From Lysinibacillus mangiferihumi (lineage in GTDB: Bacteria; Bacillota; Bacilli; Bacillales_A; Planococcaceae), in assembly GCF_003049665.1 (NCBI RefSeq), contig NZ_PYWM01000024.1, positions 1 to 64,000 on the forward strand: DNA of 64,000 nt, given 5' to 3'. Positions 1 to 64,000 of this stretch are shown piece after piece. The notes under the pieces are model-generated. The model saw only the letters and a program-made list of their open reading frames with translations, did not search any database and had not been told where the DNA came from. Position 1 is the stretch's first letter. Every line of letters begins with the position of its first letter. The position numbers and the translations under genes are program-made.

Positions 1-671
1 TTTGTTATATATGAAATTGGTGTGCTTATGATTGCTTGAAAGGGGAAAAAACTTGTTAACTCTTTTAACCAATGGGGATATAAAGCAACAGGAATAAAAA
101 TACCACCAAAAATAATTAATAAGGCATCATAAAACTCCATTATACCCCAATAATTACCTGTGAAAATTGCTAGATAACTTATTAATTGTAAAATTAAAAA
201 AGCTAAGATGTATGCATTTATATATGCTACCAAAAAAAGTAGCATTCTTTCAAATGTAATAATATTAAAATCTATTTGGAATAAAAACAATCTGCAAATT
301 AATAAAGAAGGTAGTGCCAAAAATATTATTCTATATAAAAGTGTACCTAATTCATTAGCCATATTTATTAGAAACAAAGAAATGGGTTTAATTAACAATA
401 CAGTAATTCTACCATCTATTATTTTTGTTGCTAAAAATTGTACTGTACTGTGGCTTGGTAATGTCCTCAAAAGAATTGGAGTTAATACCACGTATAAAAT
501 TACTTCTATATTATTAGAGACATTAGGATTTTCATTTTCTATATTTATCCATATAAAGTATTGAATTAATATAATAATCCCTATTCCTATTAATTGAAAT
601 AAGGTATTTAATCTATAGTAATATTGTGTTTTGAATGCAGCCAAAAAGTAGCCAGAAATACTTTTAATCAT
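1..671 (-). CDS. ABC-2 type exporter permease (3' end beyond window edge)
   Basis: The frame is open without a stop from an ATG at 671 down to base 1 (223 codons seen). The product is very hydrophobic, with several membrane spans starting around residue 24, and a GGIFIPVALYP stretch near residue 190 followed by a pre-membrane segment typical of ABC-2 permeases. Its ATG overlaps the stop of the ATPase gene upstream (ATGATTAA), which implies translational coupling. With that ATPase it most likely forms the exporter of the modified peptide encoded in this operon; it could also give self-immunity. Family assignment is by hydropathy and partner, so the precise subfamily is inferred. Confidence 0.85.
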   Translation of the reverse strand, partial: MIKSISGYFLAAFKTQYYYRLNTLFQLIGIGIIILIQYFIWINIENENPNVSNNIEVILYVVLTPILLRTLPSHSTVQFLATKIIDGRITVLLIKPISLFLINMANELGTLLYRIIFLALPSLLICRLFLFQIDFNIITFERMLLFLVAYINAYILAFLILQLISYLAIFTGNYWGIMEFYDALLIIFGGIFIPVALYPHWLKELTSFFPFQAIISTPISYIT

Positions 672-1644
672 ACGCCAGAACCTCAAGATTATTTTTTAGA
701 ATACTTTCTAAATCAAGTTCTTTAAAAATTAAAGTAGCTTCACTATCGATCATTCTTACTATATCTTTAACTTGTTCATCATTATACTTACTTGAATTAA
801 ATATATATTCTACAGCATTAATTCTTGTATCTACCTTTTTAAATGATTTCGGCATATTTAAATCTATATTTTTTTTTTGATTTGAAATAAGTACCGATCT
901 AAAACACTTAAATTCAGATAAAAATAAACTAGTTTTTCCATCATATTTCAAAATGCCCTGATCAATTAAAATAATTCGTTCACATACTTTTTCTATATCG
1001 TGTAAATCATGAGTGGTTAACATGATTGTAGTGTTTAAGTCTTTATTAATTTGAATAAGAAAATCCATCACATTTTTTTTAGTGCTGACATCTAATCCAA
1101 GAGTAGGTTCATCTAAATACACTAACTTTGGTTCATTAATAAAAGTAGCAACTAATTCTGCCCTCATCCTTTGTCCCAATGATAGTTGTCGGACAGGTTG
1201 TTTCAAATAATCAATATTAAGAAGGCTAATTAGATATTCTAACCACTGATCATTACTTTTAGTTTCAACATTATAAATTTTTTTTAAAATTTTAAATGAT
1301 TCAAACAATGGTAAATCCCACCATAAATTTGTTTTTTGTCCCATTAGTACGCCTGTGTATTTTGCAATTTTCATTCTTTTCTTAAAAGGGTTTTCATTAT
1401 TAATTACTACCTTTCCAGCTGTAGGTTCCATTAGCCCCGTTAATAATTTAATTGTAGTGGATTTTCCAGATCCATTGGGTCCAATATAACCTACAATTTC
1501 CCCTTTTTTTATGGTGAAATTTATATTTTGTAAAGCATCAACATACTTGTATCTAGGGTTTAAAAAATATTTTATTTTACTTTTCCATTCTTCCTCTCCA
1601 ATTCTAACTTTATATTTATGGTATATCCCCTCAACCTTTATCAT
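664..1644 (-). CDS. ABC transporter ATP-binding protein of a peptide exporter
   Basis: Cytoplasmic ATPase that powers the adjacent permease. Visible are Walker A (GPNGSGKST, about residues 55-63), the signature LSLGQRMRAEL, Walker B (LVYLDEPTLGLD) and the H-loop region (TTHDL). The long N-terminal stretch before the P-loop and the GQKTNLWWDLP segment in the Q-loop region are typical of the COG4586-type ATPases that work with ABC-2 permeases. An upstream ATG at 1662 gives a longer frame, but GGAGGGG sits 7 bases before the ATG at 1644, so I take 1644. The start overlaps the end of the protease gene by 14 bases, marking one operon. The exported product is inferred from the neighbours. Confidence 0.93.
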   Translation of the reverse strand: MIKVEGIYHKYKVRIGEEEWKSKIKYFLNPRYKYVDALQNINFTIKKGEIVGYIGPNGSGKSTTIKLLTGLMEPTAGKVVINNENPFKKRMKIAKYTGVLMGQKTNLWWDLPLFESFKILKKIYNVETKSNDQWLEYLISLLNIDYLKQPVRQLSLGQRMRAELVATFINEPKLVYLDEPTLGLDVSTKKNVMDFLIQINKDLNTTIMLTTHDLHDIEKVCERIILIDQGILKYDGKTSLFLSEFKCFRSVLISNQKKNIDLNMPKSFKKVDTRINAVEYIFNSSKYNDEQVKDIVRMIDSEATLIFKELDLESILKNNLEVLAYD

Positions 1645-2248
1645 TACTACCCCTCCATACACTTAGACAATTGTATATTTCCTCAATATATCGCAGCCTT
1701 CCCTTCGATACCAATCTACCTTGATTAATATCATATTTTTCGCCATAAACCTTAGTTGAAAAAACTTCAGCAAAATCATCGAAATGGTTTTCTGCTCCAT
1801 ACTCTGTCGTACCTGTATCATTTCCACTATCACCTACAGGGTAATAAGAAATTCCTTGTTTATTCTCTAAATAATAACTTCCTGTTTTTTCAAATAAGAT
1901 TTCAGATGCTTGAAAATTTAGTGCTGCATCATAAACATGTCCCATCTCATGTACAAAAGTTCCTTTTAAATAGTTCGATATATCATTGAATCTACCGCTA
2001 GAACCGTCTAAAGCAGAATTGAAAATAAATAAATAGATTATACTCTTATGAATGAAGGTGTATGCACTATCCATTCCACCATGGATTGGAACTTGTCTAA
2101 TAATTAACTTTAAATTCGACTCCTTTAGATGTTTTTCTAAATAAGAATCGAAATCTTTGAATACTTCATTAATATCATAAATTGCTTCAAGTAAAACTCC
2201 CTTTTCAAAGTAAGTAAAATTTGATTCAAAAATAATATCTGCTAACAT
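1631..2248 (-). CDS. HExxH zinc metalloprotease, candidate leader peptidase
   Basis: 205 residues with the zinc-binding motif HEMGH near residue 100 and a downstream segment YGAENHFDDFAEVF near residue 155 that can supply the third ligand. The spacing and the AE-FAE pattern resemble the lethal-factor-like (ATLF) metallopeptidase fold. There is no signal peptide or membrane span, so it probably acts in the cytoplasm. It sits between the radical SAM gene and the ABC genes, the usual place for the peptidase that removes a leader before export. AAGGAAA lies 7 bases before the ATG. Fold and role are inferred; the motif is seen. Confidence 0.8.
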   Translation of the reverse strand: MLADIIFESNFTYFEKGVLLEAIYDINEVFKDFDSYLEKHLKESNLKLIIRQVPIHGGMDSAYTFIHKSIIYLFIFNSALDGSSGRFNDISNYLKGTFVHEMGHVYDAALNFQASEILFEKTGSYYLENKQGISYYPVGDSGNDTGTTEYGAENHFDDFAEVFSTKVYGEKYDINQGRLVSKGRLRYIEEIYNCLSVWRGSNDKG

Positions 2249-2263
2249 TTTAGTATTTCCTTA

Positions 2264-3919
2264 TTAAAAAAACATTTGGTGTTCTTCAAGGCTTTTATCC
2301 ATGTAATCAAGTGCTTTTTTTCCGAAACGCAATTCAATTTCTCTATTAGTTTTTAATGCAGAATAAATATCGTATCGTTCATTTTTACAAGTAAGTTTTT
2401 GCACTTCGAGTTTTTCTTTAATTTTCTCTTTGTCATCATTATTAGATATATAAAATTCTGGATAATCAATTTTACATAATCTCGAAGCCCAGCATTTGCT
2501 ACAAGAACCTGAATTACAATATCCTTGGAAATTATCAATAATATTATTAATTCGTTCTTTACTAATTCCATATCTAAGATGACCTATTTTGTAATCTTCA
2601 TGTTGATGTTCATAACTAGAATATATTGTCCCATCTGCTCCAATAGTTGTTATATGCATTCCTGGTGCCTCGTCCATACCAATTAATTTATTTAAAGTTG
2701 ATTGTATAGTTTTAATTGGTCTCCATGTAACTGCCGAAAATGCTCTATGCAAAAAGTTAAACCCTGTTGAAAAGAAATAAAGAGACGAAGATTTTTTTTC
2801 TTCTTCTGAATAGGCATGCGTTTTCATAAATATTTTCCACAAATCATCTTTCGCTTCACATAGTTGTTCATAGTAATTAGAACCAATATCATTACCCGGC
2901 AATATCATATCAAAATCTAAATGTAAAGCTTGTGTTGCTGGTCCCCACTTTGTAAAAAAATCATATAGAAGAGGTATATTATATGGAGGGGTAATCACAC
3001 AAACTATTCCAAAATGGGTGCTATAATATTCAGGATATGTTTCACTTACCCATTTTAATTTTTTGCTGACTATATCTAACGTTCCATTCCCATATTTATC
3101 TAACCTATATTTATCATGGTTTGGGCCATCTATTGAAACATTAATATAAAAACCCTTGTACTGACAAAAGTCCATCATTCTTGAATTTATTAAAGTACCA
3201 TTAGTTGCAATTTGATACAGGATGTTATCAATATTAATCTTATACTTGATTGATATTTCATCAATATAATTCACAATATCTTTAATTAATTTAAAATTTA
3301 ATAAAGGTTCTCCACCAAAAAAGTAAACCGCTCTTTGCTTTTCAATATTATTATTAGATAAAATAAATTTCTTCACTATTGGTTTTAAATCTTCAATATT
3401 TGCTTTCAATTTTCTATGAACACGTGTATCTTTATAAGCGCCTCCAAAATAACAATAAGTGCAACGTATATTGCATTCCTCTGTCGTATTTATCAATAAA
3501 ACTTTCATTTCAAATTTCTCTATATTTCTTCTGAAATTAGGCTGTGTAAAAATATAACCTTCCCTATCAATGGGCGAAAACAAACCTTTTAATCTTTTGC
3601 AAGAAGTAACTATATCCGCTAGAGAACTTTCTTTAATATCTATTTTTTCTTTTAATGTGTACGGCTCTATGTCAAAACCGTATTCTAGAATTTGATATTC
3701 CAGATTATTTATCTCATGAATCATATTAGTAGATGTTATATAAACGAAGATTTTTTCATTAATTATGAATCTTTTGAATAGATGCAATTTATCATTTGAG
3801 ATAAATCCTGTAACTTCATTTTCCCCACGAAGTTTAATAGTGAATATAGCGTCACTTTGCTTTGTAAATATTGGAGAATCAATCTCCTTAATTTGAAGAA
3901 TTTGATTGTTATCTAACAT
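2264..3919 (-). CDS. Radical SAM/SPASM peptide-modifying enzyme
   Basis: 551 residues. An N-terminal region of about 140 residues precedes the radical SAM core, whose [4Fe-4S] motif is C149-x3-C153-x2-C156 (CNIRCTYC), followed by the GGEP-type SAM motif (FFGGEPLL). A C-terminal SPASM region (about 466-511) has six cysteines, including C468, C473, C476, C482 and C511, for auxiliary clusters. Such enzymes install crosslinks, epimerise or otherwise change residues of a RiPP precursor. The start codon touches the arginase stop (TAATG) and has a strong AGGAGG site. The exact chemistry cannot be read from sequence; thioether, cyclophane (three-residue) crosslink and epimerisation remain possible. 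Confidence 0.92.
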   Translation of the reverse strand: MLDNNQILQIKEIDSPIFTKQSDAIFTIKLRGENEVTGFISNDKLHLFKRFIINEKIFVYITSTNMIHEINNLEYQILEYGFDIEPYTLKEKIDIKESSLADIVTSCKRLKGLFSPIDREGYIFTQPNFRRNIEKFEMKVLLINTTEECNIRCTYCYFGGAYKDTRVHRKLKANIEDLKPIVKKFILSNNNIEKQRAVYFFGGEPLLNFKLIKDIVNYIDEISIKYKINIDNILYQIATNGTLINSRMMDFCQYKGFYINVSIDGPNHDKYRLDKYGNGTLDIVSKKLKWVSETYPEYYSTHFGIVCVITPPYNIPLLYDFFTKWGPATQALHLDFDMILPGNDIGSNYYEQLCEAKDDLWKIFMKTHAYSEEEKKSSSLYFFSTGFNFLHRAFSAVTWRPIKTIQSTLNKLIGMDEAPGMHITTIGADGTIYSSYEHQHEDYKIGHLRYGISKERINNIIDNFQGYCNSGSCSKCWASRLCKIDYPEFYISNNDDKEKIKEKLEVQKLTCKNERYDIYSALKTNREIELRFGKKALDYMDKSLEEHQMFF

Positions 3920-5058
3920 TAATTATTCCTCCGTATAATATTAGAAATAAATCTTAAAATTATATTACTAACCATAGTTGCTGTTAATTGAAAATTGGAA
4001 TTCAAGTTTGGAGAAAGCTCAACAAAGTCTACTCCTATCACCTTTACTGCATTTGCTATTTTCTCTAAAATAGCATTTAACTCTTTATCAGAAAATCCTT
4101 CTGGTACATAGGAGCCTGTATCAGGCATATATAGTGGGTCAAGGCAGTCGAAATCAATTGATACATAGTAAGGGTATGTTTTATCTAAGTTTTTAAGTAT
4201 CTCATCTATTTTCTCTACTGTATCTTCATATGAAAAGGTACTAACCTTATTATGAGTAGGAGGACGATTTGGATTTCTAACCCCTAATTGGATAACTTCT
4301 TTAACTCGATTAGTATTAATTAATCTATTAACAATATTATTATGTAACAGTTCATATGATTTAACCTCAGAAAAATCATCATGAGCGTCTAATTGAATTA
4401 CTCCAATTTTTTCATAGGGAATTGCTTCAATTATACTAGGAGTTATACTATGATCACCTCCTATAAAAACTGGTAACTTTGCCTTTTTAAAAATATAAGA
4501 AGCGGTATGTGAAATTTTAAACGCTGCATCTTCTCTAGATCCCGTATTTAAATCATATGGTTCTGCTACATTTCCAATATCCACAATTCTTTTTTTTACT
4601 ATTAAGTCACTCTTTTTTGTCCAATCAAAGAATCCTGTGACACACAAATTATCATCATATTCCCAATCGATTGGCCAAGAATACGCTCTTAACCATATAG
4701 GGCCGAATCTTGTACCCGGCGTTGTCACTATACCTAAATCGTAAGGTATTCCAATTATTGCAGAGTCAAACACTATTGTATTATTATAAAATTCATCAAG
4801 TGAATATATAGGAAGGTTAAAAAAACCTTGTTGGAAGTCATTATAAGACTTCCTTAGGAAGTCTCTAGGTTTTTCAAAGTCTATAAAGCCTTGTTCATTT
4901 AAATATTTTATATATTCAGATTCATTACCACTTTTTATATTATCGATTAATTGCTGTTTAGAGATATTTTCAAGTTTTATTATTTTTCCATTCTCAATAT
5001 TCCATAGTTTTAAGTAATTGAATTCTTCGATTACTAAAACTTCTTTTTTAAGAAACAA
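3919..5058 (-). CDS. Arginase-family enzyme, probable peptide arginase (Arg to Orn)
   Basis: 379 residues with a complete ureohydrolase manganese site: H203 (GGDHSI), D224, H226 and D228 (DAHDD), D302 and D304 (SIDFDCLDP). Free-arginine arginases and agmatinases are about 300 residues; this one has about 80 extra N-terminal residues that look like a small alpha/beta domain. Next to a radical SAM enzyme and a precursor peptide, the best model is a peptide arginase that turns arginine side chains into ornithine with urea release, as described for OspR in landornamide biosynthesis. The start is TTG at 5058 with AAGGAG/GAGG upstream. A free-agmatinase role is possible but the context argues against it. 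Confidence 0.88.
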   Translation of the reverse strand: MFLKKEVLVIEEFNYLKLWNIENGKIIKLENISKQQLIDNIKSGNESEYIKYLNEQGFIDFEKPRDFLRKSYNDFQQGFFNLPIYSLDEFYNNTIVFDSAIIGIPYDLGIVTTPGTRFGPIWLRAYSWPIDWEYDDNLCVTGFFDWTKKSDLIVKKRIVDIGNVAEPYDLNTGSREDAAFKISHTASYIFKKAKLPVFIGGDHSITPSIIEAIPYEKIGVIQLDAHDDFSEVKSYELLHNNIVNRLINTNRVKEVIQLGVRNPNRPPTHNKVSTFSYEDTVEKIDEILKNLDKTYPYYVSIDFDCLDPLYMPDTGSYVPEGFSDKELNAILEKIANAVKVIGVDFVELSPNLNSNFQLTATMVSNIILRFISNIIRRNN

Positions 5059-5095
5059 ATTCCTCGCTCCTTATAAAATTATTCATTAGCTAAAT

Positions 5096-5128
5096 AAAAA
5101 GCCACAATATATTTATCGCGGCTTTTTT
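5096..5128 (-). terminator. Hairpin with U-run after the precursor gene (partial terminator)
   Basis: On the minus strand a 12-bp stem (AAAAAGCCGCGA paired with TTGTGGCTTTTT, two G-U pairs) is followed by a T-rich stretch. It lies between the precursor gene and the arginase gene in one operon. Such hairpins often let the precursor transcript outnumber the enzyme transcript. Confidence 0.7.
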
Positions 5129-5153
5129 GTTTACATACTCACTTACTTAAATC

Positions 5154-5291
5154 TTAGTTGGTAGTAGGATTTGGACGAGTATGTCTTTTTGCAAAACCTG
5201 CTTTTGTTCTAAGTGAATCAGGTAATACTTTTCTTTTTACCTCCTCAACTTTCACTTCAAAATCTTTTGTTTTTTTAGACTCTTGTTTCAT
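5154..5291 (-). CDS. Candidate RiPP precursor peptide, 45 residues
   Basis: A short gene between the oxygenase and arginase genes. A near-perfect site (AAAGGAGGTGAG) stands just before its ATG. The product starts MKQESKKTKDFEVKVEEVKR, a charged leader-like part, and ends RTKAGFAKRHTRPNPTTN, a basic core-like part with three arginines (residues 28, 36 and 39), plus F33, H37 and N41. It has no cysteine, so lanthionine or thioether chemistry is excluded. The arginines suit the peptide arginase encoded downstream; F-A-K and H-T-R are spaced like three-residue cyclophane substrates. The leader/core border is unknown (near LPDSL is a guess). Identification rests on position, ribosome binding site and composition. 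Confidence 0.85.
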   Translation of the reverse strand: MKQESKKTKDFEVKVEEVKRKVLPDSLRTKAGFAKRHTRPNPTTN

Positions 5292-5325
5292 TCTACTCAC
5301 CTCCTTTCACGATATTTAGACTTAC

Positions 5326-6075
5326 TTATATCTTTTCCAATTCAAATCTTTCTATGAAATCTAGAATATTGTGTTTATTTACATAATTTTCAGTTAATGC
5401 TATTGTTAAATCATTATTTATTACTTGATGCCACCAACACGATGGTATGATTAATAAATCTCCTTCTTCTTGAACAACTCTTTCATAATTGAATTTAGGA
5501 AACATGCTCAATATAGTTTCATCAAATAAGTCTAGGTTTGGAAACCTCTTTTTAGCTTCTATAATTTTCTCACTCTCGTCTGGCGATAAAAAAATCCACT
5601 CTTTTTCACCTGATAGTAACGCATTCCAACCATGCGTATTGTCTATATCAATATGTAATGGACTTCCACTCCCTTTTGGTCCCACATATATCCAACTATA
5701 TTGTTTTTGTATTTTTGAACTGAAAAATTTTTGATTAAATAGATTAGTGATAAAATGAGGCTCATTATAATCATTAGATAACTCACTTGCTTCATACTGA
5801 AATTTCCAATTTAGATATAATTCAGGCATTGCCCTCTGATCAGCTGGAATCTCAGTAATATAACTAATATATTCTTTTAAACTTAGTTCATAAAATTGAT
5901 TATTATAGGATGCATCTACTGTATATTCACCATACTGTTTTTTAAAAAAATCAAGATTCCATTTCTTAAACGCTTCCCATTTTGATGCATAATTTTTAAC
6001 TAATAAAGGACGATTCATGTCTTCGAATTCACTTATATAGTCTATCTTTTCGATATCTTCCGTAATCCCTATCAT
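5326..6075 (-). CDS. JmjC/cupin-type Fe(II)/2-oxoglutarate oxygenase
   Basis: 249 residues. The iron triad is visible as H141-x-D143 (SPLHIDIDNTHGW) and H216 (SCWWHQVIN), embedded in the FIH/cupin_8 pattern, with a WIYVGPKGSGSPLH lead-in. This family hydroxylates side chains, mostly at the beta carbon of Asn, Asp, His or Arg in proteins. Here the likely target is the precursor peptide encoded 34 bases downstream. AAGGAGGT stands 8 bases before the ATG at 6075. The 5' end overlaps the previous gene by 47 bases. Target residue and reaction are inferred. Confidence 0.88.
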   Translation of the reverse strand: MIGITEDIEKIDYISEFEDMNRPLLVKNYASKWEAFKKWNLDFFKKQYGEYTVDASYNNQFYELSLKEYISYITEIPADQRAMPELYLNWKFQYEASELSNDYNEPHFITNLFNQKFFSSKIQKQYSWIYVGPKGSGSPLHIDIDNTHGWNALLSGEKEWIFLSPDESEKIIEAKKRFPNLDLFDETILSMFPKFNYERVVQEEGDLLIIPSCWWHQVINNDLTIALTENYVNKHNILDFIERFELEKI

Positions 6076-6403
6076 TTCTTATTACCTCCTTTTGATTAAA
6101 ATCTTCATCAAAAATACGAATGTTTTTTAAGCCTACAACTTCAAGTAAGTTATATATTGGATCCATTTTATAAATATAATTGTGTATTATACTATCAAGT
6201 CGTTTATACTCTCCGTTTATTTCTACGACACCCTTGAATTTAGTAAATCCAATATTATTTTTTAAATCAACCATTCCATTTCTAATAGCTATACCATACT
6301 TATCATTGCTCGCTACAAAGGAATCATTTATTGTTTTAAGATGATTAACTCCATCAGCAGTGCAAGTTACTACAGAGTATTCATTTTCAAAATCAACTTC
6401 CAT
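6029..6403 (-). CDS. Unknown protein, first gene of the RiPP operon
   Basis: At least 124 residues, no recognised domain, no membrane span, mixed alpha/beta composition. The ATG at 6403 has no good ribosome binding site, and the same frame continues upstream to a stop at 6491 with protein-like sequence. A well-placed AGAGGGTGG site and ATG at 6489 open a different frame that would join this one by a -1 shift at TTTAAAA (6478-6484). The true protein may therefore start at 6489 and be about 28 residues longer. Position first in the operon suggests a cluster-specific role (partner, immunity or substrate handling), which I cannot specify. Confidence 0.65.
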   Translation of the reverse strand: MEVDFENEYSVVTCTADGVNHLKTINDSFVASNDKYGIAIRNGMVDLKNNIGFTKFKGVVEINGEYKRLDSIIHNYIYKMDPIYNLLEVVGLKNIRIFDEDFNQKEVIRNDRDYGRYRKDRLYK

Positions 6404-6477
6404 TACATCTTTATTTACAAAAATGGTAGATTGATATTGGCCATGGCTTGGCTCAACCTTTAATACACCTCTATTAA

Positions 6478-6484
6478 TTTTAAA
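6478..6484 (-). other. Possible -1 frameshift heptamer or indel at gene start
   Basis: The minus strand reads T TTA AAA in the frame of the ATG at 6489, the canonical X XXY YYZ pattern. A -1 slip here joins MSLK to INRGVLKVEPSHG and the rest of the 6029-6403 frame; without it translation ends after 9 codons. A lost A in the run of four would have the same effect. Confidence 0.4.
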
Positions 6485-6530
6485 GACATTCTACCCACCC
6501 TCTTTGAAAATAAATGTTATTTTTACAGTC

Positions 6531-6559
6531 AGTATAAAATGCCTTTTGCAAGATGAAAA
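6531..6559 (-). promoter_or_regulatory. Predicted sigma-A promoter of the RiPP operon
   Basis: On the minus strand TTTTCA (6554-6559), a 17-base spacer and TATACT (6531-6536). The -10 matches 5 of 6 and the -35 matches 4 of 6. Transcription would start near 6524, about 35 bases before the ATG at 6489. Confidence 0.5.
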
Positions 6560-6669
6560 GTGTCTATTTTTTGAATATTTTGTGAACAGAAATGATATAT
6601 AAAATAATTTAACAATAAATAATATATACTATTTTTAAAAGTAATTTATTGTTTACAGGAGGTGATATC

Positions 6670-6825
6670 TTGAAAACGATTAATTATAAAAATCCTATTG
6701 TGGCAAGCTATCTATTTATCGGTGGAATATTTATAGTCTTAGGTTTTTCTCAAGGTTTAATCTTCTTTCTAATAGGGGCGCTTTCTGTTGTTGCTGGCAT
6801 TAAAGAAAATAAAAAGGTTTCTTAA
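6670..6825 (+). CDS. Small membrane protein, 51 residues
   Basis: TTG start preceded by a strong AGGAGGTGAT site at correct distance. The product begins MKTINYKNPIVASYLFIGG and is mostly two hydrophobic spans (about 12-28 and 30-43) ending in charged KENKKVS. It diverges from the RiPP operon. I do not recognise the family. Small membrane proteins beside such clusters can be immunity factors, but nothing in the sequence proves it. Confidence 0.6.
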   Translation: MKTINYKNPIVASYLFIGGIFIVLGFSQGLIFFLIGALSVVAGIKENKKVS

Positions 6826-6933
6826 TATTGCTGGAAATTAGCTTAAAGTTACTTTCTTATCCTCAAATCTAATTTTAATTTCATCTCTACTGTCGTACTT
6901 TTAAAAGCTGTTGCTATTTTCTGGTAGCCATTC

Positions 6934-7020
6934 GTTACAGACCTTGGGGTACCGGTAAAGGAAGATTTCATTCTATTAACACCTGATCAATCAGTACCCA
7001 ATGGCACAAAAATTAGTTAA
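6934..7020 (+). pseudogene. Possible C-terminal gene relic
   Basis: After an in-frame TAG the plus strand reads VTDLGVPVKEDFILLTP, then DQSVPNGTKIS and a TAA. The composition looks like a real protein end, but there is no start or upstream domain. I cannot name the parent family. Confidence 0.25.
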
Positions 7021-7173
7021 AGCACCCTATTTCCATTTTCACTGTCACTCTGCCATCCGTATAAAACATTTTATTTGATTGCACTGACAAATGGCTAAAG
7101 CTTGATAACTTCCTCTGCATATTAATAATAGTGTAAAGCTTAAAAAGCCTTTACAAAAACTCTCCTGTTTTGG

Positions 7174-7207
7174 GGTCACTTTCTTTAGGGAAGTGACTCT
7201 TTTCTAT
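7174..7207 (+). terminator. Rho-independent terminator
   Basis: GTCACTT pairs with AAGTGAC over a short loop, followed by a T-rich run (CTCTTTTCTATTTTT). It may end the transcript of the small membrane protein or of a lost gene. Confidence 0.6.
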
Positions 7208-7364
7208 TTTTAGAATGTTAAAAATCGCCCACAATAACGTACGCTTTTTTTGTTCATTTCAATTATTGATGAAGTTGTGATAGACTTGAAGTTTAGTGCC
7301 TAGAGACATCTACAATTATTTGACCAATATCAAGTGATCAATAATAGAAAAGGATGATAACCCA

Positions 7365-8321
7365 TTGATTAACGAACAACATACCAATAAATATATATAC
7401 ACATATGTCCATCATGTAGATGAATACGATTTATGTAGAATGGAGATGCGCTCTTTTTTCGGTGTAGATTCCTCATCATCAAACTATATGATAAGCAATC
7501 TAGAAGTTGACCCTAGTCGTAGTCCTTTTATACAAGATCGACTTGAAGTGCTGTTTGAAGACCATAGCATAGAAAATATAAAAAAATTAGTAAAGAATTT
7601 AATAGTAGGTGAAAAAACTTATAAGGTAGTTTGTTTAAATAATTTTGTTATAGGTCAAACAAAGAAAATTTCTCAGCCAGAGCGCCGAAGAATAGAACGC
7701 GAGCTAGGATTGTGTATCGAGGGAGACCCTGATCTAAATTATCCTGAAGTTATTTTTGGTCTTATTTTAATAGATGGAACATGGTATTTCGGTAAACATC
7801 TGAAAAGTGAGTCCATTTGGCGTAAACATTTACATAAACCAAATAGTTATTCAACAGCACTTAGTACAAGAGTTGCTCGCGCCGTTGCCAATATCGCCAT
7901 CCCTCAGCCACAAAATATTCGTGCTATTGACCCTTGCTGTGGTATAGGTACGGTAATAGTAGAAGCTCTTTCTATGGGTATTGATATTGAAGGAAGAGAT
8001 ATCAATCATTTTGTTTGTAGCGGTTCTCGCGAAAATATAGCCTATTTTGGTTTACAAGGAAAGATTACTTTAGGTCCCATTTCAGAAGTAACAGAACACT
8101 ATGATGTAGCTATTATTGATTTACCATATAATTTGTTTACGCATTCATCACGTGAAGATCAATATAATATACTTAAACATGCTCGTCGAATTGCGGATAG
8201 GGTAGTTGTCGTTACTATTGAAACAATTGATGATTTAATACATGATGCTGGTTTCACTATTGCCGATCGCTGCATTGCGAAAAAGCAGTCTTTCTTACGT
8301 CAGATTTTATTATGTCAATAA
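7365..8321 (+). CDS. Trm11/TrmG10-like SAM-dependent RNA methyltransferase
   Basis: 318 residues. The C-terminal half holds a Rossmann methyltransferase with the SAM motif DPCCGIGT (about residues 188-195), the acidic loop EGRDIN and the catalytic motif DLPYN (about 250-254), the NPPY/DPPY type used for N2-guanine methylation. This matches archaeal/eukaryal Trm11-like tRNA guanosine methyltransferases, which also occur in Bacillales. The N-terminal half could hold a THUMP-like RNA-binding region, but I cannot confirm it. The start is TTG with AAGGATG upstream. The substrate (tRNA) is inferred from the family. Confidence 0.82.
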   Translation: MINEQHTNKYIYTYVHHVDEYDLCRMEMRSFFGVDSSSSNYMISNLEVDPSRSPFIQDRLEVLFEDHSIENIKKLVKNLIVGEKTYKVVCLNNFVIGQTKKISQPERRRIERELGLCIEGDPDLNYPEVIFGLILIDGTWYFGKHLKSESIWRKHLHKPNSYSTALSTRVARAVANIAIPQPQNIRAIDPCCGIGTVIVEALSMGIDIEGRDINHFVCSGSRENIAYFGLQGKITLGPISEVTEHYDVAIIDLPYNLFTHSSREDQYNILKHARRIADRVVVVTIETIDDLIHDAGFTIADRCIAKKQSFLRQILLCQ

Positions 8322-8432
8322 GGTCTTCTCTATCACAATAAATAATTAATAACCCATTGGGGCTGATTGGAATTTATTTCATCGGCCTGAATGGGATTTC
8401 AAAATAAACATCCCAATAACCTATCAAGTAAA

Positions 8433-8464
8433 AAGCACCTATTAGTCCTCACTAATAGGTGCTT
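8433..8464. terminator. Bidirectional terminator between convergent genes
   Basis: A perfect 13-bp stem AAGCACCTATTAG / CTAATAGGTGCTT with a 6-base loop. On the minus strand it is followed by TTTTTACTT. It lies between the convergent methyltransferase and butanediol dehydrogenase genes. Confidence 0.85.
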
Positions 8465-8493
8465 GCTTGTTTACAATTTATTAAAAATAAGTA

Positions 8494-9543
8494 TTATTTC
8501 TCGCCGCTTAATTCTACTAAAATTTTCGCTTGTGATTTATCGTTTGTTAAAGCTTCAAAGCCTTTTTCAACGATATCATCTAATTGAATACGGCCAGTAA
8601 TAATTCCTTGAGGTTTTAATTGACCACTGCCCATTAAATCAACTGTTTGTTGGAATGATGTTGGTGTGTAAGCAATACTTGAAGTAATTTTCACACCTGT
8701 ATTTGTTAAATGAATTGGATTCCATTCAATTGGACGAGCAAAGATTGATACAATAACCATAGTACCACGAGCTCTTGTTGCATCGATTGCTTGTTTAAAT
8801 GTTGGCGCAACACCTGCAACTTCAAATGATACATCCACACCATCTGGAACGATTGCGCGAATTGCTTCTACACCATCTACTTCACCAGAGTTAATCACGT
8901 GCGTTGCACCAAGTTCTTTTGCTTTTTCAAGACGTGTTTCAGATAAATCTAATACGATAATTTTACTTGCACCAGCTGCTTTAGCTGCAATAGCCGTTAA
9001 TAAGCCGATTGGGCCAGCACCAAAAATCGCCACAGTATCACCGAAACGTAAATTACCCTCTTTTACAGCTTGTACTGCTACAGCTGTCGGTTCAACAAGT
9101 GCACCATCTTCAAGTGTCATTGTTTCAGGTAGTAAATAAACATTGCTTTCAGGAGCATTTGCATAAGTAGTGAAGCCACCATCGCCATGTAAACCGATGA
9201 AGCTAAAACCATCATAAGCGTCCATATCTTCAGGTTTGTTACCGTGCGTTAATGTTGGGTTAATTGCTACGCGATCACCCACTTTAAACTTAGTAACGTT
9301 TGCACCTACTTTTTCAATAGTTCCTGCAAATTCATGCCCCATAATCAGTGGAGCGATTTCACCAGTTAATTCATCTTTTTCTTTTGTTGGAATAAAGACA
9401 GGACCTTCTTGATATTCATGTAAATCACTACCACAAATACCAGCCCAAGCTACACGAACAGTAACCTCGTTATCTTTAAGAGCTTTTAATTCTCTGTCCT
9501 CAATACGAATGTCTTTTTCTCCGTACCAAACTGCTGCTTTCAT
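8494..9543 (-). CDS. bdhA: (R,R)-2,3-butanediol dehydrogenase (zinc-type MDR family)
   Basis: 349 residues of the medium-chain dehydrogenase family. Catalytic zinc ligands are in GICGSDLHEY and GHEFAGTIEKVG, and the NAD-binding glycine motif is GAGPIGLL. The insert before FSFIGLHGDGGFTTY and the ALVEPTAVA segment match Bacillus subtilis BdhA (YdjL), which interconverts acetoin and 2,3-butanediol. The structural-zinc cysteine cluster of liver ADH is absent, as is normal for this subfamily. It is a single gene with its own terminator. Sorbitol or threonine dehydrogenase activity is the main alternative. Confidence 0.9.
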   Translation of the reverse strand: MKAAVWYGEKDIRIEDRELKALKDNEVTVRVAWAGICGSDLHEYQEGPVFIPTKEKDELTGEIAPLIMGHEFAGTIEKVGANVTKFKVGDRVAINPTLTHGNKPEDMDAYDGFSFIGLHGDGGFTTYANAPESNVYLLPETMTLEDGALVEPTAVAVQAVKEGNLRFGDTVAIFGAGPIGLLTAIAAKAAGASKIIVLDLSETRLEKAKELGATHVINSGEVDGVEAIRAIVPDGVDVSFEVAGVAPTFKQAIDATRARGTMVIVSIFARPIEWNPIHLTNTGVKITSSIAYTPTSFQQTVDLMGSGQLKPQGIITGRIQLDDIVEKGFEALTNDKSQAKILVELSGEK

Positions 9544-10045
9544 AATGTCATAACCTCCGATGGAATTTATGTCTATTTGTTACACCTTCATTCTATCACT
9601 AAAATAAAATGATACAAATATAATGACTCAAAAAAATTATAGTAATACGATTATTTTAGTATACAACTAAACTAAAACAATATATTGATTCTCTAAAACA
9701 AATAACACTATATATTGTATATTATAAACTATGGTATTTCCTTTATAGAAATATACATATTTTATTAGTATATTAATAAACGTTTCAAATATTAAAAAGT
9801 TTGCTGTTTAATTAGGGTGCATTTTGCAGTGAAAAGAAGATTAACAATATGAATTGTTATTAAGCTAATCTTTTGGGCTTAAGGGAATTAAAAAATAATG
9901 TTATGATAATCGAGGATTTAAGAAATGTCGTTTCCATCATTGTCGGGAGCGTTGGAAAGAATGAACACTCTCTTTCGAAATCTCGAATGAGAACGACATG
10001 AAATGGGATAGTTTACAGAGGAATAAGAATGCAAAAAATGTTTTC
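9544..10045. other. AT-rich intergenic region
   Basis: Apart from the likely bdhA promoter region, I see only an imperfect inverted repeat near 9924-9990 (ATGTCGTT / GAACGACAT) around a short open stretch with two cysteines. No gene is supported. Confidence 0.5.
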
Positions 10046-10246
10046 CTAATTGTCTTGCTTCTCTTTATCTTTTTTTATTTTTATCATAATCAAGGTAATG
10101 ATGAAACCAACAAAAATAACAATCCAATTATCTATAGCAGAAAAAGAAAATATTTTAGATATTATAAAAAACCCTACTAAATATGCAGTAATTATAAATG
10201 AACCATAATCTGTAATAAACGAACCGAGATCTCTTCTTTTTTTCAT
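10046..10246 (-). CDS. Small two-span membrane protein
   Basis: 66 residues: basic start (MKKRRDLG), two hydrophobic spans (about 9-31 and 38-55) and a charged tail (KIKKDKEKQDN). AAAGGGAAG is near the expected position upstream. The opposite-strand open frame over the same bases is basic and aromatic without protein features, so I favour the minus strand. Family unknown. Confidence 0.55.
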   Translation of the reverse strand: MKKRRDLGSFITDYGSFIITAYLVGFFIISKIFSFSAIDNWIVIFVGFIITLIMIKIKKDKEKQDN

Positions 10247-10304
10247 AAGACTTCCCTTTCTTTAGTATCATTGCGTTGTAGTATATAAGAATAATTTTTC
10301 TATA

Positions 10305-10742
10305 TTACACCTCCATATTTGGCATTGTTATTCTCACAGCTAATTCTACTATTGGTTTTGAAAAAGTACTCGGAATCATCGGACTTGGTAAATCTCCATC
10401 ATGGTTTGCAAGTCCAAAAGATGCTTCTCCTACTTGAATCCAATCTAAGTCATCTGTACCTTGAATAACACCTATAAAATGATAATCTGCAGTATAAGTA
10501 TCAAAGCCGTCTTCATTCGGAATAGCTCTCCAAACTTCTGCCTCTTTTGTAGGATCAACTCCGAATTGTTCAAAGAATTTCAAAACTTCTGGACTCGTAT
10601 TTAGAATCTGCATCGCAAAAAGTTGACAATCCTCGCAACCACAATGAGCTTTTTCGGAAACTTTCGGCAAGTCTTTAAACAATTCAATCGTTTTTTCCTT
10701 GTCTATTTTTACAATACAATCATTTAATATAATTTCTTCCAT
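10305..10742 (-). CDS. Unknown cytosolic protein with CGCEDC motif
   Basis: 145 residues, soluble. A cysteine cluster CGCEDC near residue 34 could bind metal or form a disulfide. The rest is acidic with a WRAIPNEDGF segment and a hydrophobic core (DYHFIGVIQG). GAGGTG stands 5 bases before the ATG. It sits alone between the small membrane protein and the acylase gene. I do not recognise the family. Confidence 0.7.
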   Translation of the reverse strand: MEEIILNDCIVKIDKEKTIELFKDLPKVSEKAHCGCEDCQLFAMQILNTSPEVLKFFEQFGVDPTKEAEVWRAIPNEDGFDTYTADYHFIGVIQGTDDLDWIQVGEASFGLANHDGDLPSPMIPSTFSKPIVELAVRITMPNMEV

Positions 10743-10920
10743 AGTAACACCTCAATTATAAATTTTCATGTAAGCTACACCATATTACAAGCTTCAATGA
10801 TTAGATAAAGCAATACAAGAAAGTAACTTCCTATCTTTACAGTGATATAATTTCTAACAATGTATAAACATTCCACAAACCTTTTTAATTCTAATGACCT
10901 TGTGTATTTTAAGAAAAAGA

Positions 10921-10955
10921 GCCCCCGATTGTTCGTATATCTAACAATCGGGGGC
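10921..10955. terminator. Strong bidirectional terminator
   Basis: A perfect 13-bp stem GCCCCCGATTGTT / AACAATCGGGGGC with T-runs on both sides (TTTTTT on the plus strand, TCTTTTTCTT on the minus strand). It lies directly after the acylase gene, so it should end that transcript. Confidence 0.9.
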
Positions 10956-10991
10956 GTTTTTTAGTACTTTGTACTATATAATAGGCAATTT

Positions 10992-12613
<1,622 letters not shown>

Positions 12614-13243
12614 TTAAAACATTTCTAAGGATTTATCTCTTAAGAGACTCGTCAGCACAGTGCCCCACAAGAAAATTACTCCATAAAAGAGTCTTTGTAA
12701 TAAACCTGCTGGCAAAGGAAAGAAAAATAATAAAACTATTAGTATAAACAAAACTATAAGTATAAATAGAATAAAATAGGTCCACCGCTTCCCCTTAGTT
12801 AATGATTTTGCATAAATCCACAGTCCAAATAAAATGGTAATCATGCCGATTTGTGCTACTATAGAATGCCAAAATAAATCAATATCAGCCGGTATAAAAC
12901 CGGATACGATATTTCCTAAAGCAAAAATGAGAATAAATACTGTTGCCAATTTGTTTAACCAGTTCTTCTTTAGGTATTGTGAAAGATATAACACTCCTAT
13001 TGAAAATGTGAAGCCATTTACTATAAACAATACATTCATCCAAAAATGATAAGGGGAACAAATTTCGTGAGGGGCAATTGAATAAGTATACCTTCCACAT
13101 GATGTCACTCCTAAATCACTCATCGCTTGTTGCATAATATTATATGGTACATATGAAGTCATAATAAAAATCGGTTCTATTACAAAATATAAAATCGTAA
13201 CAACCCAACTTACTATTCCAACTTTTTTTGATATCTGTAACAA
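12614..13243 (-). CDS. DUF998 family membrane protein
   Basis: 209 residues with six predicted membrane spans. The segment QQAMSDLGVTSCG after the first span is the hallmark of DUF998 proteins, whose function is unknown. A short loop SIAPHEICSPYHFWMN links the first and second spans. One gene with its own terminator. Confidence 0.8.
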   Translation of the reverse strand: MLQISKKVGIVSWVVTILYFVIEPIFIMTSYVPYNIMQQAMSDLGVTSCGRYTYSIAPHEICSPYHFWMNVLFIVNGFTFSIGVLYLSQYLKKNWLNKLATVFILIFALGNIVSGFIPADIDLFWHSIVAQIGMITILFGLWIYAKSLTKGKRWTYFILFILIVLFILIVLLFFFPLPAGLLQRLFYGVIFLWGTVLTSLLRDKSLEMF

Positions 13244-13695
13244 AATTTATCCCCCTTTATATAATTATATACATAATCACGAAATAAATTGCCCATTGAA
13301 TAATCGTAAATGAGAGACTTCACTTTGAACAATTTGATTACTCAATTAAACAGTTTATATTTATCAAAAATAGCATATCAAAGATTTTACCCTTGTATAT
13401 ATAGATATGCTAATAAACCCCCAGATTTTAGACTTATGTTTGATTATGATAAATAAACACAAAAAGCCAAAGCTTAAAATTAATTGAGTACCTGGACTTT
13501 AAAATTAACGAATTACAACATTTGCAAAATATAAAATAACAAGCATGTTAAGAAGTAATAGTGAAAACAACAATCTGTTATACTTTCACTTTTTTTTTAC
13601 CTTTAAGATTTATGTTATAAGTGAATTATGGAATTTAAATTAAATTTACTAAGCAAAATAGTAAACAAAAAAATAATTTATCGGGGGAAATGATA
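13244..13695. other. AT-rich intergenic region with a repeat copy
   Basis: No gene. It contains a decayed copy of the terminator-like repeat (AAAATTAATTGAGTACCTGG at 13476-13495) and the ribosome site GGGGG before the acetyltransferase gene. Confidence 0.5.
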
Positions 13696-14145
13696 ATGTT
13701 AATGAGAAGTGCAAAAGTAAAAGATTGTAACATTTTAAGCAACTTAGCCTATAAGTCAAAAGCCTACTGGGGATATACAGAAGATTTTCTACAACAATGT
13801 AAAAATGATTTGACTGTGACTAAAGACTACATAGAAGAAAATCCAGTTTATTTGATGATGGAGAGTGATAACAAGATAGTAGCATTTTATAGCTTTACAA
13901 TTAATGATCGAAAATTAGATGCATTATTTATAGATCCTGATTTTATCGGTCAAGGCTTAGGTCGAATAATTTGGGACCATGTATTAAATAAAGCAGAAGA
14001 GTTGGGAATAAACGAATTTACTCTTGATAGTGAACCGAATGCAGAAGGTTTTTATTTAAAGATGGGAGCAAAGAACATTGGCTCTACTCCATCTACAGTG
14101 TTCCCTGACCGTCACCTTCCTCTAATGAAAGTTAAAGTGTTTTAA
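13696..14145 (+). CDS. GNAT family N-acetyltransferase
   Basis: 149 residues. The acetyl-CoA loop is visible as PDFIGQGLGRIIW (GxGxG/A pattern), preceded by the LDALFID strand and followed by the FYLKMGAKNIGS motif typical of GNAT C-termini. The ATG at 13690 is only 3 bases from the GGGGG site; that at 13696 is better placed. Substrate unknown. Its own terminator follows at 14167-14192. Confidence 0.85.
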   Translation: MLMRSAKVKDCNILSNLAYKSKAYWGYTEDFLQQCKNDLTVTKDYIEENPVYLMMESDNKIVAFYSFTINDRKLDALFIDPDFIGQGLGRIIWDHVLNKAEELGINEFTLDSEPNAEGFYLKMGAKNIGSTPSTVFPDRHLPLMKVKVF

Positions 14146-14166
14146 AATGCAATAATTTTATTAAGT

Positions 14167-14192
14167 AAGACCAAGACGGCAATCTTGGTCTT
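14167..14192 (+). terminator. Rho-independent terminator
   Basis: AAGACCAAGA pairs perfectly with TCTTGGTCTT and a short T-run follows. It ends the acetyltransferase transcript. Confidence 0.85.
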
Positions 14193-14421
14193 TTGATATT
14201 AAAAACACCCTCGTAACAAATTACTAAACAGCATTAAAATGTTGCTTCTTCATAGAGAAGCTGCTCTTTACATAAAAAGGTGAATAAATAATATTCAAAA
14301 AAATCACAAACATTGATTTAACAACATTCGCCAATATTTCGTGTATGTCCAAACTTTCATTTGGGAACGTTATTTTGAATTGCTTTTGTATAAAATTAAT
14401 TAAATGAACAACAATAAGTAA

Positions 14422-14706
14422 TTATTTTTTATTTTTTCGTTCTAATAGGATAGGTGCTATATTTAGTAAAATTGAAACAATGGTTAGAAACCATAACGTT
14501 TTTTCCATAGTCGGTACAACATCCAATAAAGCCGCCCAATCTTCAACTTTTACCCAATTAGATACAAGGCTATGTTCTGCACAGAGTGTCAATGCTGTAA
14601 ATGATAACCCCATTGCCATCGCAAGTTTATAATCTTTACCTGTTGTATACCTATATAGATTTATAAAAGTTGCTATTATAGTAATAAGACCTAATATTAT
14701 CCACAT
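14422..14706 (-). CDS. Small membrane protein, three spans
   Basis: 94 residues from the ATG at 14706, which has GGGAGGT 6 bases upstream; a longer frame to 14736 would place that site inside the gene. Three hydrophobic segments (starts MWIILGLITIIATFI; middle AMAMGLSFTALTLCA; near the end LWFLTIVSILLNIAPILL) and a basic tail. I do not recognise the family. Confidence 0.7.
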   Translation of the reverse strand: MWIILGLITIIATFINLYRYTTGKDYKLAMAMGLSFTALTLCAEHSLVSNWVKVEDWAALLDVVPTMEKTLWFLTIVSILLNIAPILLERKNKK

Positions 14707-14888
14707 AATGATACCTCCCTTTTTCAATATAGACATAAATTGTATTTAAATGGTTCCCACTTCCTCGTTCGGGCGCAGTATTGGCTTAAATTACAACACC
14801 CCTATTAAAATGGAAGAAAGATTTTAAACAACTATTTGAAAAAGAGCACCACAAAGGCACTCTTCAAAGATTCGTTATTGCAGTTCAG

Positions 14889-15083
14889 TTGTTTCACACT
14901 TGCAAAAAGAAGCAGCAGATTAAACGATTCTCCGCACATGTATTACTTCACACTTATGTAAGTATTTTAATTGCCGAAGGTATTCCCGTTACCAAGATAG
15001 CCAAAATGATTGGAGATACTCCAGAAATGGTTATGAGAGCATATGCTCATTCGTTGGCTTATGAAGAACTAAAACATGAATGA
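14889..15083 (+). pseudogene. C-terminal relic of a tyrosine recombinase (integrase)
   Basis: The stretch FSAHVLLHTYVSILIAEG followed by IAKMIGDTPEMVMRAYAHS matches the end of phage-type integrases: the box II HxLRHT motif and the Tyr region. The conserved arginine of HxLRHT is leucine here and there is no N-terminal or central domain, so it cannot be active. The final Tyr region (RAYAHS) is preserved. It marks an old integration event. Confidence 0.75.
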
Positions 15084-15116
15084 CATTTGGTTAATTCCTA
15101 TTTTTTACCTTCATTT

Positions 15117-15141
15117 GGGGTACAAACGATATTTGTACCCC
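15117..15141. repeat. Perfect palindromic site GGGGTACAAA-n5-TTTGTACCCC
   Basis: Two 10-base arms with a 5-base spacer, just after the integrase relic. Neither side has a T-run, so it is a weak terminator candidate. The core GGGGTACA recurs four times at 24871-24916. Confidence 0.5.
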
Positions 15142-15171
15142 TCCACTCTTGCTATATAAGCTTTTAACAGT

Positions 15172-16377
15172 CTATCTAAATATATTATGTTCATATAAAA
15201 AATCATAGGAAAGATCGACAAATAAATATTCGTGTTCATTAATGGCAATGGAAAATGTTCGCGTAATTTCTCCTGTCTCGATATCTCGATACAGTTCTGA
15301 AATTTCCCCATTTTGATCATTTCGCATTTTAATAATCGTTTGTAGGAAATACGGTCGCCAACTCCAATTTTTATTAATTGCATTTGGCTGTAATTCCCAT
15401 ATCCCTTCTACACGCATCACGTTAGGCGTTAATTGGAAACCATCCTCATTACAGATATATAATCGGAAAGAGTAATGATCTAAAAGCTCTGCTAAATGTT
15501 CTAATTGTGAGATATTATCGCTAGAAGGCTTTACTCGATGAACAATCGCTTCTAACTCTTCTCTTAATTTCTTCAACTCGAAATATTGTGCCTGAAGCAT
15601 CTTCTTTTCAGATGTTATAAATTGCTGACATTCCTCTTTAAAACGTTCCTTTAATATATCTTTCTCCACAAATGTTTTCGCAGCATTTGCTAAATAAGAA
15701 CCTTGATAGAATCGTCCCCCGTTTTTCCAAGCAAATTGCAATTGGTAAACAGTTCCTATTCCTTCAAACAATAAGTTAGCCCCGATTTTATAAGCTAAGC
15801 TGCCAATTGCTGAAATCATATCAGATTGTGCAGACCATGAGTCATAATTCAAATCACGTATATTAACCTTTAAAATTTGAGGTGATAATAATGCGATATG
15901 TTCTAAATGACTTTCAGCACCTACTTCTTGCACAGCAATTTTCATACCGAATGTTGTAAAATAGCGAAGAGCGTGGTGCAATTTATTAATATCGCCTAAA
16001 AATCGATGCTCGGAAACAACTAAGACAATACGATGTAAATCTTCTTCCCCTATATATTGTTGAATAATATTAAAATGACTTTCACCGAAATCTTGCATTA
16101 ACAAGTTCGGATTACTTGGAATATAAATATCAATATCGGGTGCTACTGTGTCTATCTGTGTTAATGCAGCGTGTAAAATTTTATGCTCCATATCAATCCG
16201 ATATTCTTCTGGAATATCTTCATTATTCACAAAATCTTTTAAATTGATTTGTTGACCTTCTATTTGTAACTGTCCGGAAATTTCGTAGGCAATCACCGTA
16301 TGCGCATCAGCGCTAAATATAGGTTGAAAATACCCATGTATTTGATCTAAATTAGTTAACACTTCAATTGCGTCCAT
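15172..16377 (-). CDS. ykuI: YkuI-like protein with degenerate EAL domain
   Basis: 401 residues from the ATG at 16377 (GGAGGT 8 bases upstream). The first 250 residues follow the EAL domain, but the signature is YEISGQ instead of EAL/EVL, and the metal-binding acidic residues are largely replaced (PSNPN, AVQEVGAESHLEH, EGIGT). A coiled-coil linker (about 250-290) leads to a PAS-like C-terminal sensor domain. This matches B. subtilis YkuI, which binds but does not detectably cleave c-di-GMP. Role as c-di-GMP receptor is inferred. Confidence 0.82.
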   Translation of the reverse strand: MDAIEVLTNLDQIHGYFQPIFSADAHTVIAYEISGQLQIEGQQINLKDFVNNEDIPEEYRIDMEHKILHAALTQIDTVAPDIDIYIPSNPNLLMQDFGESHFNIIQQYIGEEDLHRIVLVVSEHRFLGDINKLHHALRYFTTFGMKIAVQEVGAESHLEHIALLSPQILKVNIRDLNYDSWSAQSDMISAIGSLAYKIGANLLFEGIGTVYQLQFAWKNGGRFYQGSYLANAAKTFVEKDILKERFKEECQQFITSEKKMLQAQYFELKKLREELEAIVHRVKPSSDNISQLEHLAELLDHYSFRLYICNEDGFQLTPNVMRVEGIWELQPNAINKNWSWRPYFLQTIIKMRNDQNGEISELYRDIETGEITRTFSIAINEHEYLFVDLSYDFLYEHNIFR

Positions 16378-16531
16378 TGTCGAAACCTCCATACTTGAAT
16401 AATCTATCATTATTCAAAAATAACATTACAACTACAGTTCATTTAATGAAAAAGCTCTCTGACTGTATAATAGTTTGTTTATAGGAATTTCGCAACTTCA
16501 CATGCCATATTTTTGTTATTCGTTTGTTAGT

Positions 16532-17428
16532 TTAGACCGTCACTAATTCTTTTTCCTGTTGTTTTTGTGCGATTGTCTCCGGTCTGCGTACCCAACTCAG
16601 TCCAAGTGTGCCTTCTCCTGCATGCACACCGACACAAGCACTCAATGGCAGAACGTGAAAAATAATAAAAGGATACGCTTTTTCTAGGGCTAATTTCCAA
16701 TTCATCGCACCTTCTTCATTATTACAATGAATAACAGCTACCTCTGGAATATGATGTGAGTCTAAATCATTTATTAGAAGGTTTTCTACATATGCTTTTG
16801 CTTTTGCTAGTGCACGTACTTTTTCCTTCATGACAACTTTACCATTATCAAAAGAAATAACGACTTTTATATTTAATAGTTGGCTCAAAAACGCTTGCGT
16901 CCCTGACACACGGCCACTTTTATGCAATTGTGATAAGCTCGCTGGGATAAAGGACAGCTCGCTATGATCTGCAAGTTCATTGATTTTTTCAACGATTTGT
17001 TGTGGTGGGACGCCTTCTCGTTCTAATTGCTGCCCGAGTTCTATCATTTTCATCATTGGGAAAGAACCGATTTTAGAATCAACTGGATATACTTCAAATT
17101 GTGCTTGTTGTGCTGCTGTGAAAGCGCTTAAATAAGTGCCCGACAAATGTTGCGAAGTATGAATAGCAATAGCACAGTCATAGCCTTGCTGTTTTAACGA
17201 TTTATATAACGCTACCACTTCACCAATGGCAGGTTGCGATGTCTTTGGATGTGTTTTAGTAGTACGAAGTTTGTCATAAAATTCATCATGTGTCATATCA
17301 ACAGTTTCTCGTAATACGCCCTCTTCAAAAACAATATTGAGTGGTAACACGTGAATTTGATTGTCCTGTATGAATTTTTCATCTAACAATGCTGCTGTAT
17401 CTGTAACCCATGCTATTTTCTTGTTCAT
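16532..17428 (-). CDS. DegV family fatty-acid-binding protein
   Basis: 298 residues with the DegV pattern: start VTDTAALLD, the TSQPAIGE segment, HTSQHLSGTY and a late G-rich HAGEGTLGLSW motif. DegV/FakB proteins bind fatty acids and present them to a FakA kinase for phospholipid synthesis. Several paralogues are usual in Firmicutes; this one is not beside a fakA gene. Cytosolic. Confidence 0.88.
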   Translation of the reverse strand: MNKKIAWVTDTAALLDEKFIQDNQIHVLPLNIVFEEGVLRETVDMTHDEFYDKLRTTKTHPKTSQPAIGEVVALYKSLKQQGYDCAIAIHTSQHLSGTYLSAFTAAQQAQFEVYPVDSKIGSFPMMKMIELGQQLEREGVPPQQIVEKINELADHSELSFIPASLSQLHKSGRVSGTQAFLSQLLNIKVVISFDNGKVVMKEKVRALAKAKAYVENLLINDLDSHHIPEVAVIHCNNEEGAMNWKLALEKAYPFIIFHVLPLSACVGVHAGEGTLGLSWVRRPETIAQKQQEKELVTV

Positions 17429-17580
17429 TAAATGCCGTGCTCCCTGTCTATTGTAAAGTATTAATCCTTATAGCTTATGCAACTATACATAGACAGAACC
17501 GTGATGAATAGTGACATTTATCATAATTGCACAATTTTTTTACAGCGTTCGACATTTTTTCGACAAAATTCACAATAAAA

Positions 17581-17627
17581 AACCGTATCCTAAAAGTAAA
17601 AAATGTACACACTTCTAGGATACGGTT
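17581..17627 (-). terminator. Rho-independent terminator
   Basis: AACCGTATCCTA pairs with TAGGATACGGTT over a 23-base loop; on the minus strand TTTTTTATTG follows. It ends the two-gene zinc-ribbon/SPFH operon. Confidence 0.8.
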
Positions 17628-17635
17628 ATTATTCG

Positions 17636-18742
17636 TTATTCATTCATAAAGAAATACCAGACTACTGCTGCAATCATTAACGATACAAGGACTGCAATTG
17701 TTACACGCAATGGCGAAATCGGTGCGTCTCCTCCAACACGACCTGTCTGACCATTCACCATAAATCGATAAATTTTCTCTTTATATCTAAAAGAAGAAAG
17801 CCATATCGGTAACATTAAATACTTATATGTAATGTCATCATGTGTTGTAGAAAATCGCACATTGGAGACAACATCTGCAAATTTTTCTATACGAATCTTT
17901 GCTGTAATTTCCGCTTCTAAATGATCGTGAATTTCTCTCTTTGCTTGGTTCCAGCCATCCTGTAAACCAATGCTATAGCGTTCTGAGAGAAATCCTGCTA
18001 CATACTCCGGTTTATAGGATTTATTATTTAATAAGTTAAATGGCTCTATTTTTCGCATCATCTGACGATCATAGCGAGTTGTTGCACTAATTAAATAATC
18101 ATCTATAAATTCCTGATAGAAACCACTGGTAGTATACCAATCTGTAACTGTACGCTGATTGCCATCCTTATCAGTGACCGTTCGATGCTTACCATAGCTT
18201 GCCGAATAGCGTGAGCTTGTTTTTGTATCAAACGTCCAATAAGGTAGATAAACACCTTTAAAAGCATCCGGCTTTGCACTAATTTTAGCAGCCTTTGGCG
18301 TAAACCATTTACTTTTAATCCACTTTTGAAAATTTTCGCCTGCTTGTTTATCTGTTACTTCAAATGTACATACGCCATTTGGTGCAAGTGTATTTGAAGC
18401 ACTCGCTTCCATTACTTGATTTGAGCCACAATATGGACAGCTATCTGCTACTTGTAATGCATCATAAATCGTTTCAGCAGCACAAGCTTTACAAACAACC
18501 GTTTTTTTCTCTACGCCCCAGTTAAAGTTTCCTCGCTCTTCGGCCTTTGCAAAATCCATTTCTTGGGCCACTTTTTCTTGTTCCTTTTCCGGTTTGGCAA
18601 TCTCGGTTTCAAAGCCACAATATGGACAAGTTAGCTTGCCTGTTGCGGGGTTAAACTCAATTGATGCACTGCATGATGGACATTCAGCATCGAATTCTAG
18701 CTTTGCCTCTTTGACGTTTTCCATTTCTTGCGTCGTCATCAT
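17636..18742 (-). CDS. ydjG: Zinc-ribbon membrane protein (YdjG-like)
   Basis: 368 residues. Two N-terminal zinc ribbons (CPSCSASIEF...CPYCGFE and CKACAAE...CPYCGSNQ, within the first 110 residues), a middle domain with YLPYWTFD and a KHRTVTDKDGNQRTVT loop, and one C-terminal membrane span (about 345-364) with a short tail. B. subtilis YdjG has the same plan and is encoded with the SPFH protein YdjI, as here (11-base gap). Likely a membrane-stress partner of the SPFH protein. AAGGAGATG is upstream of the ATG pair. Confidence 0.82.
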   Translation of the reverse strand: MMTTQEMENVKEAKLEFDAECPSCSASIEFNPATGKLTCPYCGFETEIAKPEKEQEKVAQEMDFAKAEERGNFNWGVEKKTVVCKACAAETIYDALQVADSCPYCGSNQVMEASASNTLAPNGVCTFEVTDKQAGENFQKWIKSKWFTPKAAKISAKPDAFKGVYLPYWTFDTKTSSRYSASYGKHRTVTDKDGNQRTVTDWYTTSGFYQEFIDDYLISATTRYDRQMMRKIEPFNLLNNKSYKPEYVAGFLSERYSIGLQDGWNQAKREIHDHLEAEITAKIRIEKFADVVSNVRFSTTHDDITYKYLMLPIWLSSFRYKEKIYRFMVNGQTGRVGGDAPISPLRVTIAVLVSLMIAAVVWYFFMNE

Positions 18743-18753
18743 CAGTCATCTCC

Positions 18754-20073
18754 TTACTTTAGATCATTATCATCGAAAACATCGCCACATTCAGGGCAAA
18801 ATTTCGGAGGATTTGCAGGAGTTTCTGGCTGCCAACCGCATTTATCACAAGCATATTGCAATGCGCCAGACGGTTTTTTTGCCCCACATTCACTACAGAA
18901 TTTACCTTTATTGATTGTGCCACATGAACATGGCCAGCCTTCTTCTACTGGCTTTGCTGCACCACAGTTTGAGCAAAACTTACCCGTATTCTCTTGTCCA
19001 CATGAACATGTCCAAGCATTGGATGGGCTCGATTGTTGTGGCGTTGTTGCTTGTCTCTGTTTATTTTGCTCGCTCATTTGGAATAGTTGGCTTGCATTGA
19101 CGCCACCCGCTTGTGTTGCCATATTCATCCCCATGAACCCAGCCATTGCACCGCTTTCATTGTGCGCAGCTGCAATCATCGCCTCTGCTTGTGCCCCAGT
19201 TAAATGCGCAGCCGCCATCCCAGGATCACGCATCACTGCATTGCGCTGTAGTTGTTTTATCATCGCTTCATCTTCTTCAGAAGCTTTTAATGAACTAATT
19301 CCAAATGATACGACTGCTAAACCACGTGTTGCCAACCATTTTTCTGATAACACTTTGTTAAGGGCATCTGCCAGCGCCACTGTATGCGCAGGGATTTCAC
19401 TATAGCGCACGCCACTTGCCGAAATTTGAGCAAATGCTGGTTGTAATGCCGTCATAAGCTCTGTTTTCAATTGACTATCAATAGCATCACGTGTATACTC
19501 ACGCTCTACATTTCCACAGACATTTGTATAAAATAATAATGGGTCTACTATTTTATAAGAATATTCACCATGACAACGAATGGTAATATCAATATCTAAG
19601 CCAATATTGCGGTCAATGACACGGAAAGGAATTGGCGCAGGTGTTCCGTACTTATTGCCAACGATTTCTTTTTTATTGAAATAATACACACGTTGATCTT
19701 TAGCAGGCTCTCCACCAAATGTGAAACGCTTTCCAATTAGCTTAAACGTTTCCGTAATGTTTGCTGACAGATCATCCCCATACATAATAGATGGCTCTGT
19801 AGATGTGTCATAGACATATTCACCAGATTCGGAAGAAAACTCCACTACCTTGCCTTGCTCAACAATCATCATACATTGCCCTTCATTAATGGCAATGATT
19901 GAACCATTACTAATCAGATTGTCGTTTCCTTTATTTGAGCCACGTTTCGAAGTGCGTTTAATACCTTTAGCAACCAAAACATCTGCTGATAAGGACTCAC
20001 AGTAGAAATACTCACGCCATTGATCTTCTAATACACCTGCTAATGCCCCAATACCTGCTTTTAATAAACCCAT
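18754..20073 (-). CDS. ydjI: SPFH-domain protein with C-terminal zinc ribbons (YdjI-like)
   Basis: 439 residues from the ATG at 20073; the GTG at 20085 is part of the AAAGGTGG site. The first 300 residues are SPFH/stomatin-like (VFSS/virion-core type), followed by an Ala/Met/Gly-rich hinge and three zinc ribbons (CSCGQENTGKFCSNCG, CSCGTINKGKFCSECG, CDKCGW...CPECG). This resembles B. subtilis YdjI, a membrane-associated partner of YdjF (PspA-like). No pspA-type gene is adjacent. Likely scaffold in membrane stress response. Confidence 0.85.
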   Translation of the reverse strand: MGLLKAGIGALAGVLEDQWREYFYCESLSADVLVAKGIKRTSKRGSNKGNDNLISNGSIIAINEGQCMMIVEQGKVVEFSSESGEYVYDTSTEPSIMYGDDLSANITETFKLIGKRFTFGGEPAKDQRVYYFNKKEIVGNKYGTPAPIPFRVIDRNIGLDIDITIRCHGEYSYKIVDPLLFYTNVCGNVEREYTRDAIDSQLKTELMTALQPAFAQISASGVRYSEIPAHTVALADALNKVLSEKWLATRGLAVVSFGISSLKASEEDEAMIKQLQRNAVMRDPGMAAAHLTGAQAEAMIAAAHNESGAMAGFMGMNMATQAGGVNASQLFQMSEQNKQRQATTPQQSSPSNAWTCSCGQENTGKFCSNCGAAKPVEEGWPCSCGTINKGKFCSECGAKKPSGALQYACDKCGWQPETPANPPKFCPECGDVFDDNDLK

Positions 20074-20472
20074 TCTATTTCCCACCTTTAAATAAATACT
20101 TAATGTTATTTTATCATTAAAAATATTGCTCTTCCTATTGTACTACGCAAGAAAGGACAATTTGTTTCAAAATTTTTACTTGGGCATTAGGATGCTTATT
20201 ACTTCCCTACTGAAAAACCGTCAAATAATTTTCCACCATATGGTGCAAGGCGAAGCCAAGCGAATTAATAATTTTCGCTAAAGGTCTTGCATAACTAATT
20301 TTTATAAGAGTTCGGGATATTCTTTATAATCATCATGCTATGATTAACTTTGCTCAACTACACATTTATTGCACATATAGTTTTAATTAATAGCAATAGA
20401 AAATGACCAAATTCAATATTAATAGAGAACTTGGTCATTTTTAAATGTTAAGTAAGTTAATCATATTTATAT
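20074..20472. other. Intergenic region
   Basis: Contains upstream DNA of the ydjI-like gene and the terminator at 20401-20440. No coding signal seen. Confidence 0.5.
20401..20440. terminator. Rho-independent terminator
   Basis: A perfect 10-bp stem AAATGACCAA / TTGGTCATTT with T-rich flanks. On the minus strand it follows the unknown gene at 20473-20751. Confidence 0.7.
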
Positions 20473-20751
20473 TTATTTGTTAAATATAACTTCCCCTGTA
20501 TCTGCTAATTTAATAATTACAGGTCTTTTATCACCTATTCCTATTTCGATATATTTGTTATTCGTCACCTCTTTCACCAATGCAACATGATATTCCTCAT
20601 AGCCTTCGTCATGAAGTTCTAATCCGTTGTCTGTGTCATAAAATGTATCAATTTCGCATAAACTGGTCTGATTATTATCCCAAGTTATTTCTATTTTAGG
20701 CTTTGAAGTACTATACTCAAGTAATTTTAAAACTACATTATCAATAATCAT
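20473..20751 (-). CDS. Unknown small acidic protein
   Basis: 92 residues from the ATG at 20751, with GAGGAGC upstream; the longer frame to 20802 runs back over the nucleotidyltransferase relic in another frame. Soluble, acidic, with a KPKIEITWDNNQTS strand and a DEGYEEYHVALVKE segment. The size and acidity recall toxin-immunity proteins, but I do not recognise it. Confidence 0.6.
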   Translation of the reverse strand: MIIDNVVLKLLEYSTSKPKIEITWDNNQTSLCEIDTFYDTDNGLELHDEGYEEYHVALVKEVTNNKYIEIGIGDKRPVIIKLADTGEVIFNK

Positions 20752-20767
20752 CTTATCTAGCTCCTCA

Positions 20768-20938
20768 TTAGGCTGTCTTTTGATTTTTATCAAAAACGAC
20801 AATATCTAAATCCGAGGTCTCTGTCGCCTCTCCCCGAATGACACTTCCAGCCAATAAAGCCCCATCGGAATGAGGGAAATGTTTTGTAATAAACTGAAGT
20901 GCTGCTTCGACTGCGTGATCCCTTTTTAAATAATCCAA
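20768..20938 (-). pseudogene. Clipped nucleotidyltransferase (only N-terminal 56 residues)
   Basis: A TTG start with GAGGTGG opens a frame with the nucleotidyltransferase signature AGSVIRGEATETSDLDIVVF, but it stops after 56 residues (KNQKTA). Intact relatives have about 250 residues. The downstream part has been replaced by the unknown gene at 20473-20751. It keeps the GS and DxD motifs but lacks the rest of the fold. Confidence 0.75.
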
Positions 20939-21147
20939 ATTGCCACCTCTTCCTGAAAATTACTGAATTATATAGAATATACTTTCTACACTTGCAGAAA
21001 ATCTCCTGTTAAAGCGAATCAAATTTTTACAAAGGAATTTGTAATTAATAACAGATTGCTAAAATCATGTATAATATATATAGCACGATGAAAAATGGTG
21101 CTAATACCGTTGTATGGTTAATTTTCTAAACAGAAAGGAGCTATAAC

Positions 21148-21930
21148 ATGGACCAACAAGAGATTTTAACGATTATGAACTTAACGAAGAGTTATGGCAG
21201 CAAAGAAATTTTAAAAGGAATTGACTTACATGTGTCAAGAGGCGAAATTATTGGCTACATCGGTCCCAATGGCGCTGGCAAAAGTACAACTGTCAAAATT
21301 ATATTGGGGATTGAAGGGGAATATAGTGGTGAAATTAAGCTATTTGGGGAGGATATTAAACAAAATAGCATTGATTATAAACGGAAAATTGGCTATGTGC
21401 CTGAAATAGCCGATGTTTATGATAATTTAACTGGCTATGAGTATTTGACTTTCATCGGCCAGCTTTACGGATTGCATTTAGATGTAGCGACCGCCAAATC
21501 TAAATCATTAATGGAATTGTTCGGTGTTGGAGAAGCCTATCATGCAAGAATATCTTCTTATTCAAAAGGCATGAGGCAAAAGCTATTAATTATCGCCAGC
21601 CTTATACATAATCCAGATTTACTGTTCTTGGATGAACCTATAAACGGCTTGGATGCGAATAGTGTCATGATTTTCAAAGAGATTTTAACGCAATTAGCAG
21701 CCCAAGGTAAAACGATATTTTATTCCTCCCATATCATGGATGTGGTCGAAAAAATCAGCAGTCGCATTATATTACTGAATGATGGAAAAATCGCTGCTGA
21801 TGGAACATTTGCTCAACTACAAGCCGCTAATACGGCCGGAACGTTAGAGGGGATTTTCAACCAACTAACAGGTTTTCATAATCATAAAGAAATTGGTGAA
21901 CAATTCGTAGCGGTTGTCCAGGAGGTGTAG
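21148..21930 (+). CDS. ABC transporter ATP-binding protein
   Basis: 260 residues. Walker A GPNGAGKST, signature YSKGMRQKL, Walker B LLFLDEPINGLD and H-loop YSSHIMD are all present. It has AAAGGAG 8 bases before the ATG and a likely -10 TATAAT at 21070-21075. It forms an operon with the permease gene 2 bases downstream. Such pairs export peptides, drugs or lipids, or act in regulation; the substrate is unknown. Confidence 0.93.
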   Translation: MDQQEILTIMNLTKSYGSKEILKGIDLHVSRGEIIGYIGPNGAGKSTTVKIILGIEGEYSGEIKLFGEDIKQNSIDYKRKIGYVPEIADVYDNLTGYEYLTFIGQLYGLHLDVATAKSKSLMELFGVGEAYHARISSYSKGMRQKLLIIASLIHNPDLLFLDEPINGLDANSVMIFKEILTQLAAQGKTIFYSSHIMDVVEKISSRIILLNDGKIAADGTFAQLQAANTAGTLEGIFNQLTGFHNHKEIGEQFVAVVQEV

Positions 21931-21932
21931 TA

Positions 21933-23549
21933 ATGAAAGATTTCAAAGTCCTGCAACTACTTGATAAAATGCAATTTATTTTTCGGAAAATGGGCATTGA
22001 TTATTCGATTATGAGACAAATCCTCCATATTAAACTAACGATGGATGAACGTAAAGTACCAACCATCTTTAACCAAAATAAAAAAGATCAAAAAAATAGC
22101 TACTTCAAATCTTTATGGATTTACGCCCTTTATGGTCTTATACTCATTCCTTTTATGGGGTTTGGTGATAACTATCATTTTCAAATGAGCATTGCATACG
22201 GCATAGTTATCTTTATCGTGATGACTACTTTGATTTCCGATTTTTCTTCTGTACTACTTGATGTTCGTGACAGAAGCATCCTGTCAACGAAGCCGATCAA
22301 TGCTAAAACGATAAATGCCGCTAAAATATTGCATATCCTTATTTATTTAACTTATTTAACAATTGCCTTAACGGCAATTCCCCTTTTAGTCAGCTTGTTT
22401 ACACAAGGAATATTATTCTTTCTATTAACCGTATTGGCACTTATCTTCATCAATATTTTCATTGTCGTGCTTACAACTATTTTGTATATTGTGATTTTAA
22501 GATTTTTTGATGGAGAAAAGCTAAAGGACATCATTAATTATGTGCAAATTGGCTTATCCTTAGTGTTAATGATTGGTTATCAAGTGCTTATTCGCTCCTT
22601 TGAGTTTGTCAACCTTGAAATTGTCGTAACGTTCAAATGGTGGAGTATTTTCATCATCCCTATGTGGTTTGCCGCTCCTTATGAGCTTATCCTAAATGGG
22701 AATAACTCTTACTTCACGTTAGTAGGCTCTATCTTCTCCGTCTTTATACCACTTATATCAATAGGGCTCTATGTAAAGTTAATTCCAACCTTTGAGCGCA
22801 ATTTACAAAAGTTATTAAGTACGAGTAAATCAAAGAAGGAAAAGAGAAGTCGTTTAAAAGATTATTTCTTATCTTTTATATGCCGAACAAGTGAGGAAAG
22901 GGCATTTTACCGTTTTGCCTCTCTTATGATGAAACAAGAACGGGATTTTAAATTAAAAGTGTATCCATCATTAGGCTTTTCTTTCGTGATACCATTTATT
23001 TTTATGTTTAATATGATGCGGTCAGATAATGTTGACTACTCGACTAGTATAAGCTATTTAAATATTTATTTTAGTATGCTGATTATTCCATCTGCTGTGA
23101 TGATGTTAGGTCATTCCGCAAAATATAAAGCCGCTTGGATTTACAAAGTCTTTCCAATTAAGGACTATACAGACTTACAAAAGGGTAGTTTAAAAGCCTT
23201 TTTAATAAAGCTATATATTCCGCTGTATATCGTTCTTAGCATCGTATTTTGCTTTATTTATGGCACGAGAATCATTCCAGATTTATTGATTGTTTTAGTA
23301 GCAAGCTGTTTGTACACAATCATTTGCTACATCGGCTTTGAAAGCAAAATTCCTTTTACGAAGCCCTTTGACGAAATCGGTGATGGGCAGAGTTGGAAGG
23401 CCTTAATATTATTTATTCCATTAGGTATACTTGCATTTATACACTATCTACTGGCAACAAGCATTTCTTATAGTACTTTTATTTATTTCTTTGTACTTGT
23501 CATTGTCAATTTCATTTCTTGGAAATTCTTGTTTAAACGAGCTAAGTAA
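21933..23549 (+). CDS. ABC-2 type permease, large
   Basis: 538 residues with about ten to twelve membrane spans in two halves and a cytoplasmic basic loop (STSKSKKEKRSRLKDY, about residue 290). It is the membrane partner of the ATPase encoded just upstream (AGGAGGTG overlaps the end of that gene). Large two-half permeases of this kind occur with many Bacillales ABC-2 exporters. Substrate unknown. Confidence 0.88.
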   Translation: MKDFKVLQLLDKMQFIFRKMGIDYSIMRQILHIKLTMDERKVPTIFNQNKKDQKNSYFKSLWIYALYGLILIPFMGFGDNYHFQMSIAYGIVIFIVMTTLISDFSSVLLDVRDRSILSTKPINAKTINAAKILHILIYLTYLTIALTAIPLLVSLFTQGILFFLLTVLALIFINIFIVVLTTILYIVILRFFDGEKLKDIINYVQIGLSLVLMIGYQVLIRSFEFVNLEIVVTFKWWSIFIIPMWFAAPYELILNGNNSYFTLVGSIFSVFIPLISIGLYVKLIPTFERNLQKLLSTSKSKKEKRSRLKDYFLSFICRTSEERAFYRFASLMMKQERDFKLKVYPSLGFSFVIPFIFMFNMMRSDNVDYSTSISYLNIYFSMLIIPSAVMMLGHSAKYKAAWIYKVFPIKDYTDLQKGSLKAFLIKLYIPLYIVLSIVFCFIYGTRIIPDLLIVLVASCLYTIICYIGFESKIPFTKPFDEIGDGQSWKALILFIPLGILAFIHYLLATSISYSTFIYFFVLVIVNFISWKFLFKRAK

Positions 23550-23585
23550 TACTTCAAAGAGATAGGCATTGCTTATATAACTAGT

Positions 23586-23624
23586 AAAAATCCACTTTGC
23601 TTATAATGGCTCAGTGGATTTTTT
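23586..23624 (+). terminator. Rho-independent terminator
   Basis: AAAAATCCACT pairs with AGTGGATTTTT and T's follow. It lies between the convergent permease and acetyltransferase genes and may serve both. Confidence 0.8.
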
Positions 23625-23635
23625 ACAATTCGTTT

Positions 23636-24103
23636 TTACAAATCGTGGCTCATCACGATTAATTCCCCTTTTATTCCCATCACTCTTACACCTTTATCTG
23701 TATAACCACACTTCTTATATAGTCCCTGTGCCGCCTCATTCCTTACATTAACTGCCAACACAATTTCATTCACGTCACGATAATGCTGTTTTACAAAGTC
23801 AGGTAATAACATTAAAGCTTTTTTTGCATAGCCTTTCCCTTGATGTCGATAATCTGTAGAAAAAGCTCTTATTAAAATAGCATGATCATTTTCACAATAT
23901 GGCTTTACACCCTCTTTTCGATGTAACACAAAGAAAACTACAAGCATCCCATCCTCAATTGCTAAAATGGCATATCGATTGACATCCTCTTTAGAAAGCG
24001 CAATACATTCTTGCGGTGTTCCTGTAAATTCAAGTTGTTCAGCTGTTAATTGATACTGGTCAATTAACGCGTTAAAGCGATTATCGTATATGTATAGTTG
24101 CAT
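23636..24103 (-). CDS. GNAT family N-acetyltransferase
   Basis: 155 residues from the ATG at 24103 (MQLYIYDNRF). The acetyl-CoA loop DYRHQGKGYAKKAL and the NVRNEAAQGLYKKCGY motif are classical GNAT elements. GGGG lies 7 to 8 bases before this ATG; upstream ATGs at 24115 and 24157 are worse placed. Substrate unknown. Confidence 0.87.
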   Translation of the reverse strand: MQLYIYDNRFNALIDQYQLTAEQLEFTGTPQECIALSKEDVNRYAILAIEDGMLVVFFVLHRKEGVKPYCENDHAILIRAFSTDYRHQGKGYAKKALMLLPDFVKQHYRDVNEIVLAVNVRNEAAQGLYKKCGYTDKGVRVMGIKGELIVMSHDL

Positions 24104-24200
24104 AATTTTCCCCATCCCCCGTGCAGAACGTTTGTTCTGATTATAACAATGTGACAAATTTTATGCAAGATAAAAAAATTTGATGGATTTAACATGATAA

Positions 24201-24238
24201 AAAGAAAAAAGACAGCACCAGTTATTATTCTGGTCCTG
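24201..24238 (-). terminator. Rho-independent terminator
   Basis: On the minus strand CAGGACCAG pairs with CTGGTGCTG (one mismatch) and TCTTTTTTC follows. It ends the thioesterase transcript. Confidence 0.65.
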
Positions 24239-24286
24239 CCTTTGGCTTTCTTCAATTCAATTAACGTAAACATAAAGCTTCTGATA

Positions 24287-24712
24287 TTATTTTGTTGCAA
24301 CTGCAATTTCTTTATATTTGGCATCCCAAGCAGGGTCAATTTTACTTAAAGAAACAGGTCGTAACGATTCTTTATGCGCTAGAATATGTACGGACTGTGC
24401 TATTGCAGCAATCGTGCCATCTTCATGTAAAATTTCATAACCATATGTTGTACGGAGACGATCGTGTTTCTCTACCCAAGTACGCACTGTTGCCACCTGT
24501 CCATAGTGCATAGCAGCCTTATAGGAAATAGATAGATCCATTACTGGCGACACATACCCTTCCTTCTCTAATGCTGCGTACTCAAATCCCGCATCGCTCA
24601 CTAACTGCGTACGTCCAATCTCCATCCAAATGATATAGTTGGCATGGTAGACAACGCCCATTTGGTCTGTCTCCGCATAGCGAATCTCAATCTGTTTTTC
24701 ACTCACAAACAT
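24287..24712 (-). CDS. Acyl-CoA thioesterase, hotdog fold (YbgC/4-HBT type)
   Basis: 141 residues from the ATG at 24712 (the GTG at 24721 is inside the GAGGTG site). The motif RYAETDQMGVVYHANYIIW contains the catalytic Asp of the 4-hydroxybenzoyl-CoA thioesterase family. It hydrolyses acyl-CoA esters in the cytosol. The Bacillus relative is YneP. A single gene. Confidence 0.88.
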   Translation of the reverse strand: MFVSEKQIEIRYAETDQMGVVYHANYIIWMEIGRTQLVSDAGFEYAALEKEGYVSPVMDLSISYKAAMHYGQVATVRTWVEKHDRLRTTYGYEILHEDGTIAAIAQSVHILAHKESLRPVSLSKIDPAWDAKYKEIAVATK

Positions 24713-24870
24713 TTTCTTCACCTCGTCCTACATTATAGCGTAAAAATGCTGATTTGGCGGGGTTTAGGCTTTGGGGATGAAAAATAAATAAAAATATAAA
24801 TTTACAAAATGTAGATAATTAATATTAATATTGGATTTAGTAAAAAATGGTGATATCCGTTTTCACCCTA

Positions 24871-24916
24871 TGTACCCCACTTATTTGGGGTACATATTGG
24901 GGTACACTGGGGTACA
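24871..24916. repeat. Four copies of TGGGGTACA, one inverted
   Basis: One inverted copy (24871-24879) and three direct copies (24886-24894, 24898-24906, 24908-24916) lie within 46 bases. The first two form a palindrome. The 9-mer core is shared with the palindrome at 15117-15141. Confidence 0.6.
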
Positions 24917-24960
24917 AAAAAATATAAAATAATATAACACTGGGCAGGTGCTAAGTAAAA

Positions 24961-24992
24961 AAAAGTCACTCAAAAAATTCGAGTGACTTTTT
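24961..24992. terminator. Bidirectional terminator hairpin
   Basis: AAAAGTCACTC pairs perfectly with GAGTGACTTTT and T-runs stand on both sides. No gene directly precedes it on either strand, which suggests a lost or displaced gene. Confidence 0.65.
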
Positions 24993-25273
24993 GTTTTCTT
25001 AAAATTTAATATAGAACTTTATCAAAAGTGGCTCGACAACCAAAAGAAAAAGTTAGAAAACAAGTAGCTAGAGCTATTAAAATAGAAAGGTGAAAAAAGT
25101 ATGTTTATTTCATCTTATGATATCCATATTAATGAAATTATCCACCCTAATATAGCTCTACCCAATCATTATAACCATCACTTAAAATAACGAAGATTTC
25201 TAATTAATAATCTTAATTACTTAAATTGTAATTGATTATTATATCCAATGCGCTTTCTTTATTTATATCATTA

Positions 25274-25474
25274 TTATGGTGTTGTGGACATATTCTCTAA
25301 AAACTCTTTAATCTCTTTTAGAGAACTATTTGACAGTAAATAGATAGTGTAAAGGTCTTTTGAATTCATAATTCTTCCCGAATCATTTGAAATCCATAGA
25401 AAAAAAGATTCATCTTCAAGATTAAACGTATACTGGGGATACTCAACATATGATATTCCTTCTTGCTTAGTCAT
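25274..25474 (-). CDS. Possible small unknown protein
   Basis: 66 codons beginning MTKQEGISYVEYPQY. The purine site (AGAGGT) touches the ATG, which is too close, so the start is doubtful. The acidic composition with a W-x-S-N-D-S-G-R segment is protein-like. Family unknown; it may be a fragment. Confidence 0.35.
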   Translation of the reverse strand: MTKQEGISYVEYPQYTFNLEDESFFLWISNDSGRIMNSKDLYTIYLLSNSSLKEIKEFLENMSTTP

Positions 25475-25517
25475 ACCTCTAATTGCTTTGTTGAAAACAG
25501 CTGATTTTTCTGATCCC

Positions 25518-25549
25518 TTTCAATCTATAAACTTTATTATAGATTGAAA
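25518..25549. repeat. Perfect 13-bp inverted repeat
   Basis: TTTCAATCTATAA and TTATAGATTGAAA flank a 6-base spacer. No T-run follows on either strand, so it is a poor terminator. It lies between the small gene and the broken DUF3800 gene, close to the prophage end. Confidence 0.6.
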
Positions 25550-25757
25550 CCTGGAAATTCCTTGTATACTGTTATTGATTGGTATCAATAATAAAGAATT
25601 AGGTCGCTCTGTGACCATGTTTTTTCAACTCCATAATTTCCAATATTTTTTTGCAAATTTGCAACATATATGTTGACTAAATTTAGCTAAGTAGTCTAAA
25701 ATGGAGTTAACTAGAAGGGCTTGGTCATTTCGAAGGCTTACGTTTTACGTGAGCTAC

Positions 25758-26621
25758 TCACGTAGGAATGACGGGGCCCATTTTTTTATGCTTAGATAGA
25801 TATTGCTTGTTCTCAACTTTATTACCAGGAGCAAATTTCCAGTGCCTATAAGAGTGTTTCCACAAATTCGCTATATCACCTTGCTTTCCAGTTGTTTCCC
25901 CTATGTTGAAATTAGGATATATTTCCCTTATATGAGCATTTATATGTTTGTATAACTTTTCTTTGGCAATTGTTCGTTTTCCTCGGTTTCTTTTACCCTC
26001 TGGTTTTGCTTTATGTTTCTCGTTTAATCTAAATTCCATTGAACCTAAAATAAGATCTAAACACTGAAGGATAATGTGGTGATGCGATACTGCCTCTGCT
26101 ATATCATCTTTACTATGGATAAATAATTTAGCATCTTTAAAGAAATCTTGATATTGCAAATTAAAAATATAGTCTTTAAATTTTTGATTCTTTTCTTTAG
26201 TATCAGGTAATTGATCAAAGAAAGGTTAAATAGAGATGGGTTCTTTTGTGGAATTCGAGTATTTCAATCCAAAAGCATGTTTAAAAAACTGATAGTACAA
26301 TAAAAAGTATTCATTATCCCTTTGCTCTTTTGTTAAACCGACAGGAATAAAGGCATTATGTGTAAACATAATTCTGATTTTAATTTTATCTTGTTTTATG
26401 AGACCAAATACCGTATCTACTAAAGACTTATATTTTTCCAAATAATTAGCCGTTACCTTCTGCCACTTTACTTCACCATTTATATTCAATTCAGAAATTT
26501 TATTTTCCAAAACTGTTTTTACTTCTTGTAAATGAATAGATCTTACTAATGCGCCACCGTAAAAATTACTGTAGTATTCTCCGTTTTTTACTGATTCATC
26601 ACAATAAATAATGTATTGCAT
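25758..26621 (-). pseudogene. DUF3800 protein interrupted by one in-frame stop
   Basis: Two open parts (26226-26621 and 25758-26159) lie in the same frame, joined by a single TAA at 26226-26228 and readable sequence (PFFDQLPDTKEKNQKF). Together they give about 287 residues with the DUF3800 marks: YCDES at the N-terminus, a GGA strand and a C-terminal HSKDDIAEA stretch with the acidic pair. DUF3800 resembles an RNase H-like nuclease and is common in phage-defence and mobile regions. It appears inactivated by the nonsense codon unless this is read through. Confidence 0.75.
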
Positions 26622-26838
26622 ACTTTATCACCCTCATTCGACTTTTTGCGCAACAATTAGATAATATTAGTTTCCATATTTATTATTGATTTTTTCATAC
26701 TATACTTATATACATACTTTAAAATTCATTAAATGTATTAATAGACTGAAAGGTATTTATTTATATTATACCTATCTATTGGATAAATGACTAAAAAAGC
26801 AATAAAAAATACACTAGATAATAATTAGACAAAATAAA

Positions 26839-26868
26839 CCCAAGCACAAAATTAATTAAGTGCCTGGG
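26839..26868 (-). terminator. Terminator of the prophage late operon
   Basis: On the minus strand CCCAGGCAC pairs with GTGCTTGGG and TTTATTTTG follows. It lies directly after the endolysin gene, the last gene of the late operon. Confidence 0.8.
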
Positions 26869-26876
26869 TATACATA

Positions 26877-27542
26877 TCATTTACTACGTCTTTGTTGAAT
26901 CGTAATATACAATCCTATTAATCGATCCGTAGTCATCGCACCACTTTGTAAATCCTTCAAATGTGAGGCTTGAATAATACCATCCTTCACCGCCTGTGCA
27001 ATGAAGTTTTCTGTTTCAGTTCTCATCGCTGGCGAACCTGGATTCCAAATTGTATTAGCCACCTTAATCTCCTCCTTCCTGTCTTCCACAATTAATTGGA
27101 CTTTCAATTTACTGTTGCTTGGCACAATTACTTGTCCTTCTAATTTGTACCCTCTAGGCATCTTCCAATTGGCCTTCACTTCGAAATGTGGTCGGTCAAT
27201 TCTACGTGCCCAATCACCGCCCCACGTAATGCCCAACTTACGAGCTATTGCCCCTATTTTTGTTAATGTATCTACATCGTATAAGGGTTTCGGGGGAGCC
27301 ACGGCAATGTCCCACGCTAAACGTGAAGTATGATTACTCTTCAGCGTCCACGTTACAATTTTCCCTGGTCTTGTTCTACCTTGTGCATATAGATAATTTT
27401 GCCGTGCTTGCGATCGGTATGTTTCCGTAACAAAGATATTTTTGATTCCCTCTTTATAGCACTCTTGAAAGAGCAATCTGCAGGCCGTTTGCGCCACTGG
27501 TAATAGTTCACCTAAATCTCGGCATGTTGTTGTGACACTCAT
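26877..27542 (-). CDS. Prophage endolysin, M15-type peptidase
   Basis: 221 residues. The catalytic zinc peptidase of the VanY/M15 family is visible: TETYRSQARQNYLYAQGR, SNHTSRLAWDIAV (H and D ligands) and DRPHFE (last His). It cleaves peptide bonds in peptidoglycan stems (L-Ala-D-Glu type in relatives). The C-terminal part (from IWNPGSPAM) looks like a small helical cell-wall-binding or SLH-like region. It overlaps the holin gene by 4 bases (ATGA), the classical lysis cassette. Confidence 0.9.
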   Translation of the reverse strand: MSVTTTCRDLGELLPVAQTACRLLFQECYKEGIKNIFVTETYRSQARQNYLYAQGRTRPGKIVTWTLKSNHTSRLAWDIAVAPPKPLYDVDTLTKIGAIARKLGITWGGDWARRIDRPHFEVKANWKMPRGYKLEGQVIVPSNSKLKVQLIVEDRKEEIKVANTIWNPGSPAMRTETENFIAQAVKDGIIQASHLKDLQSGAMTTDRLIGLYITIQQRRSK

Positions 27543-27955
27543 TGTTTATCATCCTTTTTTTCATCGTTATCGATTTGTAACTGCTTAAAAGCACTCGTTA
27601 AAAACTTTGGTACTTTCAAACCTAACTTTCCAAGATTTTCAATCATACTGATTCCTTCCATCCCGATTAGAAAAAGAATCATGGCATTGCGCATAAAGTT
27701 CCCACTCTCGGTTGCCAAGTCCAGTTGCACTGCAGCAATGACCATTAAAATCATCGCCACTTTTTTAAACAGTCCGATTAAGGCTTTTCTGCTTTCAACG
27801 TTTTTCACAACAAAAGCAACCATAACGCCTAAAATATAATCGATCGCCATAAAGATAGTGAGTGCTTTAATTAAATGGTCAATCCCACCAACAAAATAGG
27901 CGACCCCTGCCACGGAGCCGCCTACGAGTGATGTATATAATGTGTCGGTTTTCAT
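27539..27955 (-). CDS. Phage holin (TcdE/phage_holin_4-like)
   Basis: 138 residues from the ATG at 27955 (AAGGAAGG 5 bases upstream). At least three membrane spans and the IDYILGVMVAFVVKN segment with a charged C-terminus are typical of this holin family. It forms pores that release the endolysin. It directly precedes and overlaps the endolysin gene. Confidence 0.87.
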   Translation of the reverse strand: MKTDTLYTSLVGGSVAGVAYFVGGIDHLIKALTIFMAIDYILGVMVAFVVKNVESRKALIGLFKKVAMILMVIAAVQLDLATESGNFMRNAMILFLIGMEGISMIENLGKLGLKVPKFLTSAFKQLQIDNDEKKDDKQ

Positions 27956-27981
27956 TGGTACCTTCCTTTTTTCCATAATAA

Positions 27982-28011
27982 AAGCCCTCCACAGATGATT
28001 GTAGAAGGCTT
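27982..28011 (-). terminator. Terminator between SDR gene and holin
   Basis: A 12-bp stem with two G-U pairs on the minus strand (AAGCCTTCTACA / TGTGGAGGGCTT) followed by TTTATT. It separates the SDR cargo gene from the lysis cassette. Confidence 0.6.
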
Positions 28012-28045
28012 AAAATCTATTGTAATTTTACTTATTTTGAAACGA

Positions 28046-28768
28046 TCAAGCATTTAAGTCTGTTATTGAAGGGATAGTAATTTCCTTAACACATGAAACT
28101 GGTGATAAATTAATCACACATTGCACAATAGATACAATATCTTGTACAGGTATACGTGTACCTTCATATAAATCAATTGCCTTTTCTGCACCTTCTTCAT
28201 AAGGTACTTCTGCTGCTAGCTCCCCTGGATTAATACAAGTGACAGGAATTTTATCTCCTCTCAAATGTTCACGTAGAGCATTTGTAATGCCTCGTAAGCC
28301 GAATTTAGATGCAACAAATGAAACCTGTGAACTATTTGTATGTTCTAAGCCTGCCGTTGAACCAATTAAAATGACTTTTCCATTTTTAGCTTGTCTTAAG
28401 TTTGGTAGAAGCGCTTGAATATACGTAATAGTAGAAGTTAGATTTATATTGATTAAGTTGGAAATATCTTCGATTTCATCCTTATCAAATGTATAGTCAT
28501 CTTCGAAACCACGCTTTTCCCATACGCCAACATTATATATTAATACATCTATTGCAATGTCTTTTAAGGTTTCCTTTAAAGCAGAGATTTGTTGTTGACT
28601 TGATAAATCTATGGAGAGCCATTTGCGATTTACACCATCATTAATATCCAAACTTTCTGGTCGTGTTCTTGACACCATCCATACTGTATCTCCCTCTATG
28701 GGTAGACCCTTTACAAAGGCGTCACCAAGCCCTTGACTTGCTCCAAAAATAATAAAGTCTTTACTCAT
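28046..28768 (-). CDS. Short-chain dehydrogenase (SDR), prophage cargo, Tyr to Phe
   Basis: 240 residues from the ATG at 28768 (GAGAGGAAG upstream). NAD(P) motif FGASQGLGD, active-site Ser137 in ILIGSTAG and Lys155 are present, but the catalytic tyrosine of YxxxK is Phe151 (SFVASKFGLRG). The NNAG motif reads YNVG. It sits between the fibre module and lysis genes with its own terminator, a typical place for a cargo (moron) gene. Without Tyr the normal oxidoreductase reaction should be weak or lost; a binding role is possible. Confidence 0.85.
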   Translation of the reverse strand: MSKDFIIFGASQGLGDAFVKGLPIEGDTVWMVSRTRPESLDINDGVNRKWLSIDLSSQQQISALKETLKDIAIDVLIYNVGVWEKRGFEDDYTFDKDEIEDISNLININLTSTITYIQALLPNLRQAKNGKVILIGSTAGLEHTNSSQVSFVASKFGLRGITNALREHLRGDKIPVTCINPGELAAEVPYEEGAEKAIDLYEGTRIPVQDIVSIVQCVINLSPVSCVKEITIPSITDLNA

Positions 28769-28854
28769 CCAATCTTCCTCTCCAATAACTATCTTTTGAT
28801 TATTTAAGATAGAAAACAATATAACAATTAAATCTATTATATTTACAATATTGA

Positions 28855-29031
28855 TTATTTATCTTCATTCTTTTGACTGAAATTCATAAATTTACTATCA
28901 TTTTCTTGTTCTAGTTTGCTATACACCACTTGGCGCAAATTCGATAGATTTGGTACTTGATTACGTTTATGTGGACGTGCTAGCACATAGTTATACCAGA
29001 TAGCTACTAGTCCACTACGTTCATTAAACAT
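28855..29031 (-). CDS. Small prophage protein (XkdX position)
   Basis: 58 residues from the ATG at 29031, which has AGGAGGTG upstream. Start MFNERSGLVAIWYNYVLARP, charged C-terminus. It occupies the place of the tiny XkdX protein after the fibre genes of PBSX-like prophages, but I see no clear sequence match. Function unknown. Confidence 0.65.
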   Translation of the reverse strand: MFNERSGLVAIWYNYVLARPHKRNQVPNLSNLRQVVYSKLEQENDSKFMNFSQKNEDK

Positions 29032-29275
29032 TTTGTTCACCTCCTGACATTTGTTTTTCTATTAATGTAGAAAGCTCCATTATGGCCTTTTCTTGGCTAG
29101 CTAATCGTTGCTCTTGATTCGCTATATACGTTGACATCTCCCTCATACTGCTCAAAAGTAGTTGGTTTTCTTGTTCTAAACGTGCAGCCTTTTCTTCTGC
29201 TGTGTCTTCGTCACCGAACTTTTTCATTTCACCCATTGTGCCATCTGGATTACGTACTTTATATTGAAATGCCAT
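29024..29275 (-). CDS. Small coiled-coil tail protein
   Basis: 83 residues. After a short beta start (MAFQYKVRNPDGTMGEMKKFG) a helix of about 50 residues with heptads of E, Q and L follows (EKAARLEQENQLLLS). It lies right after the fibre gene and overlaps the next gene by 8 bases. Likely a structural or chaperone partner of the fibre; unproven. Confidence 0.7.
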   Translation of the reverse strand: MAFQYKVRNPDGTMGEMKKFGDEDTAEEKAARLEQENQLLLSSMREMSTYIANQEQRLASQEKAIMELSTLIEKQMSGGEQNV

Positions 29276-31416
29276 TAGTCCACCGCCCCTGTTATCAGAT
29301 GTATTTTGTAATTAGATGCCAAGTCCGTTCGCGTTGGCGTAATTTTTAACACAATTCGTTGTTTGGCTTCCATTCCTTTATGCTCAAAAGTGTCCTCCAC
29401 GACACCTTGTTTGGCTGTAATGGGTGCTGTATTCACCGGTGATAACACCGTGTATTGTTCTGCTTCACCCTTTGCCGTCATGGATAGTTCCACCTTAATA
29501 TTGAGCTCCTTATCACGTTGAATAAACAATAAAACGCCCTTTGCAGATCCGCTTGGCGGCTCGATTTGGTAACGAGCAACGGATTGTAAAATAGGCGTTT
29601 TCACTTCTTTTTTATTCAGTTTAATCGTTTTACTCGTCTTGGCTCCGTAATTATCTACGACCTCAAGAACAATCGTATTTTCACCAGTTATTAATTGTGC
29701 TAGCTTTACATCAAACTCCCACGCACCGCCTGTACCACTGTAAATTTCCACTGGTTCACCTGCATTAATACGCCTTGTCACTTTCACCGTGGCATTTGCA
29801 TCGTCATCCGATGCTTTACCGGATATTTTGAATGTATCGGTATCAATGACACCCGAAGGCACGACCGCATCCACTGATAGCAAAGGGGCTCTATTCGGCA
29901 CAACTGAAAATCTACGTTCTATTTTAGCAGAAATCCCTTTTTCGGTATCCTCAGCCCATACAACCAGTTTTTGAACGCCTTGCGATAGTGTGCCCGTAAT
30001 AGCTGAATTACCGTTATAAAGCTTGCCACCTTTAAAAGTTAACTGCTTTGATAGTGTGAATCTTTGCTGGCTTACGTTTGTCGCTAACACCTTACGAGGT
30101 TCATCATTGATTTGATAATAAACCGTAACGGATTGGTCTGCATCAGGATCAAAGGCTGTTCCTTCAATAGTCAATGTGTCATTTTCATACAATCTCACGT
30201 TGCCAGATGGACTCCGTAACGACACAGTGGGTGCTACATTGTGTTCGATTGTCAATACGTCTGAATGGATATAATCGGAATACACATTGCTTGTATTTTT
30301 TGCTCGCACACGTAGTTCTAATGTTTTATGTGTTTGATTTGTACTTATCTGCAAACTACGTGTAAGTGTGTTGTTGTATGGAAGTGGTGTCCAATCGTCT
30401 GTGCTGTTGTATCGGTAATCTACTTCATAAAGTGCGAGATTAGCAGCGCGAGACGCACCAAATGTGATGTTCACCGTCTCGTTTGGTTTGAACTTTTTGC
30501 CTTGTATTGGGGATGTAAATGGACCAGGCGGTGCAATGGCTTGATTCACACGGCTACCTCTGACATACCAATAACCATCACTATGTTTTTTGTTCGTTGG
30601 ATACGCTGTTTCCTCCGCTACAATTCCTGATTGAACTAAACCGCCTAAAGATGTCTGATATTTATTCCAATAATATTTTGGTTTTGTTACGGTATAAACA
30701 CCACTTGTCCGATAGTTAGATTCTAAATTTCTAGCATCGACTGCTTTTACTCTAAATTGAATCCTTGAAGCAGTGGGGATGGTATACGAAAAACGATTGG
30801 TTGTCGGTGTACCGATTTGTACCCATGAGCCATTGTTTATTGCTACCTGTAGGATGTACCGAGAAAAATCATTATTTACATCAGAAGATGCTCCCCATGC
30901 GATGGCTTTGACATCACCAATTTCTAAAGTTCCAGAAGGTTGTGTAAAGACCCCTGGCTGTGTTGGTGCTATGTTTACCCTTGCTCTTCTCACATACCAA
31001 TAACCGTCTGTATGTCGTCCGTTTGCCGGATATATTCCTGCGTTTGCAGGAACGTTTGATTGAATGAGTGAACCCCTACTATAACTTGTTGATGAAGTAG
31101 AATTGCTAGTAGACTTTTCAGACATCGTTACATTTTGAGGCGCACCAGACAAGTTACCTCCATATCCAATTGAATGTATGGTAAACCTCTGCACACTTCT
31201 CCCATTCAATCTATACCCAACATCACCCACAGACAGAGGAACACTATATCCTATTTGATTGGAAACGCTGTATTCGTTCCTAAATTCGTTAAACGTGTAG
31301 TTTCTGTATAAGTTGTTAAATGTTTGTGGTGTCCAAGAAGACTCCCTACTCCAAGGTTGTTCTTGCCATCTAGTTGTTGATTCCACTGTAAATACATCAT
31401 AATAATATTGAGCCAA
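29275..31416 (-). CDS. Tail fibre-like protein with Ig/FN3-type repeats
   Basis: 713 residues of beta-rich sequence. Two copies of a YP-x(5)-DGYWYVR-x(3)-VN unit (near residues 135 and 270) each precede an Ig/FN3-like module, followed by cadherin/Ig-like modules (APTVSLRSPSGNVRLYENDT and VPNRAPLLSVDAVVPSG). It is likely the receptor-binding or tail fibre protein on the baseplate. It follows baseplate genes, as XkdV does in PBSX, but the sequence is of a different type. Confidence 0.75.
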   Translation of the reverse strand: MAQYYYDVFTVESTTRWQEQPWSRESSWTPQTFNNLYRNYTFNEFRNEYSVSNQIGYSVPLSVGDVGYRLNGRSVQRFTIHSIGYGGNLSGAPQNVTMSEKSTSNSTSSTSYSRGSLIQSNVPANAGIYPANGRHTDGYWYVRRARVNIAPTQPGVFTQPSGTLEIGDVKAIAWGASSDVNNDFSRYILQVAINNGSWVQIGTPTTNRFSYTIPTASRIQFRVKAVDARNLESNYRTSGVYTVTKPKYYWNKYQTSLGGLVQSGIVAEETAYPTNKKHSDGYWYVRGSRVNQAIAPPGPFTSPIQGKKFKPNETVNITFGASRAANLALYEVDYRYNSTDDWTPLPYNNTLTRSLQISTNQTHKTLELRVRAKNTSNVYSDYIHSDVLTIEHNVAPTVSLRSPSGNVRLYENDTLTIEGTAFDPDADQSVTVYYQINDEPRKVLATNVSQQRFTLSKQLTFKGGKLYNGNSAITGTLSQGVQKLVVWAEDTEKGISAKIERRFSVVPNRAPLLSVDAVVPSGVIDTDTFKISGKASDDDANATVKVTRRINAGEPVEIYSGTGGAWEFDVKLAQLITGENTIVLEVVDNYGAKTSKTIKLNKKEVKTPILQSVARYQIEPPSGSAKGVLLFIQRDKELNIKVELSMTAKGEAEQYTVLSPVNTAPITAKQGVVEDTFEHKGMEAKQRIVLKITPTRTDLASNYKIHLITGAVD

Positions 31417-31418
31417 CC

Positions 31419-32057
31419 TTAAAGCACCTCCACTAATTCAACGTTGTAGGTCCGCCAATCACCAAAACGCATTTCAGCCTTCACATAATCCATCTCAACA
31501 TTACTACGCGCTACTTTTGCACCTTTTTTGTATGTTGTTGCAAGTGCTGATACCTTAATCATGTCTGTACCTACTTCTGTTATCATCACATCTTCACTAT
31601 GTTCATCATCGTAGATTGTCACTTGTGTCAATGCAGTAAAGCCTTTCACACTCGCAACTTTTAAAGCAGTTGCGTCCTTTTCCACTGCCTCGATAATTTC
31701 TGTCATTGTTTTATCTAACTTGATTTTGTTTGTGTTGCCGTCCAGTGTATCGGCGAATGTACCAGAGTTACCTGGTACACGGCCGTCGAGTTCCATTTGG
31801 ATTTGTAGACGTCTTATATTTGTTTGAAGTGCTATTATATATTCTCTATTTCGTTCAATATTTGAGTCTAGATGATTCATTACTTTTTCACTGTGAACAG
31901 TTCCTTGCTGCAATGGTTTCCAAACAGGCAATCTTGTTATACGGTCTATTTTTTGTTGTCCTGTGTCTTTATCTATTTCTGGAATAAAGTCTCCATTTTC
32001 ATCAATAGCGAGAATATGATCTAAAAAGTTTATTCTTTCATAATTTTCAATAGCCAT
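31419..32057 (-). CDS. Baseplate/fibre-connecting structural protein
   Basis: 212 residues. The N-terminal half is predicted helical (TVHSEKVMNHLDSNIERNRE), the C-terminal half holds beta strands (ALKVASVKGFTALTQVTIYD). It starts 1 base overlapping with the gene before and lies next to the fibre gene. Such proteins are common between baseplate and fibre genes in Firmicute phages; function is inferred from position. Confidence 0.7.
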   Translation of the reverse strand: MAIENYERINFLDHILAIDENGDFIPEIDKDTGQQKIDRITRLPVWKPLQQGTVHSEKVMNHLDSNIERNREYIIALQTNIRRLQIQMELDGRVPGNSGTFADTLDGNTNKIKLDKTMTEIIEAVEKDATALKVASVKGFTALTQVTIYDDEHSEDVMITEVGTDMIKVSALATTYKKGAKVARSNVEMDYVKAEMRFGDWRTYNVELVEVL

Positions 32058-32359
32058 TATGCGCCACCTCCCTCAACGGTAATCGGTATATCAAACACAT
32101 ACATAAATCCTGTATGTTCTTTATAAAAGTTGGTGGGACCATCTACTAAAATTTCACCTTGATTATCTAAAAGCGCTGCATAAGTTACATGGCCATGATA
32201 ATCATTTAAATAAAACATCACACGTAAGGTATTTCCTAATCGCTCTGTTCTAAATATTTCTATATTCCTTTCAGTTCCATCAATTAAAAAACGCCCCTTT
32301 CTTACATGTGAAAGAAGCGTTTGAAACAGTAAGTTTATTAGTCTTTCATGTACTTGCAC
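32057..32359 (-). CDS. Small prophage tail-region protein
   Basis: 100 residues, beta-rich, starting MQVHERLINLLFQTLLSHVR and ending FDIPITVEGGGA. It lies between the XkdU-like gene and the structural protein. No enzyme motif is visible. Probably a baseplate accessory protein. Confidence 0.7.
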   Translation of the reverse strand: MQVHERLINLLFQTLLSHVRKGRFLIDGTERNIEIFRTERLGNTLRVMFYLNDYHGHVTYAALLDNQGEILVDGPTNFYKEHTGFMYVFDIPITVEGGGA

Positions 32360-32372
32360 ATTATCACCTCAT

Positions 32373-33038
32373 TCAATAACAAAATGCCATACCTGTTACT
32401 GGATAAATAACTTCATAACCATATGTTTTAGTTGGCATATGAATCTTAGATTCACTATTAACACCAACACCATTATCAGATGTAATGGACTGATTAGTCT
32501 TAGGATAGGAAACAGGATAAACATGTTGTCGAGCACCAACCCTAATCCTTGGTACTTCGAACACATACCTATATAAGCTTTGCAAATGTGCTGGCTTAAC
32601 TTCCTCTACTGCTGTGAATAACCCACTATCTATTGATCCACTTGTATGAGGTATTCTTATAATAAATGCATACTCTCCAGGTACATCAATAACTGAAGCA
32701 TTTCGATTTTCTACAAACGTATTCACGATTGTTTCCATCCGCTTTTTAGTTACTGGAAAATATTCATTCATTTTAAGTATTACGTTACGCCTACGTTGTT
32801 CAATTGTTTGAGTGTCAGTTGGCTTGATTCTAAATATAGACTCCCAATAAGGTAATGCCCAGGTAGCATTATTAATACGCGTTTCTGTACTTACCTTATT
32901 AATAAATTGAAGTACTTCTTCCATTATCATCCCATTTGCATTGAATATAGATAACTGATATTCATCGTTATACATCGGAGTTACGGCTCGTAACATCCTT
33001 TTTCCTGTTTCCGTTTGGATATAATTTTCACGATCCAC
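32373..33038 (-). CDS. xkdU: Baseplate protein, XkdU/YmfQ-like (DUF2313)
   Basis: 221 residues. The N-terminal pattern (AVTPMYNDEY, then ALPYWESIFRI and RRRNVILKMN) matches the DUF2313/YmfQ family that follows the baseplate J protein in PBSX. It links baseplate and fibres. The start overlaps the XkdT-like gene by 11 bases. Confidence 0.82.
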   Translation of the reverse strand: MDRENYIQTETGKRMLRAVTPMYNDEYQLSIFNANGMIMEEVLQFINKVSTETRINNATWALPYWESIFRIKPTDTQTIEQRRRNVILKMNEYFPVTKKRMETIVNTFVENRNASVIDVPGEYAFIIRIPHTSGSIDSGLFTAVEEVKPAHLQSLYRYVFEVPRIRVGARQHVYPVSYPKTNQSITSDNGVGVNSESKIHMPTKTYGYEVIYPVTGMAFCY

Positions 33039-34146
33039 TGTTGACCACCTCGCCGATGACCGCTCTCTGTCCCACGGTTAATACGATATTATCCGTTTGA
33101 CTGTTGAGGTTTAGCTCTTGATAATCAAGCACACCTTCTGTTTCGATTAACGATGCGCCAACTTCTGTTGTACGAACAATCATGGCATTTAATAAACCAC
33201 GATTCATATTGTTTTTAGCTCGTTCAAGTGTCAAAGTAGGGTCTGCTCCTTCTTCAAAGTAAATACGTGCCGTTATATTAATCACAACAGGCTCAATAGT
33301 TCCAACTGTCACGATAGCGCCAATAGGAGCTTTACCTTCACCCAACCCTTCGAATTCTTCTGGATCGATATACTCTTTAACACGTCTCATTAATTCATCA
33401 TTAGCAAATTGATTATTTGCATCAGTTATCAATACTCGAACTGTTCGTGGACCTTTCCATAGAGGTTGGACAATTACATTACCAACACCATCTACCTCTT
33501 TCGCCCAACGCTCATAATCACGTCTAGCACCACTTAGCGGAGCTAATGCAATACGGTTTAATATACGTTCTCGAAGTGATTCATCACTTTCAGCTTCTGT
33601 TCCACCAGTTATCGGTTCAAGATTAATAATATTATCAACCTCATAACCTCGTTGAATCGTTACAACTGTTCGTGCTGCTGTATTACCTATATTTCCACTT
33701 TCAATCGCTTCAATTCTTACAATAGCCTCACCATTATTAATTACTACATTTTCGGTAGTTTTGTACTCTTTCGCACTTTCCGTATCATCACCCAATGTAT
33801 AAACAATTGTTCCTGTTGGTATAACCTGTCCTTCTTTTTTACTCTTTAATTTGACTTTACCACTGGCGTTTGTTCCACCCCGCCTAAAAATATGATAGGG
33901 AGCACCATGCCATTCAAGAAACTTACCAGTAGCAAACTGTGGAAACATCATTTGCAATGTGATAGATAAATGAAATTGTGTGATTTCAGTCGCTATAATC
34001 GCAGTAGGCTTTGTATGATCGAAAAACATTTGTCCCTCGGAAGTGTCTATGCCAGTTGGGGCTTTACTTAATGCCATCTGTGTGAAATATTCTTCTGTTG
34101 CATTCTTCAAAAACTCCGGCATGATAAAATCAGTTGATTCTACCAC
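33028..34146 (-). CDS. xkdT: Baseplate J-like protein (XkdT)
   Basis: 372 residues of the baseplate_J/gp47 family: GTIVYTLGDDTESAKEYKTTENVVI, TAARTVVTIQRGYEVDNI and the ESDESLRERIL motif are diagnostic. It builds the baseplate wedge of contractile tails. The start overlaps the XkdS-like gene by 17 bases. Confidence 0.92.
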   Translation of the reverse strand: MVESTDFIMPEFLKNATEEYFTQMALSKAPTGIDTSEGQMFFDHTKPTAIIATEITQFHLSITLQMMFPQFATGKFLEWHGAPYHIFRRGGTNASGKVKLKSKKEGQVIPTGTIVYTLGDDTESAKEYKTTENVVINNGEAIVRIEAIESGNIGNTAARTVVTIQRGYEVDNIINLEPITGGTEAESDESLRERILNRIALAPLSGARRDYERWAKEVDGVGNVIVQPLWKGPRTVRVLITDANNQFANDELMRRVKEYIDPEEFEGLGEGKAPIGAIVTVGTIEPVVINITARIYFEEGADPTLTLERAKNNMNRGLLNAMIVRTTEVGASLIETEGVLDYQELNLNSQTDNIVLTVGQRAVIGEVVNSGS

Positions 34147-34588
34147 TTAAATAGCCTCCCTTCTGCACTGTCACTGTATCAATTCCGTAGACACTTTCTA
34201 CATCAAATGTTATATAACACTCATCTACTCTCCATTCAAATCTAAAATTTGTTACATTGACTGTTCGATTATCTACATGCAAAGCTTCTTTAATGGATCT
34301 TCTTATTTCACTTTCCGTTATACTGCGGGGGTAGTTTTGACGCAAGATTTTTAAAAATTCAACACCGAAATCCGTACTATATGCTTCATGGGCATATCTT
34401 TCTGTCGCCACACACTTAATTACCCAAAAAATATAAGCGTCCTTTGCATCGCAACGCTTAGTCTTTCCGCTTCCCGTCACAAATGTTTCCCTTGCATTGT
34501 AATCATACGTATATGATTCAACTTCTTGTAACACTTCTTCTTCCACATCAAACATAACATCTTCGACATCCCAAACAGGATAACTCAT
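34130..34588 (-). CDS. xkdS: Baseplate wedge protein, XkdS-like (gp25/DUF2634)
   Basis: 152 residues with the gp25-like pattern DAYIFWVIKCVATERYAHEAYS followed by FGVEFLKILR. It is a wedge component located before XkdT in PBSX. Overlaps the next gene. Confidence 0.85.
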   Translation of the reverse strand: MSYPVWDVEDVMFDVEEEVLQEVESYTYDYNARETFVTGSGKTKRCDAKDAYIFWVIKCVATERYAHEAYSTDFGVEFLKILRQNYPRSITESEIRRSIKEALHVDNRTVNVTNFRFEWRVDECYITFDVESVYGIDTVTVQKGGYLSGRIN

Positions 34589-34866
34589 TATATTAACCTC
34601 CCTACTATAACGAATTGATTGCCGTCATTTGCAGGGACAATAAACAACCTGTCACCATCTTTATATTGCGGTTTCATTTCTGTTTGATTATCAACTACCA
34701 AATGGAACTCTGAATATGGAATTGGGGTAGGCAGTGCATCGATTAAGACAGAACCTCCAGAAAATGTGCCAACGACTGGAAATCTAAAAACTGTTGATTC
34801 CATTGCTTTCCCAGCTGCACCTAAAAGCTCTTGCACAATCAAATCTGTATACATTTGTGAACTCAT
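34588..34866 (-). CDS. xkdR: XkdR-like protein (DUF2577)
   Basis: 92 residues, with the conserved hydrophobic start and the PQYKDGDRLFIVPANDGNQF segment. PBSX has DUF2577 protein XkdR at this place between XkdQ and XkdS. Baseplate hub accessory. Confidence 0.8.
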   Translation of the reverse strand: MSSQMYTDLIVQELLGAAGKAMESTVFRFPVVGTFSGGSVLIDALPTPIPYSEFHLVVDNQTEMKPQYKDGDRLFIVPANDGNQFVIVGRLI

Positions 34867-34868
34867 GT

Positions 34869-35900
34869 CTACGCCTCCAATTCTAGTGTCATAGTTTTAT
34901 TGACATAATCCCTTGAGATTGCTACAACATAACGTCTAATAGGAACTTGTGCATCATTTTTTATACCACCGATTGTACCTACTGCAACATCTACTGCGTC
35001 ACCAACGCGAATCCACGGAATGTCCACGTGATCTTTAATCGTTTGATTTTTTTGTGGCTTCCCCTGCTCTTTTAAAATATTTTTAGCTGCAGTATTTGCT
35101 TCTGCAGGTGTGTTGTAATCAGAGCTATAAATAATTTTAGTATGGGTACCAAATGCAGTATCTCCTGTAACAGTTGTTTGCAATGGTGGCATTTTATCGC
35201 CTTTTACGACTCCATACACTTTCACAACCGTGACAAAATCATTAGATATGGTGTGAACGTCAGTGCCATCCTGCGCAGCCCTACTGTCTAGTACATAAAT
35301 TTTTTGATTGCTACCACGTGTAACGATTTCAAATTTCCCTTTTGTATTGCGAATAACCGTCTTAACTCCTGTTTTCTGCTCTGACTTTTCTTTGTATTCC
35401 AGAATTTTAGTAGTTGCTTGGGATTTGACCATTTCTTTACTTAACATGCCACCTATACCTTCAAATTTGCCAACAGGCATACCAATTCCCGACAGTATTG
35501 TTTTGATTCTGCCGTCCGCTGTGCCGTCTGGAAAGTAGTAAATTATATCGTTTCCAACTAGTAGCTGATTGCTGTTTGAAACAGTGCTGTTTATCGTAAA
35601 ATCAGAAGCATTAGTCTGCCAGGTTGTGAATGTACCACGGTAAACTTCCGTCCAATCTGTATCCTCATCTTTTGCTTCAATCATCATTCTGCGTGCCAAA
35701 TATAAATCTTCATGAATCCATAATCCGTCTATCTTTTCATTTTTAACATGTAGATCAACCGTATCAACTAAGCCTTCATCAGTACTTGTAAATGTGGCCG
35801 TTTCAATCAAATCTGTTATATCTTTTCGTTTTCCATTCGGAGGAAAAAGCCAAAAGCGATATTGAACAAAATCTGTGTTGTAGGTCTTCACTTCAACCAC
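34869..35900 (-). CDS. xkdQ: Baseplate hub protein, XkdQ-like (gpD-like)
   Basis: 343 residues of the phage late-control D type: a hub fold beginning FRFWLFPPNGKR-like sequence (QYRFWLFPPNGKRKDITDL), a middle segment EYKEKSEQKTGVKTVIRNTKGKF and late IRVGDAVDVAVGTIGG. It forms the tail hub that carries the spike. Annotators sometimes call it a hydrolase; no catalytic motif is visible. Confidence 0.85.
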   Translation of the reverse strand: MVEVKTYNTDFVQYRFWLFPPNGKRKDITDLIETATFTSTDEGLVDTVDLHVKNEKIDGLWIHEDLYLARRMMIEAKDEDTDWTEVYRGTFTTWQTNASDFTINSTVSNSNQLLVGNDIIYYFPDGTADGRIKTILSGIGMPVGKFEGIGGMLSKEMVKSQATTKILEYKEKSEQKTGVKTVIRNTKGKFEIVTRGSNQKIYVLDSRAAQDGTDVHTISNDFVTVVKVYGVVKGDKMPPLQTTVTGDTAFGTHTKIIYSSDYNTPAEANTAAKNILKEQGKPQKNQTIKDHVDIPWIRVGDAVDVAVGTIGGIKNDAQVPIRRYVVAISRDYVNKTMTLELEA

Positions 35901-36553
35901 CCTGATGGAATCACCAATTTTTCACCTGGATAAATTAAATTAGGGTCTTTGCTCTTTAAAGTAGATTTATTGAGATTATATAACTCAGTCCAATCAGCAA
36001 CTTTACCTGTATAACTTCTAGCTATTTTTGATAAACTATCATTTTTTTTCACAACATAGGTTTTTGCTAACGGTGTTGTAGGTCGCTTTTTTTGTTCAGT
36101 AGACGTTTTGGTTGCGTCATATACCTTGATGTCAAAGTCACGCCATTCAGTAAATTCAACAGTATATCGTATCATTCTCCCTCCACCACTATAATCAATT
36201 GAGAAATTATTAAGATATACCATTTCATTAATAGTGGTTTCTGATACAATTAAGCGCAATTTTTTATTGTATGGTTGGCGACTTTCTTGCCAATCTCTAA
36301 GCAATTCTTCAAACTCAAAGGGAGTTATATCAGAATACATAGGTATATCAAAGCCTTCATCTGGAATAAGACCAGAAAGAGGGTATTGATAAGCATTCCT
36401 TCCCTTTGGTCGTGGCTTGTCACCACTTACAATGGTATCGAAGCCTTTTTCAACAGTTGAACCAGATAAACTTAATTCATTTGGTGTCATAGGTAATGTG
36501 ATTTCTTTCTTATTTTGGTCATCTATAATTTTTACAAGGTATGATTCCATCAC
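35888..36553 (-). CDS. xkdP: LysM protein, XkdP-like baseplate hub connector
   Basis: 221 residues. The N-terminal part ends in a strand-rich domain (YTVEFTEWRDFDIKVYD) and the C-terminus is one LysM module (TYVVKKNDSLSKIARSYTG to YPGEKLVIPSGW). XkdP/gp53-like proteins link tail tube and baseplate. Order tape measure-XkdP-XkdQ is as in PBSX. Confidence 0.9.
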   Translation of the reverse strand: MMESYLVKIIDDQNKKEITLPMTPNELSLSGSTVEKGFDTIVSGDKPRPKGRNAYQYPLSGLIPDEGFDIPMYSDITPFEFEELLRDWQESRQPYNKKLRLIVSETTINEMVYLNNFSIDYSGGGRMIRYTVEFTEWRDFDIKVYDATKTSTEQKKRPTTPLAKTYVVKKNDSLSKIARSYTGKVADWTELYNLNKSTLKSKDPNLIYPGEKLVIPSGWLK

Positions 36554-36561
36554 GTCACCAC

Positions 36562-39498
36562 CTATCGTTTAGCCAGTGCAGCTACTATCTTTTCGTACAG
36601 TACAGGAATGATGGTATTTAATATTTCTTCTGCAGACATGTTGTTACCTTGTCCTACTGTGATGTCTCCTATGTTAAATGTTAGACTGTTTCCTCCACTA
36701 TTAAAGCTGTTAGATGCCGATTTCGCCACACTTTTAGATGTACTTCTATTTGATGTATTATCATCAAACATGCCTAATGCTTCGCCTGTCTGTTGCCACA
36801 ATGCTTTTGAGCGTGAAGAACCATCCCATGGAATCATTGCTTCTGGAACGCCAGCTTCAGCTACTAAACCAAGATGAGGTTTTGTAGCAATACCTCCTCT
36901 AGCATATGGAACAGGAGATCCATAAGGTGATTTATTAGAAGTTTTTGTAGGCCTTTTATTAGCTTTGTTACGACCTAATTGAAAACCACTCTTTATTTCT
37001 CCCCAAGTATTGGAAGCCCAAGATTGTACTTGGCTCCACTTGCTAGACCACCATTCAGCACTAAATAGCGTTGCGGCCGCATTGCTTTTCGCTTTTTCCC
37101 AAACATCTGAAAAACCAGCTGTTGTTTCTGAAGCCCAATTTTTCACACTGACCCACTTACCATTCCACCATTGACCATTAAATAGAGTTTCCGCCGCATT
37201 GTTTTTCGTCTTCTCCCATGCGTCTGAAAACCCATCTATTGTTTCAGATGTCCAATTTTTCACATTTCCCCATTTACTGTTCCACCATTCGCCACTAAAC
37301 AAAGTTGATTCTAACTTACCCCAAACAAATCCTGCTTGTTCACCCCACCAACCTGCGTTAAAAATAGTTCTTCCGGTAATTTCTTTTATGGATTGCCACT
37401 TACTAGACCACCATTCGCCATTAAATAAGGAGTCTTCAAAAAATTTATAAAACTCATCGCCACCAAGTCCACCGATGATCGATCCAATGATTCCACCACC
37501 GATTGTGCCAAGTGGACCAAGGAATGATCCAACAGCCGCTCCTGCTGCACCTCCTGCAGCTGCTCCAGCCCATCCTGCACCGATTTGAGGTAATGCTGAA
37601 AAATCAATACCGTCTTCACCAACTAGATTTAACAAAGATAATGCTCTTAGTGGTCCACCTAGTTTGCCTAGTAATTTCAAAGGACCGCCACCGCCACCAG
37701 GTGCTTGACTCATAAATCCAAGCTTACCGCTTCTGCGTTGTCTTTTATTTTCTTTTTTCTCAGCACGTGCCGCAGGTTTATTCTCCTTTTCTTCGGCACG
37801 AGCCATACGACGCTTAATTCTGCGTTGATTACTTTCTTCGAATTTTGCCTGCCTTTTAGCACCACGTTCATCTGATTTTTTTGACCAATCGTTGAACTTT
37901 TTACCTTGTCCAATTACGGCTTTTCCGCCTTTGTATATTGCTTTTCCTGGGTTATAAATAAGTTTTTTGCCTAGATATGCCGCTCCGGCTGTTGTAGCAA
38001 GCGCACCTAATGCTGACTTACCTGTTTCTAAACTAAAAACATCCTCTTCCATGTTCTTTAAAAGTTCTTTCCATGATGTAGTGAATAATTGTGCCCCACC
38101 TTGAATACCAAGCTTAATACCCTCAACAATACCGGAACCAATAGTCTTTCCAATCTCTATTGCCACTCCACTTCCTGTATCCTGCCACCATTCCATTAAC
38201 TTCGGTTTGATAGTTTGATTCATATAAGCACTTACATCACTGGAAATAAAGGATATTTTCCCTTTCAAGTCCAGATTCATAAAGTCGGGGTTTTCTAAGT
38301 AGCGTCTTTGAATATACCCAAATCCTTTTTCAAGTGTAGAAAATATCCCTTCCGATAAATCTTCTCCATGTCCCATCGCTACAGATTTCCAACGTGCCCA
38401 TTTTTCTTGATTATCTGCTAACCATTGGTTTATGGCATCAAGACGTGGTTTCATAGGCTCCAAAAAACCTGTACCGATTGAGCGCATAAACGAACCACGA
38501 TAACCTCTTAATGTAGCGAGTACACCCGCTGCTGTTTTAGATAATTTTTCTGCTCCGCCCTTGAATTCTTTTTCAAGTTTGTCGAGTAATTTTTCCCAAC
38601 CACCCATTTCATCCATGTCTTTTTTAGTTATTTTTAATCTAAAACCTTCTAGCATCGCGTTATTACCCACTTTGGAGCTAGCGATAGCTTGCATTGCATC
38701 TTCTACAGTTCGACCTGGCGTTAAAGCTGCCATGTCTGAAGCAATGCCAAGTAAACGTTTAGATTTAGCAATATCTTTATCTGATATAGAAACTGCTTGC
38801 GTGAGTGCGGGGAACAACTCTGGTGAACTAAATGGCGTATAATCCGCAAATTCACCCATCCATTTTGTAAGTTCCTTCGCTTGTTTAACATTTCCATCGA
38901 GCCAATGCTGCATTGACACTTCATATTGTTCCCATCTCATCGCCGCTCCGACTGTAGAATCACTTAAGTTTTTTATACCGACATAAGACAAACCAATTGT
39001 TATCAGAGTTGGAATAGACGTAACCATATTCTTGACACCGTGCAATATCCCAGTAGCACGATCAACAGCATAAACGGTAAGCCTAATAATTGGATCACGT
39101 CGGAAACCATCCCATGTACCATGCACACGATTAAGTACACGAGTTGCATTATCTTTGACTGCTACCTCAACAGTTGCTTTAGCACGTTGCAAAGCCTTCA
39201 TTTTGCTACCGAACGATTCAAATACTTTGATTGTGCGTTGAAACCGTTTTTCTGTTTGCTCTGCCGATTTCCCTACTTCTTGAACACCTTTAGATGCATC
39301 TTTAGCAGATTTAGCAACACCATCATGCGACTTATCAACCTTTTTAGAACTATTGGAAAGATCATCTTGTGCTTTGGCACTGTCTTTCGCTTTCTTTTTG
39401 ATTTCATCTAAAGATTTACTCGCTCTATCCAATTGTTGACTGTACTCGTCTATAGCTACAATTGGAATTTCCACACGGTATGCTTCCACCTTTTGCAT
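36562..39498 (-). CDS. xkdO: Tail tape measure protein (XkdO-like) with WW repeats
   Basis: 978 residues. N-terminal coiled coil, a hydrophobic stretch around 130-180, the tape-measure core with MRWEQYEVSMQHWLDG, an Ala/Gly-rich membrane-like region near 640-690, and five tandem repeats (about 700-850) built on LFxGEWWxSKWxxVKxW. The end (GRxSKALWQQTGEALGMFDDN) and GGIATKPHLGLVAEAG are typical for tape measures. Length sets the tail length. AAAAAGGAGG precedes the ATG and lies at the end of the frameshift product. Confidence 0.93.
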   Translation of the reverse strand: MQKVEAYRVEIPIVAIDEYSQQLDRASKSLDEIKKKAKDSAKAQDDLSNSSKKVDKSHDGVAKSAKDASKGVQEVGKSAEQTEKRFQRTIKVFESFGSKMKALQRAKATVEVAVKDNATRVLNRVHGTWDGFRRDPIIRLTVYAVDRATGILHGVKNMVTSIPTLITIGLSYVGIKNLSDSTVGAAMRWEQYEVSMQHWLDGNVKQAKELTKWMGEFADYTPFSSPELFPALTQAVSISDKDIAKSKRLLGIASDMAALTPGRTVEDAMQAIASSKVGNNAMLEGFRLKITKKDMDEMGGWEKLLDKLEKEFKGGAEKLSKTAAGVLATLRGYRGSFMRSIGTGFLEPMKPRLDAINQWLADNQEKWARWKSVAMGHGEDLSEGIFSTLEKGFGYIQRRYLENPDFMNLDLKGKISFISSDVSAYMNQTIKPKLMEWWQDTGSGVAIEIGKTIGSGIVEGIKLGIQGGAQLFTTSWKELLKNMEEDVFSLETGKSALGALATTAGAAYLGKKLIYNPGKAIYKGGKAVIGQGKKFNDWSKKSDERGAKRQAKFEESNQRRIKRRMARAEEKENKPAARAEKKENKRQRRSGKLGFMSQAPGGGGGPLKLLGKLGGPLRALSLLNLVGEDGIDFSALPQIGAGWAGAAAGGAAGAAVGSFLGPLGTIGGGIIGSIIGGLGGDEFYKFFEDSLFNGEWWSSKWQSIKEITGRTIFNAGWWGEQAGFVWGKLESTLFSGEWWNSKWGNVKNWTSETIDGFSDAWEKTKNNAAETLFNGQWWNGKWVSVKNWASETTAGFSDVWEKAKSNAAATLFSAEWWSSKWSQVQSWASNTWGEIKSGFQLGRNKANKRPTKTSNKSPYGSPVPYARGGIATKPHLGLVAEAGVPEAMIPWDGSSRSKALWQQTGEALGMFDDNTSNRSTSKSVAKSASNSFNSGGNSLTFNIGDITVGQGNNMSAEEILNTIIPVLYEKIVAALAKR

Positions 39499-39519
39499 TC
39501 AATTGCCCTCCTTTTTGGA

Positions 39520-40223
39520 TTATTTGCCACCGAATATTTTGGAAATCATCTTTATACGGTCAGCATCAGAATTACGGTCTTCTTTAACAGCTTGGATAAT
39601 ACTTTGATAACAAAAATTCCGGACGGTATCACTCTTTGAGAGGATTTCGTCCGGAGTTCGTCCAGTTCTTGTAAATATTTCGTGCAGGAGAGTTAATTCG
39701 CCCCCTGCGTTTATTAGTTTTTTAGTGTTTCACCTAGTTTTAAATCATTGTCTCGACCTGAAATGCGTTCGATATAGCTTGCAATTTCCTCAATTTCCCC
39801 TGCTTTAAGAACTTTAATCACAGTTTGATAGCCAATTGTTCCAAAGCGTTTTTTCACTTCTGGGCTACTCCAAAATTCTTTCTTATGCTCCGATGTAGTA
39901 GCTTCGAAAATAATCATTGCCAAGAAGTTTTCTGTCTTGAAATCTACCATTTTCCGCAAGCCCTTTTTCTCTTCGAAAACTTGGTTCATTTTTTCAAGTC
40001 TATCAAACTCTTTAATAGGTAATGGTACTACATCAAAAGTAAAGAAATCTGTTCCATTTCGGCTTACAGTAATCGGATAGATTTTACTTTCTACGTCTTT
40101 GGAGGCAGCGAATAGCCCATCTAGACCTCCAATATTATTTTCCTTCTTAATTTCATCAATTAAGCCTTCTTCATATTGTAAAACCTCTTGGCGTTCTTGT
40201 TCTGTCATTGATACTTCTTTCAT
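39520..40223 (-). CDS. Tail assembly chaperone, long form made by -1 frameshift
   Basis: The zero-frame product stops at 39714. A -1 shift at A AAA AAC (39717-39723) continues as LINAGGELTLLHEIFTRTG and on to GGK with stop at 39520, about 65 extra residues. This is the G/GT arrangement used by nearly all long-tailed phages, with the short and long forms both needed to load the tape measure. The heptamer and the open extension are seen; frameshift use is inferred from the family. Confidence 0.85.
39714..40223 (-). CDS. xkdN: Tail assembly chaperone, short form (XkdN-like)
   Basis: 169 residues, acidic, with the FDVVPLPIKEFDRLEKMNQVF segment split here as strand and helix. Located between tail tube and tape measure as XkdN in PBSX. 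It coats the tape measure before tail tube assembly. It ends LGETLKN directly on the slippery site. Confidence 0.88.
   Translation of the reverse strand: MKEVSMTEQERQEVLQYEEGLIDEIKKENNIGGLDGLFAASKDVESKIYPITVSRNGTDFFTFDVVPLPIKEFDRLEKMNQVFEEKKGLRKMVDFKTENFLAMIIFEATTSEHKKEFWSSPEVKKRFGTIGYQTVIKVLKAGEIEEIASYIERISGRDNDLKLGETLKN
39717..39723 (-). other. Slippery heptamer A AAA AAC
   Basis: Read on the minus strand in the chaperone frame as CTA AAA AAC TAA. It is one of the most efficient bacterial -1 slip sequences and the stop codon follows immediately. The -1 frame is open for 65 codons beyond. Confidence 0.85.
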
Positions 40224-40274
40224 TGCTATTCCTCCCTAAAAAATAAAGAGGTTTCCCTCTCTTTGGTCGCTTTA

Positions 40275-40730
40275 CTATGCTGTGTGTCCATAAAGTACGC
40301 CTGTGAACGTCAAACTATCACGTCTTCCTGGGTGCTTCAAGCCGCTAAGGATTTGAGCAACACGTCCGTCATTTACGACTGCTTCTGTAAATTCTACAAA
40401 TGCTGTATACCCCGTGGTAATACCCATTACAAGAGCTTGACCAGCGGGCTGAAAATCATCTGTATTAAAACTGATGCGTAGCTTCCACTCTTCAACTGAT
40501 AACAACGGGTTCCCTTCTTGGTCAAACAGCATCCCGTCCATCCCTGTCAAAATATGACGTGGATCATCTGGATTACCGCTACCCGATTTTAATTCTTCTT
40601 GTAAGCGTGGTGGTAAGTTCACTCGGAATGAAAATGATCTTTTTAATATCTGTCCAGAAGTAACGGATGCAATATCCAAGTCACCTTCTGGCATACAACC
40701 TTCCATTACATAACGACCATTACTAGCCAT
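40275..40730 (-). CDS. xkdM: Tail tube protein (XkdM-like)
   Basis: 151 residues in the XkdM/gp19-like family: MASNGRYVMEGCMPEGDL, then the ITGYTAFVEFTEAVVNDGRVAQ beta/helix pattern. It polymerises inside the sheath. It follows the sheath gene directly. Confidence 0.88.
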   Translation of the reverse strand: MASNGRYVMEGCMPEGDLDIASVTSGQILKRSFSFRVNLPPRLQEELKSGSGNPDDPRHILTGMDGMLFDQEGNPLLSVEEWKLRISFNTDDFQPAGQALVMGITTGYTAFVEFTEAVVNDGRVAQILSGLKHPGRRDSLTFTGVLYGHTA

Positions 40731-40745
40731 TAACTATTGCCCCCT

Positions 40746-42143
40746 TTAATATTTAAATTCTGCAGTATTGTAGACTTTTTCGAGTGAATCAAGGTCAACG
40801 ATGTCCTTGAACACAAACCAAGCCGAATCACCTTTTGCTGGACGTTCAGGGTCAACAATCATCTTACCGCTCGATAGTGCACCATCACGAATCATTTGCT
40901 GAATCGTAGAATCACCCAGTTGACAGATAAAAGCTCTTGTATCTTCCGAATTATCCACCCCAGGCCGAATCGTTTTATCTATTTTGTGCAGTATTTCCTC
41001 AATCAAATAGAAACGAGTTTTCACACGGCGGATTTTTTTCCAACCAGCATCTTCATCCTCCGATAATGATACTAGCGTATTGATACCTCGTTCAATTTGA
41101 ACGAAGCCTTGTGGATTGTATGAGAGTGTCATTAAACCATTTTCATTAGCTTCGCCATATTCTGCATTGGTTGGTTCTCCAATCAGTTCAACTGATCCAT
41201 CAATAATTCCAAAGGTTGCGCCAGTTTTGTATGATGTGGAAGTAACCATACCAGCGATACGTGCGGCAATTAATGGACCTTTTAGGTCTACTTCTGCCGT
41301 TTTCGCACCGTTTCCAATAAGATGGGTTAGAAAACTATTATAAGTTTTCGCTTCTGCAATACTCGCCTCAACCGATGCTTCTGGGTCTTCTGTTGCTAAG
41401 AACAACAACGAACGCCCTCCCTCTTCTAATCTACGACGAATGAATGAATTAGCAGCTGCTTTAATACCCTTATCCGTTGTATCTAGGAATAATGCATCCC
41501 AAAAACGTTTGTTGATAGTTTCGAAATTCGAAACGTAGTTTTCTGCCGTTGTTGTAGGATTTTTGCCACCCGTAACATTAGCTGTAATGCCAATTGGAAT
41601 AGTAGTCGTATCACCACTTACAAACTTTAAGTATTTACTTTTTGCAATTGATTCTTTCAATGCTTCTACTTCATTTGCTGACGTCTCCACTGTATGACTT
41701 TCTAGTCTGTGGCCATCTTCCATGATGATAAAATCTTTTGATTTACCGTCAATAGATTCACGTGTGATGACTGTATACTCTCTATCTGTTTCATACAACG
41801 TTTGGAATACGAGTGTCTTAGTGTCTTCTTCTGCTTTAATTGTGATTGTCCCTTTCGCTCCGCCATTTCCAACACGCAACACCCAAACATATGTCGCTCC
41901 ACCTAAAAATGCTTGACGTATAGCTTCAGCTCCTACACCTGTACCGACAACCTCTTTTAAATTGTCCATTTGCGAGCGTTCAACGCGAAATGGCTTATTT
42001 AACTCTCCCCAATTGAGCTGGGTAACTGTTGCACAAACACCTAGTTGCACTGCACGTGGTTCTGAGCCCCCTGCATTAATCCAACGGACAAATATACCCG
42101 GTCTTGGCTTGTTTTCTCCTAAACGCCATAGTAAACCAATCAT
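40746..42143 (-). CDS. xkdK: Contractile tail sheath protein (XkdK-like)
   Basis: 465 residues. Typical myoviral sheath: N-terminal KPRPGIFVRWINAG, central domain, C-terminal strands with IERGINTLVSLSEDEDAGW and the VKTRFYLIEEILHKID helix. It proves the phage is a contractile-tailed myovirus. The start overlaps the small protein gene before it by 4 bases. Confidence 0.94.
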   Translation of the reverse strand: MIGLLWRLGENKPRPGIFVRWINAGGSEPRAVQLGVCATVTQLNWGELNKPFRVERSQMDNLKEVVGTGVGAEAIRQAFLGGATYVWVLRVGNGGAKGTITIKAEEDTKTLVFQTLYETDREYTVITRESIDGKSKDFIIMEDGHRLESHTVETSANEVEALKESIAKSKYLKFVSGDTTTIPIGITANVTGGKNPTTTAENYVSNFETINKRFWDALFLDTTDKGIKAAANSFIRRRLEEGGRSLLFLATEDPEASVEASIAEAKTYNSFLTHLIGNGAKTAEVDLKGPLIAARIAGMVTSTSYKTGATFGIIDGSVELIGEPTNAEYGEANENGLMTLSYNPQGFVQIERGINTLVSLSEDEDAGWKKIRRVKTRFYLIEEILHKIDKTIRPGVDNSEDTRAFICQLGDSTIQQMIRDGALSSGKMIVDPERPAKGDSAWFVFKDIVDLDSLEKVYNTAEFKY

Positions 42144-42355
42144 TTTTGCTCCACCTTCCTTTCTTTAAATTCATTAATAGCTTTTAAAACTTGGCTTCTC
42201 GAATATTTTTTATCCTTCATTTCAGCCATTGCGCCTATAAGCACATACTGACTTACTCCGAAAGCAGACGGCTGTTGCATGATTTCTTCACGCGGGAACA
42301 TCGATTCTTCCTTTAGTGGTGTTGATTTTTTCGATTCAACTTTACTTCCCGTCAT
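42140..42355 (-). CDS. Small prophage protein before the sheath (XkdJ position)
   Basis: 71 residues with a disordered start and a helical end (SRSQVLKAINEFKERKVEQ). It overlaps genes on both sides by 4 and 14 bases, showing tight coupling. I see no domain; probably a tail accessory. Confidence 0.65.
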   Translation of the reverse strand: MTGSKVESKKSTPLKEESMFPREEIMQQPSAFGVSQYVLIGAMAEMKDKKYSRSQVLKAINEFKERKVEQK

Positions 42356-43196
42356 AATGCCATTCTCCTTTCACTTTCCCATCACTTACATAAGCATTTT
42401 TAAGCATTGGATATTGTTTAATATCAAGGACACCATATCGGACATTCAACATTATTTGTCCCTCTGCAAAAGGGTTATAGCCATCATTAGAAGAAACATC
42501 TCTAAATAACATTACAGACCCGTCAGACAATTCTGTATGACCTCCTGCCATTAGTTTACGAACAATTATTTCTGTTGCTTGTTGACGCACTTCTAACGAT
42601 GGGCTAATAATATGACCTCGCAATTGTGCATTAATAAAACCTCCCCAACGTCTCGACTCAACGTTTAACACTTGTGCTTGTCGCCAATAAACTGCTGGTT
42701 TAGCATCGGACGGTAACCACTCTTTTGGATTAGTTTGATAGTCAAAATGTCTGTTCGTCCATTTGACCATACCGTCAATTGGGTCTGGATTTATTTCTGA
42801 ATGGGTACGCCAATTAAGTGCCACAACACTAAAATTCATAGACTTTGTATAAGCATCCCAATCTTCAATAATCATGTCCTCTGTGCCTGTACCTGTATAT
42901 TGCAAATAGTAAGGTACTTGATCCACAACAATGATTGCGTAATTGATGGCTTGTAAAATTTCCTTTATCAGATTATCCAAATCGGTCAATGACGCACGTT
43001 CGACATATGGCCATACTTCAAATGTTGTATTTTTATGGTCAAACGAATTTGATTCATTACTGATTCCTTCACGGACAACTAAAAAAGGCTTCGGAATATT
43101 ATTATCCGCAGCCCCTGGTTCCCACACTTCACCATTAACACTTACTACACATTGAACTAATAGATCACGTATTACATCACGTATTGTCTTAATCAT
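42342..43196 (-). CDS. Tail completion/terminator-like protein
   Basis: 284 residues from the ATG at 43196, which overlaps the TGA of the gene before (ATGA). The first half resembles tail terminators (helix-strand pattern, VREGISNESNSFDHKNTTFEV); the second half (from DYQTNPKEWLPSD) looks like another structural domain. Position between gp10-like protein and the sheath suggests head-tail joining. Confidence 0.65.
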   Translation of the reverse strand: MIKTIRDVIRDLLVQCVVSVNGEVWEPGAADNNIPKPFLVVREGISNESNSFDHKNTTFEVWPYVERASLTDLDNLIKEILQAINYAIIVVDQVPYYLQYTGTGTEDMIIEDWDAYTKSMNFSVVALNWRTHSEINPDPIDGMVKWTNRHFDYQTNPKEWLPSDAKPAVYWRQAQVLNVESRRWGGFINAQLRGHIISPSLEVRQQATEIIVRKLMAGGHTELSDGSVMLFRDVSSNDGYNPFAEGQIMLNVRYGVLDIKQYPMLKNAYVSDGKVKGEWHYDGK

Positions 43197-43615
43197 GGCG
43201 ACCAATACTCCTTTATAGCTTGCTCAACTTTATCCTTCTTCGCTTCTACCGCATTCATAAGGACCGGATTCTTTTTGATTCCCTTAACGCTTTTTGCGAA
43301 TATGTCATTACCGTTCATCTTAAAGTGCAAAGCTTGTGCCTTAACTGGCACGATTGGACTTTTTTTCGGTCCATAAATACCTGTACCTGTTTCATGATAA
43401 GCTCCAACCTTTGAACCATGTGCTACGTAAATCACAAATTCGTTACCTACACCATCCACGCCACCGTGAATAGCTCTTCTTGTGTTTCCTGTTCGGTCAG
43501 TCCATGATGCCTTTGCTTTAGCTTCTGAAACTATATCATTTGCGATAGCTTGACCAAGTGTGTGCATACCTGCTTGTTTTCGTTTAATCTCGTCCCGTAT
43601 ACGTTCAAGTGACAT
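43193..43615 (-). CDS. HK97 gp10-like head-tail protein
   Basis: 140 residues with the gp10-like pattern: AKAKASWTDRTGNTRRAIHGG and GAYHETGTGIYGPKKSP. These proteins connect the capsid neck to the tail. It follows the head closure gene by a 1-base overlap. Confidence 0.85.
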   Translation of the reverse strand: MSLERIRDEIKRKQAGMHTLGQAIANDIVSEAKAKASWTDRTGNTRRAIHGGVDGVGNEFVIYVAHGSKVGAYHETGTGIYGPKKSPIVPVKAQALHFKMNGNDIFAKSVKGIKKNPVLMNAVEAKKDKVEQAIKEYWSP

Positions 43616-43995
43616 TAAATCACCCTCTCTATCAAGACCTGTTTTCCAACTTTACAACCATGAATAGATTTATTATTTACTAGTTTCACTTCATATTTTT
43701 GACCATCATGATAAAATGTATCTTTTAGTTCTGTACTTGCTTGAATATCAGCATCCCAAGAAGCTAATAAACGATAATAACGGTCAATCTGGCGTTCTCC
43801 AATTGTTTCTACCATTCTATTTTCAGAACCACCCACAGCGTAAATACGTACTATTTGGGGCTCTAGTGTTTCGTTAATGTTAACGATTTTTCCGTTTTCT
43901 CGAATTTGACCTTTGCGCTGTATGATGATGCTAGACGGATTTTGCATAATGTTCCATGCCGTGTGACTACGACGCATTGTTACTATAGGATTCAT
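43615..43995 (-). CDS. Head closure (head-tail adaptor) protein
   Basis: 126 residues, beta-rich barrel-like (IIIQRKGQIRENGKIVNINE, YEVKLVNNKSIHGCKVG). The position after the connector and before the gp10-like gene is that of head closure proteins such as SPP1 gp16. Assignment is by position and fold-like pattern. Confidence 0.7.
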   Translation of the reverse strand: MNPIVTMRRSHTAWNIMQNPSSIIIQRKGQIRENGKIVNINETLEPQIVRIYAVGGSENRMVETIGERQIDRYYRLLASWDADIQASTELKDTFYHDGQKYEVKLVNNKSIHGCKVGKQVLIERVI

Positions 43996-44363
43996 AAAAT
44001 CTTTGGCGCCTTAAAAGAAAGCACAAAAGAGCCGCCATCATAGCCGCCCTCGCATTCATTTTCAAATTGTTCCGCTAGCTCTAACATCTGATTACGCATA
44101 TTGACGTAATAACTGTACAAATCATTTAGCGCTGTCATTTCGTATTTTTCGTCACCATCTGAGTACGATTTTACGCCCCCCATATCCTTTTGAATACGAG
44201 TAGCCTTAAGCATCCAAATGTGTGCAGCCATTCGGTAAATATTTGGAAACGATCGATACATTTTGAAATATTGCTCATCTGTAAACATTAAGGCTTCGCA
44301 TTCTGTATCATCCACTAAGAGCCGTAACTCATCAATGTCTAGTTGTTGTTTCTCACAACTCAC
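43992..44363 (-). CDS. Head-tail connector (adaptor) protein
   Basis: 123 residues, mostly helical (FTDEQYFKMYRSFPNIYRMA; YEMTALNDLYSYYVNMRNQM), as in the gp15/YqbG adaptor family that sits under the portal. It lies right after the capsid gene. Confidence 0.72.
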   Translation of the reverse strand: MSCEKQQLDIDELRLLVDDTECEALMFTDEQYFKMYRSFPNIYRMAAHIWMLKATRIQKDMGGVKSYSDGDEKYEMTALNDLYSYYVNMRNQMLELAEQFENECEGGYDGGSFVLSFKAPKIL

Positions 44364-44380
44364 ATTTACCGCCCCTTTCT

Positions 44381-45442
44381 TTAATCACGACCAGGTAAAA
44401 TGATTTTTTGAACGTTTTCTTCAATAGCTGCGAATACACCGCGGAATGTATAACCAACCATTGTGTCTTCAATTAATCGTGTAATATCACCACCGCCAAA
44501 TTCTATGCGTAATGGCACTTTGACAAGTTCTTTGAATCCACGCTTCGGACGAATTAAAAATGCTTCACCTGGTTTAACACCGTCAAATGTATATTCCGTA
44601 TCACCGACTGTTTCTGTATCGCCATCATAATAAATGATTGTGTCGATACCAGAAATGGCGCGATAGTTGGTTGCCATGATAGTAGCACCTTGTAAAGCTT
44701 CTTCAATTCGAAATTGGTCTGTTGAGTTAGCCAGCAGGATATTAGCGGGGCGTTTAGCTGTGCGTGCATCAACTATTGCTTGCTTTAACGTTTCGCGCAT
44801 TGAAAGGTAGAGGTTAGCTGTACCAACCGTACCATTCGAACCGTCAGATTTGATGTACTTAGGCTTGGTAGTATGCGTGTCTTTGTATTTAAACTGTGCA
44901 ATTGGCGCTAAATGAAGGTGGTTAAGTAAGATGTTGTGTGCTCGTCCAAACGCACGATTAAAAATGTCAATTAGATACACTTCATTAAACAATTCTGTTT
45001 CCTTTGTCCATTGGAAACCTCCTGTGTATCCTATTAAGCGTGCAACTGGTCCTTCTTCCGCGTTCAATGCACCGAACTTAACTTCTTCACCTTCCAAATG
45101 CTCTAAAAATACTATACTCCCATAATTAGCCCACTTCGCTTCTAGCAGACGTGGAAAATTCGGATTTGTCATAGTGTCATAGATAGGATTGTAAAGGAGA
45201 GGCACTTCTTCACGGCCTAACTCCACGTCAAGGACTGTCTTTTGCGCAAGTGTACGCTTGATGTCAGTTGAAATAATCATCTCACCCGATAGATTATCAA
45301 GTTGGATATGGTCAGCTTGTCCTCCCTCTACCGTACGTTTAATTGTTTCTGTTTTTCCATTAAATACATATGGGATGTTACGTGTTTCACTTCGTTGTCG
45401 GCTTGCTTGTAGCATTGAGCCTTTTGAAATAACATTTACCAT
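44381..45442 (-). CDS. Major capsid protein (HK97-like fold)
   Basis: 353 residues. Patterns that fit an HK97-like capsid: N-terminal arm of about 60 residues, the E-loop region, a long spine helix (ETLKQAIVDARTAKRPANIL) and C-terminal DDFxxR-like RIEFGGGDITRLIEDTMVGY. An LSGEM motif lies at residues 51-55, matching the proposed prohead protease sites, so the mature protein may begin at Met55. Location after scaffold and decoration genes supports the call. Confidence 0.82.
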   Translation of the reverse strand: MVNVISKGSMLQASRQRSETRNIPYVFNGKTETIKRTVEGGQADHIQLDNLSGEMIISTDIKRTLAQKTVLDVELGREEVPLLYNPIYDTMTNPNFPRLLEAKWANYGSIVFLEHLEGEEVKFGALNAEEGPVARLIGYTGGFQWTKETELFNEVYLIDIFNRAFGRAHNILLNHLHLAPIAQFKYKDTHTTKPKYIKSDGSNGTVGTANLYLSMRETLKQAIVDARTAKRPANILLANSTDQFRIEEALQGATIMATNYRAISGIDTIIYYDGDTETVGDTEYTFDGVKPGEAFLIRPKRGFKELVKVPLRIEFGGGDITRLIEDTMVGYTFRGVFAAIEENVQKIILPGRD

Positions 45443-45445
45443 GTA

Positions 45446-45886
45446 TTATTGTCCTCCCTCATTGATAAGTTCTATTACATGTTGCTGTGGGGCTAATAGT
45501 ATCCATATAGCTCCTCCAGATGTTTTTGTACGCGTCACTTTACCAATAAAGTATGGTGTATCGGTTTGAACAACCTTTTTCGCATCATCGTCCCAATAAA
45601 CAACTGTACCAACTTTGTAATCTGCTCCTTCATCAATCTGCTTTGTTTCATATTGTGCTTGCTCAATAGTTAGTGTAATTTCATCACCAGCTACGCCTTC
45701 ACGCTTACCTGTATCTCCAGTATCTTTGTCTTTTATGGCTGTTACCATTCCAAAAAAACCTTGTGCGTATGCCAATTCGTGGACTGCAACGGCTCCATCT
45801 GCAATGACTTTGACAGAATCACCGTCAGCAACTTTCCCACGCTTGCCAGTATGTCTTACCGTTGGGTATGGACGTAATTCTTTCAT
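45446..45886 (-). CDS. Capsid decoration/cement protein (DUF2190-like)
   Basis: 146 residues, beta-rich, with VADGDSVKVIADGAVAVHELAY and EGADYKVGTVVYWDDDAKKVV patterns typical of DUF2190 proteins that trimerise on capsids. Located between protease-scaffold and capsid genes. Confidence 0.82.
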   Translation of the reverse strand: MKELRPYPTVRHTGKRGKVADGDSVKVIADGAVAVHELAYAQGFFGMVTAIKDKDTGDTGKREGVAGDEITLTIEQAQYETKQIDEGADYKVGTVVYWDDDAKKVVQTDTPYFIGKVTRTKTSGGAIWILLAPQQHVIELINEGGQ

Positions 45887-45898
45887 TTTGTTCCCTCC

Positions 45899-47023
45899 TT
45901 AAAATGACGCACGGGTTACACGTGCATTCTTAATTTGATTTTGTTGCTTGTCATCTTTCATTTCACCAGTCAGTACTGTACTGCCAGTAGATTCATAACC
46001 ACTTAACAATGTTTTGACAGCGACATCCTCTAAAAACTTATCCATTTCAGCAGAAAGTACTTTTTCATCACCTTTGAATTGTTGGCAATGAACAGCCCAT
46101 AATTTCCCGAGTGGCGTCTTTTCATCCAGGAAGTTTTTAACAGCGCTCTCATTGTTGATTTTCTTTCCAATCATTTCACCAATAATCCGCTTGGATTGTA
46201 CTTGTTCGTATTTTTTAGCTTTTGCTTTCAAGTCCTTCACAACTTGAATTGCATCCATTTCACCGCTAACGTTCAGTTCCTTCAAAACACCATCCATTTG
46301 TGCATGTTGCTTTTTAAATGAATCGTCCATTTCACCAGCTAATTGCACTGCACTTACACCCAATGCATCAACAATCATTTTAGGTGTGATCTGCTTTGTT
46401 CCGTACATCTTTTTAATTTGTACCAATACTTCTTCTGGTTTCACTTCAATTCCTCCTTTGTCTTCATCTACATTAACCCCATGCATTTCACCCACAGCCA
46501 CAATACGTGTAGGCATTCCCATACGGTCTAATGGTGTCCAATCAATTGATAGTGGATCATAGCCTACAACATGTGTACTACCATTCGATTCCGCTAAGTG
46601 TGCTTCACCAAATACCGACACTTGTTTCACCACATTTCCACGGATCCATCGTTTCAATTTGACTGCAGATGCATCTACAACACCACGAAAATAGGCTGCA
46701 TCTTCTGTCATTTTCGCTCCCACCCAATGCGTAACAGGGTCAGGAAATTCGTTTGGTACATCTTCGGGCTTTTGGTGTCCAAGGAAGCCGTGTAGCGTGC
46801 GCTCATTAACAGCATCCACAATGTCCTTCAATGCCTCATGCGTGTAATACCAACCACGCTTTGATTGCGATACAGGGATTTCAACAACAACTTCTAGCGG
46901 GTCATCATCACCTTTTTTTAATGCTTCAATGTCCACTGCACTTGAAACAGCAATATCCTTTACCTCCATTTCACCTGTGATACGTGCCACAAGTTGAGCT
47001 AATTCTTTAAGTTTTTTCGACAA
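45899..47023 (-). CDS. Prohead protease-scaffold fusion (XkdF-like)
   Basis: 374 residues. The first 190 residues form a prohead protease: GFLGHQKPEDVPNEFPDPVTHW carries the candidate His, and VVKQVSVFGEAHLAES the candidate Ser. The rest is a helical, charged scaffold (IKKMYGTKQITPKMIVDALG onward). The short motif [ILV]-x-(G/A)-E-M recurs at about residues 15-19, 245, 262, 290, 340 and 365, and a looser VGEM at about 195. These look like self-cleavage sites. It precedes the decoration and capsid genes. Confidence 0.8.
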   Translation of the reverse strand: MSKKLKELAQLVARITGEMEVKDIAVSSAVDIEALKKGDDDPLEVVVEIPVSQSKRGWYYTHEALKDIVDAVNERTLHGFLGHQKPEDVPNEFPDPVTHWVGAKMTEDAAYFRGVVDASAVKLKRWIRGNVVKQVSVFGEAHLAESNGSTHVVGYDPLSIDWTPLDRMGMPTRIVAVGEMHGVNVDEDKGGIEVKPEEVLVQIKKMYGTKQITPKMIVDALGVSAVQLAGEMDDSFKKQHAQMDGVLKELNVSGEMDAIQVVKDLKAKAKKYEQVQSKRIIGEMIGKKINNESAVKNFLDEKTPLGKLWAVHCQQFKGDEKVLSAEMDKFLEDVAVKTLLSGYESTGSTVLTGEMKDDKQQNQIKNARVTRASF

Positions 47024-47072
47024 TCAGTTCACCTCCTCTCATCGAAATAAATTTATAGTTAGCTTTCAATTG

Positions 47073-48032
47073 TCATCTGCCAGCCGAATATACAGTCTTA
47101 AACCATAACTCAATGTCCGGTTGTGATTTAGGATTCAACGTCCACTCTTTGACACGCCTAGCGTATTGAACAATGTCCTCTACAACTTGCTGTAAATCAC
47201 ATAAGCAATTAGGATGTGCTGGATAGTCTGGTAATTCCTCAGCCCTGTACACTCCAATACCTAAATCAGTAACTCGTTCAGCATTGGCAATGCACACTTT
47301 ACAAGCCACTCCTGCATTAGATAACCGCCATCGGATACCCTTGGAAAATGGCGCTTCTTCTGCAGTTCGCTTCTCTGCCTGTCCATAAGCATCTGCCATT
47401 TCTGTCCTTGCAAGGCGCAAAGCTTCGTATGATAAATTTTCTGGTAACATATCACCAATGCGCTCCATCATATTTGGATACTCGACAACCATTGTCTTTT
47501 TTCCCGCTTTTACATACCGTTGCATTCGTTTAGCAACCTCCACAGGATGCTTGCCCTCTTGAATACCTTCGATTGCTATTTTGGAAAGTGCTTGATTAAT
47601 TTTTTTAGAAGTCATCCATATTCTCTCTGACAGATTTAAACCTTTTATTTTTCGATTAACAACTGCATTGACTGCCCTTTCATTGGCTCGTTGTTGTGTT
47701 ACTAGAAATGGTTTAATTGGGATACGATTCTTATTTAGTACTGCGATTGTAATTAATAAATACTGCAATGTTCCTGCTTGGAGACCTTTTTCTATTGCTT
47801 GTACAAAAAACGTATTTAGTTCTTTTGCCAGTTCATCATCAAATTGCAAAATGTACTGCAAGAATTGTTCTTCTAAGTTGTCTAACCCCTTATTTTGAAA
47901 AATTAGCTCCATCACTTCATGGACTCTTTCAATCGATTCTTCAAGAATATGATTCAACGATTGTTCCTGCCGCAATAATTCTTCAATTAACATAGCTCGG
48001 GCCAGCAATTCCGTTCGTTTGGAGTTAATCAT
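47073..48032 (-). CDS. Minor head protein (SPP1 gp7/Mu gpF-like)
   Basis: 319 residues. The C-terminal half has the phage_Mu_F pattern: LARTEMADAYGQAEKRTAEE, WRLSNAGVACKVC and YPAHPNCLCDLQQVVED with conserved cysteines. It binds the portal and takes part in DNA ejection. It overlaps the portal gene by 4 bases. Confidence 0.87.
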   Translation of the reverse strand: MINSKRTELLARAMLIEELLRQEQSLNHILEESIERVHEVMELIFQNKGLDNLEEQFLQYILQFDDELAKELNTFFVQAIEKGLQAGTLQYLLITIAVLNKNRIPIKPFLVTQQRANERAVNAVVNRKIKGLNLSERIWMTSKKINQALSKIAIEGIQEGKHPVEVAKRMQRYVKAGKKTMVVEYPNMMERIGDMLPENLSYEALRLARTEMADAYGQAEKRTAEEAPFSKGIRWRLSNAGVACKVCIANAERVTDLGIGVYRAEELPDYPAHPNCLCDLQQVVEDIVQYARRVKEWTLNPKSQPDIELWFKTVYSAGR

Positions 48033-49549
48033 CCATCACTCACGTCCAATCCTAATTCTTTTAATTGCTTCAATATATCCTGATACTCTTTACTTACATT
48101 CTCGTAATCTGGCATCCGCATTTTTTCAGCAATCGTCTTATCAATTCGCTCTTTCTCCCCAACACCTTCTTCTGGATCATAAGGCTTCATTGTATGAACA
48201 AATTTTGACAAGAAATCAACCGCTGATTCTTTACTCATCAATTCAGCTGCTACTGCTGTTGTAATAGCCGTCACTACGTTCACAAGCTCTTTGCTTATTT
48301 CTTCATTTGTACGATAGTCAACGTTATCCCAAACAATGTCAGTTGCGAATGTATCAGGTTTCTTATAGCCTTCCATTCCACTTGAAAAATACAACACCAT
48401 ACGTGCCAACCTTTGCCACGCCTGTGTCATTTGCTCACGCTTCCGCTCAATTGATCTGATTAATATCGGCATTTGCTCCTGTACCGATGACAAAGAGGAT
48501 GGTGTATGTACACCAAAAACAAATTCTGGTGTTTCTGATGCATCCACAATGTTATAAAATGTTAGCTTCAATAAATCCTTAGCTGCACCAGTAGGGTTTG
48601 AAGGCTCTATGAATTCGGCTTTTTCTGCTGGGTCAAAAATAAAAATTTCCCTTCCTGTTAAATCCACTTCTTCCTGTGGTTTAGCAGTTGGGAAATTGAC
48701 TTTTTTGAACTTATTCACGTCTTTTACATAAAGCCCTAACTTCGGTGTTGAGTGCATCTTACTCCCCTGCATAGCATGAATCATGATGTCATGATACACC
48801 TTTAGATAGGGCTCAATAGGCTCTAACTCCGAATTTCCGTATAAAGAGTGAGAGTATGCATTTTTGAAATGCTGAATTGGAATAAACGACAAACCTGTAG
48901 GAGTGCGACCTTCTTTCACAGTTGATGGTAACAAACCAGATATCAACTTCAATTCTGTATATCCTACCGTGTGAACTTGTTGAACCTCCGCAGAGTTTTC
49001 ATTTCCTAATTCATCAGTCCACTTTATCGTTTGGGTAACTGTGTATTTAATCGGATTATGCGTTATTGGGTCAACTTCAATGTCGACCGCCTTCGCATCA
49101 ATAAAGGTTAATTTAACAAATAATTGTTTTTCTGGATGCAACACCACTTCGTATGGTGCTTCTTTTGATACATATACGTAACAATCACCGTCACGAAGAA
49201 ACTCAATAATCGTTCGAATGAAGTTCGACTTGTTTTCTTCTTGGAACGTATCAAGTACTACCTGTGCGTTCGGATCCGTGGACGAAAACATGGGAATACC
49301 CATGAATGCTGCTCGATTGTTGATGACCACCCTAGCAAATCCTGCACCTAATTTGTAACCTTCTTGCGTATTTTCATAGAGTGCCCGCGCCATATCATAA
49401 TCGACCTTTGAAGTATCTAATTGATAACGCCCTGTGATAACCCCTTTGATTCTGCCAAACAGACCGATAGTAGATGTCCTCATTTTTGACATTTCACCAG
49501 TTACAACATATCGAATCCGCTCCATAATGCTCGGTTTGTAATTAACCAT
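48029..49549 (-). CDS. Portal protein (SPP1 gp6-like)
   Basis: 506 residues from the ATG at 49549, with GGGGGGAA upstream. Marks are YELNTQEGYKLGAG-like sequence (ENTQEGYKLGAGFARVVINN), GDCYVYVSKEAP, QHFKNAYSHSLYGNSELEPI and the tunnel-helix region APGVxxPSSLSSVQEQ-like HTPSSLSSVQEQMPIL. A VTGEM motif near residues 16-20 matches the proposed protease sites. It forms the packaging pore. Confidence 0.92.
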   Translation of the reverse strand: MVNYKPSIMERIRYVVTGEMSKMRTSTIGLFGRIKGVITGRYQLDTSKVDYDMARALYENTQEGYKLGAGFARVVINNRAAFMGIPMFSSTDPNAQVVLDTFQEENKSNFIRTIIEFLRDGDCYVYVSKEAPYEVVLHPEKQLFVKLTFIDAKAVDIEVDPITHNPIKYTVTQTIKWTDELGNENSAEVQQVHTVGYTELKLISGLLPSTVKEGRTPTGLSFIPIQHFKNAYSHSLYGNSELEPIEPYLKVYHDIMIHAMQGSKMHSTPKLGLYVKDVNKFKKVNFPTAKPQEEVDLTGREIFIFDPAEKAEFIEPSNPTGAAKDLLKLTFYNIVDASETPEFVFGVHTPSSLSSVQEQMPILIRSIERKREQMTQAWQRLARMVLYFSSGMEGYKKPDTFATDIVWDNVDYRTNEEISKELVNVVTAITTAVAAELMSKESAVDFLSKFVHTMKPYDPEEGVGEKERIDKTIAEKMRMPDYENVSKEYQDILKQLKELGLDVSDG

Positions 49550-50954
49550 ATAGTTTCCCCCCAATCGCTACGCCGCTGTATTCTTCTTCAATTTCTGTAT
49601 TTGCAAATGCTAAGGCTAAACCGTCGGCTCTGTCTGGAGATGGAAGCCCTCTACGTTTCATATCTTCTTTCCGTTCTAGTTTAATTTTTCCTTTAGATGT
49701 AACGCGATACTTCCTAGACGTCAATTGAGCTATAAGTTCATCATCGTTAGGAATTTCAATATCTTCTAGTAACTCTTTGATTACAGCCCATGATTCTGTT
49801 CCCCAATCATCGTATGATTCGCTGTTATTTGCTCTTGCGCCGTTACTACAACGATTGATTGTTATGTTATATCCTTCTTCAAGAACGACTTCATTCAATC
49901 GATCAGTAACACCGCCCCCTACACCGTCATCATCCACGTTAATCGTGCAATGCAACTTGCTATATTCACGCATTAGTTCACGTGCTTTTTTAATCGCTTC
50001 ACCTGCTGTCTTCATCGTGTCTTGACCTTGAAAACGCTCGAATCCAAGAACTTTCTTTCCAATCCGTGCAAATATAGTCGTTTCATCACTACCAAACCTC
50101 GCAACGTCTACCCCAATAGAAAGAACAGCGCTATATGGGATATCCAAATTCCCATCATCATCAACATACACTACTCGTCTTGTTGCTTTTTCCACTTCAA
50201 ACAACGATATGAATGCATCTGGCTCCCCTTTAGGAAACTCGCCAAAAATTCGGACTCTTGCTACATCACTGTCCCTACCGTATTTCCGTAATAGGGATGC
50301 AATGTTATCCTTATTCGTCCGTTTACTATCATAAGACGATACTTTTAATGTTTGATAATCTATTCTGTCACGATGATGAGAATCATAAAAAACCCCACTC
50401 GTTCGTGTAGGGTTTCCGCACATTAATAATTTATTTTCCGCACCAGATAGCGTACCTAGAATAGCTTCCATAATGGAATCTGCTACCCCAGATGCTTCAT
50501 CAACTACAAATAGCATGAAATCTTCATGAAATCCTTGGATGTTTTCCGGTTTTGTTGCAGTTCGGGCTGTTGCAAACCATCGTTCTTCATTACCTATCAT
50601 ATAGACTTTGGTTTTCGTCCACTTTAAGAAGTTATTAACGAGTGTTCCTTCAAGCCACTTTGCAATTTCCGCCCAAAGAACGTCGTGTAGCTGTTGTTTT
50701 GTAGGTGCTGTACATATTACTTTAGGATTCGGTCGACAACATAGAAACCAAATGACGGACCACGCTTCAAGTGCCGTTTTTCCAACACCTTGCCCAGAAC
50801 GAACACTCACTTTCGGTTTGGTTGCCAATGCAGCCAGAGTTTCACTTTGCCACTCATCTGGATTGACTTGCAAAATGTCTTGTACAAATGCTACTGGATC
50901 ATCCCAATAAACGTCTATAAGATTAACTAGTAAGTTGCCATGTTTATTACTCAT
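49542..50954 (-). CDS. xtmB: Terminase large subunit
   Basis: 470 residues. ATPase motifs: SGQGVGKT (Walker A, near residue 53) and [10 protein letters not shown] (Walker B). Nuclease motifs: [26 protein letters not shown] and [12 protein letters not shown]. It pumps DNA into the prohead and cuts concatemers. It overlaps the portal and small terminase genes. Confidence 0.95.
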
Positions 50955-51813
50955 TTACATTCACCTTACGCTTTTCAGCCACCTCATTAAGTGCGGCCAC
51001 CCAGTCTTCTGCACTTTGGTTTTTATCGCCACCCTTTAAGTTTTCGATTTCAACTTTTGTCTTTTTCACATGAAGCTTCATCTGTTTTAACTTCCATTGT
51101 TGTTCACTATTCGATTTTTCAATATCATGTTTTTGTTTAATCGCTCTCACAAGTTGACTCGTGACTCTTGTTAGTGCTTCCTCAAGATTGAGTATGTCAT
51201 CCATTTTACGAAAAATCGTTTCTTCAACCTCAACAGTAACCATGCGTTCTTTTGCTATTGTGACAGTTTGACCATCCGCACCAGTTGCAGCTTCTTTCAC
51301 TTTCCTCAATTGTTGCAACTCACGCCTCTGCTTTTCCGTAAGACCTTGTTCAATTGCTTTAATTCGTTTCATCATTCTACGTTGCCGTATGGTTAGTTCA
51401 CGAACGTTTCTATCAATCTGGAATAACGGGTCAGTTTCAATAGTGCCATATAGCTCCCGTTCCTCTTCATCTAGGTAGTCCCACATGAGAGATTCATATT
51501 CGCCTGTCGTTACAGCGTTTTTGTTACCTTGAGGAGCCGAGCCTCCTCTGTTACCTTTTGCATTTTGATTGTTGAGGGGGGCTCCTCCTGTATTGCCTAC
51601 AGCATTTTGATTGCCTCTAGGTGCGCCTTTTTTGGTATGCATACTTTTTTCGTTTGGTGTGCATACTTTTTCATTAGCATTGTCCATACCTCGCCATTTG
51701 CGTTGTTGCCAACTCTTGACGGTGTTAATGGACACGTTGTACTTAGCAGCGATGTCTTTTTGCTTCATGCCGCTTTTATAATCTTGATAAGCTAATTGAT
51801 ATTTTTCAGCCAT
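50947..51813 (-). CDS. xtmA: Terminase small subunit
   Basis: 288 residues. N-terminal HTH ([20 protein letters not shown]), then a basic Gly/Asn-rich block with three GNQNAVGN-type repeats (about 60-100), then helices ([14 protein letters not shown]). XtmA/YqaS-type small terminases have this plan. It recognises the packaging site and recruits the large subunit. Confidence 0.9.
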
Positions 51814-51858
51814 GTTACATTAACACCACCCCCATCAATTGAGTTGAGTTTGTTTTTA

Positions 51859-52113
51859 TCAATCGTCTTTTTGTAAGTCGATGTCTAGCTCGATTAGTTT
51901 TTTTAAATCATCTACAGTCGAAACTTTGATTTGACCGTCTTTGAAGTCTTTTACCCATTGAGCTATCCCTGCTTGTACGATATTTCTATAACGTTCTTTT
52001 GATTCATTAATACTTTCAGCCATGCTTATTTCATGTTCCAGTAGCAAGTCATCTTCTTTTATAGATACAGAACATTTGTTTGTATTTTTCATTGCCTCAT
52101 CATAACCCTTCAC
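51859..52113 (-). CDS. Small acidic phage protein
   Basis: 84 residues from a GTG at 52113, or 77 from the ATG at 52092; both have imperfect ribosome sites. It is acidic and helical (LEHEISMAESINESKERYRN), with a strand at the start that resembles small regulators, but no clear DNA-binding motif. It precedes the terminase genes. Unknown function. Confidence 0.6.
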   Translation of the reverse strand: MKGYDEAMKNTNKCSVSIKEDDLLLEHEISMAESINESKERYRNIVQAGIAQWVKDFKDGQIKVSTVDDLKKLIELDIDLQKDD

Positions 52114-52232
52114 TTATAATGAAAGTGAGATAGCGAGTGGGCTAAAACCGTGAACGGTATGTCGCTATCTCTGCCATGATGTGGCATGGTTTTGTAGAAA
52201 AGATGAGTGTTAGCGCACTCGTCTTTTCTTTT

Positions 52233-52850
52233 TTATTTTTTAGGCTTAGGATATGGCTTATTTAAATGCAAGATCTTCTTACGGATTTTTTTGTTTAATG
52301 GCATAAGATACTTGTGTTTACCAGTAGTCATATATATTTGGGCATTTGAATCAACATTTTTTCTAAGCCATTCAATACGTTGACTTCCTTTCCCATATTT
52401 TGAGTAGATAGACTTTGGATGAACTTTTTTACCGTGAATAATAAAGTAATGTTCACCGTCCGTTTTGCCTTGGTAAATCCAATTAGTTGCTTGATATATG
52501 CCTCCATGGTGATTTTGTTCAGTATCTGCATAACTAACTATCAATTCAATATTTGGCGACTGCATTTTTAAGAATTTGATTGCTCTCGCTAATATCTCTG
52601 ATACAAATGATTTATGATGGTTGAGAGCAACCCTTGTCAGCTCACAACATTCTTTTTGCGTAAGTCCATAAGGTGAACCAATCTTGCCATTTGCCCCTCT
52701 ACTAAAAATCACAACACCAATGAACTTTCCATCTTCCCATGCGCCAACTTTCACTAATTTCCCTGCAGGTAGGCATTTACTATAATGAAAATTTTCGCAT
52801 GCGAATTTAGCCGCTTCATGTGTAGCCCATGCAATTTTTAATGTAGTCAT
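52233..52850 (-). CDS. Mom-like DNA modification protein
   Basis: 205 residues that resemble Mu Mom and the related GNAT-like phage proteins: ENFHYSKCLPAGKLVKVGAW, GVVIFSRGANGKIGSPYGL, CCELTRVALNHH and the IVSYADTEQNHHGGIYQATN motif. Mom modifies adenines in phage DNA (momylation), protecting it from restriction. It overlaps the ParB-like gene by 4 bases. The family match is by these motifs from memory; activity is inferred. Confidence 0.78.
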   Translation of the reverse strand: MTTLKIAWATHEAAKFACENFHYSKCLPAGKLVKVGAWEDGKFIGVVIFSRGANGKIGSPYGLTQKECCELTRVALNHHKSFVSEILARAIKFLKMQSPNIELIVSYADTEQNHHGGIYQATNWIYQGKTDGEHYFIIHGKKVHPKSIYSKYGKGSQRIEWLRKNVDSNAQIYMTTGKHKYLMPLNKKIRKKILHLNKPYPKPKK

Positions 52851-53368
52851 TCATGTTCAAACTCCTCATGGCAGTGTGGACATGTAATAAGCTTAGAAGT
52901 TAATACTCCTAGGTCGCCTTGATCGTCCTCTGTACCTTCATCAAAGTTTGGAACTTCAATATCGCCAATCATGTGTTTTAGGTCCACCTCATCAAATCCT
53001 GTTAATTGCAAATCAATGTCACTATCTTGTAGTTCTTGTAATAATGCAATTAATGCATCCTCATCCCAATCGCCACTAATTTTATTAAGGGCTATATTCA
53101 ATGCCTTTTCTTGCGATGGCTCCAAGTTCACTACTGAAACATCTAATTCTTGAAAACCCTCAGCTACTAAAATTTTAAAGCGTTGATGACCACCTACCAG
53201 ATTCCCTGTTTTTTCGTTCCAAATTAAAGGATCTATATAACCAAATTCTTTAATAGAACGCTTTAGACTTTCATATTCGACATCACCTGGTTGTAAATCT
53301 ACACGTGGATTGTATGGTGCTGGATTTATCTTGTTTACAGGTATACAAATTATCTTCAAAATGACCAC
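52847..53368 (-). CDS. ParB-like N-terminal domain protein with zinc-finger tail
   Basis: 173 residues. ParB/Srx domain: NKINPAPYNPRVDLQPGD, then LVGGHQRFKIL (the CTP/nucleotide-binding GGHRR-like box). The end CPHCHEEFEHE could bind zinc. In phages this domain often stands alone or fused with DNA methylases upstream of terminase. Next to a Mom-like gene it may help DNA modification. AGGGAGTGG lies upstream of a TTG/ATG region; start at 53368 is tentative. Confidence 0.82.
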   Translation of the reverse strand: MVILKIICIPVNKINPAPYNPRVDLQPGDVEYESLKRSIKEFGYIDPLIWNEKTGNLVGGHQRFKILVAEGFQELDVSVVNLEPSQEKALNIALNKISGDWDEDALIALLQELQDSDIDLQLTGFDEVDLKHMIGDIEVPNFDEGTEDDQGDLGVLTSKLITCPHCHEEFEHE

Positions 53369-53389
53369 TCCCTTTTCATTCGTATATGC

Positions 53390-53722
53390 CTACCACCATC
53401 TATAACGGAAACCTCGAAAGCCATTGATATTTTGAATATTTTCTTGCTGTAAATCATCCATAAAAATAAGGCAGCCACTCCATGTGCGATTAGTCACCTC
53501 ACATGTAGCAGTTGCCTTTTCTTCAATTCGTATAACCCTCATTGATGATTCAATCCATCCATTCTTCACGAAGTACATTCTATCCCCTATGTTCAATCGC
53601 TTAGGTCGCCTTGATAGTTGCCAGAACTGTTCATATCCGCCTTGTTTGTATACACCGGTTTCTCTATCGTCATTTTTATATTCCCACTTTGGAATCGTTA
53701 CTACGATGTCCAATGGCATCAC
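53390..53722 (-). CDS. ASCH/PUA-like small protein
   Basis: 110 residues. The LNIGDRMYFVKNGWIESSMRVI segment with a split RCRLK pattern and a final aromatic tail (GFRGFRYRWW) resembles ASCH/PUA-like nucleic-acid-binding folds, split only by similarity. Several starts are possible; a TTG at 53713 is best spaced from GAGGTG. It joins the ParB-like/Mom-like pair in the same direction. Confidence 0.6.
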   Translation of the reverse strand: MMPLDIVVTIPKWEYKNDDRETGVYKQGGYEQFWQLSRRPKRLNIGDRMYFVKNGWIESSMRVIRIEEKATATCEVTNRTWSGCLIFMDDLQQENIQNINGFRGFRYRWW

Positions 53723-53867
53723 CTCATTGTGTTAGTTGCTTTGTGAAACCTATATAAGGCGCCAAAATATTAGTACATATGTTTATATTCAATCTGTATA
53801 CTTTTTTTATTACAATAAATTATGCTCTACAATTAAATTATTAATACTATTCTGTCAGCCTGAAATA

Positions 53868-54452
53868 CTACTTATTTTTAATATAATTAACATGATTAAC
53901 AATGAAGTTTTTTATATCATCAATAGTTACATCAAAACCCTTATTTAATAATTCATCTCTAATTACTAATAATGATGAAGAAGGGTATTTAATTAAAGCT
54001 TGCCTAATTTCTTCTTCAATTAGTTTATTTGTATATAACTTTTTAAAACTCTCTATTGTTTCATTTTTAATTTTTTCACCGTGTGCAATTAAATCTTCAT
54101 AAGAATAACTTTCTTTTGTTTCACTCATATCAGTATTTACTGATTTATCAACTTTATCAGCAACATCGTCAAACGTATTTTTTTGATTTAACAAAATATT
54201 GGTCATATTATCTAACTTTTTATTAGAATCTTGCCTCATTGATTCCAAAGTTTGCTTATTATCGGTATCTTGTTTAAATGCAAAGAATATCGCAACTAAC
54301 GCTAAAGCGATTGATACAGCACTGGAAATGATACTAAAATTTGTTTCTACCTTTATGTTTTTTGCGAAAATAGTTGCAATCAATAATATTATAATACCGA
54401 TTAAAACAAATAATAACCAAAACCAATCTCGATTAGTCCACTTTTTAAACAT
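53868..54452 (-). CDS. Membrane-anchored coiled-coil protein, likely cargo
   Basis: 194 residues from the ATG at 54452 (GGGAGGT 7 bases upstream). Two N-terminal membrane spans (about 11-31 and 38-58), a coiled coil (SMRQDSNKKLDNMTNILLNQ) and a C-terminal cytoplasmic domain (LIEEEIRQALIKYPSSSLLV). Not a standard structural gene. The plan resembles membrane-bound phage-exclusion proteins, but I do not recognise the family. Confidence 0.7.
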   Translation of the reverse strand: MFKKWTNRDWFWLLFVLIGIIILLIATIFAKNIKVETNFSIISSAVSIALALVAIFFAFKQDTDNKQTLESMRQDSNKKLDNMTNILLNQKNTFDDVADKVDKSVNTDMSETKESYSYEDLIAHGEKIKNETIESFKKLYTNKLIEEEIRQALIKYPSSSLLVIRDELLNKGFDVTIDDIKNFIVNHVNYIKNK

Positions 54453-54605
54453 ATAAAAAACCTCCCACTCCATTATAATCTGGAAGGTATTACTTTGGAA
54501 CGATTTTCTATAAACTCCTTTCTCAAATCCACACCAAATTCAGTCCTCTATTTGCATTTCACATTCTCCATTTGGCAGTTTGATGCAGGTTTCTAAGCAA
54601 AATAA

Positions 54606-54632
54606 AACCCCTCGAATCCGCTCAAGGGGGTT
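54606..54632 (-). terminator. Rho-independent terminator
   Basis: AACCCCTCGA pairs with TCAAGGGGGTT (minor mismatch) and, on the minus strand, TTTTATTTTG follows. It ends transcription coming from the DUF3953-like gene. Confidence 0.75.
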
Positions 54633-54818
54633 ATACATTCGTCTATTATTCTATTGTGGTAAATGTCGAATTAGCTCACTTCTAGCAACCGTGGTAGAGC
54701 TACACCACGTTAATTATTGTAATCGAATTGTATTTTTTAGTGCATTTCCGTGCACGTTTAGTAAGTTTGACTGATCAAAATGTAAAGTGGACGAAGTTCA
54801 TACGATAACCATTCCATA

Positions 54819-55046
54819 TCAAAAGAAGATTCGAATTGATACAATTACTGAAAACAAAAACACTCCCATATAGAACCAACCATAAACTTTTGTCTCGCTT
54901 TGAAATTTTTTAATTCCTAGAATTAACATCACTAAGCCTATGAAGAATACCAATAAGAAATTCCAGTGGTAATCATGTGTGATAATCCCATACGTTGAGA
55001 GAGACAATATTATGACTGTAAAAACAATTTGAAAAATTGTCAGCAT
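54819..55046 (-). CDS. DUF3953-like (YczI-type) membrane protein
   Basis: 75 residues with three spans and a FIGLVMLILGIKKFQSE loop, the YczI/DUF3953 pattern. Function unknown. GGAGTGGG stands upstream. It is usual in Bacillales chromosomes and probably a cargo gene here. Confidence 0.7.
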   Translation of the reverse strand: MLTIFQIVFTVIILSLSTYGIITHDYHWNFLLVFFIGLVMLILGIKKFQSETKVYGWFYMGVFLFSVIVSIRIFF

Positions 55047-55175
55047 AACTTCCCACTCCTCTGTTTTATATTAATCATACAACAAATAAACATTGGTGGG
55101 AATGAATTACAATTTAAGCCCTTATATTAAATAAGATACCTAATCTCTTAAAAAATATGGGCCGGCCATGTATGT

Positions 55176-55224
55176 CTTGCCCCGAACAAGTTTATGGGGC
55201 GCGGGTCGGTCGTCGGTCTGTCTT
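55176..55224. promoter_or_regulatory. GC-rich block, possible packaging (cos-like) site
   Basis: In an AT-rich spacer a GCCCC/GGGGC hairpin (55179-55200) is followed by GCGGGTCGGTCGTCGGTCTG with two exact tandem GTCGGTC units (55205-55218). It stands out from the surroundings and is not coding. It could be a cos/pac-type site or a protein-binding site; unproven. Confidence 0.35.
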
Positions 55225-55322
55225 TCCCTAATATTTAGGATTATATAAAAACCAAGGGAGGAAACCTTTACCGCACCGAACCTACCTCCGAGTTTACAAT
55301 ATTAATTTTTAAATACCTAATC

Positions 55323-55376
55323 TATAACGAATGTAACGTATATAACGTTTGTAACATCTATCACATTTGTAACATG
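55323..55376. repeat. Three tandem 18-bp repeats
   Basis: Units TATAACGAATGTAACGTA, TATAACGTTTGTAACATC and TATCACATTTGTAACATG stand end to end, with consensus TATAACRTTTGTAACRTN. Iteron-like spacing suggests repeated binding of one protein. No gene covers them. Confidence 0.8.
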
Positions 55377-55414
55377 TCCTCATATTGTGCAGTTACTGCT
55401 GAATATTATTCACT

Positions 55415-55876
55415 TTAATCATCGACTTTTGTGTTTAATGGCAAAAGTAAGAGGAGTGTCTCGTTAAAAGTAGTTTGTTTATCTTTAATAGGTGTGAAAA
55501 ACTGTACATCGATATTTTCAACAATTGGTAATGCTATTTTTATTTTAGAAGAACCTTCGTCCGTTGGTGAAAGTAATATTTCACGCTTATCTAAAGGATT
55601 TTTATTTCTACTTATAAATCCTTTAGCTTCCAGTGTTCTTGCAACATCAGAAACCATCATTATGTTTGAATTTGTAAAATCAGCGAGTATTTTTTGAGTC
55701 ACTACCTCTCTATTTGTATGGAGATAATCACACGCAGCTAATAAGACAAATTGCGCATGAGTGAGATCTATCCTGTTAAGCTCTTTTGTAACCATTCTCT
55801 GCCAAGCTTGTGTCACTTGCCATAATAAAAAACCCGAACTTTCTTTTGGGTCGTTAAACCTTGATTTCCATTCCAT
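55415..55876 (-). CDS. MarR family transcriptional regulator
   Basis: 153 residues. Winged helix typical of MarR: LTHAQFVLLAACDYL, VTQKILADFTNSNIMMVSDV (recognition helix) and a wing with NPLDKREILLSPTDEG. It is the last gene of the SRPBCC-EVE-MarR operon and overlaps the EVE gene by 23 bases. A perfect palindrome at the operon promoter is the likely autoregulatory operator. Confidence 0.9.
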   Translation of the reverse strand: MEWKSRFNDPKESSGFLLWQVTQAWQRMVTKELNRIDLTHAQFVLLAACDYLHTNREVVTQKILADFTNSNIMMVSDVARTLEAKGFISRNKNPLDKREILLSPTDEGSSKIKIALPIVENIDVQFFTPIKDKQTTFNETLLLLLPLNTKVDD

Positions 55877-56300
55877 GAAAATTCACTCCCATAGCATTTG
55901 CAATTGTCATAAAATCTTGTTGCTCTATTTCAAAATGCCCTCTACGAAACAACAAACCTATATTGACATTGTCATGTATGAATTTCAACCTTGATTTGAT
56001 ATTTGCAAGACTTATATTTTGGCACGGTTGATATTCTATGTCCATTCTATATGGAATGAAATTTTGAGCCATTTCGAATCTATAAACAATCCCTGATTTA
56101 ACAGCTCCGATAGCAGTAAAAGATTGAAGTGGCTTTCCATCTGGATATTTGGTTTTTGGCGAATAATAAATTAACCAATCTCCTTCTTTCATTCTCTTTA
56201 AAGGCGCATATTTCCCATGACAAAGTTGTGCAAATCCACCTTGTTCACCTATTCTAACATGTTCCTCAGACACAACCCCCACCCAGAATTTTCGGTTCAT
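55854..56300 (-). CDS. EVE domain protein
   Basis: 148 residues of the EVE/PUA-like family (UPF0310): FWVGVVSEEHV at the start, GDWLIYYSPKTKYPDGKPLQ in the middle and FRRGHFEIEQQDFM at the end. EVE domains bind modified DNA or RNA bases. Overlaps both neighbours in the operon. Confidence 0.87.
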   Translation of the reverse strand: MNRKFWVGVVSEEHVRIGEQGGFAQLCHGKYAPLKRMKEGDWLIYYSPKTKYPDGKPLQSFTAIGAVKSGIVYRFEMAQNFIPYRMDIEYQPCQNISLANIKSRLKFIHDNVNIGLLFRRGHFEIEQQDFMTIANAMGVNFHGMEIKV

Positions 56301-56725
56301 AATATGCGCCCTCTAGCAAGCATATCTAGATTGGACATACTATTCGGGATTCCTTGAGTAATCAGAGGACCAATTTTATTACCCATCTTTTCTGAATTAG
56401 GTCCTAAAATGACTACTCCATGTGTAACCCTTGTTTTTGAATTATGAATCTCAATTCGATGATTAAAATCTATTTGAATTCCTATTTGTTCAAGAACTGT
56501 AGTGTTGGAGAAAAATTCATTTTCTTTTACTTCTGTAAGTTTAAAAGGTAATGGTTCCTGTCCTATTAGTGCCAAATATCCTGTTCCACCTTTTTCAAAT
56601 GGTCCATCTAACATTACATCAATTATTTCCTTGTCCCATTCTTTCCATTCTGAAATATTTCTATATAACTTCCAGATTAACTCTGGTTTTGCCTCAGTAA
56701 TAATTGAATTCTCATATTTCCACAC
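56297..56725 (-). CDS. SRPBCC (START-like) family protein
   Basis: 142 residues from a GTG at 56725 (GGGGGAAT upstream; an ATG at 56782 lies inside the operator). SRPBCC pattern: NSIITEAKPELIWKLYRNIS and WKEWDKEIIDVMLDGPF with a GTGYL strand. This fold binds hydrophobic ligands. First gene of an operon with EVE and MarR genes. Likely cargo within the prophage. Confidence 0.82.
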   Translation of the reverse strand: MWKYENSIITEAKPELIWKLYRNISEWKEWDKEIIDVMLDGPFEKGGTGYLALIGQEPLPFKLTEVKENEFFSNTTVLEQIGIQIDFNHRIEIHNSKTRVTHGVVILGPNSEKMGNKIGPLITQGIPNSMSNLDMLARGRIL

Positions 56726-56742
56726 AATTATTCCCCCATATT

Positions 56743-56798
56743 CAATAATAGTAAGTGCACTTATCAATAATAGTAAGTGCACTTACTATTATTGTCAA
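56743..56798 (-). promoter_or_regulatory. Promoter with MarR-type palindromic operators
   Basis: A perfect 30-base palindrome (56765-56794) centred on AGTAAGTGCACTTACT, with a second, 21-base copy of its left part at 56743-56763. On the minus strand TTGACA (56793-56798), 17 bases, and TACTAT (56770-56775) make a promoter entirely inside the palindrome. Repressor binding would block it. The MarR protein of the operon is the obvious ligand. Confidence 0.85.
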
Positions 56799-56930
56799 GG
56801 AGATTCATGTTTTCTCAAAAACAGCTTATAATTTATAGAATAATCCTCATTTTTTTCTACTCAGTACAATATTGCATTTGTTCACCTTCCTTGCTGAATA
56901 ATATCTTTCGAAGGGACACAAGCCCCTACA

Positions 56931-57344
56931 TCATGCAATCATCTGTTTTACGATGTTATCTTTAATGCGCTTAATACTAGTTGCTGATAATGCCATGTGT
57001 TGACCTATCCAACGTTGTGATTTACCGTCTAGCATCCAATTCAACACTTGAACCTCTCTGTCACCAGCAACTCTTTCAATTAACTTTTGCACCTCTAGCA
57101 GCTTCTTCTCATACTCCGCAACACGTTTAATATTTTTCGAACGTCTAATAGCTTCCTGCATAATCGGATCACCTACACCGCCTGCAGCCTTTGATAGTGT
57201 AGCCTCAATTCCGTATTGCGCCGTTTTTGCCCCAATAACCATTTCTGCTCGCATTTCTTTGATGGCGTTAACCATCCAGTGGTAGTCTGTAATCATTGAA
57301 TCTAAAGCATCTGGTGTAATCGTTAGTGTTCTTTCTTTTAACAT
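56931..57344 (-). CDS. RinA/ArpU-like phage late gene activator
   Basis: 137 residues. Helical N-terminus, then a C-terminal sigma-70 region 4-like HTH (VQVLNWMLDGKSQRWIGQ and LSATSIKRIKDNIVKQM). RinA/ArpU proteins sit between the early and late genes and switch on the late operon. The position before the late genes fits. Exact promoter not identified. Confidence 0.82.
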   Translation of the reverse strand: MLKERTLTITPDALDSMITDYHWMVNAIKEMRAEMVIGAKTAQYGIEATLSKAAGGVGDPIMQEAIRRSKNIKRVAEYEKKLLEVQKLIERVAGDREVQVLNWMLDGKSQRWIGQHMALSATSIKRIKDNIVKQMIA

Positions 57345-57413
57345 AGGTTTGCCCTCCTAAGTTGTGTTATAATTCTTTATACTGACAAGCCTAAAAGGGC
57401 ATAAACCTATTTG

Positions 57414-57446
57414 AGCTGTAGCGTCTGCAAACGCTGCGGCTTTTTT
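57414..57446 (+). terminator. Terminator hairpin, first of a matched pair
   Basis: AGCTGTAGCGT pairs with ACGCTGCGGCT (G-U pairs) and TTTTTT follows. An almost identical hairpin lies at 57857-57888, so the 57.45-57.85 kb element is flanked by matching terminators. Confidence 0.75.
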
Positions 57447-57484
57447 CTAAAAAAGGAATGATGCTATGAATCAATTGATCCAGT

Positions 57485-57570
57485 ATATCAGCTACATGCC
57501 AAGCTTGTAGGGAGTGCCCTAGTATCCCTTGACCTCTCTGCAAGCTTGGGTTTCTCAAGGGAGCTGATAT
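57485..57570 (+). ncRNA. Structured 5' leader, predicted pseudoknot over the ribosome site
   Basis: Pairings: ATATCAGCT (57485-57493) with AGCTGATAT (57562-57570); CCAAGCTTG (57499-57507) with CAAGCTTGG (57541-57549); TAGGG/CCCTA hairpin (57508-57521); and CCCTTGA (57526-57532) with TCAAGGG (57555-57561). The second and fourth stems interleave, giving a pseudoknot. The site AAGGGAG lies inside the paired region just before the ATG at 57573. It looks like a translational switch. Confidence 0.65.
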
Positions 57571-57572
57571 TT

Positions 57573-57863
57573 ATGAAAAACCGTTCAAAATCCTATGTTC
57601 GCCATCAAAGAGGGCGAATAATTCGAAAGAAATGGGCTATTTTAAAAAATGTTATGTTACTAGAAAGCGAATACATGCCTGTACGTGGTACATTAAGCAA
57701 AGGAAAAATTCATTGCTCTTGTAGAATGTGCCGATATGAGCAGTATCACTCGATTCCAAAAGCCAAACATAAAGCAAAATTAAAAGCTATGAAACAGGAA
57801 ATAGACGATTATGTCTGTTTCCTTTTTACGTATTTTCCTTATATATCTTTTCAGTTGCTGTAG
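57573..57863 (+). CDS. Small basic cysteine-cluster protein
   Basis: 96 residues from the ATG at 57573; only this plus-strand gene interrupts the minus-strand prophage. Basic N-terminus (MKNRSKSYVRHQRGRIIRKK), then GTLSKGKIHCSCRMCRYEQY with a CxC-x2-C cluster, probably a zinc site, and a helical tail. Similar small proteins occur in Bacillales mobile DNA, function unknown. The last 17 residues are read across an intrinsic terminator (57797-57827), so they may be a late extension. Expression is probably governed by the leader before it. Confidence 0.75.
   Translation: MKNRSKSYVRHQRGRIIRKKWAILKNVMLLESEYMPVRGTLSKGKIHCSCRMCRYEQYHSIPKAKHKAKLKAMKQEIDDYVCFLFTYFPYISFQLL
57797..57827 (+). terminator. 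Intrinsic terminator inside the end of the basic gene
   Basis: GGAAATAGAC pairs with GTCTGTTTCC (one G-U pair) and TTTTT follows. It lies within the coding frame that ends at 57863. Confidence 0.65.
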
Positions 57864-57888
57864 CGTGTGACGACGCTGCGGCTTTTTC
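57857..57888 (+). terminator. Terminator hairpin, second of a matched pair
   Basis: GCTGTAGCGT pairs with ACGCTGCGGC (two G-U pairs) and TTTTTC follows. The stop codon TAG at 57861-57863 lies inside the stem. It nearly copies the hairpin at 57414-57446. Confidence 0.75.
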
Positions 57889-57903
57889 TTTTCCTCAATG
57901 TGT

Positions 57904-58089
57904 TCAGCAAACTATTTTAAAGTTCTTCATGATTTCATCTTTCAAAGTAATTACATAAGCTACTCGTGCTTCATTTGAAGTAATTTGAAATTTTGTATTA
58001 GTTTCTGTCACTTCATATTCTTTGCCTTTAGTCCAAGAATTTTGTGGTGCTTCTAAATCTTCGCTTGCTATGACATTATATTTTTTCAT
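57904..58089 (-). CDS. Small unknown early protein
   Basis: 61 residues: MKKYNVIASEDLEAPQNSWT, beta-rich, ending DEIMKNFKIVC. Typical of small beta-barrel phage proteins with a GKEYEV strand; AGGA is near the ATG. No family recognised. Confidence 0.6.
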   Translation of the reverse strand: MKKYNVIASEDLEAPQNSWTKGKEYEVTETNTKFQITSNEARVAYVITLKDEIMKNFKIVC

Positions 58090-58115
58090 AAGTTAATCCT
58101 CCACATCTTTCATAT

Positions 58116-58409
58116 TTAACTTTTCAATTCATCTTGCCATTGTCTTATATGGTCAATTGTTTCTTGCCATCCATCTCGACATTCTTTCAAACAAAGCATA
58201 GATTCAACAACTTTATCTTTATCAGGTAATGAACAACCATCAGCGGTCATAATACTTAGTTTTTTGTCTAAATTATCGAAATCTCGTTGACATTCATCGC
58301 GCTTTTTATACGCCTCTTGCATAGCTAATTGCAAGATTATCTGACGTTCATTTATAATTTTGAAATCCAAATTTACCAACTCCCTTGCTGAACAAAAATT
58401 ATCAACCAT
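58116..58409 (-). CDS. Small helical unknown protein
   Basis: 97 residues, mostly helical (INERQIILQLAMQEAYKKRD), with a central QRDFDNLDKKLSIM segment. It overlaps the end of the HTH gene by 8 bases. Probably an early phage accessory protein. Unknown function. Confidence 0.6.
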   Translation of the reverse strand: MVDNFCSARELVNLDFKIINERQIILQLAMQEAYKKRDECQRDFDNLDKKLSIMTADGCSLPDKDKVVESMLCLKECRDGWQETIDHIRQWQDELKS

Positions 58410-58701
58410 GCAAAAATCTAAAAGATATATGATTGATATTTATGTTGTTACCTTTATTGATTAATAAATCATCACGATAAAAATAAGCTGAACGAACATT
58501 AAACAATTTTTTAAATATATTTACATGCTCAAAATTAGGATTTTTATATCCGTTTTCGTATTGCCATATATCACGTTCTGATATGTTTGTTAAGTCTGCC
58601 AACGAAGTTTGAGAGTGCCCGTATAATATTCGTAAATTCCTAAGATTTTCTCCTAGAAACAATACAATCACTTCCTCGACGCAATGTTTTTTACTGAACA
58701 A
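58402..58701 (-). CDS. XRE-type HTH protein
   Basis: The first helical part LGENLRNLRILYGHSQTSLA and DLTNISERDIWQYENGYKNP form a Cro/CI-type HTH, followed by FEHVNIFKKLFNVRSAYFYR. About 86 residues if the TTG at 58662 is used, which is well placed after GAGGAAGTG; the ATG at 58701 lacks a site. It may regulate early genes or the neighbouring methyltransferase. Confidence 0.8.
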   Translation of the reverse strand: MFSKKHCVEEVIVLFLGENLRNLRILYGHSQTSLADLTNISERDIWQYENGYKNPNFEHVNIFKKLFNVRSAYFYRDDLLINKGNNININHISFRFLHG

Positions 58702-58717
58702 AATTTATCTAATGTAA

Positions 58718-59722
58718 TTAGCAAATCATTTGTAACTGCCCTGTTGCATCTGCTATTAGATTTGTTCCGTAATCCTCATTAATAATGACCTCAAATATCG
58801 CCTCTAACTCTTGTACAACAATGCTGTTACCAGCCAATGCATATAGCGTAGCGCTACGACATTTATCTTTTTGCGGAAACTCTTTAAGCATCAAGTCGAA
58901 ATCAGTATCATCGAATCCCATTAATCTCCACCACTCTCGTTCTGTTGGATATCTATAACGACCATCAGCCATTTTAAATACACCAGCACTAGGGCAACGA
59001 TCTGGACGTTCCGTAATAGTGTTACAAACATCAGTGATTGTTTTTATATAACGAAATTTTGATTTGTTACTCTCAATTTCTTCTGGAGTAGCTAAATCTT
59101 CTAATCTACTTAACATCGATGGAATATTAACAACATACTTTTCAATGTTCTCAATTTCATCGTCAGGCTGCTTAAAGTCACTCATAGGTCTCAATGGTTT
59201 CTTTTTAACTTTGCTAAAATCGAAAACGTTATTCCCTAATATGCTTATACAAAATACCCGTTCTCTTGTTTGTGGAATACCTCTATCCATAGCATTAGAT
59301 ACTTGATAAGAATTTGAATATCCTAACGCTTCCATATCACTTAAATATTCATTGAAAATCGGGCGTTTCTTTTTAAATAATGCTCCGCGTACATTTTCCC
59401 AAATAACCACTTTTGGTCGCCATTCGCCCATTTCACGAATAATACGGATTGTTTCGAGCATCAGTTTAGAACGACCTTTATCATCATTTAAGTTTGCTGC
59501 GCTGTTGTCTTGACAAGGCGAGCCATGCACTAAAATGTCAGGTTTCAAGTCCCAACCTCTTACATCTTGTGCATTGTATCTAAATGGGTTCATAGCGTTA
59601 TATGCCTTAACTCTATTATCTTTCCACTCGACATAATCAATTGTTTTCACTTCTACACCTAAATTTTTTAGTGCCTTAATATCAGCACCTATACCACCAA
59701 AAAGTGATAATAATTTAATCAC
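58718..59722 (-). CDS. C5-cytosine DNA methyltransferase, orphan
   Basis: 334 residues. SAM motif LSLFGGIGADIKAL, catalytic GSPCQDNS, ENV motif WENVRGALF and QTRERVF, plus final GNSIVVQELEAIFEV. It methylates cytosine C5 in DNA. No restriction enzyme gene adjoins it, so it is an orphan, probably protecting phage DNA. The target site cannot be read. Confidence 0.92.
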   Translation of the reverse strand: MIKLLSLFGGIGADIKALKNLGVEVKTIDYVEWKDNRVKAYNAMNPFRYNAQDVRGWDLKPDILVHGSPCQDNSAANLNDDKGRSKLMLETIRIIREMGEWRPKVVIWENVRGALFKKKRPIFNEYLSDMEALGYSNSYQVSNAMDRGIPQTRERVFCISILGNNVFDFSKVKKKPLRPMSDFKQPDDEIENIEKYVVNIPSMLSRLEDLATPEEIESNKSKFRYIKTITDVCNTITERPDRCPSAGVFKMADGRYRYPTEREWWRLMGFDDTDFDLMLKEFPQKDKCRSATLYALAGNSIVVQELEAIFEVIINEDYGTNLIADATGQLQMIC

Positions 59723-59791
59723 TGCACCACTTCCTTGTTACTGCACATTTGGATTCAACTAACCACTTTCTTCTTCCCTAACAACCCATCT

Positions 59792-60217
59792 CTACTTTTC
59801 TCCCCACTTAATCGTCACCTCTGCCCTCGGTTGCTCTGAATAATATTTACATACCGTCATTTCCACTATTTGAGCATCATCATGCCAGATGACTTTACTC
59901 ATCCCATCTTTTATACCTTTAATCAGATTGTCGAGATCAGGCTTAGTTGTTGGTCTTAATTCACCACTAGCTATTAACGCTCTCTTTGGCCCTGTGTGGT
60001 ATTTCTTCGGTGGCATGAGATAAATATCAGCCTTTAGTTTAATAGGCTCTGTAATCAACTCTGACGGCTTATTTTGCCATGCTACAAGCTTTACAAAGTC
60101 TTTGAAGTCTCTGCTCTTTGGAGCATCATGTGTAACCACCTTTTTGCCTCGTCTACTAAAGCGCGGTCGTTCTTGTGGTTGAATAACTCCTGGTATTTCA
60201 ATTTTGAGTACGTTCAT
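59792..60217 (-). CDS. rusA: RusA-like Holliday junction resolvase
   Basis: 141 residues from the ATG at 60217 (AGGAGGG upstream). Typical RusA marks: IPGVIQPQERPRFSRRGKKV, the acidic TKPDLDNLIKGIKDGM and a late IWHDDAQIVEMTVCKYYSEQ. It resolves branched DNA during phage replication and packaging. Confidence 0.92.
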   Translation of the reverse strand: MNVLKIEIPGVIQPQERPRFSRRGKKVVTHDAPKSRDFKDFVKLVAWQNKPSELITEPIKLKADIYLMPPKKYHTGPKRALIASGELRPTTKPDLDNLIKGIKDGMSKVIWHDDAQIVEMTVCKYYSEQPRAEVTIKWGEK

Positions 60218-60291
60218 GTTTGCCCTCCTGTTAGCACTCTCTTTAGTCTGCTGATAAAACAACCTAATGCCGTTCTACCAGCAGCGTGCAT

Positions 60292-60555
60292 TTATCTACT
60301 CTCTGCATATTTCTTGCATGCTCTATATTTAAGTCTTATATCAGGACCACATCCGTTACGATTCCTTAACAACGAACACTTATACCAATGTTTTTTAGGA
60401 TTACGTTCATGTTGTTTTTTCTCCAAGTAATAACATGTTTTACATGTAGCATCTTCTGGTCCATAACCATATTTACGACACATAATGTTTGGTTCAATTT
60501 GTTTTCTCTGCCGTGGTTCTTCTGGTAATCCTAGGTCAAATTCAATTTGCTCCAT
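60292..60555 (-). CDS. Cysteine-rich phage protein
   Basis: 87 residues with a cysteine pattern (IMCRKYGYGPEDATCKTCYYL, KCSLLRNRNGC, ACKKYAESR), probably one zinc site. Such proteins are frequent in early regions of Firmicute phages. It overlaps the previous gene by one base (TGATG). Confidence 0.7.
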   Translation of the reverse strand: MEQIEFDLGLPEEPRQRKQIEPNIMCRKYGYGPEDATCKTCYYLEKKQHERNPKKHWYKCSLLRNRNGCGPDIRLKYRACKKYAESR

Positions 60556-60728
60556 CAGCGCACCTCTTCAAGAGGCACACCTATCACTTCATCAATCGTT
60601 ATCTGATGGTTGTTAAACTTAGCCTCGGCTAACTCTGCTTCATATTTTTTCTTGCATATTGGGCCCATGCCTACATCAATTGATTTTTGAGACTTTAACT
60701 TACGATTACAACGTTTACATAGTTTCAT
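60555..60728 (-). CDS. Small zinc-ribbon protein (DUF6011-like)
   Basis: 57 residues, starting MKLCKRCNRKLKSQKSIDVG followed by MGPICKKKYEAE. The C-x2-C and later C fit a short zinc ribbon of DUF6011 type. It lies between the dUTPase gene and the cysteine-rich gene, with tight overlaps on both sides, so it is part of the early operon. Confidence 0.72.
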   Translation of the reverse strand: MKLCKRCNRKLKSQKSIDVGMGPICKKKYEAELAEAKFNNHQITIDEVIGVPLEEVR

Positions 60729-61357
60729 CAGTATCCGCTCTCCTGACGCTCATGGTTGACCTTTTTCTTTGAGAAGTAAGCAGTTTCGATTTGGTCAGTT
60801 GTAAATCCTAGCACTTTGCCTAAACCCATCAAATCAGCTAGTACTTCACCGAAATTCACTCTGTTTCTATGCATGTCTAACAGTGATATTGTTCTAAATA
60901 GTTTTCTGAATTGATCACATACATCTATTTCGGCATATCGTATTTCTTGCTTGTATTCCTCAGATAATAAATAACTAATTAAATCTAGACTTCCGTCCAT
61001 TTCATTACCGATAGATAAAACAAAACTAAGAACATCTGCATACTCTTCAAGGAGAGGATTTTTTGTAATCTCTCCACTTCCTCCGCAATTCCAACAATCT
61101 ACTCCGCCCTCAATATTTCCTAATGGAATACCCGTACCTCCACAATTTTTACAAACGTCTATACTTACACATGTCCTTGGGTCCTGATCATTACTCCACT
61201 TCTTAAACCCTCGCCATTCATTCGAACATTCGCCTAGCTCAACTTGTAACGCTAGTAACTTCCAATCAAGATTGTTTTGTCCTCGTAACTCTGGATGCTC
61301 CTGCATGATGTGCTCGTCCAATGCTGCTTGTGTTTCAAATAATTTAGTTAAATTCAT
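60728..61357 (-). CDS. All-alpha dUTPase (MazG-like fold) with zinc-ribbon insert
   Basis: 209 residues. All-alpha NTP-pyrophosphatase marks: LALQVELGECSNEWRGFKKW (ExxE) and LLEEYADVLSFVLSIG (ExxD). Between them is a zinc-ribbon insert CKNCGGTGIPLG...CWNCGGSGE, unusual for dimeric dUTPases. It would hydrolyse dUTP to keep uracil out of phage DNA. It overlaps its neighbours. Confidence 0.85.
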   Translation of the reverse strand: MNLTKLFETQAALDEHIMQEHPELRGQNNLDWKLLALQVELGECSNEWRGFKKWSNDQDPRTCVSIDVCKNCGGTGIPLGNIEGGVDCWNCGGSGEITKNPLLEEYADVLSFVLSIGNEMDGSLDLISYLLSEEYKQEIRYAEIDVCDQFRKLFRTISLLDMHRNRVNFGEVLADLMGLGKVLGFTTDQIETAYFSKKKVNHERQESGY

Positions 61358-61533
61358 AGACTTACATGCTCCTTGTCAGTTTCGAATTTCATTAGTATTT
61401 GATATGGTCTAGGATGGCCTGGAAAATGCTTTACGTGACTAGCAACCTTCCATCCACGTTCCTCACAATCAGCAATTCTATTTTCTAATTCGCGTTGTGT
61501 ACGTGCTCCAATGATGTTTTTTAACACTACCAT
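61354..61533 (-). CDS. Small unknown early protein
   Basis: 59 residues from the ATG at 61533 (GAGGTGAG upstream; the GTG at 61542 is part of that site). A strand-helix-strand pattern (RTQRELENRIADCEERGWKV, HPRPYQILMKFET) as in DUF1737-like folds. It overlaps the dUTPase start by 4 bases. Confidence 0.65.
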   Translation of the reverse strand: MVVLKNIIGARTQRELENRIADCEERGWKVASHVKHFPGHPRPYQILMKFETDKEHVSL

Positions 61534-61677
61534 CACACTCACCTCGTTTGAATTTAGTTCATGCTTAAAACGTAATGTCTTTCATTCTGTTAATCACCTA
61601 ATTTACCGTTAAAATTAGCATCATACAGAAGTTTTATTTCATAGTTTGATTTATTTATCACATTCCATCAAAACGCC

Positions 61678-61950
61678 TTAAACAAGCTGTAAATCACTTA
61701 TTTCAGTTGGCTGAACCCTTCTCTTTTCCCACTTCTCAACAACTCTATATCCATCCTTTTTCAGCTTTTTGTAATCAGGATGCAACAAAGGAACCATCGT
61801 CCAAACGTTATGACCATCTTCACGCTTGAACATTGTTACATACACGTTGTACTGACTATATTCCGTTGGCTTTTGCATATTAACTTTTGGTATTGGCTTT
61901 CGAGCACTACGGATATCAATTGGAATGCCGTTACGCCGTCTCGTACTCAT
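61678..61950 (-). CDS. Small basic unknown phage protein
   Basis: 90 residues, basic at the start (MSTRRRNGIPIDIRSARKPI), then TEYSQYNVYVTMFKREDG and HPDYKKLKKDGYRVVEKW. No domain recognised. Early operon. Confidence 0.6.
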   Translation of the reverse strand: MSTRRRNGIPIDIRSARKPIPKVNMQKPTEYSQYNVYVTMFKREDGHNVWTMVPLLHPDYKKLKKDGYRVVEKWEKRRVQPTEISDLQLV

Positions 61951-61976
61951 GCACTTTCACCCTTTTCATGAATTGT

Positions 61977-62534
61977 TCATTCATTGGTCTCACCCCATAG
62001 AGCTTGACGTGCAATTTCCCCACCGTCGCGCTCGATGTAAATTTCTTTGTCACCATCACAAAGTTCTACTCTTTCGTACTTTGTTTCATCTGAATAAAAC
62101 TCAAGCGCTTCACGTAACTGTTCGTTTTCAGCAACCTCGGCTTCTAGTTCTGCATCTAGTTCCTGAGCATGCATGATGGATACTTTCAATTGAAATTCAA
62201 GAGCTGCTTGCTTTGCCTTATGTTTCTTACAAGCATTTTGTAGTGTTTTCACTTCGCTAACTTTGTGACGTAAGGTTTTTCTTGTATTTCTAAGCATTTC
62301 TCGTAAATGCTCAACTTCTGTTTTAGCTACTTTTTCAGGAGAAACCTTATAGTTACCAGTAATTAAAGCCAATAACGTAAACCAGTCGACATCTTTCCAA
62401 ACGGAATCGGTTTTATGAGGCAGTAGCTTTTCGGACCATTCATAAACCACTGCTAATGAATTACCTTGATGCTTGTCCAATAATGTTTGATATGCGTCTA
62501 TTACTTTTTGACAAACAATTACTTTTTCAGTCAT
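61977..62534 (-). CDS. Coiled-coil early phage protein
   Basis: 185 residues from the ATG at 62534 (AGGAGTG upstream). First half globular, the second half a long coiled coil (LREMLRNTRKTLRHKVSEVK and AELEAEVAENEQLREALEFY). It overlaps the gene before by 8 bases. Function unknown. Confidence 0.65.
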   Translation of the reverse strand: MTEKVIVCQKVIDAYQTLLDKHQGNSLAVVYEWSEKLLPHKTDSVWKDVDWFTLLALITGNYKVSPEKVAKTEVEHLREMLRNTRKTLRHKVSEVKTLQNACKKHKAKQAALEFQLKVSIMHAQELDAELEAEVAENEQLREALEFYSDETKYERVELCDGDKEIYIERDGGEIARQALWGETNE

Positions 62535-63000
62535 TTGCTTCACTCCTAACTAATTGCTTCCGCAAGTCATAAATAAACGACTCAAATTTACGCTTGTTGA
62601 ATTTATATAATCTAGCGATTGGATTATTTGTTTTCGGTTGTGATGGACCATCCAAGTTGATAAAGTATTTGCCAAACCATAAAGAACCCTCACTATCAAA
62701 CTCGCTATCGTAATAATCTGCATAATCTGCACCCAAACTATCTGCTTCTTTCGGTGCGAAGTTAGCCCATGCTTCATGTGCAATTTGCTCCATGTAAGCC
62801 ACAAACTCATTAAATTCATCTTCTGAAAAAGTATATTTGTTACTCAGTTCACTTCGTGCAATATAAAGTGTTTGATCTTTCGAAAAATGTGACACATAAC
62901 CATTAACACTCAAGTCTGTTTCTCTTTCTAAAAACACCGCTGATTTTCTATGACGTACAATTAAACCGTTAAAATTACGTTCAGTTGATTTCAACCTCAT
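62527..63000 (-). CDS. Unknown early phage protein
   Basis: 157 residues, acidic middle (ADSLGADYADYYDSEFDSEG) and a basic helical end (KFNKRKFESFIYDLRKQLV). No family recognised. Coupled to the next gene by overlap. Confidence 0.65.
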   Translation of the reverse strand: MRLKSTERNFNGLIVRHRKSAVFLERETDLSVNGYVSHFSKDQTLYIARSELSNKYTFSEDEFNEFVAYMEQIAHEAWANFAPKEADSLGADYADYYDSEFDSEGSLWFGKYFINLDGPSQPKTNNPIARLYKFNKRKFESFIYDLRKQLVRSEAND

Positions 63001-63016
63001 TCACTCCTAGCTTTAA

Positions 63017-63163
63017 TTAACCGATGATGCCAAAATGCTTTAACAATACGTAAATTAGCCAACCTAATCCGCCTAAAAAAACGACTGCAATAACCATATT
63101 GATTACAAAAAATACCCATACCAAACGGCTTGTACGTTTGAAATTTTGTTCAAAATTATTCAT
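63017..63163 (-). CDS. Small single-span membrane protein
   Basis: 48 residues: MNNFEQNFKRTSRLVWVFFV, a long hydrophobic span with GGLGW and a final HFGIIG. GAGGAG lies 10 bases upstream. It overlaps the gene before by 8 bases, which supports it as a real operon member. Function unknown. Confidence 0.65.
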   Translation of the reverse strand: MNNFEQNFKRTSRLVWVFFVINMVIAVVFLGGLGWLIYVLLKHFGIIG

Positions 63164-63425
63164 GTATGTTCAACTCCTCATTACTTTTCTTTACCTTTAT
63201 CATTTCGTGATTACCAAGACCACCAAACCTCATATGCTCGTCTGCTTGAATCCAACGCTTGCCGCCTATTTGAATCACCTGTACATTTTCATAACTAATA
63301 CCATGTGGACTAAAAACATCTACTCGATCGCCTACTCTCACACGTTGACCTAAAATATCGTGCATTGGGATTTTACTCGAACGGTCTTGTTTACCTGTGG
63401 AAGGTTTAATTCGATGTCTGTTCAT
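63156..63425 (-). CDS. Small SH3-like phage protein
   Basis: 89 residues with GQRVRVGDRVDVFSPHGISY and NVQVIQIGGKRWIQADEHMR, a strand-rich barrel pattern. No enzyme motif. It overlaps the replication gene by 20 bases. Confidence 0.65.
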   Translation of the reverse strand: MNRHRIKPSTGKQDRSSKIPMHDILGQRVRVGDRVDVFSPHGISYENVQVIQIGGKRWIQADEHMRFGGLGNHEMIKVKKSNEELNIHE

Positions 63426-64000
63426 ATTCTTGATTTGCCTTTCCTAGCATCGATAATATTTTTTGGCGTTCTGCTTCAAAATCAATCGTTGATTTATTAG
63501 CTTCAGTTGGTGGTGTCTCATCTTCATTCCGATTATGGAACCATTCAGGAACAATTTCTGTACGACTTTTTGGCTTTTGATAATGATAAGGGTTAGCTTG
63601 CTGTCGCTTGTTATTTTTCTCCCTTTCCTCTTTGGCTTTTAACTGTTGGTAAGTAGTAATCATTTCTTTACGCCAATTAATCAATGTAGCCTCTGCATAT
63701 TTGATTTTATTTCGAGCATTATTAAATACTGCGTTTTGTAAAGCTGCCAGAATTAAATCGACATCTTTGAAATCATCCAAGATATATCCAAGGTGTTCAG
63801 CAACTGTTGGAAGAACTGGTGTAATGTTTTGATTTGTAAATTCAATTAATCTAGCAAAGTCAGATTGAGAAGAAACAGACTGACGACTCTTTTGTTCTTG
63901 TTCTTCTTCTTGTTCTTCTTCTCTTTCTTGTTCTTCTTCTCTTTCTTGTTCTTGTTCTTCTTCTTCCCCATAGTCTTTACAAGGGGTATTGATAGGGTAT
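63406..64000 (-). CDS. DnaD-like replication initiation protein (5' end beyond window)
   Basis: The frame is open to base 64000, so the start lies outside. From the edge it reads YPINTPCKDYG, a Glu/Gln/Arg low-complexity linker of about 26 residues, then a DnaD/DnaB_2-type domain (FARLIEFTNQNITPVLPTVA, ARNKIKYAEATLINWRKEM) and a disordered basic tail. DnaD-like proteins load the helicase at phage origins. The missing N-terminal part usually holds a winged helix. Confidence 0.82.
   Translation of the reverse strand, partial: YPINTPCKDYGEEEEQEQEREEEQEREEEQEEEQEQKSRQSVSSQSDFARLIEFTNQNITPVLPTVAEHLGYILDDFKDVDLILAALQNAVFNNARNKIKYAEATLINWRKEMITTYQQLKAKEEREKNNKRQQANPYHYQKPKSRTEIVPEWFHNRNEDETPPTEANKSTIDFEAERQKILSMLGKANQEYEQTSN

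What the first reader, a model, noticed from the sequence alone, without database searches (positions are those of the whole stretch)
1..6560. RiPP operon combining peptide arginase, radical SAM/SPASM, JmjC oxygenase, ATLF-like protease and ABC exporter
Seen: one tightly coupled minus-strand set with a 45-residue precursor candidate, an arginase-fold enzyme with all six metal ligands, a radical SAM/SPASM enzyme, an HxD...H oxygenase, an HExxH protease and an ABC pair. Known: peptide arginases (OspR type) make ornithine in RiPPs, and JmjC-like enzymes hydroxylate peptide side chains. Inference: the product would be a hydroxylated, ornithine-containing and radical-modified peptide. I know of no described pathway with this exact set.
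Basis: partly seen in the sequence, partly recalled or inferred. Interest (0 to 1): 0.92.

Follow-up and report, generated by a model that had tools for sequence, protein, structure and literature searches.

The report
Rare arginase and radical-SAM peptide pathway
A bacterial gene set that probably builds a small, heavily modified peptide from a 45-residue precursor; related gene sets in Streptomyces and Brevibacterium point to a peptide family for which we found no description, made with an unusual iron-sulfur enzyme.

Summary
In detail: minus-strand JmjC, 45-aa ORF, PF00491 arginase, radical SAM, HExxH and ABC genes. Base 1 is a contig end; another contig of the same genome overlaps it by 51 identical bases and carries the rest of permease 1, permease 2 and a full-length LanB.

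Six actinobacterial loci (five of the Streptomyces group, one Brevibacterium) carry related clusters: rSAM in one 100/100 clade with the window's, arginase, homologous JmjC, and a short ORF sharing R-x-x-A-x-F-A-K-x-H-x-R. An HMM of the six ranks the window ORF first of 1768 segments, E 2e-4.

The 7 precursors lack Cys, Trp and Tyr. The 7 rSAMs lack the SPASM CX9-15GX4C motif but keep CX2CX5CX28C; 14 of 15 other rSAMs have it.

Corrections: the arginase is not OspR-type; the ATLF label is unsupported; the first small ORF looks like a methyltransferase remnant. Biphenomycin already combines arginase, JmjC ornithine hydroxylase and rSAM, with other enzyme families. Verdict: an apparently undescribed RiPP family; its chemistry is inferred.

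The parts
5154..5291 (-). 45-aa precursor ORF; core positions R28, A31, F33, A34, K35, H37, R39 shared with six actinobacterial precursors
   Evidence: RBS and ATG; HMM rank 1 of 1768, E 2e-4; alignment
5088..5132 (-). terminator-like hairpin with U tract directly after the precursor gene, between it and the arginase gene
   Evidence: fold -16.6 kcal/mol, z -5.5, 0 of 200 shuffles as stable; the consensus scan did not list it
5326..6075 (-). JMJD6-like JmjC/Cupin_8 oxygenase, HxD at 141-143 and distal His 216
   Evidence: Pfam; phmmer JMJD6 1.3e-26; motifs; homologues in 6 of 6 actinobacterial loci, 31-35% over about 125 aa
3919..5058 (-). PF00491 arginase with about 75-95 N-terminal residues matched neither by Pfam nor by the actinobacterial arginases
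   Evidence: Pfam 1.7e-47 from residue 98; ligands invariant
2264..3919 (-). radical SAM enzyme; keeps CX3CX2C and CX2CX5CX28C, lacks CX9-15GX4C
1631..2248 (-). HExxH protein (HEMGH at residue 100); putative leader peptidase, or alpha-KG HExxH oxygenase
   Evidence: motif; only sub-threshold family hits; no relative in plasmids, viral contigs or the six actinobacterial loci; genome collections not searched with it
664..1644 (-). ABC exporter ATPase
   Evidence: Pfam 3.6e-28; 34-36% to the ATPase of 5 of 6 actinobacterial loci
3..686 (-). ABC permease 1, cut by the contig end; its last residues, permease 2 and LanB lie on contig C138 (L049 19829-19996, 19039-19839 and 15923-18997, all - strand)
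   Evidence: 51-base exact overlap; Pfam ABC2_membrane_6 5.5e-45, Lant_dehydr_N 8.9e-120, Lant_dehydr_C 6.3e-46
6029..6403 (-). 124-aa ORF resembling only the C-terminal part of a class I methyltransferase; probably a truncated remnant
   Evidence: 39% over 76 aa to residues 156-231 of a plasmid methyltransferase

Best explanation
The operon makes a RiPP from the 45-aa peptide. Shown by sequence: a conserved precursor core (R-x-x-A-x-F-A-K-x-H-x-R), an arginase, a clade-specific rSAM, a JmjC oxygenase and an ABC exporter form a core shared with Streptomyces; LanB and the HExxH protein are extra in this genome. Inferred: leader-bound precursor is acted on by the rSAM, which, with no Cys in the substrate, makes a non-thioether bond, most likely a C-C link between the aromatic side chains F33/H37 and the residues two on, K35/R39 (two tandem aromatic-x-x units, F-A-K and H-x-R). 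The arginase turns a conserved Arg (R39 rather than R28) into ornithine. The JmjC enzyme hydroxylates that Orn or K35, as BipG/PbsQ do for Orn. LanB dehydrates Thr/Ser (T29, T38, T43, T44 or S26), giving dehydroamino acids that cannot become lanthionines without Cys. The HExxH protein removes the leader and the ABC exporter secretes the product. The hairpin after the precursor gene would keep precursor mRNA in excess of enzyme mRNA.
For: Gene set and order. Six homologous loci with precursor, arginase, rSAM, JmjC, JmjC_2, aldo/keto reductase and PhyH genes, 5 of 6 with the same ABC exporter. rSAM clade 100/100 against 15 other rSAMs. Precursor HMM and shuffle tests. 0 of 7 precursors contain Cys, Trp or Tyr. 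Arginase ligands. JMJD6 similarity 1.3e-26. LanB full length beyond the contig end. Hairpin. Precedent for arginase, Orn hydroxylase and rSAM on one peptide: PMC12707348, PMC12257519 (passages).
Against: No product is known. The window arginase does not group with the actinobacterial arginases (weak forks, 73/78) and is no closer to them than to ordinary agmatinases, so it may have been recruited separately. LanB and the HExxH protein have no match in the six actinobacterial loci (20 kb or less each), and JmjC_2, aldo/keto reductase and PhyH have none in the window or the neighbouring 20 kb of C138; Thr positions of the cores differ. The precursor similarity is short: 2 of 6 by plain tblastn at E<=0.01. 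By NCBIfam the rSAM scores best against a Cys-rich-peptide maturase (CcpM 159 bits against a cut-off of 500), above the cyclophane models. No fold could be computed. The contig join rests on a 51-base overlap and gene order.
Confidence: 0.72

Rival explanations
1. A variant of the biphenomycin or enteropeptin pathway: the same product class, reached with diverged enzymes.
For: Same reaction logic: arginase, JmjC hydroxylase, rSAM, metalloprotease; PF00491 arginase as in KgrD.
Against: No Cys in the core (needed for the enteropeptin thiomorpholine) and no F-R-F (biphenomycin); no MNIO or B12-binding domain in the Pfam scans of the operon genes; the arginase is not UPF0489.
Confidence: 0.08
2. 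The rSAM does not cross-link but epimerises or oxidises residues; the aldo/keto reductase of the actinobacterial loci would reduce a carbonyl made that way.
For: An aldo/keto reductase gene sits in 6 of 6 actinobacterial loci (Pfam checked for two of them); the rSAM has lost one auxiliary-cluster motif, so its redox balance may differ.
Against: No reductase match in the window or the neighbouring 20 kb of C138. The F-A-K-x-H-x-R spacing is invariant in 7 of 7 while the residues between vary, which fits a geometric link better than single-residue chemistry; but several of the seven ORFs were found by motif.
Confidence: 0.3
3. The HExxH protein is an alpha-ketoglutarate oxygenase that beta-hydroxylates the modified core, not a protease.
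For: HExxH oxygenases occur in RiPP pathways: ChlH, which needs a preinstalled cyclophane, and BipH of biphenomycin (passages of PMC12636437 and PMC12707348).
Against: Its only, sub-threshold, family hits of E<=0.1 are hydrolase-type (E 0.02-0.025); the operon has no other peptidase candidate.
Confidence: 0.25
4. Chance neighbourhood: a modified cellular protein, not the 45-aa ORF, is the substrate.
For: The enzyme families also act on proteins or small molecules (JMJD6, agmatinase relatives).
Against: Short ORF conserved in 7 of 7 clusters, two phyla apart.
Confidence: 0.05

Closest known systems
Biphenomycin / pbs pathway (BipA-I, PbsA-Q)
   Same: RiPP with arginase, JmjC/cupin ornithine hydroxylase, rSAM C-C linkage and metalloprotease; found in Streptomyces and in Peribacillus.
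   Different: UPF0489 arginase, B12-rSAM, MNIO and TldD protease; precursor core F-R-F. Here: PF00491 arginase, SPASM-type rSAM without the AuxI motif, HExxH protein, LanB; core F-A-K-x-H-x-R. Whether the two JmjC enzymes are close kin was not tested.
Enteropeptin pathway (KgrD)
   Same: PF00491 arginase in a Bacilli RiPP (PMC12703449); its rSAM is recalled.
   Different: Enteropeptin needs a Cys thiomorpholine and an Fe-S methyltransferase; this precursor has no Cys.
Landornamide and OspR-type peptide arginases
   Same: Arg-to-Orn in a RiPP core (here inferred).
   Different: OspR-type are pfam12640; the window enzyme has no hit to it and lacks its two specific motifs.
CcpM / SCIFF / PapB rSAM-SPASM maturases
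   Same: Best sequence relatives of the rSAM (CcpM 159 bits; PDB 5wgg, recalled as the SCIFF maturase CteB, 3.3e-22).
   Different: Scores far under the curated cut-offs; substrate without Cys; AuxI motif missing.
JmjC_2/Cupin_4 oxygenases (ROX-like, recalled)
   Same: A JmjC_2 gene next to the precursor in the six actinobacterial relatives.
   Different: No match in the window or the neighbouring 20 kb of C138.

Membership tests
RiPP biosynthetic gene cluster | Short precursor gene conserved beside modifying enzymes | tested here: met
   7 of 7 clusters, HMM E 2e-4, 0 of 5000 shuffles
RiPP biosynthetic gene cluster | The peptide is modified and released | not testable with these tools
   needs co-expression and mass spectrometry
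[quoted passage not shown]
   PF00491 is the only Pfam hit at E<=1; EEH and LDIDLDY absent. A DxHxD stretch is present, as in other ureohydrolases
PF00491 ureohydrolase | Six metal ligands | tested here: met
   H203, D224, H226, D228, D302, D304 invariant; Pfam 1.7e-47
SPASM radical SAM | CX3CX2C | tested here: met
   7 of 7
SPASM radical SAM | CX9-15GX4C (AuxI half; assignment recalled) | tested here: not met
   0 of 7; 14 of 15 other rSAMs have it, the miss (L017) is cut by its locus end; L031 was not tested, its locus being short
SPASM radical SAM | CX2CX5C plus distal Cys (AuxII half; assignment recalled) | tested here: met
   7 of 7
Sactipeptide / ranthipeptide | Cys in the precursor | tested here: not met
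   0 of 7 precursors
Lanthipeptide class I | LanB dehydratase | tested here: met
   1024 aa, both Pfam halves, on the overlapping contig
Lanthipeptide class I | Cys in the core | tested here: not met
   no Cys in the precursor
Lanthipeptide class I | LanC cyclase | not tested
   none noticed by eye among the ORFs; no profile scan or genome search for LanC was made
Anthrax-toxin-lethal-factor-like (ATLF) peptidase | Match to the ATLF profile | tested here: not met
   no ATLF hit at E<=1 in Pfam
JmjC oxygenase | HxD...H and JmjC profile | tested here: met
RRE-containing maturase | PqqD-like domain on arginase or rSAM | tested here: inconclusive
   no PqqD hit at E<=1; hhalign of the arginase N-terminus with other candidates at most 8.7%; no structure available

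The most novel reading that the evidence does not exclude
A RiPP class found in two phyla in which an AuxI-less (AuxII-only) SPASM-type radical SAM enzyme builds one or two aromatic-x-x cross-links in F-A-K-x-H-x-R, next to arginase-made and JmjC-hydroxylated ornithine; in the Bacilli member LanB adds dehydroamino acids to the same peptide. The enzyme would be a natural test of what the AuxII cluster, whose role was called unclear in a 2021 review, does without AuxI.
Probability: 0.3. Interest if true: 0.85.

Novelty: new variant of a known kind. Interest (0 to 1): 0.62.

Why it matters
It defines a small precursor and enzyme family for which my searches found no paper and no Pfam or NCBIfam precursor model, spanning Streptomyces, Brevibacterium and a Bacilli genome, so that the core residues can be mutated one by one. 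It shows arginase plus JmjC plus rSAM assembled from enzyme families other than those of biphenomycin, which suggests convergent use of modified ornithine. The rSAM clade has lost one of the two auxiliary-cluster motifs of SPASM domains; since AuxI is the cluster seen to accept an electron in SuiB and the role of AuxII is called unclear (PMC9012708 passages), these enzymes offer a direct test of that open question.

Tried and rejected
Orthologues of the window rSAM in Bacillota: genus, 2 of 32 at E<=1e-20, the own genome and G002, whose partial 32% hit falls outside the clade in the tree; order 1 of 261 (1e-30), class 1 of 398 (1e-25), phylum 1 of 149 (1e-35), each the own genome. The precursor as query: 1 of 398 (own). 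Single-protein scans of genome contigs (rSAM) and viral contigs (arginase, HExxH): none; a related rSAM pattern in viral contigs gave one locus, L016, outside the clade. Plasmid tblastn: window rSAM none at 1e-20; at 1e-8, 66 records, 3 of them covering at least 80% of the query, the listed ones with about 80% cover at 21-24% identity; HExxH none at 0.01; Streptomyces rSAM none at 1e-40.

Considered and rejected: OspR-type arginase; ATLF label; sactipeptide; lanthipeptide with rings; the 124-aa ORF as a second precursor (it matches a methyltransferase tail). RRE domains by hhalign: inconclusive. The arginase tree left the window enzyme unplaced. The window ORF has one sub-threshold Pfam hit (Phage-scaffold, E 0.015, 15.1 bits against 25), taken as chance.

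Caveats on counts: the short ORFs of L018, L022 and L023 were found by a motif search of all frames, those of L019 and L025 first by tblastn with the window peptide; that of L044 (the genome of L019) was pulled by a motif string; that of L047 appeared in a gene call without a motif filter. 13 of the 18 pattern loci show no arginase, JmjC or precursor match at 0.01 (loci of 8 kb or less). The 15 comparison rSAMs are 12 of those 13 (L031 left out as short) plus L003, L016 and L035. The Streptomyces tally of 3 of 199 includes the centre genome and one already known; the Actinomycetota tally of 1 of 149 is the centre itself. The gene calls are crude; names rest.

Papers: PMC12703449, first two of five parts read; passages only of PMC12707348, PMC12257519, PMC12710340, PMC12636437, PMC9012708; all others as search listings. 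In one search, 69 papers hold the letters 'fakth' somewhere; 20 were listed, all off topic by title, and none of these holds the longer motifs. That the family is not in print rests on these searches of an open-access library only. The meaning of the SPASM AuxI/AuxII motifs and of aromatic-x-x cyclophanes is partly recalled.
Full report
What is there. The minus strand of 1-6560 carries, in order of transcription: a 124-aa ORF (6403-6029), a JmjC/Cupin_8 oxygenase (6075-5326), a 45-aa ORF (5291-5154), an arginase (5058-3919), a radical SAM enzyme (3919-2264), an HExxH protein (2248-1631), an ABC ATPase (1644-664) and an ABC permease (686-3). Four neighbouring pairs overlap. The 45-aa ORF has a strong ribosome-binding site and is followed by a very stable hairpin with a U tract (-16.6 kcal/mol, z -5.5), as is common where a RiPP precursor must outnumber its enzymes (inference). 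G+C of the operon is 28.5% against 34.3% and 38.3% in two longer stretches of the window, and no other of 32 same-genus genomes has the rSAM (G002 has a partial match to another family), so it was probably acquired.

The operon is longer than the window shows. Base 1 is the end of contig C59. A second permease, 34% identical to the one in a Streptomyces relative, lies at the end of contig C138 of the same genome, and the two contig ends share 51 identical bases. C138 supplies the last residues of permease 1, then permease 2 and, 41 bases on and in the same direction, a 1024-aa LanB with both dehydratase halves (PF04738 8.9e-120, PF14028 6.3e-46). After LanB comes an IS66 remnant.

The relatives. 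A DNA pattern for the rSAM motif C-N-x-R-C-x-Y-C-x-[FY]-G-G-x-Y (exact matches) found 18 places in a collection of 84,980 species genomes. Five of them, in Brevibacterium sandarakinum, S. melanogenes, [Kitasatospora] papulosa and Streptomyces SBT349 and ISL-43, match the window rSAM over nearly its whole length (31-33%, E 1e-85 to 1e-109; ISL-43 cut by its locus) and have an arginase next to it; the other 13 show no arginase, JmjC or precursor match. A sixth, L047, turned up among 199 sampled genomes of the S. melanogenes genus (3 of 199 with the rSAM, two of these already known). All six loci carry precursor, JmjC_2 oxygenase, arginase, rSAM, a homologue of the window's JmjC, aldo/keto reductase and a PhyH-type dioxygenase; five have the same ABC exporter, Brevibacterium an MFS transporter. 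The window's LanB, HExxH protein and 124-aa ORF have no match in the six, and JmjC_2, reductase and PhyH none in the window or the neighbouring 20 kb of C138. The rSAMs of the window and these six form a clade with 100/100 support against 15 others.

The precursor. The six actinobacterial short ORFs share a leader (F-P-E-[VL]-x-V-x-V-S) and the core R-[AS]-R-A-T-F-A-K-T-H-[AN]-R; the window ORF keeps R28, A31, F33, A34, K35, H37 and R39. An HMM made from the six, without the window, ranks the window ORF first among 1768 translated segments of the window (E 2e-4; the next is 0.6), and no shuffle of its letters comes near (0 of 5000). Plain tblastn is weaker: 2 of 6 at E<=0.01. No precursor contains Cys, Trp or Tyr (7 of 7). 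Pfam and NCBIfam have no model above cut-off for the window ORF or for the two actinobacterial precursors scanned.

The radical SAM enzyme. All seven keep CX3CX2C and CX2CX5CX28C. None has CX9-15GX4C, the motif of one auxiliary cluster of SPASM domains, against 14 of 15 other rSAMs; the exception is cut off by its locus end. In an alignment with ten of these others, the Cys of GX4C and the Cys that follows CX2CX5C after two or three residues are present in 10 of 10, and replaced by Ser and by Thr or Asp in the seven. A 2021 review says SPASM domains typically bind two auxiliary clusters, that AuxI was seen to accept an electron in SuiB and that the role of AuxII is unclear (passages of PMC9012708). 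A natural enzyme with the AuxII motif alone is therefore useful. That the cluster itself is missing is inferred from sequence, and which motif serves which cluster is recalled.

The other enzymes. The arginase has all six ligands but is PF00491, the family of KgrD in enteropeptins, not pfam12640 of OspR (PMC12703449; tests). Its tree position is unresolved, and it is not clearly sister to the actinobacterial arginases. The JmjC enzyme is most like JMJD6, deposited as an arginine demethylase and lysyl hydroxylase, among solved structures (1.3e-26). The HExxH protein has no confident family; the ATLF reading is not supported, and an alpha-ketoglutarate HExxH oxygenase is possible (PMC12636437 passages). 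The 124-aa ORF matches only the tail of a methyltransferase on a Lactiplantibacillus plasmid and lacks its methyltransferase domain: probably a remnant.

How it probably works. Without Cys the rSAM cannot make thioethers in this substrate. The invariant spacing F-A-K-x-H-x-R offers two aromatic-x-x units, which is the geometry of three-residue cyclophanes (recalled), so C-C links F33-K35 and H37-R39 are my first guess (about 0.35); epimerisation or oxidation is the main rival. The arginase then gives Orn, most likely at R39, and the JmjC enzyme hydroxylates it or K35, as PbsQ/BipG do to Orn in biphenomycin. LanB would dehydrate Thr/Ser in this genome's member. HExxH cleavage and ABC export finish the path. 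Everything in this paragraph is inference from family knowledge.

What is new. The precursor family, the rSAM clade without the AuxI motif, the PF00491 arginase in this setting and the addition of LanB were not found in eight searches of an open-access library (search 108 asked about auxiliary clusters). I file it as a new variant of a known kind (RiPP), possibly its own class once the chemistry is known.

Noticed in passing
L049 (own genome, contig C138) 5463-10751, - strand: A second cluster about 5 kb beyond LanB: ThiF (in two frames here), an SBP-like protein, an M3/PepF-like peptidase and an MFS transporter, G+C 27.6%. It is homologous to genes on Staphylococcus aureus plasmid pC205_2 (L013), where a JmjC gene lies beside it, and by annotation its order resembles Lactiplantibacillus plantarum pLL441-1 (L051), where a methyltransferase follows.
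   Followed up: partly
L011 (Mammaliicoccus sciuri pWHA07) 6619-13846: An arginase-family gene with an extended N-terminus sits between two genes annotated hypothetical, followed by a PLP enzyme, an ABC pair and a GNAT gene; possibly another arginase-based pathway.
   Followed up: no
L012 (Macrococcus armenti pJEK46-1) 6668-10777: ThiF, arginase-family, isochorismatase-like and a hypothetical, hydrophobic protein gene in a row on a plasmid.
   Followed up: no
L014 (Nostoc plasmid pn1) 7881-8600: A JmjC-like stretch 32% identical to the window's lies among reading frames that look NRPS-like by eye.
   Followed up: no
window 28000-57500: A long run of mostly minus-strand ORFs that looks like a prophage by layout; G+C 38.3%; no megablast match of 29000-50000 in the phage collection. 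Not otherwise tested.
   Followed up: no
L042-L047, JmjC_2 gene next to the precursor: The JmjC_2 protein of L025/L042 ends in a winged-helix-like domain (HTH_IclR just above cut-off), which could be a RiPP recognition element; the Brevibacterium one gave no such hit at 0.001. A 2025 paper reports RRE-like domains fused to PF08007 (passage).
   Followed up: partly
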